From positions 558,001 through 622,000 of the forward strand of contig JAIWWG010000007.1 in assembly GCA_025435555.1 (NCBI GenBank): 64,000 nt of DNA, given 5' to 3'. This document shows, one piece after another, positions 1 to 64,000 of this stretch. Under the pieces are notes generated by a model, which saw only the letters and a list, made by a program, of their open reading frames with translations, was not told where the DNA came from and did no database searches. The position numbers and the translations under genes are program-made. The DNA is from Chytriomyces cf. hyalinus JEL632. Its lineage: Eukaryota; Chytridiomycota; Chytridiomycetes; Chytridiales; Chytriomycetaceae. How positions within the stretch are numbered: position 1 is the first letter of the stretch; every line of letters begins with the position of its first letter.

Positions 1-730
1 CACTCTCGCCTGACACGCACTCTCTTTACCACCACCAATCGCCACACACTGCCCATGTGCAATTTGCCAATCAATCGATCTGGACAAACCCAATTATTTC
101 AAACCACTCTAATCAATTTGTAAGCATTTACCCGGACCACAAAGAACAACAACAACAACAAACGCGTGTGCTTCATGCCATACCCTGCTGCTACCTACCG
201 TGTCCAACACCCTTGTTGCTACAGACATGTCATGAGCGACACTGCGCTTTATACTACCCAGTTAGCCAGTACTGAGGACACCATGCAACCCGCTTCAACC
301 ACTCAACTGCTTTACCGTCAAGAACGCAAAGGCGGCCTGTCCATTCATCATCTGGTTGAGGGCAACTGATGGATGAGACTCATGTGCTGGCACATGACAA
401 TCGTGACTTGTTTCAACGCGTCGAGAGTGACAAAGAATGAAGTGTCTTGGTTGGGGAATATGATATAAGAAAAGTGCGCTGCGTAAAGAAGCGGCCATTT
501 TATATATTTTTTGTAAAGTCCTGATTTTACTTTTGTTGTTGTTGCCCGTACCTAGAAAGCATGTGAATAGACTGTGAATAATCTGTGAATTGTATTTGCG
601 CCAAAACTCCAGCTGGTCTTTAGCACTCCCGATGCATCAATAGTTCAATGGTTCAATCAACCAACAAAAAAACGCACTCAAATAAAAAGGCTGCCGCCAA
701 AACCTCAACTACCATCAAAAAAAACAAACA
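1..730. other. 5' intergenic stretch, no gene seen
   Basis: I see no convincing coding region here. There are short CA-rich and A-rich runs and a polyA-rich stretch just before the start codon at 731. The far left could be the end of a gene lying outside the window, but nothing supports that. Confidence 0.5.
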
Positions 731-1733
731 ATGTCTTTCCTCTTTGCCTACTGGCATCACCTATGTCTACCCGATGAATGGCAAGTATGGCTGAACCGCA
801 TCTACACTGTCCAGAGCCTGATCCTGATTGGCTACTGCGCCATCAGGCGGGCACATCCGAAAGCACCACTTGCAAGCGGGTCGCGCTGGTTCCTGGGTCC
901 GAATGCTCCTTCGAATCATTGGGTTTTTCGGCAGTACAATACCATGTTGTGGGCACATGTTGTCTATTACGCTGCCGAGCTTCTCTTTACATCTATGCTC
1001 ACCAAGTATAGCATTATGGGTAAACGCTTTGCCTTTTACACTCATCCCCCCTGACATTTGGCACAAACTAACACAACTTTCTCTACCCGCTCCAAAAAAA
1101 ACAGCCGTCCACCACATATTCGCAATCGCAATGGCTCTCGGCTCCCTCCACCACCAAAACACTCTCTCAGTATTCTGCACAATCCCACTTCTCCTCCACA
1201 ACATCATGTGGGCTTCCAACATCCACTCCTTCACCCTCCTCACCCTCTACAATCTCGCCACGTTCATCAATTCAAGTTGCATGTACGTGTCCATTTGGGG
1301 TCTCCAAGTCCAAGCACGTGCCGTGAATGCTCCAATCCTTGTTGGGGTGGCGATTGCCATTGTGTTCAACAATTACTTTTTGTACTGTCACAATTTGAAG
1401 GGGGAATTTTGTGTTCGGTGGGATCCGTTCATGTGGATTGATGGCGGTGGTGGTGGTGGTGTTGTTGATACGGGCCCGCAGGATGGTGGTGCCTATGGTT
1501 CAGGTGCGTACCGGGGAGTGATGCTGTGGATTGTGCTGTTTTGGGCGTGCTGGATGGCGTTGCTGCATTTGGGTGCATCGCTGTTGAAGGAACGATGGGC
1601 AAGGAATCCGCCTTCGTTTGCAGTCAAGGCTGACGAGTATCTTTCAGTGAGTGAGACCGAGGAGGCGTTTATGCATGAAGGCAAGGATGAGAGTGAGGAC
1701 CTAGAACACGGCAAAAAGAAAAAAAGCACATGA
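731..1733 (+). CDS. Multi-pass membrane protein, possibly TLC-domain-like
   Basis: Two exons, 731-1019 and 1105-1733, with a GT-AG intron of 85 nt. The split codon (g plus cc) keeps the frame, giving 305 aa. The protein has about six hydrophobic segments. The second exon opens with AVHHIF and later has LLLHNIMW, which resembles the paired-His signature of TLC-domain (TRAM-LAG1-CLN8) proteins; this resemblance is by eye only. A Gly run (encoded near 1441-1465) lies in a loop before the last membrane segment. The C-terminus is acidic and then Lys-rich, so probably cytosolic. TLC proteins act in ceramide synthesis or membrane lipid sensing, but no catalytic assignment is possible here. Confidence 0.6.
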
Positions 1734-1986
1734 AAAGAATTGATACGTTTTTTTTTTTTTCAATTTACCAGCGTTTTTTCACACCCAATGCAAAAGGCCA
1801 TACGAGAGGGAAAAGTATGGCACAAGAAAATACAGAAAGGGCGGGCTTTACGACTTGAAGCAAAAAAAATAAAAAGCGACTTTTTCGAGTAAGTTGTTAG
1901 CCGTAAAGAAAGCAAATTGTCCAAAATCTATCCCCACTTCGAACAACCCCCCCCCCCCCCCGCATAAAATATTTGTTACGACCACG

Positions 1987-2943
1987 CTATTTGCCCGGGC
2001 GAGGCGAGTTTCCAGCAGGAGAAATACCGCCAGCTCCATTCACTTGAATTGCATGCCCTGCAATCGTGGCATTTGGACTGTCACTGCTTGTCAAGAAATG
2101 CGCAGCATCGCCACCATGTCCGATATCACCCGATCCAGCAGCAGCGGCTTCATAGTGAGGCGGAAGCATCACAACATGCGTGTCAATACCATCCGCTTGC
2201 TCTTGATTCACTTTTCTGACGCGGTCTCCAAGTGTAATGTATCGTTTTCGAAGCCAATACAACACTCCCGCAGCAATCAACACGGCAACGACGGCTGCAC
2301 TGACTGAAGCGATAATGATTGTGTCGTCTGAGGTGATACCTGAGCCGCTTTTCTGGTTCTGAGAATCTTGGTTGGGTAAAGTTGTTGTTGTAACGCCTGT
2401 TGCTGCGGCTGTTCCGATTGCCTTGGCCGTATTCGACATAGATGCATTCGGTTGACCAGTCTGAGCTGGTCTCGACGCCACAGAAGTGTTTGCCGATGAT
2501 GAGCTGTACGAGAGATTGCAATGCTTAGCATATGCTCCAAAGTCACACCAAAAAAAAAGAAAGAAGACCAACCTTGATGACGGGGGAGCGGAAGTCGAAG
2601 AGCCACGAGCAGGGGGCCACGGGTATCCTTTAGGCCAAGCAGGAGGGACTGGTGCGCCAGGTGGGAAAAAGCCGTTGGGATCACCTTGTCGCCACTCAGC
2701 GCCAGGGTAAGGTGGTGGTGGTGGAAACGGGTAGTCGGGCGGCCAGACAACGCCTGCGGGTGGTGGCCAGGTCGGGTAGTTGTATGGGAACGGGAATCCT
2801 TCCACGCTGAATACTCGGGCATTCGAAACCGCGGTTGCGCTTGTGGTTGTGATGGTGTTGACAGTGGAGGTGACAAGAGCGGTGGTGGTGGTGACGCTGG
2901 GAAGGGTGAGGGCTGCGCCAGGTTGACTTGCTACCGAGGACAT
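1987..2943 (-). CDS. Pro/Ser/Thr-rich single-pass membrane protein
   Basis: The frame is open from 2943 to 1987 (318 aa). A likely 69-nt intron (2504-2572, GT-AG with a CTAAGC branch-like site) is a multiple of three and has no stop. Splicing would give 295 aa and remove an odd Phe-rich stretch. The N-terminal part is Thr/Val-rich, then comes a long Pro/Gly/Tyr-rich region. One transmembrane helix (TIIIASVSAAVVAVLIAAG) is followed by a basic stop-transfer YWLRKRY and a cytosolic tail. No N-terminal signal peptide is obvious. The layout resembles fungal cell-wall sensor or SKG6-type proteins, but I do not recognise the family. Confidence 0.6.
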   Translation of the reverse strand: MSSVASQPGAALTLPSVTTTTALVTSTVNTITTTSATAVSNARVFSVEGFPFPYNYPTWPPPAGVVWPPDYPFPPPPPYPGAEWRQGDPNGFFPPGAPVPPAWPKGYPWPPARGSSTSAPPSSRLVFFLFFWCDFGAYAKHCNLSYSSSSANTSVASRPAQTGQPNASMSNTAKAIGTAAATGVTTTTLPNQDSQNQKSGSGITSDDTIIIASVSAAVVAVLIAAGVLYWLRKRYITLGDRVRKVNQEQADGIDTHVVMLPPHYEAAAAGSGDIGHGGDAAHFLTSSDSPNATIAGHAIQVNGAGGISPAGNSPRPGK

Positions 2944-3041
2944 GGATTTGGGTTAGTTTGGTGGCTAGTAATGTTGAAAAGCGTTAATTTTTGGTGGCTG
3001 CGGATGTCGTTTAAAAATATTTAAATATTTGTCAAGCATTT

Positions 3042-3060
3042 ATTTATTTATTTATTTAAA
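3042..3060. repeat. ATTT/TTTA microsatellite
   Basis: A short run of TTTA units sits in the AT-rich gap between the divergent genes at 2943 and 3182. It is probably part of the shared intergenic promoter region, with no other signal recognised. Confidence 0.5.
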
Positions 3061-3181
3061 CAAAAGAATTTAAGAAGAAGATAAATAGCGATTGATGGGC
3101 GCCCGCTTGATTGATCATCATTTTTTATTAAAAATGATAAGAAAATGATTTGGAAAATCCATTTAAAAAAATCATCCAAAA

Positions 3182-4448
3182 ATGGAAGCAAACAACGTCC
3201 ACCGTCGCTTCAATCCGCTCACACGATCCTGGGTGCTCTGCAGTCCACACAGGGCCATGCGTCCATGGGTAAGTGTTAGCAAAGAGTCTGTCTCTGTGAA
3301 GTGCTGGCTGAACCACGTCATGACAGCTGGGCCAGAAAGAAGAGTCTGCCCCAGAAGGTCCCACCTACGACCCCAAGTGCTACCTCTGGTGAATTTATTT
3401 TCCTATGATCCCATGATCTCATAAACTCATGACTGACAGCTGTGCAGCCCAGGAAACACGCGTGCTTCCAACCCACCGACTGCAAATCCTTCCTACGAAT
3501 CCACTTTCGTGTTTGACAACGATTTCCCCGCCTTGACAGCACCTGGGACAAGCGCAGAGTTCTCCACAACCAACTCCGAAAACAACGACATTGAGTCCCT
3601 TCTCTTCCAATCCAACAAAGCCGCCGGTCTGTGCAGAGTCGTATGCTTCTCGCCCACACACAACTTGACGATTCCCGAAATGTCACACGCGCAAGTCGTT
3701 TCTATCGTGCAAGAATGGATGCGCATTCAAAAAGACTTGCGAGCCAACCATCCCGCAATTCAGTACGCCCAAATCTTTGAAAACAAAGGAGCTGTGATGG
3801 GTTGCTCGAACCCACATCCGCATGGTCAGGTCTGGGCTACAGATTATGTGCCGCAGGAGCCTCTGGATGAGCTGAATTCACTTGCTGCCTTCAGCAAGGA
3901 GCATGAAGGCAAATGCATGCTTTGTTCGTACGCGGAAATTGAGGAGAAACGCGCCGATCGCGTTGTTTATTCAAACAGTGACTTTATTGTAGTTGTTCCA
4001 TACTGGTGAGACTCTACGGTACATTCCCGAAAACCGATCGAAACCTAACCAAAACCGAAATGAAATAATTTGCAGGGCTGTTTGGCCATTCGAGACCTTG
4101 ATCCTTTCGAAAACGCACGTGTCCTCGATCGAAGACTTGTCTGAAACCCAGCAATCATCTCTGGCAGATGCTCTCCTGGCGCTTACAATCCGATACGACA
4201 ACCTGTTCGAGACCAGCTTCCCATACAGCATGGGCATCCACGGCGCTCCCATTCTTGCCGCGTCGCAGGAACATGCACACGCAGCGCATTTGCACTTGCA
4301 TTTTTACCCGCCGTTGCTTAGAAGCGCGTCGGTGAAAAAGTTTTTGGTAGGGTTTGAAATGTTGGGTGAGTCACAGCGCGATTTGACAGCGGAAATGGCG
4401 GCGTCGCGATTGAAAGCCTTGAGCCCCGTTCATTACAAGAAACGGTGA
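3182..4448 (+). CDS. GAL7: Galactose-1-phosphate uridylyltransferase (GAL7/GALT)
   Basis: Four exons: 3182-3268, 3327-3388, 3448-4005 and 4076-4448 (359 aa). All introns are GT-AG and all splices restore conserved GALT sequence: RPW|LGQ, YLC|PGN and VPYW|AVWPFE. The enzyme swaps UMP between UDP-glucose and galactose-1-phosphate in the Leloir pathway, in the cytosol. The catalytic motif NPHPHGQVW is present (the second His of HPH is the UMP-carrying nucleophile in this family). The Zn/Fe-site region [15 protein letters not shown] is also intact. [13 protein letters not shown] at the N-terminus is typical. The length matches fungal and bacterial GALT. No other GAL pathway gene is adjacent. Confidence 0.96.
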
Positions 4449-4549
4449 AATGGGGCAAAATGTTTGGAATGGGTTGTAACCGTTTAAGACACTATAAAAC
4501 CGCAAGTTAAAAAAGTACTGACAAACTTGACAAATAAAGCAAACTTGCA

Positions 4550-5983
4550 ATGAGCAAGCCACAAGGAGGACGAGAGGGCGACAGCATCATTACTGAATCT
4601 CCCGATGTCGAGATGCAACGTCTCATCACGGAAGATATCTCTCGGCATGACGCGTCATTGGAGTCCAAATCGAGAACGCCAAATAGCGAATCCAGCACAA
4701 AGCAAGTGGTATTTGCTGTTTCTGTGAGTACGGCCCGAACCTCCGTCTGCAGAGAACATGATCGCGTTTTTTTTTTTTTTTTCACATGCGTCAACTTTCA
4801 CTGACTTCACATCAACCCCGCGCGACAGTTCTACATCACGACAGCAATCGTAATGGTCCTCGTGAACAAAGCCGTGCTCAACACTGTAGCCCTCCCGCTT
4901 ACTTTCTTGTGGGTGCAATTGCTCGTGGCAGTGCTACTCCTCAGCGCAAGCTCATACTTTGGAGTTCTTCAATGCCCCACCTTCACATCGTCCACTTGCC
5001 GGTCACTCGCACCGCTCATTGTCATTAACGTGATCGGACTTACTTTAAACACGTTCTGTTTGCAGCATGTTGACGCGAGTTTCTTCCAAGTCGCGCGCTC
5101 GCTGGTTCTGCCATTCACTGTGCTCATGAGCTGGCTGTTCTTGGGCCAAAAGAGCAGTGCTTGGGTGCTCACTTCGTGTGCTGCCGTGTTTACGGGGTTT
5201 ATTGTGGGCACGTTGATGGAAGATGAAGAGATTGTTGTGAGCCAGATTGGGATCGTGTTTGGAATTGCGAGCAGTTTGACTACGGCTGGCCATTCGATCG
5301 TGATCAAGCACTCGTATGCTGTGGTCCGGGGAAACACGCTCGATTTAGTTTACTACAATAACGTCATGTCGCTGGTGCTCTTGACCCCTGTGGTGTTGAT
5401 GAGTGGCGAAATGGAGATGATGTTGGACTTGCTGGTGAAAAAGAACAAGGTCGGTGCAGTTGATTCTGGAGACCAGTTGAAGGCGTTGGTCTTTGGAGGA
5501 TTGGTTACAGTTAAGTCTCCCGCTCCCTCGTTGCTACGCGCCGCGCTTAGACCTCTCCTCAACAGGGAGTGTTTGGCTTCTTGATCAACATTGCCGGTTT
5601 CTTCCAGATCAAAGTCACGTCTCCCGTGACCCACATGATCAGCTCGGCGTTCCGCGGAGTGTAAGTATCATTTTGTTATTTCCTTCAAACAATCGAACAT
5701 CTCCAACTGCTGAGCAAACCAAATCAGGCTCCAAACTTTACTCGCTGTTGCATTCTTCCACGATATTCTGACATCCTCACGTATCATGAGTATCGCCATT
5801 ATTCTGTTTGGAAGCTGTCTGTACGCGTGGGTTTCAAGTCAAGAAAACGCCGCGTCAGGCCAATTAAAGCCGTTGGAACGCAGTATTCCAGCCAATGATG
5901 AGCCCATGTTGTTTGGACTCTTGCGGTCTGTGAGACGTGCAATTTGGGTACGGCTTAAAGAGCTGACAAAGTGGATTCGTTGA
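4550..5983 (+). CDS. Nucleotide-sugar transporter, GDP-fucose transporter type (SLC35C-like)
   Basis: Four exons: 4550-4723, 4829-5509, 5566-5660 and 5728-5983 (401 aa). The junctions restore the frame, for example FAVS|FYITTAIVMVLVNK and SSAFRGV|LQTLL. After a polar N-terminus of about 58 residues there are roughly ten hydrophobic segments of the drug/metabolite transporter fold. The family landmarks are VNKAVL in helix 1, the QVARSLVLPFTV helix, and KVTSPVTHMISSAFRGV, which is characteristic of GDP-fucose/GDP-sugar antiporters of the Golgi. The substrate is inferred from family resemblance. It follows GAL7 on the same strand by 101 bp, so two sugar-metabolism genes lie in tandem. Confidence 0.88.
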
Positions 5984-6331
5984 GGAACTTCATAAGTTTC
6001 AGAGGGAGAACATCAAAATTCTACCCTGTTTTTCCTTTCCAGTTTTGTTTCTTTCGATGCATGGGAGTTGAGCTGTCACTGTTTTCAACTGGTACACGAA
6101 GGAGGTCCCAATACAAACAACCACACGCTCTACATTCACAATTGCCACCATTTTTGAGGATAGACCACATCACCTTACGCTCAATTAAACCTTCTTCCTA
6201 GTCATGGGACGTGCCTGCTTGAGTAAAGCAATACTGATTGGTTTCAGACGACATGTTCTGGGTGCATCACGTAACGCGTTCGATCGTGAATTCAGATATA
6301 CCAATATTTTTCTTTCTTTTAACAACAGGTT

Positions 6332-9300
6332 TTAAAAGGCACATCGTGCCAAGTGCTTCTTGAACTCTGTCTGAAACGTAAGCGCATCCGCCAGCTCGTC
6401 AAATTCAATCACGACGCGATACCCAAACAACCCCGCCATGAATTCGTTCCTTCCAAACTCAACAGCTACCAAACTCTCGATTGCTGAAACATCCGTTTGG
6501 CACTCTGAAATAACGACACACGACGTCTTGTGTTCAGTAGCAAACGATATCCATGCCCGGTCTTTCAGTATATGAAAAGAAACCACACTGAGCATCCATG
6601 ATCCCCAAAACGTTTTTTTGATTCGGACACTGTGCATTCCAGGTAGCTGAAACTGAGAATAATGCAAAGGTTGGAGCGTTTCAACGGGCAACCCTGTGTC
6701 ATGAATTACGTTAGCCAGGTTTGCGAAAAGAAAAAAACAAAGGGCAGCCCATACAAGCCTGTGATGTTTTCCGACCCATCAAGGGGCTCTGTACGCCTGA
6801 TTTTTCCTTCCATGGCGTGGTAACGGATGCAATAACTTTATCCATCGTCTGGTGCAACAAAACATGTGCCGCAATCCTGCTCTTCCGTTCATGCCAGACG
6901 TTATAAGCTCGAGGCACCGTAATAATGGCAATGATTCCCGTCACAATCATCCAAATGCAGAGACATCGTCTCAAGTCATTGATTTCTTCCAGAGCCAATT
7001 GCAACGCACTCACGACAGTCCACAAGAACGACAGCAGCATAAATGAAAGCGTCATTGTTGTTGAATCGCTCCAGGGCGGTCGCACGTGTCGTGTTACGCA
7101 CAAGACGGGTATGAATGATAATACGAGGATGGCATTGAATGCCCCTAAAACTACACTTGGCGAGAATGATTGATCTGGGATAATGCAACTGTACATTGTT
7201 CGAGAGGGGCTGATGTGCACAAGCTCGTTCTGAAAACGGGTCGTCAAACTCCACAGTACTAGCAGAAGAACGTCAAAGGCAATGATGGCAATGTTCAAAG
7301 AATGAAACTTGAAAGAGAGTCGCCGAATATCCAGCTCTTCCGTCGCAATGAATATGTACCAAACGTACAAGTTTTTCACCAGCATTGGGGATGCTGTTGT
7401 TGCGAGGTAAAGAATAAAGAGCCAGGTTCTCAGATGGCATTTGGTGATGGAATCCGGCAGAAGCTCGACAGCAATGCATGAATACCCAATAAATGCACCC
7501 ACATGAATGATGAGCGCGTAATGGACCTCCATTGATTTGATTTCAAAATGCTTCCGAAACGATGCGATGAACGCCGCGGACAGGAAGCAAACGATAACTC
7601 CAGAAATGAACAGACTGCATACAAATGCTTTTGCCTGAGACGTGAGCCTGTGATGACTAATCGGAGGTGCTCCATCTGGTGGAGGAATCGATGAGCCACC
7701 AAAGAACAGCAGTTGCCCAGATGGATATGGAGAGAAGTATTTCCCATCCACGCTCATTTGGCCGGCCGCTTGTGGGAGAAACCGTAAGTGAAGGAATCAT
7801 CAGAATCATGGTACATCGAACGGAACTTATCAAACCTAACGCACGACTTTCGTTGAAAAACAAAACTTCAAGAGGGCTTAAACACATCATCAATACTCGC
7901 AAGTTCAATTCCTTCTGAAGCAGAAATATGCTACTCACGCGGCCAAGTCTCCATACGAATTAATATCGATTGGTTGCTCAGTTAGACCATCTGACCCCAA
8001 CCCTTTGAACAATTCGAAGCTCATTTGGGACTGCAATTTTCTGCTGGCCAACTTTCGTGCTCTATCATTTCCTGGTGAACCTTTAAGTAACTGAAGCCCG
8101 AAAAATTGCATCAGAAACGTGACCTCTTTTTGTTTGCAACAACGCCATCACCTTTTCGAAGCCACGAAGCATCATGCTTGTACAATCAAAAAGTGGTGCG
8201 ATATACGAGCCAAGATCAAACTCGTTCATTGTCACGTTCATTTGGGAGATGTCCGTGTACCGACGCAGAAACTCTCGGTAAAGGAATGTGGTTGAGTCCG
8301 GGATGCGCTGCTGCATCAGCACAAACCCTTGCTGCAGGGTACGATTTTTTAGGTTGATTGGTAACAGACTCATCCAGACGTATTTGGGTGCCACAAGGCC
8401 ATGTTCCGCCAGAGTTTCGTATACCGTGGACTGGAAATCTTCTTGACCACTGAGAATGAAATACCTGGTTGAAGACATGGACAAAAATGACGCCATAGAA
8501 TCGCGATTTGAGTTTTGATGTGAAATTTGACTGTTTAAATGGAAGTACCTCGCGTCAACTCGGTGCAGCAGTGTTGACATGTAATCGATTGTGGCGTTAT
8601 CCAACCCAGACTTCTTGACACCAATATTCTCAAGAACTCCGATTTGGTTCTGCCTCATTGAGCCCAGAATATCTTTTGCACCTGCTCGGGGGGATCGAAA
8701 ACTTTCAGCAACTGAATCAAAGAAAGTTTTGAGCCAGATAATGCTAACTTTCGGAGCCAAAGTTGTCGTCTCTTTGGTAAATTATCGCCACGCGTCCGAC
8801 ATTCCAAGTTTTCAAAAGAGCTGCCATTTGCTCGCCGGCGCCCAACGATGTCATGGTTCGCCAAAAGTAGGGATAATTCGCGCGATTCGATAGTCGAGGA
8901 GTTCCAGCACTTCCGGAGCAGTATGGAATCTAACATTGCTTCGTTAGGCTTTTGATCGATTTCAATTTGTAACCGTACCTGAGCTAGAGACAAAACCTCG
9001 GCTGGACCGCTGCCGACGCATATGCAAAGGGCAGTTAAGCTTCCAGGCTTTCCCTCCAGAAGAAATAAACGCTTTCTCACATTGTCGTTGTGCTGTACTG
9101 GTTTCCTATCACGCCCACAACATCAGGATGTTCTTCAACAATTTCATTCGCCATTATGGCGGTGGCAAAACCACCCGATGTACCAGAGTAAGTATCCAGA
9201 ACGGAGGGGTACCATCCTCCACAGTCTGTAAAGCGCTTCAAGGTGACATGAATCCCGGGCAATATGGACGGATCATCATTCACGATCCCAACTGCGGCTT

Positions 9301-9472
9301 GAATGGCAACATCGGAAAAATAAGTCCAGGTGGAATATAGTTCACTGACGATGGCAGATTGCTCAGCAGATACTTTGAAGTTGGTCACGAGCGATCCGTT
9401 CACTTGAACGTAGTCAAAGTCGCAGTAGTTTCCCACCAGAGCCAGCGTGATGTTGATGAGCCGCCCAGCCAT
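6332..9472 (-). CDS. Family C (GABA-B-like) G-protein-coupled receptor
   Basis: Exons on the minus strand: 9472-9081, 9009-8979 (31 nt), 8929-8749, 8681-8549, 8464-8152, 8090-7939, an unresolved junction, then about 7768-6755 and 6693-6332. The splices yield a periplasmic-binding-protein ectodomain (ITLALVGNYCDFDY; then AQIPYCSGSAGTPRLSN, the ligand-lobe motif of GABA-B-type receptors; then VAIIYQRDDNFGSES). After SGQLLFFGG come seven hydrophobic helices of the 7TM_3 type (FVCSLFISGVIVCFL onward) and a cytosolic tail of about 150 aa. The start is uncertain: a signal-peptide exon may lie between 9473 and 9715. The phase across 7768-7939 does not close with the splice sites I can see, so there may be a missed small exon or an error there. 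Confidence 0.88.
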
Positions 9473-9715
9473 ACTGCTAGCTTTCTGAGCTTTCGATGGG
9501 TCGTTCCGTACCGCTGTTGAGGGCCGGCTACACGCGATGCCAGTTTTTTTATTTTTGGTATGGAAATCTTTCACAACTCTTTTTTGGTTGATAAGCAGAA
9601 AAAAACCGGTACGGTGAAGCATAAAAGAATGCTGACGCGCGGTAGCCCAACATCCAGCAGAAACCTCACTCCCCAATTTCTTTTCTTTACAGCGATACCA
9701 ACTGACCTTTTTCGT

Positions 9716-10986
9716 TCAACGGCCTTTGTAAATTGGCGTACGCTTCTCCCTGAACGCACGAAGTCCCTCCAACCTGTCTTCAGTTGGGATAATTTGGGCG
9801 TAGCATCCTTGCTCAATGGCCATTCCGCTTGCCACATCCACCTGCACTCCTTTGTCAATCGCCTGCTTCGCCATACGCGTGGCAATGGGACCTGTGCGGA
9901 AATGGCGATAAATGAGCAGGCTGTGAATCGTCCATGAAAGAGGTCCAAGTACCAGCTGGGAGGATTTCGCGAGCGATTTCGAGCGCCTTTTCATATGCCA
10001 CCCCTTCAACCGCGTGGTTGACCAGTCCCAGGTTGAAAGCAGCCTTCGCGTCCAAAACTCGTCCAGTGAAAATGAGCTCCTTTGCTCTCGAAGCCCCAAT
10101 CAGCCGAGGCAGTCTCTGAGTTCCTCCCGCCCTGTTTTCGTTGATTCAGGATTCACGAATTCATTGCTTGGCGAAGAAAAAAATGTTCTCACCCTGGAAT
10201 AATCGCGAGCTTTGTTTCGGGCAGTCCAATCTTGGCACCAGCGCCTGCAATTTCAAAGTCAGATTTTGATGTTCCCAGTCAATGAGTTTAAAAACCTGCA
10301 ACGCGAATGTCGGCGGCAAGCGCAACTTCCAGACCCCCACCAAGCGCAGCACCATCGATTGCAGCGATCGTTGGAACGGGGAGAGTCTGTCCGATAATGA
10401 GTACTCGGCCACTTTTCAAGCAGATCCATTTCGATCTCTTACCTCCACTTCAGAGAACGCAGCCCGCAAGCCGTAAACGAAAGCAGACACTTCATTGGGG
10501 TTCATTGTTGCGCGCTCCTGCATGGCCAGATGAACAGAAGTCAGGGATTGAGAATCCACTGGTTAACAGCACCTTCAAATCGGCGCCAGCGCAAAAGACA
10601 CGGTCAACGTTACTACGCAAGACAACAACGCGGACAGAACTTGGAACAAAAACAATCATTAAGCCTTCATCCAATCAAAATAGAAGCAAGGATAAGCATA
10701 CTCGTCGAAGCGCAAATGTGCAAGTCCTCGTCGGAACTGCTCCATAAACGTCTTTCCCAGCGCATTTCTCGCGTGGGGTCTGTTGAATGTGATAAGGGCG
10801 ATTCCTACGAAAGAGACTATTAACACGAGATCCGACCCTGATATACCTCCCCAAACCTTGATCTGCTCCCTCCAAGCGCTCAAATACACATTCAGCGGAT
10901 GAGTCTTGCACGGAGGAGTAAATAGTCCGGCTTTGATGGCACAGGAAGCGATTTGCCAAAAGTGGCGTCCGTCCGAGTTTGAGCAT
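9716..10986 (-). CDS. AUH: Methylglutaconyl-CoA hydratase, mitochondrial (AUH-like)
   Basis: Eight short exons on the minus strand: 10986-10857, 10804-10702, 10639-10573, 10517-10443, 10386-10296, 10244-10193, 10131-9953 and 9891-9716, with introns of 51-62 nt and 290 aa in total. The joined protein reads as a crotonase: [44 protein letters not shown] (oxyanion-hole region), [19 protein letters not shown] (catalytic Glu region) and [12 protein letters not shown] at the end. ADLKER is typical of AUH rather than short-chain enoyl-CoA hydratase. The first 30 residues are Arg/Ser/Leu-rich, fitting a mitochondrial presequence. The enzyme hydrates 3-methylglutaconyl-CoA in leucine breakdown. Its 3' end is 243 bp from the first resolved GPCR exon, on the same strand. 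Confidence 0.93.
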
Positions 10987-12535
10987 CTTTTTTGATGGTT
11001 GTTCAGTCGGAGGTTCCCGGAACGAACTGCACGGCAATATTTTATTTACTTTCCCACATCTCCTCCTCAATGCATCTCGGCATCGTTGCTCAAAGCCACA
11101 GCACTGGAAGAACGCGGAAAAAGGCGCTATCAAAAAGGAAAAACGCTGCTGGTTTTGAGTGAACACTCTTTGATCACGAGCCATCACCATCGGCCTCTTT
11201 ACCTCCACCACAGCAGAAAGCGCCGTTTTTCATTCGAATCCGCGCATCCACATCCCATCCCTGATCTCAAATCAGCCAGCAGTTTATCGGCTATACGTTC
11301 AGATGGAACAACTGTCAAACTATCAATCAAAGATCGCATTGGGCATGATCAGAATATTGTGGAGATGAGACTCGAAAAAGGAGTCAGCTATTTCGAAAGA
11401 ACTGGAGCGCGCAACTCTCTCCGTCAAATGGGCCACTGTCCGAGATTTACCTGATGGCCAAAAGGACTATTCTTTATCTTGCGACACACCTTGCTCGACG
11501 GGGTATCATTGTCCAGCAAAAAAAGAACGCGTTTTTGTTCCAAACGTGACTCCCTATGAAACCACCGTCGAACGTGTAGTGCGCATGCGAATTTAAGTGG
11601 AGGGCTTCTACAGCAATCTCGATTTGACATCAACTCAACATATCCTTGTGGCTTGCGCTCGACAAATTCGTTTGGGTTTGCCCCAAAACTCATGCAGCGC
11701 ATATTGATGCCCCCCAGGCATACCCATCCCCACCTTTCGAAACGTTTGGAGTCACAGGCAAGCAAAGCTCATGGAAATGAATACCATTCCTCCAACCTAC
11801 ATCCCCGCCATTGTCAAAGCAAATCCTGATATCCCTGTCAAGAAATGCCGCGCCAAAAAGGCCTGCAGTCGATCGCATTCGCAGGCAACAACAACCCATG
11901 AAAAGACGCAACACAGTTCCTTCAAACTTCTTGTTCCCAATCCGTAAAATATCTCTCCACTGTTGTTGTGGACCAATGTGGAGTGATGAAGAGGAACGCA
12001 AACATGGGGAGCATGATTGCTTACATAAAATTGGCGCGCACATCTTGGAGTTGCGTTTCTTACAATGCTTCCTCCTCAGATTTTGCTTCTTTCTCCGGCT
12101 TACGCGTCAAAAGCATATGCGATGCCAGTGTCCCGACTGAACGGGAAAAGCGCAATTCAGTCTGTTCATATATTACTGCCTATAAAGCTCAGTTCAGCGT
12201 CCGATAACGTTGATTTACATAGAGCCGTTCAAATGACAGCTGCAGCTCGCTTTGGATCAGATGGGGCAGAATACGACAGATCACAAGTGGTGGTGTGATA
12301 AAATCGAAATGATTGGACTTTCTTGTTGCACGCTTCAGCCAGAGGGACATGTCAAAATATAAAAAAATGAACTTTTTTAAAACGAAAGGGGGACAGCAAC
12401 ATGATTAGAAACGAATGGCCTGTAGATACTGATCAAGTCGATCTCAAAAATACGATGCCAAAAAAATGAAGGGGAGAGAGAGAGGGATATTAGGAAAAAA
12501 AAGTGAATAATGATAAAGCGGGCCTCTTAATAACC
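10987..12535. other. Unresolved stretch with gene-like fragments on the + strand
   Basis: No complete gene could be built. On the plus strand, about 11390-11596 reads through a Cys-containing segment (SLSCDTPCSTGYHCPAKKER, then TPYETTVERVVRMRI, then stop). About 11709-11948 in another frame reads MNTIPPTYIPAIVKANPDIP followed by a basic tail KKCRAKKACSRSHS. These could be exons of one poorly resolved gene diverging from AUH, or a decaying relic. The minus strand also has an open stretch (11690-12043), so the coding strand is not certain. Confidence 0.3.
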
Positions 12536-15274
12536 TCAGAAGCGGACCAGTTTGGCTCCAATCACCTGCACATCAAGCATCAGCCGGTACCCTTCCTCAT
12601 CTACACCCATTTCTCCCTCATGATCGGTCAAATCTGCAGCAATCTGCAAAATCGGTCCATTCTTGACAGCGCAATACGCGCCACCTTCTTCTCCAAAGAC
12701 ATTGCCCAGCTGTTGCTGCTCGGTCACATCGCGATTCACAAACTGAGCACCTTCACGGAACACAACCACATCTTCTTTCGGCAAAGCAGCAGGCGGTGCG
12801 TCGTCCATGACAATCACACGCTCCTTTGGGGGGCCCATCGCACCACGCGCCAGATTTCGTCGTTTCACCGACGCCCGCTCGTCATTTGATCGGATTGGGG
12901 GAGTTCCCGCACCTACAACCACCACAGCTTTTGGCATCGTCAATGGCGCATCACGGTCATTCAATACAGGAGGCGGCAATATTGTGGCGACGCCTGAGAG
13001 AGCTGAACGAGTGGTAGTCACAAACGATGGAACTTCGTTATTGGATGCAGCAAAGGCAGTAGGGAATATGGAGCTCATGGATTCATTTCCGCCCTTCTCA
13101 TCAGGGATCGAGAGAAGTGCGTGCAGTGCCTCCCACCGCTCTTTCGAAACACGGATTTTCGGGGCATGTGTAACTTTTGGTGAACCGCCAGCATCACTGC
13201 TGAAGGGATTTTGATTATTCGCAGACTGTGTCTCGCTGTTTGCAGTCGTAGTGGTGGGTGATACATCCGCAACAGTCTCGCTTTTCGAAGTGGATGATTC
13301 TGCACCCGGAACGTGCCATTCAATCTCACCGAGTACCCAGTCCAGCACTTCTTGCATCGCGCAAACTCGTGGAGCAACCGATTTGAACGATTTGCTCGAT
13401 TCATTAGTAGTTTGCAAATGCTGCTTTTGAGGTTGTGGCAGAGGTATTGGCACAAAGTATGGCACTCTTTTCGAATTTGTGTGTGCACCAGGAATGGGCA
13501 TAGTGTAACCTGTAGTATCCGCGCGAATTGCAACGGCTCTGTTACTGATACTCAAGAATGGGAGTTGGATAAGTCCACTTGATTGCGGGTAGAGAACCAA
13601 GAGTTCGCTGGGAGGTCGCGGGTCAATGGAGTTGAGACGGGGCGGTGCATCCAGGGTGGCTTTGAGGTATGGATTGCGGCTGGATTCAATTGCATCTGTT
13701 GGACTCGGTTCTTGCAGAACACGTGGGAGGTAGTGCGACAGGCCGTTGAAGATGGGGCTGAAAGGTTTGGAAATTTTTTGAGCAAATTGGAATTGAGTCC
13801 ATTCGAAAACAAAACTCACGTTTTCACGCTGAGATCCGACGAATGCGTTCCATTGGAGGTAAAGAAATGCGTGCCTTGAAACAGCGACGATGGGAACATG
13901 AAAAGGGAGAAGGAAAACAGAAACGCCTGAATTGGAAATCCGGTGATGAGATTGTGTGACCGCAGAAATAATTTTTTTTTAAGGGCAACTGCTCACCATC
14001 ATGACAGTGCCAGTTCCAGTGGACGATGCATTTGCAGAACCAAAGAAGAAGTCGAAAAATGCATTGTCCATCGCTTCCACGGCCGTGGTTTGCAGTCCAT
14101 CCATTCCCATGTCCACCCCCATGAAAGCATCCGACGCAGTCCGCTTCAAGTTTCCAGAACACAGATTTCCGCTGCCCAGCAGCGGATCAGCCTTGAATAG
14201 AGAATCGAAATTCGCTGTTACCGCTGCTGAAGCTGCCGCAGATGCATTCGCCGCAGCACTGACATGCTCGGCCCACGCTTCTACTTCGAGCACCCGAGTC
14301 CGCAGCACCGAATTCTCCTTAAGAAGCTCCCTGCACATGTTTTCTAGTTTTTCTACGTGTTCCTTGTGCTTTTTGCGGCTTTCATCGGCACTTGCTCGAT
14401 TCTTCATCATGCGCTCCTGATGCTTTGTGAATGCAGGAACCGGAGTGACTGCAGGTACTGCAGGAGCATTTACTGTAATGACTGGATTTAACGAAATGGT
14501 TGGAGGTGGGGAGCTGCGTGTGGAAGTGGGTGATGTTGCTGATAAGGGCATCTGGGGTGGGCTGTAAGAGGTATTATTCGGGCTGAAAGCAGTATTTGTT
14601 GGTGTCAGATAGTCTGCAGCACTGAAGCTGAGTTTTCTCTTCGAGTCGATTGCCGGAGTTGGGCTGATAGAAATAGGGAATAATGATGTCGAAGCAGATG
14701 GCATAATTGGGACAGGTGGTTTCGCAGCCAGAATGGTCACAGACTGATCATGATTCGAAGCAGCTAGGCTTTTCGGGATATCCGTCGGTGGGCTCGACTT
14801 TGCCTTCTTTCTCTGTGTTGATTGGATTGGCGTTGATTGGATTGGCGTTGGCTCCGACTTGATGTCCGGCTGGTTCTTCTTCCTTCCAGGCTTCTTCTTG
14901 ACGGGTCCCGCAAGCAGCGCGAGACATTCTGAAGCATTGTCTGAAGATAGAGCAGCGCGCACGGTGTCGGATTGAGGTGGTAAGGTGAAGGCAGGACCCA
15001 TGCCCAATACACTATCGACGCCGATAGGAACCAGACTCTCAATTCCCATCCCCATCCCACCCATCAAGAGGTCGTCGGTATTCAGTACATCTCCGCCCAA
15101 TGAGTGCATGGCAATGCCTGTCGCACAAGTTGCCTCCTGGGTCATTGCCATTTCGAATCGTTTCCCAGTTTCGCTCTCTTCGCCACTGGCATTGCCGCTG
15201 TCCGGCCCACTCGGAGAAGATATCAGCGACGAGAGCAGCGAATCGACCTCGTCCTGGCTGCACTCAAAGTTCAT
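12536..15274 (-). CDS. Membrane-tethered bZIP transcription factor (ATF6/CREB3-like layout)
   Basis: Three exons on the minus strand: 15274-13997, 13926-13820 and 13757-12536 (868 aa; introns of 70 and 62 nt, GT-AG, phase-consistent). Residues 1-280 are Ser/Pro/Thr-rich with a Lys-rich PVKKKPGRKK patch. Residues about 284-335 form a bZIP: KNRASADESRKKHKEHVEKL has the N-x7-R basic signature, followed by Leu/Met/Val heptads. The first exon junction creates a hydrophobic helix, TVMM|AFLFSFSLFMFPSSLF, at about 423-442. About 425 Ser/Pro-rich residues follow, with NGT and other possible N-glycosylation sites. A bZIP, then a single helix, then a long C-terminal domain is the plan of ER stress factors ATF6/CREB3/plant bZIP28. 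If the first intron is not used, exon 1 alone encodes a 431-aa soluble bZIP and 13899-12536 a separate 433-aa protein of unknown function. Confidence 0.7.
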
Positions 15275-15389
15275 ATCCCCGTGAATCTGTCTTTACGGTC
15301 AAACCAGATTTTTTTTTATTTTATTTTTACGGTTCGAGCAATTTCTGTTGATTTCTGCGCGCAACTTCCACGTGTAAGACCGGTCGCTC

Positions 15390-17475
15390 TCACACACCCA
15401 GCACTGCAGGCACAGGCTTCATCAGCAGATCATCCACATGCTCAAGCAACCTCTCCAGCCCCACATGCCGTCCGCGACTATCCTTCTCACCAATACCCTC
15501 CGCATTCACTTCCTGCATGATCCCAATGAACGAATCTGCATTCGTAGCGGCTGAAGAAGGCTTCCCCACAACCTTCTTGCGATACCCGTACGCCGTCTCC
15601 ATCTCGGACTTTAAATTCGACCGTTTCTGAATTCTCGCAAGCACAGTTTCATCCGCGTCCGCGATCATGTCGCGTTTGGGCCATGTTTCGATGGTTTCAA
15701 GGCGCGCTGGTAACGTGGTTTGCGGGGCGGAGAGGTTAGCGAGTTTTCCGGTGAGTGGGTCTTGGCGGCGGGATGTCAGACGTAATGCGCATTGTTCTTG
15801 GCTTGCGTTGAGCCAGATGAGTCTGTACCGCAGTTGGTTCGTTCATGGATGATGTCTTGTTCAGAAGCGTTGGTGAAGGAGGTGATGAGATGTGTACCTG
15901 TTTGGGTGGATGTTACGCTCCGTCAGTGCCGCCGCCTGGGTTTTGGAGTTTGGGAATCCCTCCAGAACCCATCCCTGATTCATGCAATCTGGTTGCTGCA
16001 GACGCTTGACAATCAAATCCAGCAAAAGATCATCTGGAACTAATTTGCATTTGCAAGTTAGACACACGACTTTTCTCTGCATTTTCAGAGGGCGCTTTAC
16101 TTTCTTCGGGACTGTGAATGTACTCTTTCAGTGTTTGAGAGAGACGCGATTTCGACGACATTTCTTCGAGAATGATCTTCTTCGGCGACACTGCAGCGGA
16201 ATAAAAAAGTCAATTTTGAACGCAACCAAAGCACACACCAACTTTATGCAACCACATACCGTGCACAAATGCGTACTTTCTCTCAATCTCAGCAGCAAGA
16301 CTAGACCTCCCGCTTCCAGGCAAACCTTGAATCACAACGCGAAACTGTCTGGGCGCTCTCGTCGCCCCCTTCATACCCAACGCACTCCGCACAACTTCAT
16401 CCACCACTTGCTTCTGTCTCCCCCACACCCCGTCACTGTCCATGTACTTGAAGCGCACGCAGACACCGGCTTTTTGAAAACACGCAGCCACGGGCGGGAT
16501 ACTGCGACGGTACGCTGATAGCCGCTTTGAGACTGTTTCACGTGCATTGTATTCTCGGTTCACGAGACGAGAAATGAGTTCGGCGTCTTGAGGGGGCGGG
16601 TTGTGTTTGGGGTGGTATTCCTGCAAAATGGCAAAAGGTGAATAGCTTGCTCTTGATTTGCGATATTTCAGAACAGAAAGACCTTTTTCATGACTGGGTC
16701 CGTCAAGATTTCAGAATTGTACTGCATAATTGCCTCGTCTTCGCAGTCGATCCATACTAAATCGTACCCCAGAGATTAACCGCACACACTACAAAAACCC
16801 ATCACAGATAATGCTCACCAAAACTAGTCAAAAAGATCCCCTTCATCTGAAACGCGGCAGCCTGCTCCTTCGTGGCAGGAAACCCTTCAATCACGAAGCC
16901 AGACAATGAAATATCTGGTTCCTGAAGCCGCTGAAGTACCAAATTCAAAATGATTTGGTCTGGCACAAGTTGCCCACGTTCCATGTACGGACGTGCTTGT
17001 TGTCCTAGGGAGCTTTGGCGTTCGATTGCTGATAGAAGCAGGGTGTTGACGGAGATAAAGACGGCGTTTTGGATGATTGAAATCTTTTCGGCCTGTTTTA
17101 TTTTTTTGTGCGAGTTGAGGGGTTTGGGAATGAATGCGTGAATTGAGTGAAGCGGATTCGGTTTGGTACTCACAATCTTGCTGATTGCGCATCTTGGAGG
17201 GCCGCAGACGACGATAGCAGGGACTAATTTGAATAATGGAAAGAGGCTTGGTTCAGTTTCCCATCGATCATTGGCAGTCTGTAGCGCCGGACGACGCGTA
17301 AACAAAAACGCATACGTTGCGGCACTTTGAGAAAGTCAATCATGAACTGGAGCGGGTCAGGTGGCTGCTCAACCACTACCGCCTTCACCAAACTCTCAAA
17401 CAGATCGAATAGCTCGTGATGGTCTGCGTACGATGCAAAGAGTTGGACTTTGGCCGGGTCCAGGATTGGATCCAT
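15390..17475 (-). CDS. AK8: Adenylate kinase 8-like protein (flagellar)
   Basis: Eight exons on the minus strand: 17475-17316, 17223-17174, 17092-16819, 16756-16683, 16620-16260, 16190-16101, 16039-15898 and 15822-15390 (527 aa). Every intron is GT-AG and every phase closes. The protein has two adenylate-kinase modules, as in AK8: module 1 with [31 protein letters not shown] and [14 protein letters not shown]; module 2 with [31 protein letters not shown] and [14 protein letters not shown]. The N-terminal [18 protein letters not shown] also matches AK8. Both P-loops are altered: in the first the GK[ST] signature is lost, and in the second Lys is replaced by Arg. AK8 is an axoneme/cilium-associated protein in animals, which fits a zoospore-forming fungus. 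It diverges from the next gene across about 90 bp. Confidence 0.93.
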
Positions 17476-17565
17476 TCTTGTGTTTGGACAAAGTTGACAA
17501 ATTAATTTTTTTTTTATTTCAAGTTTCTCACGCTGCCTTGAAGCGTACAAAATGGGGGGAGTCGT
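17476..17565. promoter_or_regulatory. Compact divergent promoter region
   Basis: Only 90 bp separate the start codons of the AK8-like gene (minus) and the membrane-protein gene (plus). The stretch includes a T run (about 17504-17516). No specific factor site is recognised; the call rests on gene arrangement alone. If the downstream start is 17599 the gap is 123 bp. Confidence 0.4.
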
Positions 17566-18789
17566 GTGGGGCGCGCCATAAAACTTTGGGAATATACAAT
17601 GAGTTGCTGCTATGTATCTTCGACTGGTGCTATCGCGCAATGGAAAGTGTGGCTAAACGTGTCAGTGACTGGCGTGCCATTACCCATCTCTGCCAACAAC
17701 GCAACGCCTCTCTCTGAATACACCCGCATCGACCTTCTCCCACCGACCGAACGCGGCAACTACAGGTTTGATGCACCCGTGGTGGTATCCAATGGAAAGC
17801 CGCTGGCACAGCCTGCACCGTGTCGACCATTGAATGCAACAGGCGCTTCGTGGGTGTGTCTGATGACCAATGCTCCACTTCGCAATGTGTTTGCATTTGC
17901 AATCAACACGGCTGAGGCGCTCCCACCAGATTCGATTCCAGCTGTTGAGCAAGTATCGGTGTTTGTGCAGGACCCAAAAGACGCGAGTGTGGGGGTCGAT
18001 GACGCTGCCATGTCTCGCACGCGTTCCACGGCGTGTACGGAAGCGGATTCGAGCTGTCCAAAAGCGCCGGATCCGGTATCTCCAGGCGACAGTGGTGGGT
18101 CCAACAACAACAACAGTCTGTTCAAGAACAACTCAAGTGGACTCTCGCCCACATCTGTCACGCTCATTGCAATCTTTGTATCCGTCGCAGTTCTCTCCGC
18201 TTTGATTGTGGTGTTTCTGCGGTTGCGCAACAACGGCTCGTTCAAGCAATGCGCCGCTTGGTGGCACAGACTCTCAACAGACGATCACCCACGTGCACAA
18301 CCTCCTCCTCCTCCAGCCTTGTCACAAACTCAGCCGCAACTTGAAGCTTCCAAATCCACAGCATCCTCAGACTCGGCCGAAAGCACGGCATCCCCGTCCA
18401 AACCCACCCCCATCAAACGCTCACAAAGCCCCGTTGTTGCAATGGAAATTCTCGAGAATGTCAGTAAGGCCAAAACGGGCGTGTCACGGGCCGTGCGCAT
18501 TAACCCGCTCGCGTTTAACCGGTCAATCCATGCAGTCAAGCAGCACAGTTTCGGCAGACACGCTGCTGCGACGATGCCGAGACAGGGCGGGGGCGGCAGC
18601 GGTGGCGGGCGCGTGAGTCCAAGTGAGAGCGTGAGCACAATGGCGTTTTCTGTGCTTCGGGAAACGCGTGTAAACAAAGGGCATGAGAAGAGTGGGCAGC
18701 ACGGCGCGAGTGATGGAGATGATGATGATGATGACAATGACGATGATGATGTACCGTTGGGGCAGATGAAGAGAAATGCAGCGACGTGA
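17566..18789 (+). CDS. Single-pass membrane protein with Ser/Asn-rich ectodomain and acidic tail
   Basis: Open frame of 407 aa. An alternative start at 17599 (MSCCYVSSTG) is plausible. The N-terminal half holds several NXS/T sites and Cys residues (CRPLN, WVCLMTN, CTEADSSC). One transmembrane helix, VTLIAIFVSVAVLSALIVVF, is followed by RLRNN as stop-transfer. The cytosolic part is Pro/Ser-rich, with a Gly-rich stretch and an Asp run near the end. No signal peptide is visible, so an upstream exon may be missing. I do not recognise the family; the plan resembles the gene at 1987-2943. Confidence 0.6.
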   Translation: MGRAIKLWEYTMSCCYVSSTGAIAQWKVWLNVSVTGVPLPISANNATPLSEYTRIDLLPPTERGNYRFDAPVVVSNGKPLAQPAPCRPLNATGASWVCLMTNAPLRNVFAFAINTAEALPPDSIPAVEQVSVFVQDPKDASVGVDDAAMSRTRSTACTEADSSCPKAPDPVSPGDSGGSNNNNSLFKNNSSGLSPTSVTLIAIFVSVAVLSALIVVFLRLRNNGSFKQCAAWWHRLSTDDHPRAQPPPPPALSQTQPQLEASKSTASSDSAESTASPSKPTPIKRSQSPVVAMEILENVSKAKTGVSRAVRINPLAFNRSIHAVKQHSFGRHAAATMPRQGGGGSGGGRVSPSESVSTMAFSVLRETRVNKGHEKSGQHGASDGDDDDDDNDDDDVPLGQMKRNAAT

Positions 18790-19173
18790 AATAAAACAAT
18801 CTGCGTTTTGTTAGTGCTTCTTATGACCAATGAATGCAGGGAATCAGCTGGTTCAGAAAAATAGTTATTACGTCCGGAAGAAAAAAAGGCAGAGAAGATA
18901 GGCCCGAAAGAACTTAAGAAGTCCTGTAAAAACGTGTAAGCTGCAAGTGTTGGTGAAGACTTTAATTGGTACAAGTTATTGGCGGTAGCTTGTTCGCGAA
19001 TTCATGCGTCACTTGTCACAATTTCCATTCTTTACGAATGCAGGTTCGGTTTTATGCGCCAAAGTAGGGGCCACTTTTCTACGCGTGCCGCATATGCTCT
19101 TTGCTTGGACCGATGCTTAGACTCGATGGCCAAAACCAATCGGGGAAATCAACAAAAAATCAGAAAATCAAAA
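18790..19173. other. Intergenic, nothing recognised
   Basis: AT-rich sequence between the membrane-protein gene and the small-protein gene; no RNA or repeat signature seen. Confidence 0.4.
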
Positions 19174-19539
19174 ATGCCGAACAGAGCCGAGAATCCCATC
19201 TCAATGCGCTTCATCTTGCCGGGAAGCCCACAGCACCAACCAATCTACCACCTACCGCATCCATTCTCACCACCACTCTCACAAACGGTATCCAGAACCA
19301 TTGATAGAGCAGAAGCAACGGGCACCATGACAGAGTCACGGCTTCGCGAGGATGGGGTCATTAAAAATGCGGCGGCGGATGACAACGGCATCTATGTCCC
19401 TGAACTGGGCAAATGCATTGGCGAACTTGACTTGGAGCAGCTGGAATGGGTTGCCATCCATCGACACAACCGGGACAAGCATCTTTTCGACGCTGTGTAT
19501 GCACAAGTAATTGGGACTGGGACAAGGGTACGCGCTTAG
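19174..19539 (+). CDS. Small hypothetical protein, paralog of the gene at 22045
   Basis: 121 aa if started at 19174 (MPNRAENPISMRF); other Met codons exist at 19126 and 19204. It has a Pro-rich N-terminal half with PIYHLPHPF. The C-terminal helix reads ELGKCIGELDLEQLEWVAIH then RHNRDKHLFDAVYAQVIG. The protein encoded at 22045-22389 has the same two blocks (PVYYLPHPC and EVGKRIGELSIDELERIMVL). The matched blocks support a real coding gene of unknown function. The start was chosen because NPIS lines up with HPIS near the paralog's N-terminus. Confidence 0.55.
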   Translation: MPNRAENPISMRFILPGSPQHQPIYHLPHPFSPPLSQTVSRTIDRAEATGTMTESRLREDGVIKNAAADDNGIYVPELGKCIGELDLEQLEWVAIHRHNRDKHLFDAVYAQVIGTGTRVRA

Positions 19540-20407
19540 AGAATAGTTTATTCACATACATATAACAATTGGTAAATAAAAGACAATGACTGAGAGAGAG
19601 CCTTGCAAGGATCCTCAAAGTGCCTGTGGAAAAAAAAAAAAAAGGTGATGGCTGTTGGTGGAAACACTGACTGACTCATCATATACTTTTTCCTCCCCAA
19701 ACCGTACAAAAAAATTAGAGTTTTGGCAAAAACGCTATTCACTCATTCAACTCTGCGCTCTCTCATGCCTCGCATTTTCAGTCGCCTTTGCGTGTCAACA
19801 CGCGTCTGTTTGTTCAGGTGGAATGCTTGGCCCCAACGATTGTGTAAAAATTTTCCACTTTTTTCCGAAAAGTTCCATGGAGCACCATCTCTCCTTTTTG
19901 GTCGCACCCACCCGAGGCGTTATTAGGTTAACTCGGGGCGTTGGGGCTGAATTGGAATGCGATTTGCCATGCACCGGCGCTTGCAATCTTTAGTACAGCG
20001 CATTATCTCTACTGTACTGTTGTTGCTTGTGTTTCATGTTGGGAAGGTGGCATTTGTGTTAAGCATCACGGAAACATGCTGTCATTGTATGCCCAGACAG
20101 ACAGAATTTGCGTGCTTTCAGTTTGGCTGTGTCCATGCCTCCAGCGAGAAACCTTTTGCGATGCTGCTGAGTAAGCAACAAGTGCGCCGTGCGACCAGAG
20201 CCACCAATTTTTCATTTTTCGGGAAGCCAGCCATCCACAGTATATTGACACAGCCAACTAAAGCCCACCTTTCCAGTGGGTAAGAGCACCATTCAAAACA
20301 ACAAATGGACGCACTGTTTGGTGTTTGAAGGAATCGGGTCTGCCGCCTTTTTATTTCTGGCTGTGTAAACCAACCCTGCCTGTCGCTCCGATCAACCGCA
20401 ACAAATT
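19540..20407. other. Intergenic, no gene supported
   Basis: Contains an A run near 19629-19641 and short open stretches without support. It lies between the small-protein gene and the 3' end of the F-box/LRR gene. Confidence 0.4.
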
Positions 20408-21818
20408 CTAATACATAAGCATCGTGTTTTGAAAGGAAAACAGTTTCGAATGCGCCATCGCCAAAATCGCCGGAGGAATCGTTCCCGACAGCTGTGTATC
20501 ATTTACTGCCAGGATTTGTAGCCGCGGTAATTCTGACAGTTCTAAAGGCAGTGCTCCTGTTAAGCCGTTGAATGCGAGACCTAGTGTCACGAGACGAGTG
20601 CAGAGCCGCAAGTCACGAGGGATTTCGCCGGATAGATTGTTGCTCATGAGGTTTACTTGCTGGAGATTGACGAGGTTACCCATTGTTTCGGGAATGGGTC
20701 CCGAAAGGTTGTTGTCAAACAGAACAAGCTGTTGGGGGAAGATGGTTTAACAAAAAGACGTACACTGTGGATTCAAAATTTTTTCCCCTCACATCTTCCA
20801 AGCTCGGCAGATTCCCCAGTTCAAGTGGAATATTCCCATTCAAACAGTTTTGGCTCAAGTTTAGTGTCCTAACATGTCGCAATGCCCCAAGCTCAGAAGG
20901 AATCTCGCCCCCAAAATTATTTCCGTGCAGATCGAGCACAGTTAGTTGCCCCAATAACGAAATCTCGGACGGAATCGGGCCGCTCATTTGATTCGTTCCC
21001 AAGTCTAAAACCTGTCATTAAGGCGACTTGATTGGTATCGAAGAGACTGATCTGACAAACAGAACAAAAAAACAAACCTCCAGCTCCAGCAACCATGCAA
21101 TCGTTGCTGCAGGAATCCTTCCGGCTAGTTTATTCTGACAGAGAACCAGCGACCTCAGACGAGTCCAATTCTGCAATAAAGACGCCGGAATACGCCCCGA
21201 CAGCGCGTTGGATCCGAGATTCACTTCCCGCAATCTCACAAGACTTCCCAACACCTCTGGAATCGAACCGTCGAGCAAATTGTGGCTCAGATCCAAAGTT
21301 TCGAGCAACTCGAGATTGGCAAGTGACTCTGGGATGACACCGCATAACCCCAAGCCATGGAATTGTAACCGAACGAGATTCGAAATGGACCCGACTTCCG
21401 ACGGAATGGGCACACGGAAAGACGGCAATCTACCGGCAACGCTTGCATCTACAGCTGTGCCTATTCCATCGATCCAAAGAGACAGCGAGTCTGTATCCGC
21501 CCATCCCGTTTCCACGTATGCCTCTCGAAACGGTTGTGGCCAAATGAACCACAGCCAGTCGAGCTGGTCGAGGCCACGGAGGTCTCTGCGAATCGGGTCA
21601 TCATCCAGGGAAAAGAGAATGTGTTTGACTGCTTGTCGGTCTGTGGTTGATTCTTGCGTAGACATGAAGCGGATGAAAAGTTGGCGGGCAAAGTGTCTTT
21701 GCAGGAGACATTCGTTGATGGATTTGCTGAGACGGCGGTATTGCAGGACACGGGATGGGTGGATGTGTGAGAAGATGTGGCGGATGAGTTCGTGTGGGAG
21801 GGAGAGGATGGATGTCAT
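20408..21818 (-). CDS. F-box and leucine-rich-repeat protein
   Basis: Three exons on the minus strand: 21818-21078, 21011-20793 and 20728-20408 (426 aa); both introns are phase 0 and GT-AG. The N-terminal SLPHELIRHIFSHIHPSRVL is an F-box-like helix pair. From about residue 150 there are plant-type LRRs of about 24 residues with the LxxLxxLxLxxNxLxGxIP consensus: TLDLSHNLLDGSIPEVLGSL, VLDLHGNNFGGEIPSELGAL, LVLFDNNLSGPIPETMGNL and NLMSNNLSGEIPRDL. Both introns fall at the start of an LxL repeat strand. F-box proteins usually join SCF ubiquitin ligases through Skp1, and the LRRs would bind the substrate; the target is unknown. Confidence 0.85.
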
Positions 21819-22044
21819 TGGATATCCACGTTATTTAACAGCGCACATATTACTTTTTATTCATATAAAAAGTTAAATAAAAGTAAAATAAAAAAATTAA
21901 AAAAAAGGACCTGGGTCTGGCCCAGCGCAAATAAAATACCAACAACAAAATGCGCGGCGAGATTGAAACGAACACAAAAAATTTGCGTCCAGCAAAAAAC
22001 CGGGCTTTTTCTTTTCTTGGATTGACCAAAACTCAAAAACAAAA

Positions 22045-22389
22045 ATGTCCCAACACCCCATCTCGTCCCTGTTTGTTGTTGGCAGAAGCGAGACTCGTCC
22101 AGGGACTGGCCCAGAGATTCCAACTGCCCCAGTCTACTATCTGCCGCATCCCTGTCACTGCACCAGCAACAAGTGGACTATCCCCGTCTGTCCCACCGGC
22201 CCCCTCTCAGGAGACGATAATGTGCTTGTGGCCGAGGTGGGCAAGCGCATTGGCGAGCTCAGCATTGACGAGCTTGAACGGATAATGGTTCTCCGACACG
22301 AGCGTCGCAAGACGCGGATGCAGGACATTTACGACGAGGCGATTGAGAGTTGGAAGCGGGACTCGGCAAAGTGGCCGAGGCTGGAATGA
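22045..22389 (+). CDS. Small hypothetical protein, paralog of the gene at 19174
   Basis: Single exon, 114 aa, no membrane segment. PVYYLPHPCHC is followed by a linker and a charged helix, EVGKRIGELSIDELERIMVL then RHERRKTRMQDIYDEAIESW. The same order of blocks occurs in the protein at 19174-19539, on the other side of the F-box/LRR gene. Function unknown. Confidence 0.6.
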   Translation: MSQHPISSLFVVGRSETRPGTGPEIPTAPVYYLPHPCHCTSNKWTIPVCPTGPLSGDDNVLVAEVGKRIGELSIDELERIMVLRHERRKTRMQDIYDEAIESWKRDSAKWPRLE

Positions 22390-23090
22390 TGACTGATGGG
22401 GGCATGAGCAGCACTGAGTATCGCAAGCATTGGGTTTTTTGATTGGGATGATGAAAGCGCCAGTCGTCGTCGTTAAAAATAAATTATAATCGTAACCGAG
22501 AAACTGGCTCAGAGGTTGGTGTTGAGCGCATTGTGTTCTCCTGATGGGACCTGCAACAACGGCAAAGAGACTTGACCACGCTGGCTCTGATTCCGCGTCA
22601 ACCTGGTGGGAAGGTTGATCACAACGCGCAAAGCATCTTGAAAACCGGGGACGAGTCAAGAATGTGAGCACAATAAACTCCTGGGTGTGAGCAATGACCC
22701 TCCCTTCCAATGACTTTGAGTTGTGTTCCAATTCATTCATTCTGCGAAAACCTTTGCTGTCCTCAAAAATCTATTCTGGCCAACTTGTCCCAGGCGCTCG
22801 TATTGTTTACGCGAATTTTCGAGCACCTTTGTCGCAGATGTTGCAGTTTATTTGATTTACCCGCACAGAAAGCACGAGCGCCGCGATTGTTTTGCTCGAG
22901 TTGAGCGCGAGGTTTTGTCAGTTCTCCAAAGAGTCGTTCCCGATTCGGCCTCATTATGAAAATCATGATTTAAATAACGCAGTCATGCGGTCCGTTCTTT
23001 GTTTTTTTTGCGTAATTAAATGCTCAATGACTCGCTAGGACTCAGTGACGGTGATCATTGGACAAAATATTTTAGTTTACACACATTAGT
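22390..23090. other. Intergenic, nothing recognised
   Basis: Short open stretches only. It separates the 3' end of the small-protein gene from the 3' end of the PPCDC gene. Confidence 0.4.
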
Positions 23091-23945
23091 TTAAAAAAAA
23101 CTGTCGGGCTGATGTTCTTTCCGTTCTGCTGCAACGCGTTCTGATATGTCAGTTACTTCGGCCATTGCGCCAATCCCTGCGTAAAAAACACTTTGATCAT
23201 TGGATGGAATGCACAATAAAGAAGACCTCGTATTTACCAATATCGCCGCATGCGAGCAATTTCGAAATAGGAGCAATAATCTTGTAGCCCAGTATTCTCG
23301 TAACAGTGTCCAGATGAATTGCCGTCAAAGGATGGTTGTACATGTGCGTGTTCATTGCCGGTGCAAGAAGGACAGGTTTCGACACATCCCACGCACGGAG
23401 AATGCATGTCTGCACAGGTTGACGTGGGAATTCGAAATCGAAAAACAACAAGTTGAAGCGCCTCTCACCAGCAGGTTATCGCAAAGTCCGTTGGCAAGCT
23501 TTCCCAACGTGTTTGCATCCAGCGGTGCGACAACGATCAAGTCTGCCCAGTTTCTCAGATCAATGTGCATAACAGGATCCGTCTTTTTGGACCACGCCTT
23601 TTTTTGTTCCAACATCAACAAAGACAATCATATCGAGAGTAGTTGTTACCTTCCACTCATCCTCTTCCGTCAACACTTCAACACCCAATGGCGTCAACTC
23701 ATTTCGATCAAAGAAATGCAGCGCATGCGCTGTTGCGACAACTTTTATCACCACCTGCTTTGCTCGAGAGTGTGTAAGTTGAGTTCACGATCAAAGGCGA
23801 GGGAGGGTTTGCGCGCACAATCGTTGCTTACAGGAAAGGTGCTTTGCTGTTGCAGCAGTTTGACAAGAGGCACAATCTTGATAGACGCTACTGAGCCTGT
23901 GCATCCAATCAGAATGTTGGTGCATCCAAACAGAATGTCACTCAT
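23091..23945 (-). CDS. PPCDC: Phosphopantothenoylcysteine decarboxylase (PPCDC/HAL3-type flavoprotein)
   Basis: Five exons on the minus strand: 23945-23832, 23754-23650, 23597-23469, 23409-23238 and 23176-23091 (201 aa). The enzyme decarboxylates 4'-phosphopantothenoylcysteine in coenzyme A synthesis. The family landmarks are all present: ILIGCTGSVASIK (FMN-binding loop), VVATAHALHFFD (catalytic His), ADLIVVAPLDANTLGKLANG, the PAMNTHMY substrate motif, and LLACGDIGIGAMAE, formed across the last intron and carrying the essential Cys. The length fits the eukaryotic enzyme. An alternative upstream Met (23972) exists; 23945 was chosen because ILFGCTN lies close to the first beta strand. Confidence 0.93.
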
Positions 23946-24055
23946 TTTATTTAAAAATGGCATAAAGAACACACACCAACATCGCCTGCAGAACGCCCAT
24001 GCGTGCGCAGTTCAAAACTGCTTCTCGTATGACGATGAACGGTAAGCAATATTGT

Positions 24056-25204
24056 TTATTCAGCTGATGAACGGCTTCTCAAGACCTCTGAAAAATAATC
24101 CAACCCATGTTTCTTGTTTGACCCAACCAGCGCATCCATATCTTGTTGGAGTCTTGCCGCACTCTCGGTAACAGAGCACTTCTCTCGCTCCGCAACCTCC
24201 TTTACATGCACATACACTCTCTTCTGCGAGCGGAAAGTCTTTGTCATTTTGTTCACTCGCTTTGCCTGTTCTCGCCAATCCTGTGCTCCTTCTCCATTGA
24301 ATTGCCATCCACTAAGCCCAAGTTCGAATTTGCAGTAACACAAGAGGATCTCGTTCCCACGCGTATATTGAAAGAATGTGTACAGCTTCAGATCCCCACT
24401 TAGAGGTCTGTTGCTCGATCTGCAAGCTCCTTCCAGTGACAAAATCATGTGTGCACTTGGAGTGTCATGGATTGTCACGTTTGATTCCTGATCATGCAGT
24501 GGAATGATTGGCATAGGCGGCGTGGCCAGATCATGTTGCAGGCTAGCTGCGGGACTATGCTGTGGTTGCTGTTGATGTGGAGGAGGTGGTGGTGGGCTCA
24601 ATGCTGTGATCATTTGGATCTCAAGGACAGCCTGCTCAATCGTGTCTGCCTGACTCCTGTGTGCATTTGCCTGAAAGATGTGGTTGCTGCAGAGGCTTTG
24701 AGCAGTAATTGTGTGGCTGCGCTGTAATATGGGCTTCATATAAGTAAACGCATCATATGAACATGTTACATGCACTGTACAACTAACCAGAATGTCATTT
24801 CAAAGTTTAGCATTTTCATCTAGCAGCTTCCTGTTGTTACTGAGTACTCCAAATAAATTTACATCTATTTGTAACTGTTGTTGTGGGACATGTGCAAGGG
24901 CCGAAACTTTCTTATCCAGTGCCACAATTCCCTCCATCACAGTCACATGCTGTCCAACCCCCCCCCTCCCCCCCCCCCCCTCCCCCCCCCCTCATATCGA
25001 ATCCCATCAAGTGCTGAAATGACCTCCGGGACTGCTCTCTCCAGCAGTCCGTAGCAGTCCGTGACTGAAAGGTTCTGGGTCAGGAGTGTCTTTAACTCTG
25101 AGTCATCCTGTTGACTCTCATCCACTCTTTTTTGGAGTTGACCTTGAGAGGGAAGGGTGACTGGATCAGACAAAGGTATGCAAGATAAATTATCAGCTGC
25201 ATGC
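24056..25204 (-). CDS. Coiled-coil protein with a GCR1_C-like C-terminal domain (disrupted or unresolved)
   Basis: The 3' part (24775-24056) is open: Gln/Pro-rich (a run of prolines, HQQQPQ), then YTFFQYTRGNEILLCYCKFE, GLSGWQFNGEGAQDWREQAK and FRSQKRVYVHVKEVAERE. The GLsG...WR...R..vY pattern resembles the GCR1_C DNA-binding domain found in Gcr1 and in Crypton-type transposon proteins; this match is by eye. Upstream pieces on the same strand (25200-25020, VDESQQDDSELKTLLTQNLS; 24950-24800, VTVMEGIVALDKKVSALAHV) are coiled-coil-like. They are separated by a poly-C tract that prevents a continuous frame. It may be a host gene or a transposon relic. Confidence 0.4.
24958..24991. repeat. Poly-C tract
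   Basis: An almost pure C run broken by two T residues, about 34 nt. It sits inside the presumed coiled-coil gene, and its length in the assembly may be unreliable, which could explain the broken frame. Confidence 0.7.
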
Positions 25205-25317
25205 AAGGTGTACCAACAAGATATCATAATCAGAGAGGGCATAAGACCAACATGCAAAATAACCTGTCAATTTGCCTTTAGCAAAGAGGGGGGGTAGGGT
25301 GGAATGGTCTGTATGGA
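25205..25317 (-). pseudogene. Possible Gypsy-type RNase H fragment
   Basis: Read on the minus strand from the 3' end of Helitron A, the frame gives HTDHSTLPPLFAKGKLTGYF then ACWSYALSDYDI. This is close to the Gypsy RNase H pattern TDH..L..LF....LTG..ARW...L..YDF. It is only about 35 residues and is called by pattern memory alone. Confidence 0.3.
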
Positions 25318-25348
25318 CTGGGGGTGCGTACGGTGGTACGCCTGGACC
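25318..25348 (-). repeat. 3' terminal hairpin of Helitron A
   Basis: On the minus strand: GGTCCAGGCGTACCACCGTACG then CACCCCCAG. The 6-bp stem GCGTAC/GTACGC with loop CACC lies 8 nt from the end. B has the same end with two changes in the stem region (GCATACCGCCGTACGC). Confidence 0.75.
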
Positions 25349-27154
25349 TTTTTAGCTTATATACACAAATGATATTATGACATGAAAGTATTTTATTATT
25401 CTAGTAATAAAGAGCCATAGTGTTTCTGCTCATTAGTCCAGGACAGAAAAACAGATCTCATGTGAGACGAAGCGTAAGGTGGCATCTCAACTAAGTCAAT
25501 GAGTCTCAACATTTCTACCACTGTTGATGATGTTGGCTGGAACTTGTTTGCATAAGAAAGAGAGATGCTCCTTGTCATCCTGATACAGTCTAACCTCCTG
25601 ACACGAGAAAATGCCACGTAGAAAGTCTGTGGGTTATAATTTTTTCTATCAAGCATAGAGATCATGATCCAATGCTCCAATGTGATTCCTTGGAGTTTTT
25701 CAGGAGTGCAGGCCATTGCTGGTATAGCTGGGAACTGAGTCAGTGTGGGACTCCACATTTTGCCTGTTGCAGGCATTTTGATGGCAACTGACAATGAGAG
25801 AGGTGGAATGGCAACATAACCAGGGGGGCAGCCAGGTACCAGAACTTTGTTGCAGTTCCTGACTTTGACCCAAAGTAGAAGTGGTGCTGTATCAAACTCT
25901 CTGATAGTGACTCCTCCCACTGATGATGTTTGATATGTTGTGCCATCAGGTTTCACAACTCCTAGGATGAAACAAAGTGTTCCATTTGCAAAGACCTTGA
26001 GGTGCTCAATTTTGGGAATCCTTTTGGTGATCATGATTGGCATCCCTATGTAGAAGTCAAAGATGAGCGGTATCTTGCTTGTTGCATCATCATTGAGGTA
26101 TGAGATACAAGACAACGCATTCCTGTTTTCCTTCTTTTTTGGGGATGCCAGGATTCGATAGCAAGGGAGATCCAATTCCCGGCATGTGTCCATAATGCAT
26201 TTCCTTATAATTGCACATCGCTCTGTGTTCATAGCAGTGGCAATTGGTGCAAAAAAGTCTTCAGCATTGGATGGTTTGGGAGGAGGATTAGCTTGGATTG
26301 CAGAGGCTGTGTGCTTGTTGATGTCTCTGATATCTTGGATGGTAAGTTGACCCCAGTGCATGCGAGATAGCATTGACAGGAAGTGCGGATCATCTTTTTG
26401 ACGCCACACCTAACGTAGCTGATTTCTTTAGAAAGGATACAAAGATACAAAGAAGCAAACTGGGAACTACCTTTGTCAGAAAAGCAACCCAATTCAGATT
26501 GTTCTACAGTTCTCAACCAGATAGGACAAAATGGTTGTCTAGCTGTGCAGTAGATCCAGTGTCAAATATAGGTTGACCTCCAACTAGAAGAAGTTGCAAC
26601 CAGTCTCCACACATCAACAGATGCTTCCCACCCCACATACAAATGCATGGGAGATAGGTCAACAGATGAACTGTTGATGGATGCAAGTGGGATTGAAACA
26701 TCAACAAAGTGATCTGATGAATTTGCAGACAAGACAGACTGCTGATCGGGATATGATGCATGAATAAGTGACAGACTTTTATAAACAAACCGGTGAGAGC
26801 TCTCAAAGAGAGCCCCATCAGTCAGAATCAGGTAGGCGGCCATAGTAGTGCAAACTTCCACTGGTTTGGTCAAGGAGTACAGGAACTTGTTGATGATGCG
26901 AAGAGAACGGTCTTCCTCCATGATGGTATCATTATCAGGGCGGTCCAAGACAGAAGACACATTCTTGCAGTACAGGCCGATCCGCATTATTGCAGATGAC
27001 TCCAAGGATTGGCGCTTGAAAGTATACTTGATAGTGTATGCGGTCGACTTACGAGTGCTAATTATACGGAGGAAGTGAATGAATTTTTGGGATACGAGGA
27101 TGGGATCAGCGGGTGGAAATGGGATGGTAAAGAGGATGGTCAATGCGCTTGTTT

Positions 27155-27290
27155 TATAACCGCCGGTTCCCTTAAGAGAATCCACCAAGTTTTAAAACAC
27201 TGGTTCCCTCACGAGAATCCGCCGTTTTTTAAAACGCGGGTTCCCTTAAAAGAATCTGCCGTTTTTGAAATCGCGGGTTCCCAAAGATGG
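27155..27290. repeat. Palindromic GGCGGATTC minisatellite, copy in A
   Basis: About three to four imperfect units of the type TTTTAAAACGCGGGTTCCC then TTAAAAGAATCCGCCG, each unit near 37 bp. It lies between coding blocks of the Rep gene. The same unit recurs in five or more places in this mobile cluster. Confidence 0.75.
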
Positions 27291-29669
27291 AAGCTTTTCC
27301 TCCAATGTAAAGTTGGCAACTGCCACTATTTGTTTATGAGAGTCTCGGGGAGAAGGTCTTACCTGGAATTCACAAGAAACTGTACATCCATGTTGTCCAT
27401 TGACAAGCGTGCCCAATAGAGATTGCAGAGATTGTAGTATTCAAGTCCAAGCGGGCGAAAGGACTTCATAATGCACGTTTCTGGGTCAAGCGCAGATGGT
27501 TGCAAGTTCGACAGCTTCGGAATCAAGAATCGACAAATTTTGCCGTTTAGTGTTCGCGATGTACATTTAAAGCAACTTGATGTGTGTGTTGCGTGATGGA
27601 ATTGGAACTCCAACAGGTTCATAGCAAACAGGCAGAGATCTGAGGGGGACTGCAAGAAGGAGACTGACGGCGGAGAACAACGAAAATTATCCATTGCTGA
27701 CACTGATATGTCTATGTTGTTGTCGTTTGCATATTTCCGGACACGACTTTGAATGACGTCTTTGTGGGCATACTTTTGATCACAGATGGTGCATTCCGTG
27801 GTGTATGGCACTGAATGTCCAATTTTCGGACGTTGGTAAGCTTCACCTGGAATTGGCATGGCTTGAAGGAATCCAGGGCAGTTTGTGATCGGGAAATTGT
27901 TTATATCTTCTGCGAATGGTGGTCTGGGACTCAGCACACTTTCCACAAATTGAGCATATCTGGATAAAGATGGAAGCAATGAATACAGAAGAATGGCGAT
28001 ATTGATCTTCTTACCAAGTGCAGAAATCTTCATCTGACAGCTTTTCTCAAAATTCTAATGATGTTCGTGGAAGGCCGTACAATGACCCCACCATGTGGAA
28101 ATGAAGGTCGCCTTTCTTTTGAGTTTCCGCTGATGTGGTAAACCAACGCACAACCCCCAAAAATCCGCCTCTGCGAGTTGGCGCCCGGTATTTGAAATTC
28201 CATCCCAAGAAATGTTCAAGAAAAACCATAAGCATTCTTCTTGCATTGTCAGCACATTCATACGAGTTGTTATTGGCGCTTTTTTCACGATCATTTGAAT
28301 TTGGCGTTGAAGATGTTTGTAGCTGGATGTGTTCGCCATTGACTAACTTGCAGTTGATTGCCAGTGCCCATGATCTTGAAGAAGCAGGAGAAACCGTTAT
28401 GAACACGTTTGCTGTTCCAAGACGTCTTTGGATGCCAAATGCAACATGCAAATGAGCTGATCGAGATTCATCTGAGCCAATGAATGCTCGCAAGCCTGGG
28501 ATGATTTTCTTTTTGATGTCAAGCAACCGATTAACAACTTCCAGCGCTTGAGGTGCAGCACTCCTAATGCAATTGCAGTCTTCCAGTATGTGCATATGTT
28601 TGTAGCATATGCGAATATCGTTAGGCGTCCAGGTGCCAGCTTGAAGTGTAGACTTTCGTAAGCTCATGGAAAGGTACTGCTTGGAAAATGCTTCGTTGGT
28701 AGCAATGTAATCGTAAATGATGGCTGTGAATCCCCAATGCTCCTGGAAATTCCCCACGTACAGTTTCAGGCATCTCTTTGCCCAACGCCGTGGTGAGAGT
28801 TGCACGTCTCTATCCATACTTGGCCCTCCAAGGCCAAATGGCATCAAAGTAGGAAAGAACAAAGGAATGTTGGCAAGGTTCCTTGCTTTAGATAAACGCG
28901 AAGCGCGAAAGACCGCGTAATCAGCGCTCCCGTCGTCTTGGGGTTCGGCCTGTGATTGTTCCACAATCGGATTGCCTGCTGAAGAATGCAGGATGTGGGC
29001 GGTAGCTTCCTCAAAGGCAGTATCAGCACATCCAGTATTGTAAGTGGTGTGATTGAGCATTTGAACAAGGCGCTCGTTTACCGGGACTGAGCTTGTGTCA
29101 GTTCGATCAATATGCCCTGTAGAACCAGCCAGTTTGTACAATAGGACCAAATGTAAACATCAGTTTACCTTCACCAAAGTCATAATTTCCAGCAGCTGCT
29201 GGCCTAATTAGATCCGCGTGTTCCTTGTGCCATTTGTTGTGCTTCTCAAAGAATGACAAGAGGTCTCCAGCAAACTTTTGGACAGAGTACCTGGCCTGCA
29301 TCTGAGCAAATTCTTCAGTTGCAAAGGAACCAACAAAAGTTACTCGAAGGTGATCCCAAGGCATTGCTGGTAAATGCCGCAGGACTGGTTGGTCAAACAC
29401 AGATATGTAGTGGTGAGAATTGATGGTTTTTCGGGATGAATTCCCAATCACAGATGACAGATAAATACATGGTTGCATCAAACTGACAACTGATTCAGTT
29501 GTGCGGGAAACATTGACGAATTCAGCTGGAAGGTATCCAATCCAATTTCCGTTTGCAATGGCCTCGGCAGGTTTTTTGGGAGATAGCGATGTAGAATTCT
29601 CTCCTGAAATATGCTATAGAATGGATTAGGGACCATTATGAGATTGGAGGGATGCAGCAGTGATACCAA

Positions 29670-29885
29670 TCCGCCGTTTTTAAATCAGTGGATTCTGTAA
29701 CGGGAGAATAGGATTGACAAGATGGAAAGGATTCCTCCAATTTGAAAAACGGTGGATTCTTTTAAGGGAACCCGCGTTTTAAAAAACGGCGGATTCTTTT
29801 AAGGGAACCCGCGTTTTAAAAAACGGCAGATTCTGATAAGGGAACCCGCGTTTTAAAAAACGGCGGATTCTGTTAAGGGAGAATA
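29670..29885. repeat. Palindromic GGCGGATTC minisatellite inside an intron of Helitron A
   Basis: At least four near-identical units (AAAAAACGGCGGATTC, TTTTAAGGGAACCCGCG) lie within the intron that separates CPECWK from GENSTSLSPKK in the Rep gene. The matching intron of copy C (58662-58865) carries the same array in the opposite orientation, and that of B (53578-53718) a shorter, different version. Confidence 0.8.
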
Positions 29886-30987
29886 GCAGCGGACACTCGC
29901 ATGAAGATAAGGTGAGAAGTAGGTAACAGAATTATTGCTACCTTCCAACATTCCGGGCACATGGCTATTTGCATCATGTCTTTCTGCACTGGTGCGAATA
30001 CTCCCGGAGTTGCTTCATAAAATGTATCGTCCATGTCATTTTTCCAGTGAACAGGATACTGCAAGTTATCGACCTTTACGTAGAATCCACTTCGGCTCAA
30101 CAGCAGTCCACAAAGACGTTCGTCAAATTCCGACACGTCGTACATTTGTACAAGCTTGGCATCCAACGATTTCATCACTTGGTCATCAATTTTAAGGATC
30201 CGCTTTAGATTCTGTTGAAAGTTGCGCAAAAATACAACATTGGTTCACTTGCCAAACACTTCAGAAGGACATGTACTTACAGCAACAAATGGTTCAGCGT
30301 GAACATATGTTAAATTCGATTTAACGTACCCACAGTCACAAACAAGGCAACAATGTTTGGTCATGTTCTGATACGATAGTGATTTTGCGCACTTCAAATA
30401 GAGTTCCTCTTCACGACGCTGACAGCCAAATCGATATTCATTGTCCAGTGTTTCCAATTCCTCCCGGTCATAGACGCATGTTTTGCGGGATTGGCTGTTT
30501 TTCTTTTGATATGCTATTCTATGGGAGGCTGTGTTTCGGGATTGTATCTCTCTTAACGCAGCTGTAGATTGTTTGGCTTGACATGCTTGAACTCGAAGTC
30601 TTGTTGCCGCGCGGAGTTTACTCGGAGACTGTTTACTGACGCGCCCCGGCTTGTGAGGCTTATTAATAGTCCTTGCTAGAGTTCGGTGCACGTCATCTGT
30701 TCCAATATGACCCAAGGTACCAACTGCATGGTCGGGTATTTGAATGTCAGCTGTGTTGTTGGAAAAAGATTATCCCACTGTTGTTATAGAAATTGCCGGC
30801 CTCAGCAGCTGCTAAATTTGGCCTGTTAGGAGGTTGCACTGTTCTGAATAGAGATCGCATATGGTTTAAGAAAGTTTGGAGGACGAAGGTTCTTTATGTG
30901 CAATTCAACAGCAATTTGGGTTAAAAAAACATTCAGATTAAATAAAAAAATTGACAAGCCGCCATCAGTAGTAAAAAAACTCCCAAA

Positions 30988-32928
30988 TCAATCAATTATA
31001 ATAACCCCGTCCTCTTCCCTCACCTCCTTCAGCAGCCGCTTTGACAGAAGCTTATCCAGGAACCGTTGCGGAACCTCGTACGAAGTTCCCTCCCATTGAA
31101 CCGCGCGAGTGTAAATGTCTCTGGGGGGAGCTGAGGTGTCGTCATGGGTCTCGTCGTCGCCTGCATTGGAACCTTCCAAATCCCGGCTTTGTCTTTTCGA
31201 GGCTTTTTTCCTGGACTTCACGACACTGGCAGAGGAGGCAGATTCACCAGTGGAGGGACCGGGCGCCGGAAAGGGGGGAGCGGATTGGCCAGCAGTACCG
31301 GCAGTTCCTGAGGTGTCTTTGGCTTCAAGCTCAGCTTGCTTCAGTTTCTGGGCTTCGAGTGCTTTGGCGGCTTTGGCAATGACCTCGCCTTCGTACTTGG
31401 TGATCAGGGGAGGGTCGTCGCGAAGCAAGAATCGAGTGATCTGTTCTTCAGTCCCCGACTCAACAATTGATTGCCACTGCTCGACAACCTTTTTTCCCTT
31501 TCCGCCAGGTTCCCTTGACTGACATGACCTTGCCTTGCTTTTCCTGGCAGTACTTGGCAAGCCAAAAGAGGAGGAACTCGCTGTTGGTCGACCTCAGCTT
31601 GGCATCTTTCCTGGACCATCCGAACTAGCCGTCACATCTGCTCAAAAACAGGCGGCGCAAAAGTTTGTGAACCGCCCTGCAAAGATTGGGAAAAGTTCAG
31701 AACTTTGACCAATGATAGTAAATAATTGAGAATCTCACTGAGAAGCATCGTTCAGAAGGTACGACAGCCGCAATACCGGGTCTTGGTCACTCTGCAGTTT
31801 TTCAAAGTCAACAATCTGCTTGAAGCAATCAAGCTGAAGGATGTCTGGGAAGCGGTTGAGGTTTGTCTTGAAGGTGGCCAATGCAGTCCTGCTGACAGGT
31901 TTTGGAGGGAACGCCGTGGAGTAGTCCGAACAGTACTGCTTGTCAGCTAAATCCTGCTCTTCCGGAGTCTCAGGCGTTTTGGCAATAAAGGTCCTGTTGC
32001 ACAATTTGTCAGCTGGAGGTGATGAATATTGTAATTTCAACATCTTACCGGTAGAAGAGCTGGGTGATGCAGAACATGGCCGGTCCGTACTCAACTGACA
32101 GCTGAGTTAGCTCGTCACCAGCCTTGTTCAACTGCCGTACAGGTTCCATGACGACCGAGATGAAATTCGGCAGCAAGCCGAGCGATGGGTCAATGTTCTG
32201 CAATCTGCTGGCGTTGAGGATTTGGTAGAAGATGTCAGAGACGGTCTTATTGGGTTCATTGTACAGCCGGTCGATGGTGACGTTCAGGTTCGTGGTCGTC
32301 ATTTTGAGAACTGATCTGTTGGCATTTCCAGCGTTTTAGAAATCGCCGGATTCTGCACCTGCAAAGAAAAGTGAACTTACTCATTCTGCAATCGCCCGCC
32401 AGTAATGGGAGCGGCAAGGGCCGCTTCGTTGTGACTGCTTCCACGATGATTGTCAGGACTGGGCAGAGGTGAAAATCGGTGCCCCTGCCCACTCGGACTA
32501 CCGACAGGTGGACTTCCAACATCCCCTTCCCTTACATCCCCTTCCCTTTGATCAAGCTCCGTTTCACGGTCCGAATCGTCATGCACACTGCTTGACCGAT
32601 CAGAGGATTCATCGCGTGGTTTTCGAATGCGACCTTCTCTGGTAGGAGAGGCGCCTGAATCATAGAAACATTAGCGACAGGGTCATGGGAGACGTATGGC
32701 TCAAAACCGTCAATGATTACCTTTCGAGGAGGTCGTGGACCGTCTTGGAGAAGGTGTTCTCACCCCCTTCTCCCATCCAGGTTCGTTTTCCGTTTCAACG
32801 GAGTTTTCCCGGGTTTGGTTGGAACGTCCCTCTTCGTCATGGGCGGCCGACGACAATGCTCGACTCTCCTTGCGATTGACTGCAATACGACGGCGTTTGG
32901 ATGCAGTAGGAATTTCAGATCGTGTCAT
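30988..32928 (-). pseudogene. Helitron A accessory gene X (broken)
   Basis: Five exons on the minus strand: 32928-32721, 32654-32381, 32315-32049, 31993-31739 and about 31677-30988; the first four junctions are GT-AG and phase-consistent. The start is MTRSEIPTASKRRRIAVNRK, then a Ser/Asp-rich region, then MTTTNLNVTIDRLYNEP and ISVVMEPVRQLNKAGDEL. Exon 4 contains KQYCSDYSTAFPPKPVSR. Exon 5 is Lys-rich and ends RFLDKLLSKRLLKEVREEDG then VIIID. A TAG after RCDG and an extra base near 31505 break exon 5. A close relative lies in B (54823-56771, read through without these lesions) and its last exon in C (56927-57552). I know no family for it. Confidence 0.7.
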
Positions 32929-33069
32929 ATGTTGGATTTGAGAGCAATACCAATATTTGATTGCCCGGCTGATGACGACATGACAATCGTGGATTGTGAA
33001 TTTGAAAATTTGATCAGAGGAGGTGATCATCTTACTACGGAACAATTCAGGGGTGTGGGAAAACAAACG

Positions 33070-33512
33070 TGTGGGAAAGCGGGTCCTTGTCCAATTGGGT
33101 CTTCGCGTCTCTCAAAATCTGATAGGTCCATGTTCCAGTCTGTCTGGTCATGCTACTCAAACAACATTTTGCTGTCGTTGCCATCGGGTGGCTCGCAACT
33201 CCGACTGGTTTAGTGTGACGTCGTTCCCGCATCAATTTGAGCATCAGGCAATCGCCACACCAGGAACAACATCATCCATTGCCTTACAGAGAACGCAGAT
33301 ATTGGTTCGCACCGAAAATTGAAAAGAGGTTTGGCTATGGATGCAATTTTGATTGATGTGGCAAGTGAAGTGGCGTTGCTGTGTAACAATTGGAAGAGAT
33401 GTTTGGAAATAAATTTTTTACAAATTTTCTCTGATTAAAACTCTCACGCATGGGCTTGTTAACCCCACGGTGCTTAAATAGCAACACCATTCCCACCGGA
33501 TTGTTATTCAAA
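33070..33512. other. Spacer between the two divergent genes of Helitron A
   Basis: Separates accessory gene X (minus) and the OB-like gene (plus). Minus-strand reading at 33244-33050 gives a short open stretch (RERRHTKPVGVASHPMATTA) that might be an upstream exon, but I could not connect it. Confidence 0.3.
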
Positions 33513-34715
33513 ATGTCGCAACAGAACTCAGCTGAAATCAAAGACCACCTGCAAGCTCCTCTTGAAGGTCCGGCGTTTCCGCAGTTGCTCACCGACATAT
33601 GTGAAACTTTGAAAGCAAAGCGCGGCGTGGTTGCAAATGGAGTCGGCTTGAGTGACTTTACGCGTTCCCCGTCTTCCTACGGTGTTTCGTACTTTGCTGC
33701 CGAAAAGATGGGAGGTGAGATTCTGCCCACATTTTATTGTTCACTTCCTTTCCCGCGATTTCAAAAACGGCGGATCTTTCATCCTATATTCCCTATCACC
33801 TCCTGCATTTTTGATATTACCGCTTTCAGAATCCGCCGTTTTCTAAAACGCCGGATCCATCTTCCAAAATATTTCTTTTCTACCTCCGCTTTTTTTAACT
33901 ATTCTATTACAAAATACACCAGGGTACTTTGTTTCGACTTTGAATGGAGACAAGGCAGTTCCTGCGACGTTCCTTTTCCCTGCAATGGTTTTGAACGAGA
34001 GCAATTTGATTTTCGCTCCACCCCGTGCAGACTCCTCCTTCTCTGTCGCCGGAATGTACTGTCAAATCTTGTGTGACGAGGTGACATCGGCTGGATTCCA
34101 GGCTTGGCTAGGAAGCTGGGACCGTTTTGAAAGACGGCCAAATTGTCAAGGGCAAACGATTTGAGTTTGGAACTGGCTTAATCCCTGGTACCACCGACCA
34201 TAGGCTGTTCACGCGGTTCAGCCGCACCTACGGTAAACATTTATTCGTATTATATTCGTTTTATTCTGCACCAGTTTAACTTTTATGACTCAGTGTCCCC
34301 CACTCAAGGTCCTTCAACCCCATCGCGTGGTCCCAGAAGCCAGTTTGGCACGCCTTCTCGTACGCAAAATCAGACTACTCCCGGTACCCCTTCCCGCAGC
34401 AAGACTGAGCCACCTCGGCCATTTGTGATGGACGCCAAGACCGCCAAACCTTTCATCCTGTTGTATGACTGTCGTACTGAGCCGTTTGACTTAAAGGACC
34501 TGAGCAAGAATTCCCAGGTTGCACCGAAAGTCTGCCCTGGGGACATCGTTCTCATTTCTGCCTGTGTCCAAATTCATAAGTCAATGGGTTGTGTCGAGGT
34601 GGAGGTATCCTTTCCTCCAAACTTCGTGGTCTTGTTCGAGAGAGGTACCAAGCTGGAGGACTTGCTCGCCTTCCCTACCAAGCCAGTCTTAACTGTCAAG
34701 GGGGATGACTGGTGA
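33513..34715 (+). pseudogene. Antisense gene of Helitron A, possible OB-fold ssDNA-binding protein
   Basis: Exons 33513-33714, 33923-34232 and 34294-34715; the introns are GT-AG and the first holds two copies of the GGCGG-type repeat. A single extra base near 34110-34112 breaks the frame: before it the reading is CDEVTSAGFQAW, after it EAGTVLKDGQIVKGKRFEFG. Discounting that base gives 310 codons. The last exon has a Thr/Pro/Ser linker and then KPFILLYDCRTEPF, CPGDIVLISACVQIHKSMG and FPPNFVVLFERG. The alternating hydrophobic strands with GDIV suggest an OB fold. RPA-type genes are known cargo of plant and other Helitrons, but this identification is weak. Confidence 0.45.
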
Positions 34716-34799
34716 ACCGGTTGACTGTTCTGTGTTTGTCCAGGGATAATAAATATTTTTTCAATTGGATTTCAATTGGACTTATTTCCGAAGTATCCG

Positions 34800-34974
34800 G
34801 CGTTTTGAAAAACGCCGGATACAATAGCAGATACAATAGCAGATCTCCTGTATTTCCTAGCAGGAACAATAAGTGAACCTCCTGTGTCAGGAAGCTAGCA
34901 TGTTTCCTGCAGCGGCAGGAAAAAAAGTGTTACGGAGAAAAATCGCTCTAGCTTTATAGCAAGCTAAAAAGGAC
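34800..34974 (-). repeat. 5' terminal region of Helitron A
   Basis: Minus strand: TCCTTTTTAGCTTGCTATAA then AGCTAGAGCG, followed by TTTTTCTCCGTAACAC and palindromic CCTGC/GCAGG motifs. The first 50 bp are repeated at 35105 (plus) and 60641 (plus), and the GCAGGAAAC/CTTCCTGACACAGGAGG block is shared with 60641. Confidence 0.75.
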
Positions 34975-35104
34975 TATCATTATTCTCAAGGATTGTATTT
35001 TGATCACAGGAGAGTAAGTGTCAGTGTAGTCAACTCCTTTGGTTTGAGTATGACCCATTGCAACCAGTCTGGCTTTGAACTTGATAATGGTATCTGTAGA
35101 TTTA
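34975..35104 (-). pseudogene. Copia reverse transcriptase fragment
   Basis: The minus strand reads IIKFKARLVAMGHTQTKGVD then YTDTYSPVIKIQSLRIMI. This is the conserved RVT_2 block of Copia RT (KARLVA.G..Q..G.DY..T.SPV....S.R), about 43 residues, and is divergent from the intact Copia at 43-53 kb (KSRLVAQGFTMIEGVEYFD). It is wedged between two Helitron 5' ends, so it is the remnant of the host sequence for both. Confidence 0.7.
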
Positions 35105-35445
35105 TCCTTTTTAGCTTGCTATAAAGCTAGAGTGTTTTTTCTCCGTAACACTTTTTTAACCCCCGCTACAGGAAGCAATTTGCATTTCTCCGCTCCTGCA
35201 AAGGGATTACCTTTGATCCTGCCACTGCAAGAAACCCTTTTTTTACGCCCGCTACAGGAGGCACTGTGCATTCCTCCACGCCTGCAAAAGGAATACTTTT
35301 GTTCCTGCCACTGCAAGAAATACTGCACCAACAGTAGCGTGGTCAGTAGCGCGTAATACTTAAACACCCAATTACATCACATCCCCAAATACATCCCGTT
35401 ATCCCCAGTAATTCATGATTGCGATGAAAGAGCAGCAATACAAAA
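35105..35445 (+). mobile_element. 5'-end fragment of another Helitron-like element
   Basis: Starts TCCTTTTTAGCTTGCTATAA on the plus strand and carries repeated motifs (CGCTACAGGA, GCTCCTGCAAAGG, CTGCCACTGCAAGAAA). It shares the block CAAATACATCCC/ATTATCCCC with the derivative at 60641. It is cut off at 35445 by the 3' end of element B, which was therefore inserted into it. Confidence 0.65.
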
Positions 35446-35520
35446 CTGGGGTGCGTACGGCGGTATGCATGGACCTTTTTAGCTTTTATACATGAATGAT
35501 ATTATGACATGAAAGTAGTT

Positions 35521-37886
35521 TTATTTCTGTAGTAATAAAGTGCCATAGTGTTTCTGCTCATCAGTCCAGGACAGAAAAGCAGATCTTACTTCAGAAGAAG
35601 CGTAAGATGGCGTCTCTACCAAGTCAATGAGTCTCAACATTTCTGCAACTATGGATGATGTTGGCCAGAACTTGTTTGCATAAGAAAGGGAGATGCTCCT
35701 TGTCATTCTGATACAGTCTAACCTCCTGACACGAGAAAATGCCACGTAGAAAGTCTGTGGGTTATAATTTTTTCTATCAAGCATAGAGATCATGATCCAA
35801 TGCTCCAATGTGATTCCTTGGAGTTTTTCAGGAGTGCAGGCCATTGCTGGTATAGCTGGGAACTGAGTCAGTGTGGGACTCCACATTTTGCCTGTTGCAG
35901 GCATTTTGATGGCAACTGACAATGAGAGAGGTGGAATGGCAACATAACCAGGGGGGCAGCCAGGTACCAGAACTTTGTTGCAGTTCCTGACTTTGACCCA
36001 AAGTAGAAGTGGTGCTGTATCAAACTCTCTGATAGTGACTCCTCCCACTGATGATGTTTGATATGTTGTGCCATCAGGTTTCACAACTCCTAGGATGAAA
36101 CAAAGTGTTCCATTTGCAAAGACCTTGAGGTGCTCAATTTTGGGAATCCTTTTGGTCATCATGATTGGCATCCCTATGTAGAAGTCAAAGATGAGCGGTA
36201 TCTTGCTTGTTGCATCATCATTGAGGTATGAGATACAAGACAACGCATTCCTGTTTTCCTTCTTTTTTGGGGATGCCAGGATTCGATAGCAAGGGAGATC
36301 CAACTCCCGACATGTGTCCATAATGCATTTCCTTATAATTGCACATTGTTCTGTGTTCATAGCAGTTGCAATTGGTGCAAAAAAGTCTTTGGCATTGGAT
36401 GGTTTGGGAGGAGGATTTGTCTGGATTGAAGTAGCTGTGTGCTTGTTGATATCTCTGATATCTTGGGTGGTAAGTTGGCCCCATCGCATGCGTGATAGCA
36501 TTGAGAGAAAAGGCAGATCATCTTTTTGACGCCACACCTACCACAATTGTTTTCTTTAGAAAAGACAAAGAAGCAAACTGAGAGAACTACCTTTGTAAGA
36601 AAAGCAACCCAATTCAGATTGTTCTACAGTTCTCGACCAGACAGGACAAAGTGGTTGTCCAGCTGTGAAGAAGATCCAATGTCAAATAAAGGCCGACCAC
36701 CAACTGGAGGAAGTTGCAACCAGTCTCCACACATCAACAGATGCTTCCCAGCCCACACCTTGGTTCTGCGTATGTCACCAGTGGGGTGCACTTCCCTAGT
36801 TCTTTCTTCAGCAGCTCCCATGACATCAATTTTAGTCATTGAGACCTCATCTACAATTGGCAAAACTACGCAGCGGATTTTTTCCTTCACAGTATGAGAC
36901 AGCGGTTGTGACTGGGCCAAGTCAATGGCAAGGTTCCTCTTTGAATGGATAGTGTCACCATCTATCATCAGTCCAGCCAGCCCCATGAATGCCATTGTCT
37001 CAATAGTGTTTGGGCGACCCCAAAGTTGGGCAAAGAGAAGCAGGGCTGCAATAACTGCTGATTTGCCTGTGCCTGCCTCTCCTCCTAAGTATCCTATCAG
37101 TTGTGGCTTCAAATTATAAGGAGGAGGAGACACTTTGAGCTGTTTATCTTGGGCATCTGTGAGGTAGGCAAGCAGCAGATGCCTGGCAAATGTTTCAAAT
37201 GTGTAGTGTTGCCAGAAATCCAATTGGAAGCTTTCTGAAATTTGGCCAATGCGAGCAAAATTCTGGAGGTGTGACTTTGGAGTTGGGGGTCCAGAGGGGG
37301 AAGGCAGGGTCCATGGAACAGGCTGCAGCAAGTCATTTAGTCTCAGAACTTTCTCATGCTCTGGTAGTGAGGAATTGTACTTGGTAGCTCCATCCTCAAA
37401 GGATTCTGCAGACTTTGAAGGCAAGAGAGAAGGGGCAATAGCTTTGAAGTAGGTATCAAGATTCGGAAAGAATGGCAGTGAGGCAACTGGAGGGGAGGGG
37501 GTAGCATGTACTGAAAGAGATAGAGCCACATCAAGAAAGTTGTCAATTTTTTCAGAATCCTCCAAGGCAGAGCATGCAATAGAGTTTGCCAACTCTTCTT
37601 CAAATTGATGGAGTGTTGAGGGATCTACTTGGTCTTGTTCAATGTCTCCTGGAAAAGGCATGTCTTCTGCAAACAAGTCTTGCAAGGGATGCTCACGCAG
37701 AATGCGATCTTCATCAGATTCCTCCAATTCATAGTCTTTTTCGTTACTTTCGTAATGATTCTGATTGAGTGCCTCATGGAGTCTGGCAGCATCTGCTAGA
37801 TATGAAGATGCAGTATCCAAAAACTGGAGGTATGCATCTTTGTAAGATTGACCTGAAATGAAGAGCGCAAGTTTAAGAAGGAACAT
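35521..37886 (-). pseudogene. PIF1-like helicase part of the Helitron B transposase gene
   Basis: Two exons on the minus strand, about 37847-36590 and 36537-35521. The first has an acidic leader, then the SF1 motifs GYLGGEAGTGKSAVIAAL (Walker A), LPIVDEVSMT (Walker B-like DE) and GDWLQLPPVGG (motif III). The second has ECVV-type linkers, TPEKLQGITLEHWIMISMLD (motif V) and YVAFSRVRRLD (motif VI). A TAG replaces a Trp codon just after LSGREL (near 36620); copy C keeps TGG there. The helicase would unwind the donor strand during rolling-circle transposition. Confidence 0.85.
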
Positions 37887-37912
37887 GAGTTAGGAATATG
37901 GAAAAAACTTTC

Positions 37913-40232
37913 TTGAAATTGTGTTGTTGTTGTCCAAGCAGCAACCCGCCAACCTGCAACCACCAACACCAACAGCGCACCGCCAACACTCTCTGCAACT
38001 GGCCACCGGCCACCATCCTTCAGTATTAGCTCTCCCGCAGAGATCTACAGTGCTGCAGAACTCGAGCTCTGGAATCTCGCAAAAGGCCGCCTCGTTTGCC
38101 CACACTGTGGCAACAGAAAGATCAACGCAGGCGCTGCTGGCAACCCCAACTCTCTGGGTGCAACCAAACGGTCCCTTGCGTGCAACAAGAACCCTCAGTG
38201 CTCCAGGCCCCGGCTTCTGGAATTCTGTCTTGGTCTTGATCACGATCCAGACTCACCTACACACGACATCTTCACCAAGGCACAAGCTGTCAAGCAGATC
38301 TATACAGATCTGAAATCAGCGCGAAAAAGCGGTCTAGGAATGGCCAGCAAGACTGCTGGCAAGGGTGCTGCATCCAAGTTGGTGCAGCCAATTCTCTCTT
38401 TTTCAAGTGGCAAAGCAGCAACAACAGCAGCAACTCCATCAGTTCAACTCGGATCCTCCCGAAACCTCGTCCAGAGCATCGAGACCACTCCCACTATGCA
38501 GCGGGACTGGTCTCTTGCCTCCTCCTCATCGTCCTCCTCCTCCCAAATCGATCCTGTGCAGTCTGAGTCCCCTCTCACTCCCAAGCAGGCCCAGAAACGA
38601 GCGCGCGAGTCTGACAGCCCACCCCAGGCACATCAGAACCCCCCGACGGCCCCTCTAGACGATGCTGCTGTCGAAAGCAACGAATTTAATTGCGATCTGA
38701 GTGATCTGGCTGCTGTCTTTGATGGCAGTCAGCACAAAGCCCAGATGATCATGAGCTTTATTCAACGAACCATCAACCAATCGAACCAGCAGCACGGCGA
38801 GGCCATCCAGGTGCTACTACGAGACAGGGAATCGAAAATCGCGGAGCAGGAGCACCAGATTGAGCAGCAGCGCGTCGAAATTCAGGAACTTAGGCAAATC
38901 ATCAAACATGGAACACCAGCAGCATCGAATGGACCCCCAGCAGTGACAGCACCGGCGGCATGGCAGGTCCAGCAGCGTGGTGCTGCACCTTCTCGCGGTG
39001 GTAAGCGTGTTGGCCGTGGTGGAGCAGTGGTGGGATCACTGCGGAGCACACCTGCAACCAATGGTCCAGCATCATATGCCGCTGCAGTTCAGCAGACGTC
39101 CACACCAAACCCAGTTCGTCAGTTCCCATCGTATGCCGAAAAGCTCAAGCAAGCCAAGCAAGAGCAGACAGCAGCAGCTCAAGCAGCCTCCAATCTGGAA
39201 CTACTGGCTGATCTCAAGAAGCAACAAGAACGTCGTACCAACCCACCCATTCGTCGGGAGCCAGTCGAGTACAAGTCCTTCATTATCGAGAACCCACTTG
39301 GGAACAGGACACGTTTTGTCCAGAACCCACTGCGGCGCATTCGAAGCATCCTTGCTGACGAGTACAAAGTCCCTCGCACTATCCGTGAGATCAGCTACAT
39401 TGGTGCAGCCAAGTCCACCCTCGAGATTTTCATCAAGGTCTCAGACTATGATGATGCAATCACCAAGCTCTCAACACCCCTCGACCCAAGTCTTCCGTCC
39501 ATCTTTGTGACATCCAACCTTGCCCAAGTACCAGACCACCGAGTGTTTGGCCTCCCCCCCCACCTTGCTCCCAGTGAACAGCAGATGGAGGAGGCCCTCG
39601 TAAGGCGCCGTGCTGTCATGCTGGAACGTGCCTTGCGTGAACGTGTCCCAGTCATGTGCAGCGTGGCTACATCCAATGTCGACAGCTACTTGAAGAACCG
39701 AATCTACACAGCAGCCCTTATCCTATTTGAATCAGGATCCCTCAAGCCATTCCTATTCCCAAATGACATCTCCCGTACAAATCTCGATGCACTCAAAGCC
39801 GCAGCAGACAATTTGATCAGAGACGGAGAACTCCGCCCCCTCGAAGCCTCAGCGGAGCAAGTTAATCTAGTTGCAAAGCGATGTGAACTCCCCAAAGAGG
39901 AAGCAAAGCAGCAAGTCAAGAACTTTATTCGTGCCTTTCCACTATCAGCTCTGGCAGAGTGTCAAGCTGAAGCAGATTCATGATAACCTCGGATTTCCTT
40001 TCCTTTCTTTTCTCTTATCTTTTGGTCTTTTCTTTTGATTACGACCAGGCCTGACTTTCCTCTCTCGCCTGGGATATCCCCCACTTGTCTTCGCTGTTCC
40101 CACCCGTCTACCTCAGAAAACTCTTAGTCCATTCATTCTTCCTGAATATCTCCTAGTTTACGCGTTTTTCCTTGTCGCAAAGCACGTCTGATCCCCCTCG
40201 GGGCTGTATTGGAATAAAGACACACTGAAAAC
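37913..40232 (+). mobile_element. ORF1-only LINE-like retrotransposon (about 2.3 kb)
   Basis: Plus-strand insertion within an intron of Helitron B's Rep/helicase gene. It contains one long frame, no reverse-transcriptase ORF, a pyrimidine-rich 3' UTR (39984-40190) and an end GGGGCTGTATTGGAATAAAG then ACACACTGAAAA, the style of fungal LINE tails. It is flanked by a 23-bp duplication. Either the element family encodes ORF1 only and is mobilised in trans, or ORF2 was deleted from this copy. Confidence 0.6.
38340..39983 (+). CDS. LINE ORF1-like protein (zinc ribbon, coiled coil)
   Basis: 547 aa from the Met at 38340, but the frame is open upstream to the very start of the insertion. It includes the zinc-ribbon-like LVCPHCGNRKINAG...LACNKNPQCSRPR at about 38090-38215, so the true start is unclear. 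After a Ser/Gln-rich region comes a coiled coil (RDRESKIAEQEHQIEQQRVE), a basic Gly/Arg stretch, a second helix (YAEKLKQAKQEQTAAAQ), and a small domain (IRSILADEYKVPRTIREISY then IG...LEIFIKV) that resembles the C-terminal fold of fungal LINE ORF1 proteins. It would bind RNA and act as nucleic-acid chaperone; no RT motif is present. Confidence 0.6.
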   Translation: MASKTAGKGAASKLVQPILSFSSGKAATTAATPSVQLGSSRNLVQSIETTPTMQRDWSLASSSSSSSSQIDPVQSESPLTPKQAQKRARESDSPPQAHQNPPTAPLDDAAVESNEFNCDLSDLAAVFDGSQHKAQMIMSFIQRTINQSNQQHGEAIQVLLRDRESKIAEQEHQIEQQRVEIQELRQIIKHGTPAASNGPPAVTAPAAWQVQQRGAAPSRGGKRVGRGGAVVGSLRSTPATNGPASYAAAVQQTSTPNPVRQFPSYAEKLKQAKQEQTAAAQAASNLELLADLKKQQERRTNPPIRREPVEYKSFIIENPLGNRTRFVQNPLRRIRSILADEYKVPRTIREISYIGAAKSTLEIFIKVSDYDDAITKLSTPLDPSLPSIFVTSNLAQVPDHRVFGLPPHLAPSEQQMEEALVRRRAVMLERALRERVPVMCSVATSNVDSYLKNRIYTAALILFESGSLKPFLFPNDISRTNLDALKAAADNLIRDGELRPLEASAEQVNLVAKRCELPKEEAKQQVKNFIRAFPLSALAECQAEADS

Positions 40233-42997
40233 GTTAGGAATATGAGAGAAACTTTGCCATACCTTGATAAAACACAAGACCATTCATTGAATGATGTGGT
40301 TTGAACAGAATCAACAGGCTTTTATAGTAGAACATCAATTCTTCCTCTGTCAAAGGTCTTGCCAGATTAGGCAGCTGACGACCGGTGATGATAAGGACCT
40401 TCCTTTCCGAGGAAGAGTTTTTCACCCAATGATTGCCATCAATGCCTTTGGTTTTGACTGGATGGTAAAGTTCCACACAATCAATATAACAGATTTCAGC
40501 CATGCTTGATGGTCGATCCCAATACAAATGCATGGGAGACAGGTCAACAGATGAACTGTTGATGGATGCAAGTGGGATTGAAACATCAACAAAGTGATCT
40601 GATGAATTTGCAGACAAGACAGACTGCTGATCAGGATACGACGAATGCATAAGTGACAGACTTTTATAGACAAACTGGTGTGAGCTTTCAAAGAGAGCCC
40701 CATCAGTCAGAATCAGGTAAGCAGCCATAGTGGTGCAAACTTCCACTGGTTTGGTCAAGGAGTACAGGAACTTGTTGATGATGCGAAGAGAACGATCTTC
40801 TTCAACGATTGAATCATTATCAGGGCGGTGCAAGACAGAAGAAACATTCTTGCAGTATAGGCCAATACGCATTATTGCAGATGACTCCAAGGATTGGCGC
40901 TTGAAAGTATACTTGATAGTATACGCGGTCGACTTACGAGTGCTAATTATAGGGAGTAAGTGAATGAATTTTTGGATTGGAGGATGTTGATGTTGTTCCA
41001 AGCTCAGGTAGTGATCGCAATCAGATGGCTGAAGATGCCAATTATTTTAACGGTGGTTCCCTCAGCAGAATCCGCCGTTTCCAAAATCGGCAGTTCCTTT
41101 AGCAGAATCCGCCGTTTTTGAAATCGGCGGTTCCTTTAGCAGAACGCACTTTTTACAGGAATGGTTGCCTTTCCTCCGATGATAAGTCCTCGATTGCCAC
41201 TGATTGATGATGAAGGTTTGGAAAGTAGTTGTTACCTGGAATTCACAAGAAACTGCACGTCCATGTTGTCCATGGACAAGCGTGCCCAGTACAGATTGCA
41301 GAGATTGTAGTATTCAAGTCCAAGCGGGCGAAAGGACTTCATAATGCACGTTTCTGGGTCAAGCGCAGATGGTTGCAAGTTCGACAACTTTGGAATCAAG
41401 AAACGACAAATTTTGCCGTTAGGCGTTCTCAATGTACATTTGAAGCAACTGGATGTGTGGGTTGCATGATGGAATTGGAACTCCAACAGGTTCATTGCAA
41501 ACAAGCACAGATCTGAGGGTGACTGCAGGAATGAGACTGATGGTGGAGCACATCGAAAATTGTCCACAGCTGAGGGTGATATGTCAACGTCATTATCCAA
41601 CGCAAATTTCCGGACCCTGAGATTGAATGATGTCTTTGTGGGCATACTTTTGATCGCAGACAGTGCATGCTGAAGTGTACGGCACTGAATGTCCAACTTT
41701 CGGACGTTGGTAAGCTTCGCCTGGAATTGGTACGGCTTGAAGGAACCCAGGGCAGTTTGTGGTCAGCGCATTTGTTTATATCTTCCGCGAATGGTGGTCT
41801 GGGACTCAGCACACTTTCCACAAATTGAGCATATCTGGATAAAGATGGAAGCAATGAATACAGAAGAATAGGCGATATTGATCTTCTTACCGAGTACAGA
41901 AATCTTCATCTGACAGCTTTTCTCGAATTCTAACGATGTTCGTGGAAGGCCGTACAACGACCCCTACCATGTGGAAATGAAGGTCGCCTTTCTTTTGAGT
42001 TTCCGCTGATGTGGTGAACCATCGTACAACCCCCAAAAATCCGCCTCCTGCGAGTTGGTGCCCGGTACTTAAAATTCCATCCCAAAAAATGTTCAAGAAA
42101 GACCATGAGCATTCTTCTTGCATTGTCAGCACATTCATATGAGTTATTATTGGCACTTATTTCACGTTCGTTTGAATTTGGCGTTGAAGATGTTTGCAGC
42201 TGGATGTGTTCACCATTGACTAACTTGCAATTGATTGCCAGCGCCCAAGATCTTGATGAAGCAGGAGAAACCGTTATGAACACATTTGCTGTTCCAAGAC
42301 GTCTTTGGATGCCAAATGCGACATGCAGATGAGCAGATCGAGATTCATCAGAGCCAATGAATGCTCTCAAGCCTGGGATGATTTTTTTCTTGATGTCAAG
42401 CAACCGATTAACAACTTCGGGCGCTTGAGGCGCCGTGCTTCCAATGCGATTACAATCTTTCAGTTTTTGCATATGTTCATAGCAGGTGCGAATATCCTGT
42501 GGCGTCCAGGTACCAGCTTGAAGTGTAGACTTTCGTAAACTCATGGAAAGGTACTGCTTGGCAAATGCTTCGTTGGTAGCAATGTAATCGTAAATGATGG
42601 CAGTGAATCCCCAATGCTCCTGGAAATTCCCGGCATGCAGTTTCAGGCATCTCTTTGCCCATCGCCGGGGTGAGAGATGCACTTCTCTATCCATGCTTGG
42701 CCCACCAAGGCCAAACGGCATTAAAGTTGGAAAAAACAAAGGTATGTTGGCAAGGTTCCTTGCTTTGGATATACGGGAAGAGCGAAAGACCGCGTAATCA
42801 GCACTTCCATCATCTCCGGCTTCAGCCTGTGTTTGCTCAACATCTGGATTGCCTCTTGAAGAATGCAGGATGTGGGCCGTAGCTTCTTCAAAGGCAGTAT
42901 CAGCACATCCAGTATTGTAGGTAGTATGATCGAGCATTTGAACCAGGTGCTCGTTCACCGGGACCGAGCTTGTGTCAGTTCGATCAATATGCCCTGT
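40233..42997 (-). pseudogene. Helitron B Rep region, 3' half (frameshifted)
   Basis: Minus-strand blocks: 42996-41930 (PVNEHLVQML, LFFPTLMPFGLGGP, GTANVFITVSPASS, then AETQKKGDLHFHMVG in a shifted frame), 41870-41232 (YAQFVESVLSPRPPFAEDIN and zinc-like Cys pairs), and 41001-40234 (YTFKRQSLESSAIMRIGLYC to SMNGLVFYQG). Compared with A and C there is one extra base in the Thr-Arg-Arg stretch (near 42047) and another in the HMVG stretch (near 41965), so the HUH motif lies out of frame with the upstream part. The exon ends at YQG before the intron that holds the LINE. Confidence 0.75.
41045..41150. repeat. Palindromic GGCGG-type repeat in Helitron B
   Basis: Two to three units (AGAATCCGCCGTTT, AAATCGGCGGTTCC) between Rep coding blocks, in the position homologous to 27155-27290 of A, but with a diverged unit sequence. 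Confidence 0.65.
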
Positions 42998-43002
42998 TAA
43001 AC

Positions 43003-43462
43003 TGTTGAATTCAGTCGTAGGACGCGTAATTCTTTATTTACACATTGCCAATCTTAATTATTTCTTTACGATCACTCATCTTTCTTCTGGATGTTTTTCA
43101 GTCTCTGTCTTTTCATCCAATCATTTTATTCGATAGTTGTTTTACAAGCTACCTCTTTGTTCTGTTTTTTTTGATTCACACAATGGGTCACTTGACCATT
43201 GTTCTTAGTGTTTCTTACTTATATCTGTCTCTCCCTTGAGAGCAGAATCTTATCGTCTACTATTTTGTGCTCTGTTGCAGTATTGTTCTTACCGACTGCG
43301 TATATCTTTAGGTTTGCATGCTACGACATTCTTTCTTAGTTTATTGTGCTAATAGTGGAGTCTTTAGTTGATCTATTAAAAGAGTAGTTACTATCGATAC
43401 GAGCTTTAAGAACTTCTAAGACGATCGCTATATAGTCGTGTACCAGCGTCTATATTTCTACA
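43003..43462 (+). repeat. LTR 1 (5' LTR of outer Copia)
   Basis: 460 bp, TGTTGAATTC...TTTCTACA. A TATATAG about 30 bp from the end and a T-rich body are common to all four LTRs. The 64-codon frame inside it is not considered a gene. Confidence 0.95.
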
Positions 43463-43523
43463 CGTTATCAGCACCATCCTACTTGGACGATTCACTTTCA
43501 TCAGAATATTTCAAGTTACAACA

Positions 43524-46500
43524 ATGTCAGACGATTCATACAAAGGACTTCCTGTCTTTGATGCAACGACTGAAAACTGGCCACTATTTTATCTGAAAGT
43601 TCGTCTCTACTTGGAGTCGAAGGATCTTCTATATATTATCACTCGTGACCGAGACGATCTACCTGTTGCTGGGGAATCAGCTGATCAGAAATCTCAACGT
43701 GTCAAGGAGGCCAGCACAAGAGCTAAAGACGATGTTAAAGTCAGAAGTCTCTTAGTCAACAAATTCTCGTCTGAGGCAGCTGTTGAATTCAGTCGTAGGA
43801 CGCGTAATTCTTTATTTACACATTGCCAATCTTAATTATTTCTTTACGATCACTCATCTTTCTTCTGGATGTTTTTCAGTCTCTGTCTTTTCATCCAATC
43901 ATTTTATTCGATAGTTGTTTTACAAGCTACCTCTTTGTTCTGTTTTTTTTGATTCACACAATGGGTCACTTGACCATTGTTCTTAGTGTTTCTTACTTAT
44001 ATCTGTCTCTCCCTTGAGAGCAGAATCTTATCGTCTACTATTTTGTGCTCTGTTGCAGTATTGTTCTTACCGACTGCGTATATCTTTAGGTTTGCATGCT
44101 ACGACATTCTTTCTTAGTTTATTGTGCTAATAGTGGAGTCTTTAGTTGATCTATTAAAAGAGTAGTTACTATCGATACGAGCTTTAAGAACTTCTAAGAC
44201 GATCGCTATATAGTCGTGTACCAGCGTCTATATTTCTACACGTTATCAGCACCATCCTACTTGGACGATTCACTTTCATCAGAATATTTCAAGTTACAAC
44301 AATGTCAGACGATTCATACAAAGGACTTCCTGTCTTTGATGCAACGACTGAAAACTGGCCACTATTTTATCTGAAAGTTCGTCTCTACTTGGAGTCGAAG
44401 GATCTTCTATATATTATCACTCGTGACCGAGACGATCTACCTGTTGCTGGGGAATCAGCTGATCAGAAATCTCAACGTGTCAAGGAGGCCAGCACAAGAG
44501 CTAAAGACGATGTTAAAGTCAGAAGTCTCTTAGTCAACAAATTCTCGTCTGAGGCAGCCAATATGGTTGGCCGTGAGCCTTCAGCATTTTTAATGGTAAA
44601 AATTCTGGGTGAAAATTTTCAAAGTCAGTCAGCGAACTCAGTTCTAATTCGGCTGGACAAATTATTTGAGATCAAGTATGACTCTTCCAAGTCTATGTCG
44701 TCTCATATTTCAACCATCAACGCGTCAATTCAATCTTTGAAGGAATCTGGCGAACTTGATTGGGATAAACTACATCAAGTAGTTCTGTTACGGTCGATCC
44801 CTCGTACAACTGAGTGGAATCCGATTACCAGTTCTCTCAAAACTATGGAGAGTGGTTTAACCAAGGAGAAAATTATTCGAACGTTACTGGAGGCAGAAAT
44901 CGATTCGAAATCCCAAGTAACGGTTACGCGAGATAAATCTCAGAAAAATTCTACAGCATTCAATGCTGGTAGTAACAAGTCAAACAAATCCAATACTAAT
45001 TCGGGTAATGGTAACGGTTCGGTCATCAAATGCCACCGTTGTGGTAAGAATGGGCACATGCAGAAGGACTGTCACGTGAATCCCAAGAACTTCGACAAGT
45101 CGGTCTTGTCGAGTAATTCTAGTACTACGGGTAATGCTAATAATGCATCCAAGAAGTCTGGTAAGAATCAGGAAGGTGACAAAGTCAAGTTCTCATTCTG
45201 TGCTGCCAGCAAGCATCAATATCAATCCTCAGAGACGATCAAAAAGTCAGATTGGATTAAAGACAGTGGCGCATCAGACATTTATTGTAACAATCGTCAC
45301 GCTTTCAAAAATTTTGTTGCAAGAAAATCTCAAGTCGAGATTGCAAATGGAAAACTGGACACTACACTCGGTCATGGTTCAGTTGAAGTCGAAGCTACAT
45401 TATCGAATGGTACAACTCACCGGATCGAATTCAAAGATGTAATCTACGCACCCAACTTCAAATTCAATTTGTTGTCTACTATCTCGTTGGACAAACACGG
45501 TTTGAAGGAAGTCACTGAAAATGGGACCAGTACCTTTTATAAGGATACCACGGAGGTAATGACTGCAACCAAAGTTGACAATCGGTGGATTATGAATTTT
45601 GAGGTCATAATCAACGGTACAGCTCTATCAGCTATTCAAAACGATTACGAAATTCTACATCGACGCATGTGCCACATCAGCCACGCGAGTATACTGAAAT
45701 TGTCGAAAATCGTTGATAATCTCAAAGTGCCGCCAGTACCACCTAGCTTTCACTGTGACGCCTGTGTCGAAAATAAGATGACAAGGCGTTCATTCAAGAG
45801 TTCTGGAAATCCACGATCTAAATATCCACTCGAGTTGGTCCATATGGATTTCGCAATTATCAATACACCCGGTCGAAATGGGGAAACAGTAATATTGGTT
45901 TTAACAGATGATGCCACACTGTGTCGGTTTACTTTTCCGATGAAAGGGCGTTCTGGCGACGAAATTGTCGAATATTTTAAACCATGGCTTACCTGGGCAG
46001 AGCGAATGTCCGGTAAAAAATTGAAAGTTATTCGGTCTGACAATGCCAAGGAATTTATCCACGGCGTATTCAAAAACTTCATTGTCGAACTCGGTATTGA
46101 GCAGCAAGTTTCAGTACCTTATGAGCACGAGCAAAATGGGATGGCGGAGGTTTCTAATCGGATTATTCTCGATCGAGCCAGGACCATTCTCAACGACTCA
46201 CCTCTAACTAAAGCGTTTTGGCCCTATGCCATTCTCAACGCTACGTATGTTTCAAATCGATCCCCCGTTGTTCACAACGATTCCATGACTCCAATCGAAA
46301 TGTTTACCGGTATCAAGCCAAATCTTGGTAACCTGGTTATTTTTGGGTCAAAAGGTTTTTCTAGGTTAGCTGCAGAAAATCTTAAGGGTCGAAACAAATT
46401 GGACGTACGAACTGTCAGCTGTTATTTTCTGGGCTACACGAGCCACGAAAACACGTATAACGTTATAACTACTGATCTCTCCGAAATCTTCACTACTACG

Positions 46501-49500
46501 AACGTGAAATTCATCGAGACCAACACCAAAGTTCCTGCATCAATTAGTGATCCTGTCGAACCTCAACATGTCGAATTCTTTGAAGACGATCTTGAGGCTT
46601 CTAACGATCAGGAGGAGGTTATTGATCAGGAGGAGATTGTTGATCAGGGAAATGTCAGTGACGAGTCGGACTTCAGTGAATTGGAGATACCCGCACCCCC
46701 ACCTCGTCGATCAACACGAATTCCAGTACCACGTAAGGGTTGGAACTCATCACGAAACTCGGTTCATTATGCTTTCTTGTCGAACGGTATCGATGTCAAA
46801 GATCCACGCGTTGTGGAAGCTCGTACTGTCGAAATCAACCAGCTCAAGGAATTTGGAGTTTGGGAACATGTACCGAAATCTAAAGATATGCACGTCATTG
46901 GGTGTAGGTTTGTTGATGTACAGAAAAAGGATTCTCAAGGTAATCCTGGTAAATTCAAGTCTCGATTGGTAGCTCAAGGTTTTACAATGATCGAGGGTGT
47001 CGAGTACTTTGACACGTTTGCACCGGTAGCCAGGCCGTATTCAATCAGGATGTTTATGATCATGTGCTGTGATCACGATCTGGAGATGTATCAAGCTGAC
47101 GTACGTAATGCTTTCGTTCAAGCCAAGCTGGATGACGAAGTGTACATGAGGCAACCTCCTGGATTTGAAGAGTACCCTTTTGGTACAGGTGTACCAACCG
47201 TTCTAAAGCTTCTACGGGCATTGTACGGTACAAAGCAAGCTGCTAGAGCGTGGAACAAGACGTTTAGCAGTTCATTGAAAGATCTCGGTTTCAAGCCAAG
47301 TGTCTTCGACCCATGTATTTTCACACGTGGGAAACTCACGGACAAGGATTTCATCATGTTGATCCTGATCGTGGACGATTTTCTGTGTGGTATTGCCAGG
47401 AGCAACAAGTCTCTCTGGGCCAAGTTCGTTAAGGAGTTATCTGCCAAATTTGAAATCAAGGATTTAGGTGTAGTGGAACGTTTCGTTGGTATGCAAGTCA
47501 TGAGGGACGAGTCTCGGATCTATCTATCACAGAAGCCATCTCTGGGTGAGATGCTAACTCATTTTGGTATGACGGAAGCTACTACAAGGGAAACGCCAAT
47601 GGTAGGCACTCCAGTAGCACCTTCAGATGACAACGACACCACAACACAACCTTACAGGAGTCTCATTGGATGTCTCTTGTACCCTACTCAATGGACAAGA
47701 CCAGACCTAGCCTTTGCTGTTGGTAGTCTTAGTAGATTCAATAATAAGCCAAGTGATATTCACTGGAAGCACGCTACCGATGTTCTACGGTACGTTAAAA
47801 AGTCACTGGACCTCTGTCTAGTGTTCACACGGTGCAAGGAGTTCCACCATGTCGGCTACGCAGATGCTGAATGGTTAACAGACACGGTAGACTGTCGTTT
47901 TACGTACGGCTACATCACATTCTTGGACTCAAACATTATGCACTGGAAAAGTAAACGATCTGGAGGAGTTGTAGGTTCAACGACAGGCTGCCGAATTGGA
48001 GAGCGTCTATATGTGCCTCACTCATATGATCTGGGAACGCGATTTACTCAAGTCTCTGGGAATTGTAACCAAGAGGATGAAGATTTTCAATGACAATATG
48101 GCCTTGATCAAGATTCTGAACAGCGAAAGGATGCTGGACAGGACTAAGCACATGGCGGTGAAAATTGAGTTTATTCGTGAGTACATCAACAAGCAAGAGC
48201 TCAACGTGGAACACATCAGCACTACTGAAATGAAGGCTGACATGTTCACAAAGAGTCTTGGCAAGATTTTGTTCAAGAAGGGAGTGGATGGAATTGGTTT
48301 GGTAAGCCATACATGATTGTACATGTGTGGAGGAGTGTTGAATTCAGTCGTAGGACGCGTAATTCTTTATTTACACATTGCCAATCTTAATTATTTCTTT
48401 ACGATCACTCATCTTTCTTCTGGATGTTTTTCAGTCTCTGTCTTTTCATCCAATCATTTTATTCGATAGTTGTTTTACAAGCTACCTCTTTGTTCTGTTT
48501 TTTTTGATTCACACAATGGGTCACTTGACCATTGTTCTTAGTGTTTCTTACTTATATCTGTCTCTCCCTTGAGAGCAGAATCTTATCGTCTACTATTTTG
48601 TGCTCTGTTGCAGTATTGTTCTTACCGACTGCGTATATCTTTAGGTTTGCATGCTACGACATTCTTTCTTAGTTTATTGTGCTAATAGTGGAGTCTTTAG
48701 TTGATCTATTAAAAGAGTAGTTACTATCGATACGAGCTTTAAGAACTTCTAAGACGATCGCTATATAGTCGTGTACCAGCGTCTATATTTCTACAGCAGC
48801 CAATATGGTTGGCCGTGAGCCTTCAGCATTTTTAATGGTAAAAATTCTGGGTGAAAATTTTCAAAGTCAGTCAGCGAACTCAGTTCTAATTCGGCTGGAC
48901 AAATTATTTGAGATCAAGTATGACTCTTCCAAGTCTATGTCGTCTCATATTTCAACCATCAACGCGTCAATTCAATCTTTGAAGGAATCTGGCGAACTTG
49001 ATTGGGATAAACTACATCAAGTAGTTCTGTTACGGTCGATCCCTCGTACAACTGAGTGGAATCCGATTACCAGTTCTCTCAAAACTATGGAGAGTGGTTT
49101 AACCAAGGAGAAAATTATTCGAACGTTACTGGAGGCAGAAATCGATTCGAAATCCCAAGTAACGGTTACGCGAGATAAATCTCAGAAAAATTCTACAGCA
49201 TTCAATGCTGGTAGTAACAAGTCAAACAAATCCAATACTAATTCGGGTAATGGTAACGGTTCGGTCATCAAATGCCACCGTTGTGGTAAGAATGGGCACA
49301 TGCAGAAGGACTGTCACGTGAATCCCAAGAACTTCGACAAGTCGGTCTTGTCGAGTAATTCTAGTACTACGGGTAATGCTAATAATGCATCCAAGAAGTC
49401 TGGTAAGAATCAGGAAGGTGACAAAGTCAAGTTCTCATTCTGTGCTGCCAGCAAGCATCAATATCAATCCTCAGAGACGATCAAAAAGTCAGATTGGATT

Positions 49501-52500
49501 AAAGACAGTGGCGCATCAGACATTTATTGTAACAATCGTCACGCTTTCAAAAATTTTGTTGCAAGAAAATCTCAAGTCGAGATTGCAAATGGAAAACTGG
49601 ACACTACACTCGGTCATGGTTCAGTTGAAGTCGAAGCTACATTATCGAATGGTACAACTCACCGGATCGAATTCAAAGATGTAATCTACGCACCCAACTT
49701 CAAATTCAATTTGTTGTCTACTATCTCGTTGGACAAACACGGTTTGAAGGAAGTCACTGAAAATGGGACCAGTACCTTTTATAAGGATACCACGGAGGTA
49801 ATGACTGCAACCAAAGTTGACAATCGGTGGATTATGAATTTTGAGGTCATAATCAACGGTACAGCTCTATCAGCTATTCAAAACGATTACGAAATTCTAC
49901 ATCGACGCATGTGCCACATCAGCCACGCGAGTATACTGAAATTGTCGAAAATCGTTGATAATCTCAAAGTGCCGCCAGTACCACCTAGCTTTCACTGTGA
50001 CGCCTGTGTCGAAAATAAGATGACAAGGCGTTCATTCAAGAGTTCTGGAAATCCACGATCTAAATATCCACTCGAGTTGGTCCATATGGATTTCGCAATT
50101 ATCAATACACCCGGTCGAAATGGGGAAACAGTAATATTGGTTTTAACAGATGATGCCACACTGTGTCGGTTTACTTTTCCGATGAAAGGGCGTTCTGGCG
50201 ACGAAATTGTCGAATATTTTAAACCATGGCTTACCTGGGCAGAGCGAATGTCCGGTAAAAAATTGAAAGTTATTCGGTCTGACAATGCCAAGGAATTTAT
50301 CCACGGCGTATTCAAAAACTTCATTGTCGAACTCGGTATTGAGCAGCAAGTTTCAGTACCTTATGAGCACGAGCAAAATGGGATGGCGGAGGTTTCTAAT
50401 CGGATTATTCTCGATCGAGCCAGGACCATTCTCAACGACTCACCTCTAACTAAAGCGTTTTGGCCCTATGCCATTCTCAACGCTACGTATGTTTCAAATC
50501 GATCCCCCGTTGTTCACAACGATTCCATGACTCCAATCGAAATGTTTACCGGTATCAAGCCAAATCTTGGTAACCTGGTTATTTTTGGGTCAAAAGGTTT
50601 TTCTAGGTTAGCTGCAGAAAATCTTAAGGGTCGAAACAAATTGGACGTACGAACTGTCAGCTGTTATTTTCTGGGCTACACGAGCCACGAAAACACGTAT
50701 AACGTTATAACTACTGATCTCTCCGAAATCTTCACTACTACGAACGTGAAATTCATCGAGACCAACACCAAAGTTCCTGCATCAATTAGTGATCCTGTCG
50801 AACCTCAACATGTCGAATTCTTTGAAGACGATCTTGAGGCTTCTAACGATCAGGAGGAGGTTATTGATCAGGAGGAGATTGTTGATCAGGGAAATGTCAG
50901 TGACGAGTCGGACTTCAGTGAATTGGAGATACCCGCACCCCCACCTCGTCGATCAACACGAATTCCAGTACCACGTAAGGGTTGGAACTCATCACGAAAC
51001 TCGGTTCATTATGCTTTCTTGTCGAACGGTATCGATGTCAAAGATCCACGCGTTGTGGAAGCTCGTACTGTCGAAATCAACCAGCTCAAGGAATTTGGAG
51101 TTTGGGAACATGTACCGAAATCTAAAGATATGCACGTCATTGGGTGTAGGTTTGTTGATGTACAGAAAAAGGATTCTCAAGGTAATCCTGGTAAATTCAA
51201 GTCTCGATTGGTAGCTCAAGGTTTTACAATGATCGAGGGTGTCGAGTACTTTGACACGTTTGCACCGGTAGCCAGGCCGTATTCAATCAGGATGTTTATG
51301 ATCATGTGCTGTGATCACGATCTGGAGATGTATCAAGCTGACGTACGTAATGCTTTCGTTCAAGCCAAGCTGGATGACGAAGTGTACATGAGGCAACCTC
51401 CTGGATTTGAAGAGTACCCTTTTGGTACAGGTGTACCAACCGTTCTAAAGCTTCTACGGGCATTGTACGGTACAAAGCAAGCTGCTAGAGCGTGGAACAA
51501 GACGTTTAGCAGTTCATTGAAAGATCTCGGTTTCAAGCCAAGTGTCTTCGACCCATGTATTTTCACACGTGGGAAACTCACGGACAAGGATTTCATCATG
51601 TTGATCCTGATCGTGGACGATTTTCTGTGTGGTATTGCCAGGAGCAACAAGTCTCTCTGGGCCAAGTTCGTTAAGGAGTTATCTGCCAAATTTGAAATCA
51701 AGGATTTAGGTGTAGTGGAACGTTTCGTTGGTATGCAAGTCATGAGGGACGAGTCTCGGATCTATCTATCACAGAAGCCATCTCTGGGTGAGATGCTAAC
51801 TCATTTTGGTATGACGGAAGCTACTACAAGGGAAACGCCAATGGTAGGCACTCCAGTAGCACCTTCAGATGACAACGACACCACAACACAACCTTACAGG
51901 AGTCTCATTGGATGTCTCTTGTACCCTACTCAATGGACAAGACCAGACCTAGCCTTTGCTGTTGGTAGTCTTAGTAGATTCAATAATAAGCCAAGTGATA
52001 TTCACTGGAAGCACGCTACCGATGTTCTACGGTACGTTAAAAAGTCACTGGACCTCTGTCTAGTGTTCACACGGTGCAAGGAGTTCCACCATGTCGGCTA
52101 CGCGGATGCTGAATGGTTAACAGACACGATTGACTGTCGTTTCACATACGGCTACATCACGTTCTTGGACTCAAACATTATGCACTGGAAAAGTAAACGA
52201 TCTGGAGGAGTTGTAGGTTCAACAACAGCTGCCGAATTGGAGAGCGTCTATATGTGCCTCACTCATATGATCTGGGAACGCGATTTACTCAAGTCTCTGG
52301 GAATTGTAACCAAGAGGATGAAGATTTTCAATGACAATATGGCCTTGATCAAGATTCTGAACAGCGAAAGGATGCTGGACAGGACTAAGCACATGGCGGT
52401 GAAAATTGAGTTTATTCGTGAGTACATCAACAAGCAAGAGCTCAACGTGGAACACATCAGCACTACTGAAATGAAGGCTGACATGTTCACAAAGAGTCTT

Positions 52501-52557
52501 GGCAAGATTTTGTTCAAGAAGGGAGTGGATGGAATTGGTTTGGTAAGCCATACATGA
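43524..52557 (+). CDS. Gag-Pol polyprotein of the outer Copia (interrupted)
   Basis: Segments 43524-43780 and 48801-52557, 1338 codons with the stop, if one copy of the 5-bp duplication is counted. Domains in order: Gag (ENWPLFYLKVRLYL...), zinc knuckle CHRCGKNGHMQKDC (CX2CX4HX4C), aspartic protease WIKDSGASD, pre-integrase zinc domain (HRRMCHISH...CDACVENK), integrase core (HMDFAII, VIRSDNAKEF, EHEQNGMAEVSN: D, D, E), Copia RT (KSRLVAQGF, QADVRNAFVQA, LILIVDDFLCG), and RNase H (GYADAEWLTD, TTAAELESVYM). RT has IVDD where YVDD is usual. No stop or frameshift is seen in these segments. Confidence 0.93.
43781..44240 (+). repeat. LTR 2 (5' LTR of inner Copia)
   Basis: 460 bp; no difference from LTR 1 seen by eye. 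Confidence 0.95.
44302..48316 (+). pseudogene. Gag-Pol of the inner Copia, frameshifted near the end
   Basis: Starts MSDDSYKGLPVFDATTENWP and carries all domains of the outer copy. One extra G near 47985 (ACGACAGGCTGCC against ACAACAGCTGCC in the outer copy) shifts the frame inside RNase H; translation then ends at 48093 rather than at the normal stop at 48316. Protease, integrase and RT are intact, but the last part of RNase H (AAELESVYM onward) is lost. Confidence 0.92.
48336..48795 (+). repeat. LTR 3 (3' LTR of inner Copia)
   Basis: 460 bp, same sequence as the others, followed by GCAGC and the resumed gag of the outer element. Confidence 0.95.
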
Positions 52558-52576
52558 TTGTACATGTGTGGAGGAG

Positions 52577-53036
52577 TGTTGAATTCAGTCGTAGGACGCG
52601 TAATTCTTTATTTACACATTGCCAATCTTAATTATTTCTTTACGATCACTCATCTTTCTTCTGGATGTTTTTCAGTCTCTGTCTTTTCATCCAATCATTT
52701 TATTCGATAGTTGTTTTACAAGCTACCTCTTTGTTCTGTTTTTTTTGATTCACACAATGGGTCACTTGACCATTGTTCTTAGTGTTTCTTACTTATATCT
52801 GTCTCTCCCTTGAGAGCAGAATCTTATCGTCTACTATTTTGTGCTCTGTTGCAGTATTGTTCTTACCGACTGCGTATATCTTTAGGTTTGCATGCTACGA
52901 CATTCTTTCTTAGTTTATTGTGCTAATAGTGGAGTCTTTAGTTGATCTATTAAAAGAGTAGTTACTATCGATACGAGCTTTAAGAACTTCTAAGACGATC
53001 GCTATATAGTCGTGTACCAGCGTCTATATTTCTACA
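52577..53036 (+). repeat. LTR 4 (3' LTR of outer Copia)
   Basis: 460 bp, same sequence as the others, ending TTTCTACA before the TAAAC duplication. Confidence 0.95.
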
Positions 53037-53041
53037 TAAAC

Positions 53042-54614
53042 CAGTCAGTTTGAACAATTGGATCAAAAGTCAACATCAGTTTACCGTCACCGAAGTCATA
53101 ATTTCCAGCAGCTGCTGGCCTAATTAGACCTGCGTGTTGCTTGTGCCATTTGTTGTGCTTTTCAAAGAATGACAGCAGGTCTCCAGCAAACTCTTGGACA
53201 GAGTACCTGGCCTGCATCTGAGCAAATTCTTCAGTTGCAAAGGATCCCACAAAAGTTACTCGCAGGTGATCCCAAGGCATTGCTGGTAAGTGGCGCAGCA
53301 CCGGTTGGTCAAACACAGATATGTAGTGGTGAGATTTGATGGTCTTCCGGGATGAATTCCCGATCACTGATGACAGATAGATACACGGTTGCATCAAGCT
53401 GACTACAGATTCAGTAGTGCGAGAAACATTGACAAATTCCTCTGGAAGGTATCCTATCCAATTTCCGTTTGCAATAGCCTCGGCAGGTTTTTTGGGAGAC
53501 AGTGAAGTAGAATTCTCTCCTGAAATATGCTTTGAACGGATTAGGAATTTAATCTGAGAATTGGCAGTTGGAATGGGGGGGGTCTCAACCGCCGATTTAA
53601 AAAACGGCGGATTAGAAGCAATATAAAACACAATCCGCCGTTTTTTAAATCGGCGGATTCTGTACCGGGAGGCGAGTAGTGAAAGATTGCTTGGTTCCGC
53701 CGATTTAAAAAACGGCGGAAGAGTAAGAGGAAAGCACTCGAAAGAAAATGAGGACTGAGGAGCAGGTGAGAGAAACATTCCTACCTTCCAACACTCTGGA
53801 CACATCGCAATTTGCATCGCGTCTTTTTGCACTTCTGCAAATACTCCTGGAGTTGCTTCATAAATGGCATCGTCCATGCCTTTTTTCAAGCTAACAGGAT
53901 GCTGCAATTTGTTGACAGTTACGTAGAATCCACTTTGGCTCAACAGTAGTCCTCCAAGACGATTGTCATATTGCGACACGTCATACATTTCAACAAGCTT
54001 GGGATCCAAAGAATTCATAATCTCGTCTTCAATTTTCAGTATCCACTGTAGATTCTAATGAAAGTTGCCCAAAGAAGTAAGGGAGTTTCAGTGGCAGACA
54101 GTTCTGAACGACATATGCTTACAGCCACATATGGTCCAGCATGAACATATCTCAAGTTTGATTTTACGTAACCACAGTCACAAACAAGGCAGCAATGTTT
54201 GGTTTGATACGATAGCGATTTTGCGCACTTCAGATATAGGTTCTCTACGTGACTCTGACAGCCAAATCGATATTCCGCGTCCAATGTTTTCAATTCCTCC
54301 CTGTCGTAGACGCATGCTTTGAGGGAATGGTTGTTTTTCATTTGATACGCTTTTCTATGGGAGGCTGTGTTTCGGAATTGTGTTTCCCTCAATGCAGCTG
54401 GAGATTGTTTTGCCCGACATGCTGCAACTCGAAGTCTTGTTGCTTCGCGGAGTTTACTCGGCGAAAGTTTACTGACGCGTCGCTGTTTGAGGGCCTTGTG
54501 AATAGTCGTTGATAGTGTTCGGTGCACGTGTTCCGTTCCAATTTGTCCCAAGGTGCCTGCTGTATGATCGGGGTTTTCAATGTGAGTGGTGCCGACACAA
54601 CAAGATTGTCCCAC
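53042..54614 (-). pseudogene. Helitron B Rep region, N-terminal part
   Basis: Minus strand: 54614-54120 (TLGQIGTEHVHRTLST, zinc-like KHCCLVCDCGYVKSNL), an intron, then 54060-53790 (KLVEMYDVSQYDNRLGGLLL, ending MCPECWK), an intron holding GGCGG repeats (53785-53525), then the DUF6570-like block (KPAEAIANGNWIGYLPEEFV) to 53042, where the Copia interrupts it at QTDWF. Splice sites correspond to those of A and C. The start codon is unclear: the frame opens with GTG at 54614. Confidence 0.7.
53575..53720. repeat. Palindromic GGCGG-type repeat inside an intron of Helitron B
   Basis: Inverted copies: CCGCCGATTTAAAAAACGG then CGG, and AATCCGCCGTTTTTTAAATC then GGCGG. The arms can pair as hairpins. 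Same intron as the arrays at 29670 (A) and 58660 (C). Confidence 0.7.
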
Positions 54615-54822
54615 CTTTGTTATAGAAATTGCCGGACTCAGCAGATGCTAAAATTGGCCTGTTAGGAAGTTGCACTGTTCTGAATAGTGGTCGCATGTAA
54701 TTCAAGAAAGTGTGGAGGACAATGGTTCTTTATATGCAACTCCGCATCAATTTGGGATATTAAAAAAAAATTGCGATTAAATAAAAAAATTCACAAGCTG
54801 CCATCAGCAAAATCTTCCCCAA

Positions 54823-56771
54823 TCAATCAATTACAATAACCCCGTCCTCTTCCCTGACCTCCTTCAGCAGCCGCTTTGACAGAAGCTTATCCAAGAAACG
54901 TTGCGGAATCTCGTACGAAGTTCCCTCCCATTGCACTTCATGAGTATAAACGTCTCTGGGGGGAGTTGAGGTTTTGTCGTGAGATTCATTCCCGCATTCT
55001 TCTGAACCTTCCATATCACGGCTACGTCTTTTGGAGACTTTTTTCTTGGACTTCGCGGCACTGGCAGACGAGGAGGATGCACCAGTGGAGGGACCGAGTC
55101 TCGGATTGGGGGCAGCGGTGGGGTCTGAGGTACCAGCGGTTCCTGAGGTCGCTTCGGCGCCATGTTTGGTTGCCTTGAGTTTCTGGGCTCGGGTGGCTTT
55201 TGTGATGACCTCATTTTCGTACTTGGTGATCAAAGGCTGGTCTTCGCGAAGCAAGAACCGAGTTATCTGGGCTTCTGTACCTGATTCAATCATCGTTTGG
55301 CGCTGGTCGAGAACCTTTTTTCCCTTTCCGCCACCTCCCTTTACCGACATGACCTTGCCTTGCGTTTCCTGGCAATACTTGGCAAGCCAGAACAGGAGGA
55401 ATTCGCTGTTTGTCGCTCTCAATTTGGCGTCTTTCCTGGATCGTCCGCATTTCCCGTCACATCTGTTCAAAAACAAACGGTGCAATAGTTTGTGAACAGC
55501 CCTGCAAAGTTTGGGAAAGTTTGAACTTTGAACAGAACGCCAAATGGAGAAATATTACCGAGACGCGTCGTTTAGAAGGTACGAAAGCCGTAAAACTGGG
55601 TCTTAGTCATTTTGTAGCTTTTCAAAATCGATTATCTGCTTGAAGCAATCAAGCTGAAGGATATCTGGGAAGCGAGAAAGGTTTGTCTTGAAGGTAGCCA
55701 AGGCGGTTTTGCTGACAGTCTTTGGAGGGAAGGCCGTGAAGTAGTCCGAGCAATACTGCTTATCTGCTTGATCTTGCTCGTCTGGAGTGTCAGGTGCTTT
55801 GGCAACGAATGTACTTTGGGAGATATGTCAGCAGGAGGTGATGAATATTTCAATTCATTTTCTTACCGGTAGAACAGTTGCGAGATGCAGAACATGGCCG
55901 GTCCGTATTCGCCTGACAGCTGAGTAAGCTCATCGCCAGCCTTGTTCAATTGTCGCACAGGCTCCATCACAACAGAGATAAAATTTGGAAGCAAGCCGAG
56001 CGTAGGGTCAATAACTTGCAATCTGCTGGCGCCGAGGATTTGGTAGAAGACTTCCGAGACTGTTGTCTCCGGTTCATTGTACAGTCGGTCAATCGTGACA
56101 TTGAGGTTTGTGGTCGTCATTTTGAGAACTGATCTGTTGGAATTTCCGCCGTTTTAAAAATCGCCGGATTCTGCACCTGCAAACAAAATGAAACTTACTC
56201 TGACTGCAATCGACCGCCAGTTATAGGTGCTCCAAGCGTCATTTCGCTGTAACCGCCTCCACAATCATCGTGTGGACTTTTCTCAACTGAAGATCGGTGC
56301 CCCTGGTCACTCGGACTACTTGGAGGTGGATTACCAACATCCCCTTCTCTTTGATCCAGCACGGTTTCTCGTTCCGACTCGTCGTCACGCGAACTGCTTG
56401 GCGATTCAGTTGGTTCATCACGTGGTTTTCGTATGCGTCCTTCTCTGAAAGTAGAGGCACCTGCCACAAAGAAACATTAGGGATGGGTTATGTGAGATAT
56501 ATGGCTCAAAACTATAAATGAATATACCTTTTGGGGAGGTTGGGGACAGAATTGGGGACCGAGTTGGGGACCGAATTGGGGACCGTCTTGGCGGGGGTGT
56601 TTGCACACCCTTCTCCCAACCATGTTCGATTTCCGAATCAACCGAGTTTTCCCGCGTTCGGTTGGAACGGCCATCATCGTCATGGGCGGCCGACGACAGT
56701 GATCGACTCTCCTTGCGATTGACTGCAATACGTCGGCGTTTGGTCCGAGAAGGAATGTTAGATCGTGTCAT
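54823..56771 (-). CDS. Helitron accessory gene X, copy B
   Basis: Five exons on the minus strand, homologous to copy A: start MTRSNIPSRTKRRRIAVNRK (56771); exon 2 EGRIRKPRDEPTESPSSS; exon 3 MTTTNLNVTIDRLYNEPETT (56120-55863); exon 4 about 55815-55560; exon 5 to 54823, with FLNRCDGKCGRSRKDAKLRA and ending KLLSKRLLKEVREEDGVIVI. Exon 5 is free of the stop and extra base seen in copy A. One TAG near 55605 in exon 4 (at the position of the Asp-Gln-Asp codons of A) may break it. The predicted protein is about 500 aa, basic at both ends, without membrane segments or recognised motifs. Its maintenance in three elements suggests a role in the element's life cycle. Confidence 0.6.
56530..56592. repeat. 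GGGGACCGAxTT 12-bp tandem repeat in gene X exon 1
   Basis: About four units (GTTGGGGACCGAATTG...) expand a Ser-Pro-Thr-Arg stretch (SPIRSPTRSPILSPTSPKG) in copy B; copy A has no such array. Confidence 0.7.
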
Positions 56772-56926
56772 TTGTCCAATTTGAGAGAAATACCACTCTT
56801 TGATTGGCCAGCTGATAACGACATGACAATCGCAAATTGTGAATTGGAAATTTGGATCAGCGGAGTTGATCTTCTTTCTTATACGGAACAATTTTACTGC
56901 GTGCCACCACCATTTGTACCGACAGT

Positions 56927-57552
56927 CCAGGAAAGACGCCAAGCTGAGGTCGACCAACAGCGAGTTCCTCCTCTTTTGGCTTGCCAAGTACTGCCAGGAA
57001 AAGCAAGGCAAGGTCATGTCAGTCAAGGGAACCGGCGGAAAGGGAAAAAAGGTTGTCGAGCAGCGGCAATCGATTGTTGAGTCGGGGACAGAAGAACAGA
57101 TCACTCGATTCTTGCTTCGCGACGACCCTCCCCTGATCACCAAGTACGAAGGCAAGCTCATTGCCAAAGCCGCCAAAGCACTCAAAGCCCAGAAACTGAA
57201 GCAAGCTGAGCTTGAAGCCGAAGACACCTCAGGAACTGCCGGTACTGCTGGCCAATCCGCTCCCCCCTTTCCGGCGCCCGGTCCCTCCACTGGTGAATCC
57301 GCCTCCTCTGCCAGTGTCGTGAAGTCCAGGAAAAAAGCCTCGAAAAGACGAAGCCGGGATTTGGAAGGTTCCGATGCAGGCGATGACGAGACCCATGACG
57401 ACGCCTCAGCTCCCCCCAGAGACATTTACACTCGCGCGGTTCAATGGGAGGGAACTTCGTACGAGGTTCCGCAACGGTTCCTGGATAAGCTTCTGTCAAA
57501 ACGGCTGCTGAAGGAGGTGAGGGAAGAGGACGGGGTTATTATAATTGATTGA
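56927..57552 (+). pseudogene. Gene X exon 5 fragment, copy C
   Basis: The frame from SRKDAKLRSTNSEFLLFWLA through KVMSVKGTGGKGKKVVEQRQ to the normal end EDGVIIID is intact, but exons 1-4 are missing because the element is truncated at the junction with B. It is nearly identical to copy A but lacks A's extra base. Confidence 0.75.
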
Positions 57553-57825
57553 TTTGGGAGTTTTTTTACTACTGATGGCGGCTTGTCAATTTTTTTATTT
57601 AATCTGAATTTTTTTTTAACCCCAAATTGCTGTTGAATTGCACATAAAGAACCTTTGTCCTCCAAACCTTCATAAACCATATGTGATCTCTATTCAGAAC
57701 AGTGCAACCTCCTAACAGGCCAAATTTAGCAGCTGCTGAGGCCGGCAATTTCTATAACAACGGTGGGATAATCTTTTTCCAACAACACAGCTGACATTCA
57801 AATACCCGACCATGCAGTTGGTACC

Positions 57826-60605
57826 TTGGGTCATATTGGAACAGATGACGTGCACCGAACTCTAGCAAGGACTATTAATAAGCCTCACAAGCCGGGGCAC
57901 GTCAGTAAACAGTCTCCGAGTAAACTCCGCGCGGCAACAAGACTTCGAGTTCAAGCATGTCAAGCCAAACAATCTACAGCCGCGTTAAGAGAGATACAAT
58001 CCCGAAACACAGCCTCCCATAGAATAGCATATCAAAAGAAAAACAGCCAATCCTGCAAAACATGCGTCTATGACCGGGAGGAATTGGAAACACTGGACAA
58101 TGGATATCGATTTGGCTGTCAGCGTCGTGAAGAGGAACTCTATTTGAAGTGCGCAAAATCACTATCGTATCAGAACATGACCAAACATTGTTGCCTTGTT
58201 TGTGACTGTGGGTATGTTAAATCGAATTTAACATATGTTCACGCTGAACCATTTGTTGCTGTAAGTGCATGTCCTTCTGAAGTGTTTGGCAAGTGAACCA
58301 ATGTTGTATTTTTGCGCAACTTTCAACAGAACCTAAAGCAGATCCTTAAAATTGATGACCAAGTGATGAAATCTTTGGATGCCAAGCTTGTACAAATGTA
58401 CGACGTGTCGGAATTTGACGAACGTCTTTGTGGACTGCTGTTGAGCCGAAGTGGATTCTACATAAAGGTCGATAACTTGCAGTATCCTCTTCACTGGAAA
58501 AATGACATGGACAATACATTTTATGAAGCAACTCCGGGAGTATTCGCACCAGTGCAGAAAGATATGATGCAAATAGCCATGTGCCCGGAATGTTGGAAGG
58601 TAGCAATAATTCTGTTACCTACTTCTCACCTTATCTTCATGCGAGTGTCCGCTGCTATTCACCCTTAACAGAATCCGCCGTTTTTTAAAACGCAGGTTCC
58701 CTTATCAGAATCCGCCGATTTTTAAAACGCGGGTTCCCTTAAAAGAATCCGCCGTTTTTTAAAACGCAGGTTCCCTTAAAAGAATCCACCGTTTTTCAAA
58801 TCGGAGGAATCCTTTCCATCTTGTCAATCCTATTCTCCCGTTACAGAATCCACCGATTTAAAAACGGCGGATTGGTATCACTGCTGCATCCCTCCAATCT
58901 CATAATGGTCCCTAATCCGTTCTATAGCATATTTCAGGAGAGAATTCTACATCGCTATCTCCCAAAAAACCTGCCGAGGCCATTGCAAACGGAAATTGGA
59001 TTGGATACCTTCCAGCTGAATTTGCCAATGTTTCCCGCACAACTGAATCAGTTGTCAGTTTGATGCAACCATGTATTTATCTGTCATCTGTGATTGGGAA
59101 TTCATCCCGAAAAACCATCAAGTCTCACCACTACATATCTGTGTTTGACCAACCAGTCCTGCGGCATTTACCAGCAATGCCTTGGGATCACCTTCGAGTA
59201 ACTTTTGTTGGTTCCTTTGCAACTGAAGAATTTGCTCAGATGCAGGCCAGGTACTCTGTCCAAAAGTTTGCTGGAGACCTGCTGTCATTCTTTGAGAAGC
59301 ACAACAAATGGCACAAGGAACACGCGGATCTAATTAGGCCAGCAGCTGCTGGAAATTATGACTTTGGTGAAGGTAAACTGATGTTTACATTTGGTCCTAT
59401 TGTACAAACTGACTGGTTGTACAAGGCATATTGATCGAAACTGACACAAGCTTGGTCCCGGTAAACGAGCGCCTTGTTCAAATGCTCAATCACACCACTT
59501 ACAATACTGGATGTGCTGATACTGCCTTTGAGGAAGCTACCGCCCACATCCTGCATTCTTCAACAGGCAATCCGAATGTGGAACAATCACAGGCCGAACC
59601 CCAAGACGACGGGAGCGCTGATTACGCGGTCTTTCGCGCTTCGCGTTTATCTAAAGCAAGGAAACTTGCCAACATTCCTTTGTTCTTTCCTACTTTGATG
59701 CCGTTTGGCCTTGGAGGGCCAAGTATGGATAGAGACGTGCAACTCTCACCACGGCGTTGGGCAAAGAGATGCCTGAAACTGTACGCGGGGAATTTCCAGG
59801 AGCATTGGGGATTCACAGCCATCATTTACGATTACATTGCTACCAACGAAGCATTTTCCAAGCAGTACCTTTCCATGAGCTTACGAAAGTCTACACTTCA
59901 AGCTGGCACCTGGACGCCTAACGATATTCGCACATGCTACGAACATATGCAAATACTGGAAGACTGCAATCGCATTGGGAGTGCTGCGCCTCAAGCGCCG
60001 GAAGTTGTTAATCGGTTGCTTGACATCAAAAAGAAAATCATCCCAGGCTTGCGAGCATTCATTGGCTCAGATGAATCTCGATCAGCTCATTTGCATGTCG
60101 CATTTGGCATCCAAAGACGTCTTGGAACAGCAAACTTGTTCATAACAGGTTTCTCCTGCTTCTTCAAGATCATGGGCACTGGCAATCAACTGCAAGTTAG
60201 TCAATGGCGAACACATCCAGCTACAAACATCTTCAACGCCAAATTCAAATGATTGTGAAATAAGTGCCAATAACAACTCGTATGAATGTGCTGACAATGC
60301 AAGAAGAATGCTTATGGTTTTTCTTGAACATTTTTTGGGATGGAATTTCAAATACCGGGCGCCAACTCGCGGAGGCGGATTTTTGGGGGTTGTGCGTTGG
60401 TTTACCACATCAGCGGAAACTCAAAAGAAAGGCAACCTTCATTTCCACATGGTGGGGTCGTTGTACGGCCTTCCATGAACATCATTAGAATTTCGAGAAA
60501 AGCTGTCAGATGAAGATTTCTGCACTTGGTAAGAAGATCAATATCGCCATTCTTCTGTATTCATTGCTTCCATCTTTATCCAGATATGCTCAATTTGTGG
60601 AAAGT
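57826..60605 (+). pseudogene. Helitron C Rep region (broken)
   Basis: Blocks: 57826-58262 (IGTDDVHRTLAR, KHCCLVCDCGYV), 58330-58600 (ends MCPECWK), repeat-bearing intron to about 58940, the DUF6570-like block (AEAIANGNWIGYLPAEFANV) to about 59430, then 59431-60480 with LFFPTLMPFGLGGP and AETQKKGNLHFHMVG. An extra A near 60147 shifts the frame (GTANLFITGFSC), and a CGA-to-TGA change follows LYGLP near 60476. The rest of the Rep gene and the start of the helicase are deleted at about 60606. Confidence 0.78.
58662..58868. repeat. Palindromic GGCGGATTC minisatellite inside an intron of Helitron C
   Basis: About five units (CAGAATCCGCCG, TTTTTTAAAACGCAGGTTCC, CTTA) in the same intron as in A, opposite genomic orientation. 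Confidence 0.8.
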
Positions 60606-60944
60606 TGAAGAGGAGTTGGCAAACTCCATTGCACGTTCAGTCCTTTTTAGCTTGCTATAAAGCTAGAGCAATTTTTCTCCGTAACACTTTTTTTCCCGCC
60701 GCTGCAGGAAACACGCTAGCTTCCTGACACAGGAGGATCACTTATTGTTCCTGCTGCGACAGGAAACACGGGAGTTTCTGTGCCAACTGAAGTATTTTCG
60801 TACTTCAAGTTCTGTATAATAAACACCAGTTCAAAAACCAAATACATCCCATTATCCCCATCCTCAGTAATTCATGATTGCCTTTACAGAACTGCTGAAC
60901 GGCAATGCACAATTGCCCTTCACAGAATTTTATCTGCTATTGTA

Positions 60945-61160
60945 TCCGGTGTTTTGAAAAATGGCAGATTCTGTTAAGGGAACCCGCGTTTTAAAAAACG
61001 GCAGATTCTGTTAAGGGAACCCGCGTTTTAAAAAATGGCGGATTCTGTTCAGGGAACCCGCGTTTTAAAAAATGGCGGATTCTGTTAAGGGAACCCGCGT
61101 TTTAAAAAACGGCGGATTCTGTTAAGGGAACCTGAGTTTTGAAAAACGGCGGATTCTGTT
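60945..61160. repeat. Palindromic GGCGGATTC minisatellite in element E
   Basis: Six units of about 37 bp: GGCAGATTCTGTTAAGGGAA then CCCGCGTTTTAAAAAA. The array continues on the far side of the MITE (61634-61755), so the MITE landed inside it. Confidence 0.85.
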
Positions 61161-61161
61161 A

Positions 61162-61631
61162 CAGCAGATTTCATATAAAATGTCCTCGCCCAGTTTTTTT
61201 CGTGTCCCGTTTATGTCCCATTTCTGTCCCGATTCTTGTCCCGAATTTGTCCCGATTTATAGTGGGTTCGTGCAACGAGAGTTTGACGGATTGAGACAAA
61301 AGCAACACATGCCATCAGGGTTGGTTGAATAAAGTGTTGGACAGGTGCAGTTAACACAGATTTCTGTGACCAGACAGGCGCAGTCTTCTTGATTGTTTAA
61401 TTTCAGGTAGAAATCCTGGAGGAAACCATGGATGAACTTATGCCGGCGTCACTAGACCACTTGTAAGTTTGAAACATCACGGTTTATAAGGGCACACTAT
61501 GAATCCGTCGAACTCTGGTTGTATGAATGCACTCTAAAAACAGGACAAAAATGGGACAGAATCGGGACAGAATCGGAACATAAACGGGAGACGAAAAAAG
61601 TGGGCAAGGACATTTTATATGAAATCTGCTG
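61162..61631. mobile_element. Mariner-like MITE (470 bp, TA duplication)
   Basis: Imperfect terminal inverted repeats of about 80 bp: CAGCAGATTTCATATAAAAT then GTCC on the left and GGACATTTTATATGAAATCT then GCTG on the right, flanked by TA on both sides. Subterminal TGTCCCG/CGGGACA motifs repeat five times on the left and three times, inverted, on the right. No transposase is encoded. TA duplication and CAG ends are those of Tc1/mariner-type elements. Confidence 0.8.
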
Positions 61632-62005
61632 TAAGGGAACCTTTAAAACACGGGTTCCCTTAACAGAATCCACCGTTTTTTAAAAACGCATTTGCCCGCG
61701 TTTTTAAAAAACGGTGGATTCTGTTAAGGGAACCCGCGTTTTTAAAGACAGCGGATGGGATTGTCCACCGAGCATGGCTGATATTTGTTATATTGACTAT
61801 GTAGAACTGTACCATCCAATCAAAACCAAAGGCAAAGATGTTGATCATTGGGTTAAAACTCTTTGTCTGAAAGGAAGGTCCTCATCATAACTGGATGTCA
61901 GCTACCTAATCTGGCAAGACCTTTGAGCAAGGATGAATTGATCATCTACTACAAAAGTTAGTTAATTCTGTTCATGCCCCATCATTCACTGGATGGTCTC
62001 CTGTT

Positions 62006-62437
62006 TCATCCAGGTATGCCAAAGGATCTCTCATAAGATCTGAAGTTCTTGAACGGTGGTGTTTTGAAGGGACCAAGGGTGCGTCCAGCTTTGTATTCGT
62101 CAAGGAGGTTCTTGGTAAATTTCTCCAGGAATTGAAGCGCAGTTTTACCATTGGGTCCGATTTTTTGTGAACGTGGGCCAGAGTAACCAACATCAACTCC
62201 ATACTTTATTGCATTGACAACATCACAAATTAGAGCTTGGTCGGGGTAGCCAGAAAAAACTTCTTGCCAAACAGTGGCATCGAGGGGGGACTTGGGGAGA
62301 TGTAAAGAAGGGTGGCTTGAAAGAAAAGAGGCCAAAGGTTGCCCTGAAGAAAGTGGCTGAGAAAGGTTGGTGTTGGGTTGAGGTGGAGGTGTGTGGTTGA
62401 TTGGGAGCACTGAAGCAGATCGAGCAGGTGAAGTCAT
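62006..62437 (-). pseudogene. DIRS-like reverse transcriptase fragment
   Basis: Minus strand, 143 codons: Ser/Pro-rich start, then WQEVFSGYPDQALICDVVNA, IKYGVDVGYSGPRSQKIGPN and EYKAGRTLGPFKTPPFKNF. The pattern W...L..HPD..L......GF.IGY......N...A......V...L..E...GR..GPF..PP matches the region just before RT motif 1 in DIRS/Ngaro-type elements and related fungal RT ORFs. It is truncated on both sides and lies in element E between two helicase pieces. Confidence 0.55.
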
Positions 62438-62609
62438 CTCTGTTTCTTATGCAAACAAGTTCCGGCCAACATCATCAACAGTTGTAGAAATGTTGAGACT
62501 CATTGACAAAGTTGAGATGCCACCTTACGCTTCTTCTCGCATGAGATCTGCTTTTCTGTCCTGGACTAATGAGCAGAAACACTATGGCTCTTCATTACTA
62601 GAATAATAA
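62438..62609 (+). pseudogene. C-terminal helicase remnant in element E
   Basis: VISVSYANKFRPTSSTVVEM then RLIDKVEMPPYASSRMRSAF to the normal end SSLLE and stop. It equals the last exon end of the A and B helicases, followed by the common 3' UTR and terminal hairpin. Confidence 0.8.
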
Positions 62610-62684
62610 AATACTATCATGTCATAATATCGTTTATGTATATAAGCTAAAAAGGTCCAGGCGTACCACCGTACGCACCCCCAG

Positions 62685-63719
62685 TCTTGGAGGATGCCGA
62701 AAAAATTGACAATTTTTTGGACGTGGCTCTGTCTCTTTCAGTACAAGCTTCCCCCTCCCCTCCAGTTGCTTTGCTGCCATTCTTTCCAAATCTTGATACC
62801 TACTTGAAAGCCATTACCCCACCTCCCTCATCTTCAATATCTGCAGATTCTTTTGATGATGGAGCTACCAAGTACCATTCCTCCCTTCCTCAGCATGAGA
62901 AGGTTCTGAGACTACATGACTTGCTGCAGCCTGTTCCATGGACCCTACCATCCCCCTCTGGACCCCCAACTCCAAAGTCACGCCTCCAGAATTTTGCTCG
63001 CATTGGCCAAATTTCTGAAAGCTTTCAATTGGATTTCTGGCAACACTACACATTTGAAACATTTGCCAGGCATCTGCTGCTTGCCTACCTGACAGATGCC
63101 CAAGATGATCAACTCAAAGTGTCTCCCCTCCGTATAATCTGAAGCCACAACTGATAGGGTACTTAGGAGGAGAGGCAGGTACAGGCAAATCAGCAGTTAT
63201 TGCGGCCCTGCTTCTCTTTGCAAAGCTCTGGGGTCGCCCAAACACTATTGAGACAATGGCATTCATGGGCCTGGCTGGACTGATGATAGATGGTGACACT
63301 ATCCATTTAAAGAGGAACCTTGCTATTGACTTGGCCCAGTCACAACCACTGTCTCATACTATGAAGGAAAAAATCCACTATGGAGTTTTGTCAATTGTAG
63401 ATGAGGTCTCAATGACTAAACTTGATGTCATGGGAGCTGCTGAAGAGAGAACTAGGGAAGTGTACCCTATTAGTGACATATGCAGAACCAAGGTGTGGGG
63501 TGGGAAGCATCTGTTGATGTGTGGAGACTGGTTGCAACTTCCTCCAGTTGGAGGTCGGCCTATATTTGACACTGGATCTACTGCACAGCTAGACAACCAT
63601 TTTGTCCTATCTGGTCAAGAACTGTGGAACAATCTGAATTGGGTTGTCTTTCTGACAAAGGTAGTTCTCAGTTTGCTCCTTTGTATCTTTGTATCCTTTC
63701 TAAAGAAACAGCTACGTTA
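62685..63719 (+). pseudogene. PIF1-like helicase part of Helitron C (frameshifted)
   Basis: Plus-strand continuation of element C after E: acidic leader (EDAEKIDNFLDVALSLSVQA), FARIGQISESFQLDFWQHYT, then one base missing near 63128 (SPLRII and stop, where B reads SPPPYNLK). In the shifted frame it continues with GYLGGEAGTGKSAVIAALLL (Walker A), LSIVDEVSMTKLDVMGAAEE (DE) and CGDWLQLPPVGGRP. It keeps the Trp codon (LWNNLNWVVFLTK) that is TAG in A and B, and ends at a GT donor near 63661. Confidence 0.82.
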
Positions 63720-64000
63720 GGTGTGGCGTCAAAAAGATGATCCACACTTCCTGTCAATGCTATCTCGCACAACTTACCATCCAAGATATCAGAGACATCA
63801 ACAAGCACACAGCCTCTGCAATCCAAGCTAATCCTCCTCCCAAACCATCCAATGCTGAAGACTTTTTTGCACCAATTGCCACTGCTATGAACACAGAGCA
63901 ATGTGCAATTATAAGGAAATGCATTATGGACACATGCCGGGAATTGGATCTCCCTTGCTATCGAATCCTGGCATCCCCAAAAAAGAAGGATAACAGGAAT
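63720..64000 (+). pseudogene. Helitron C helicase, start of the last exon (cut by the window edge)
   Basis: VWRQKDDPHFLSMLSR, then an 11-nt deletion near 63769 relative to A (which has ATGCACTGGGGT there), then DIRDINKHTASAIQANPPPK, FFAPIATAMNTEQCAIIRKC and RELDLPCYRILASPKKK. Homologous to 26409-26120 of A. It continues beyond the window. Confidence 0.8.

What the first reader, a model, noticed from the sequence alone, without database searches (positions are those of the whole stretch)
12536..15274. A fungal bZIP factor that splicing turns into a membrane-anchored ATF6/CREB3-like protein
Seen: a bZIP (residues about 284-335), a 70-nt GT-AG intron whose removal creates the hydrophobic run TVMMAFLFSFSLFMFPSSLF, and about 425 further residues in frame through a second intron. 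Known: ATF6, CREB3 and plant bZIP28 share the order bZIP, single helix, long luminal domain, and are released by proteolysis under ER stress. In yeasts the ER stress bZIP is soluble Hac1. Inference: this lineage may keep a membrane-tethered bZIP. Alternatively, retaining the intron gives a soluble 431-aa bZIP, so splicing could switch between anchored and soluble forms.
Basis: partly seen in the sequence, partly recalled or inferred. Interest (0 to 1): 0.8.

Follow-up and report, generated by a model that had tools for sequence, protein, structure and literature searches.

The report
Membrane-anchored bZIP factor in chytrid fungi
A chytrid fungus and its close relatives carry a gene-control protein that appears to be tied to a cell membrane, like the stress sensor ATF6 of animals, although fungi are usually thought to lack such a sensor.

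Summary
On the minus strand, 15274-12536 is one three-exon gene. Splicing 70-nt and 62-nt GT-AG introns gives 868 aa: bZIP (284-335), hydrophobic segment (423-442), then 426 aa. It is identical to the deposited Chytriomyces cf. hyalinus JEL632 protein BJ741DRAFT_593046. A hydrophobic run in some frame below a bZIP is common here (19 of 27 loci), so one sequence proves little. Conservation does: 11 further proteins from seven genera (family Chytriomycetaceae) keep the order. A paralog on contig C34 is open only when spliced; its C-part is under purifying selection (dN/dS 0.16).

Most likely it is a single-pass, membrane-tethered bZIP released by proteolysis. An Ire1-type RNase domain, a separate XBP1-like bZIP, an M50 protease and signal peptide peptidase are in the genome; S1P domains were not found (no positive control). 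Topology, cleavage and stress induction are untested. The C-part is mostly disordered, poor in glycosylation sites, with no profile match to recalled ATF6 ends. It resembles ATF6/CREB3 in anatomy; membership is unproven. A splicing switch is possible: retention of intron 1 ends the protein at 431 aa and the C34 copy is annotated so, but a third copy lacks that stop.

The parts
13997..15274 (-). Exon 1, residues 1-426: N-terminal region with conserved GPVKKKPGRKK motif, bZIP, [LF]F[DEN]xFF motif, start of the hydrophobic segment
14270..14425 (-). bZIP domain, residues 284-335 (KHQERMMKNRASADESRKKHKEHVEKLE...)
   Evidence: Pfam bZIP_1 E 1.1e-9, bZIP_2 E 4e-7; CREB is the best PDB sequence match, E 8.8e-4; dN/dS 0.007 between paralogs
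13997..14008 (-). Hydrophobic segment, first part (TVMM, residues 423-426)
13927..13996 (-). Intron 1, 70 nt, phase 0; its removal completes the hydrophobic segment; retention stops translation at TAA 13981-13979
   Evidence: the C34 paralog has an 85-nt intron here; the deposited protein is spliced here
13975..13988 (-). Intronic stretch TTGCCCTTAAAAAA shared exactly with intron 1 of the C34 paralog
   Evidence: function unknown
13879..13926 (-). Hydrophobic segment, second part (AFLFSFSLFMFPSSLF, residues 427-442)
   Evidence: A-x-x-F-S-x-S-x-x-x-F-P-x-x-x-F invariant in the 12 aligned sequences
13820..13926 (-). Exon 2, residues 427-461 and part of 462
13758..13819 (-). Intron 2, 62 nt
12536..13757 (-). 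Exon 3, rest of residue 462 to 868 and stop; C-terminal part
   Evidence: C34 paralog 78% identical over it, dN/dS 0.162
13712..13723 (-). R-V-L-Q (residues 474-477) in the YxPRVL motif about 30 residues after the hydrophobic segment; possible S1P-like site (inferred)
   Evidence: the aligned Arg is present in 10 of 12 sequences, absent in P0007 and P0011
12842..12901 (-). Conserved basic helix PPIRSNDERASVKRRNLARG (residues 748-767)
12539..12679 (-). Conserved C-terminal module (residues 822-868), predicted beta hairpin, ends RLMLDVQVIGAKLVRF

Best explanation
It is a single-pass, membrane-tethered bZIP transcription factor of chytrid fungi. The spliced mRNA makes a protein with its bZIP on the cytosolic side, held by one hydrophobic helix (423-442), with about 426 residues beyond it. 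On a signal, proteolysis beyond and then inside the membrane would release residues 1 to about 430, which enter the nucleus. Shown: gene structure (by sequence and deposited model), order of parts, conservation, purifying selection on the C-part, and presence of an M50 protease gene and a signal peptide peptidase gene. Inferred: membrane insertion, orientation, compartment, cleavage and the signal.
For: Joined protein identical to a deposited model. Same order in P0002-P0012: 11 proteins, 7 genera; P0012 lacks the N-terminal part (its contig is 2886 bases) and P0006 is deposited as partial. The segment holds the top 19-residue hydropathy window in 11 of 11 proteins scored (P0001-P0011): 1.85-2.14 in ten, 1.28 in P0005, whose model reads intron 1 through. 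Seven positions of the segment from its Ala onward are invariant in 12 sequences. The C34 paralog has introns of 85 and 83 nt at the same sites and is open only when spliced; after intron 1 dN/dS is 0.157 and dS 0.82. AlphaFold2 gives a low-confidence helix at the segment in both models. The genome has an M50 match with HEAGH just over the Pfam cut-off (28.1 against 27.2 bits) and a second M50 piece under it (23.5 bits), and an SPP gene.
Against: No RNA, localisation or cleavage data. No dedicated topology predictor was available; the membrane claim rests on hydropathy and on a summed insertion scale whose values were recalled (0.0-2.1 in ten proteins, 5.6 in P0005). Flanking charges do not fix the orientation: -3 to +3 before the segment, 0 or +1 after. 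The C-part is mostly below pLDDT 50, with no Foldseek match at E 0.001 or better (best 3.6 and 1.5). Its N-glycosylation sites are few and not conserved: 12 observed against 29.4 expected by shuffling, summed over 12 related sequences. Two S1P domains gave no match, without positive control.
Confidence: 0.6

Rival explanations
1. The hydrophobic segment is not a membrane anchor. The whole 868-residue protein is a soluble nuclear factor; the segment is an interaction or activation motif, and the basic helix and C-terminal hairpin act in the nucleus.
For: The segment is conserved in sequence and not only in hydrophobicity, as a binding motif would be. The C-part is mostly disordered in the models, with a conserved basic helix, 1-2 Cys and no conserved glycosylation sites.
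Against: About 20 residues without charge, hydropathy 1.85-2.14 in ten of eleven proteins and the top window in all eleven; helix predicted at low confidence.
Confidence: 0.22
2. Intron 1 is a regulated switch: retention gives a soluble bZIP of about 431 aa, splicing gives the anchored form. This can be true together with the best explanation.
For: Retention ends in ..VSSCP* in both JEL632 copies. The deposited model of the C34 copy is the 432-aa retained form (P0013), while that of the window copy is spliced. Intron 1 aligns between the copies at 61.5, above all 1000 shuffles (mean 28.9, sd 5.3, maximum 46.0); intron 2 at 45.5 (mean 30.2, sd 5.1, maximum 50.5).
Against: The two deposited models may be ab initio guesses. 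P0005 read through the intron has no stop and keeps the C-part, so the truncating stop is not conserved. dS of 0.75 is low enough that introns may still be similar without selection. The intron is an ordinary GT-AG intron. DNA of only two copies was at hand.
Confidence: 0.2
3. Two genes: the bZIP gene ends at 13979 and exon 3 belongs to a separate downstream gene.
For: Exon 3 lies in a long open frame of its own (13978-12536); the C34 copy is deposited as bZIP only.
Against: The joined form is modelled in deposited genomes of seven genera. The reading frame across both junctions is kept in the two copies in spite of intron lengths 70/85 and 62/83.
Confidence: 0.03

Closest known systems
ATF6 (ATF6alpha/beta) of animals
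   Same: Order bZIP, single hydrophobic helix, long C-part; similar basic region (20 of 40 identical to the recalled ATF6 bZIP)
   Different: About 87 residues, with an FF motif, lie between residue 335 and the helix; the C-part is mostly disordered in the models; no profile match to recalled ATF6 and ATF6B C-termini; a separate Ire1-type domain and XBP1-like bZIP are in the same genome
CREB3/OASIS family of animals (CREB3, CREB3L1-4)
   Same: Type of anatomy; basic region (21 of 49 identical to recalled CREB3L1 for the window, 21 of 45 for P0011); the window's helix against recalled helices: shuffles reaching its score are 2 (CREB3), 1 (CREB3L3), 4 (CREB3L1) and 42 (CREB3L2) of 2000; an Arg-x-hydrophobic motif after the helix
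   Different: The helix likeness fades in divergent members (P0012: 106, 260, 163, 1597 of 2000; P0011: 41, 63, 201, 876); reference letters are recalled and unverified (one search found none in print); the helix lies further from the zipper than in CREB3, where it is immediately C-terminal (PMC3116243, passages)
Plant bZIP17/bZIP28 (recalled)
   Same: Membrane-tethered bZIP released by proteolysis, as a design
   Different: No sequence comparison made; recalled only
Fungal Hac1/HacA/Cib1/Hxl1 and animal XBP1
   Same: bZIP regulators, of ER stress in the known cases
   Different: Soluble, with an Ire1-type intron (recalled); this genome has its own XBP1-like gene on contig C200; intron 1 here reads as a GT-AG intron

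Membership tests
ATF6/CREB3-type membrane-bound bZIP factors | bZIP with ATF6/CREB3-like basic region | tested here: met
   Pfam bZIP_1. Among ten references, nine of them recalled, the window scores CREB1 95, ATF6 90, CREB3L1 88, then ATF4 72 and CREB3 71; P0011 scores CREB3L1 99, ATF6 94, CREB1 88. CREB1 is soluble, so this does not single out ATF6/CREB3.
ATF6/CREB3-type membrane-bound bZIP factors | Single hydrophobic helix C-terminal to the zipper | tested here: met
   Top hydropathy window in 11 of 11 proteins scored; motif in 12 of 12 aligned; hydropathy only, no topology predictor
ATF6/CREB3-type membrane-bound bZIP factors | C-part lies in the ER lumen (type II) | tested here: inconclusive
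   Flanking charges and glycosylation sites do not decide
ATF6/CREB3-type membrane-bound bZIP factors | S1P and S2P cleavage | tested here: inconclusive
   Aligned Arg of the RVL motif in 10 of 12; M50 protease present; S1P domains not found, without positive control; cleavage itself not testable
ATF6/CREB3-type membrane-bound bZIP factors | C-part homologous to the ATF6 luminal domain | tested here: not met
   Profile of 11 C-terminal tails (47 positions) scores -0.4 to -1.6 bits against recalled ATF6 and ATF6B ends; the best of 20000 shuffles reaches 6.8. No Pfam or PDB sequence match of the C-part
ATF6/CREB3-type membrane-bound bZIP factors | Activation by ER or secretory stress | not testable with these tools
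   No expression data
Hac1/XBP1 factors | Ire1-type intron flanked by CNG-CNGN hairpin loops (consensus recalled) | tested here: not met
   By reading: intron 1 is GT-AG with neither boundary of that type; no hairpin scan was run on it

The most novel reading that the evidence does not exclude
Chytriomycetaceae kept, from the common ancestor of animals and fungi, an ATF6/CREB3-type membrane-tethered bZIP arm beside Ire1 and Hac1/XBP1, and added intron 1 retention as a proteolysis-free way to make the soluble factor.
Probability: 0.15. Interest if true: 0.85.

Novelty: new variant of a known kind. Interest (0 to 1): 0.6.

Why it matters
PMC10512342 (passages) describes the fungal unfolded protein response as Ire1 with Hac1, and ATF6 and PERK as further metazoan arms. 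A conserved tethered bZIP in a chytrid family would be a candidate for a second, proteolysis-driven arm in fungi. It would make testable whether the ATF6/CREB3 design is older than animals or arose again. In the listings and passages that I saw from paper searches there was no report of such a protein in chytrids; two searches matched more papers than they listed, and the library lacks most subscription papers.

Tried and rejected
Two-gene reading: rejected on frame and conservation. Homology to the ATF6 luminal C-terminus: by eye LDVQVVGAKLV resembles a recalled ATF6 stretch, but the profile test fails; not claimed. PDB and Pfam searches of the C-part: no useful match. Second protein search: returned only P0009 and P0011 and missed known relatives of fitting length (P0006, P0007, P0008), probably because low-complexity words filled its candidate list; the third, with masked blocks, added P0012 and P0013. 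None of the three returned a relative outside Chytriomycetaceae, but each scored only about 8000 candidates, so absence elsewhere is not shown. Search of paper text for recalled letters: nothing, so they stay unverified. A search for papers on the ATF6 luminal domain gave a listing only and was not used.

Full report
What is there. The gene lies on the minus strand. Exons 15274-13997, 13926-13820 and 13757-12536, separated by a 70-nt and a 62-nt GT-AG intron, give 868 residues with no stop. The joined protein is identical to BJ741DRAFT_593046 of Chytriomyces cf. hyalinus JEL632 (P0001), so the window comes from that fungus and its depositors made the same gene model. Whether that model rests on RNA is not known to me.

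More than chance? I fetched 27 of the 30 bZIP matches outside the window. In 19 of the 27 (one is the C34 paralog) some open frame within 1.5 kb downstream holds a 19-residue stretch of hydropathy 1.85 or more. A single hydrophobic run made by a possible splice would therefore mean little. The relatives decide it. Three protein searches gave 11 further proteins with bZIP, segment and C-part (P0002-P0012), from Chytriomyces, Obelidium, Siphonaria, Entophlyctis, Physocladia, Podochytrium and Rhizoclosmatium. The look-ups for these seven genera all give family Chytriomycetaceae. P0012 begins inside the bZIP, and P0006 is deposited as partial. A further hit, P0013, is the deposited model of the second JEL632 copy and stops at intron 1. 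The segment reads roughly GTVxMAxLFSxSxxxFPSSLF; in the 12-sequence alignment seven of its positions from the Ala onward are invariant.

The paralog. Contig C34 holds a second copy. Its introns sit at the same places but measure 85 and 83 nt; after splicing it gives an 875-residue protein, 80% identical over 863 aligned codons. dN/dS is 0.007 in the bZIP, 0.111 over residues 419-445 (27 codons) and 0.157 after intron 1, where dS is 0.82. The C-part is thus a constrained protein sequence attached to the bZIP. The deposited model of this copy, 432 aa, ends in VSSCP, the retained-intron form.

The C-part. Two AlphaFold2 models, from 11 and 12 sequences, have low mean confidence (38.6 and 48.7). 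The bZIP is confident; beyond it only a basic helix (PPIRSNDERASVKRRNLARG) and a C-terminal hairpin (YCAVKNGPILQIAADL...YRLMLDVQVIGAKLVRF) stand out, with a weak helix at the hydrophobic segment. No useful PDB or Pfam match to the C-part was found. N-glycosylation sites in the C-part number 12 against 29.4 expected over 12 related sequences; in the N-terminal part they number 26 against 18.4 over 11 sequences. This does not show a luminal position. Depletion could even mean that the part meets the glycosylation machinery, but the sequences are not independent. An Arg-Val/Ile-Leu/Phe motif lies 27-50 residues beyond the segment core; its aligned Arg is present in 10 of 12 sequences. It would fit an S1P-like site; that is an inference, with the site consensus recalled.

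The cell's other parts. The genome encodes an Ire1-type RNase domain (E 2.3e-45), an M50 metalloprotease piece with HEAGH just over the Pfam cut-off and a second piece under it, and signal peptide peptidase (E 1.1e-40). Two S1P-specific Pfam domains gave no match, without a positive control; 33 subtilase matches exist and I did not sort them. A separate bZIP on contig C200 resembles recalled XBP1 best (19 of 38 identical). Near its stop it has a hairpin whose loop CAGCAGC fits the recalled Ire1 site consensus, but the scan found no partner hairpin for the other end, and the area is rich in CAG repeats. If so, the tethered bZIP would be a further arm, not a substitute for Hac1.

Is it ATF6 or CREB3? 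In the bZIP the closest of ten references are CREB1 (PDB chain), ATF6 and CREB3L1; the nine other than CREB1 are recalled letters. CREB1 is soluble, so the bZIP alone does not decide. The window's helix scores against recalled CREB3, CREB3L3, CREB3L1 and CREB3L2 helices are reached by 2, 1, 4 and 42 of 2000 shuffles; for P0008 by 1, 2, 5 and 61; for P0009 by 3, 10, 131 and 215; for P0011 by 41, 63, 201 and 876; for P0012 by 106, 260, 163 and 1597. A profile of the C-terminal module does not match recalled ATF6 ends: scores below zero, while the best shuffle reaches 6.8 bits. Common descent is possible but unproven; likeness in design is what I claim.

The splicing switch. Retention in both JEL632 copies would truncate the protein just before most of the segment. 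Intron 1 is more similar between the copies (alignment 61.5; 1000 shuffles 28.9 +/- 5.3, maximum 46.0) than intron 2 (45.5; 30.2 +/- 5.1, maximum 50.5), and shares TTGCCCTTAAAAAA. Against a conserved coding switch: in C. hyalinus P0005 the intron read through has no stop and inserts 24 residues. With the introns of only two copies at hand as DNA, this stays open.

Literature. Passages of PMC10512342 give Ire1 as the fungal sensor, with ATF6 and PERK as further metazoan arms, and report PERK-like kinases in anaerobic fungi. PMC13294678 (passages) describes a candidate fungal membrane-bound factor with an NDT80 domain, not bZIP. PMC10406608 (passages) reports that non-Dikarya fungi keep many protist genes, and that gamma-secretase was lost only in Dikarya and some other lineages. 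PMC3154848 and PMC3116243 were read in passages. In the listings and passages that I saw, no membrane-bound bZIP of chytrids is reported; two of these listings were cut.

Noticed in passing
L023 2499-2513 and 2655-3258 (G000:C200:75000-79500): XBP1-like bZIP gene with a 4-bp hairpin and 7-nt loop CAGCAGC shortly before its stop, and an acidic open frame downstream: a candidate Ire1-type intron. The scan found no partner hairpin in range and CAG repeats are common there. A second bZIP match of equal score lies inverted at C200:83221-83379, not fetched.
   Followed up: partly
window 13975-13988 (-) and the C34 paralog in L014: TTGCCCTTAAAAAA in intron 1 is identical in the two copies; P0005's read-through protein is compatible with the same core in another frame (by reading).
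   Followed up: partly
window about 15390-17652 (-): Adenylate kinase-like gene whose last open frame ends 115 nt upstream of the bZIP start on the same strand (weak ADK match in 16213-16710). P0002 (C. confervae) and P0010 (Physocladia) are deposited as adenylate kinase-bZIP fusions, so the gene order is shared; co-transcription or misannotation.
   Followed up: partly
G000:C145: 13 of the 31 bZIP matches lie on this one contig: a local bZIP cluster.
   Followed up: no
L021, L030, L032: 3 of 27 other bZIP frames have a stretch of hydropathy 1.8 or more after the bZIP in the same open frame (2.46, 2.09, 1.82); they may be unspliced noncoding tails or further tethered factors.
   Followed up: no
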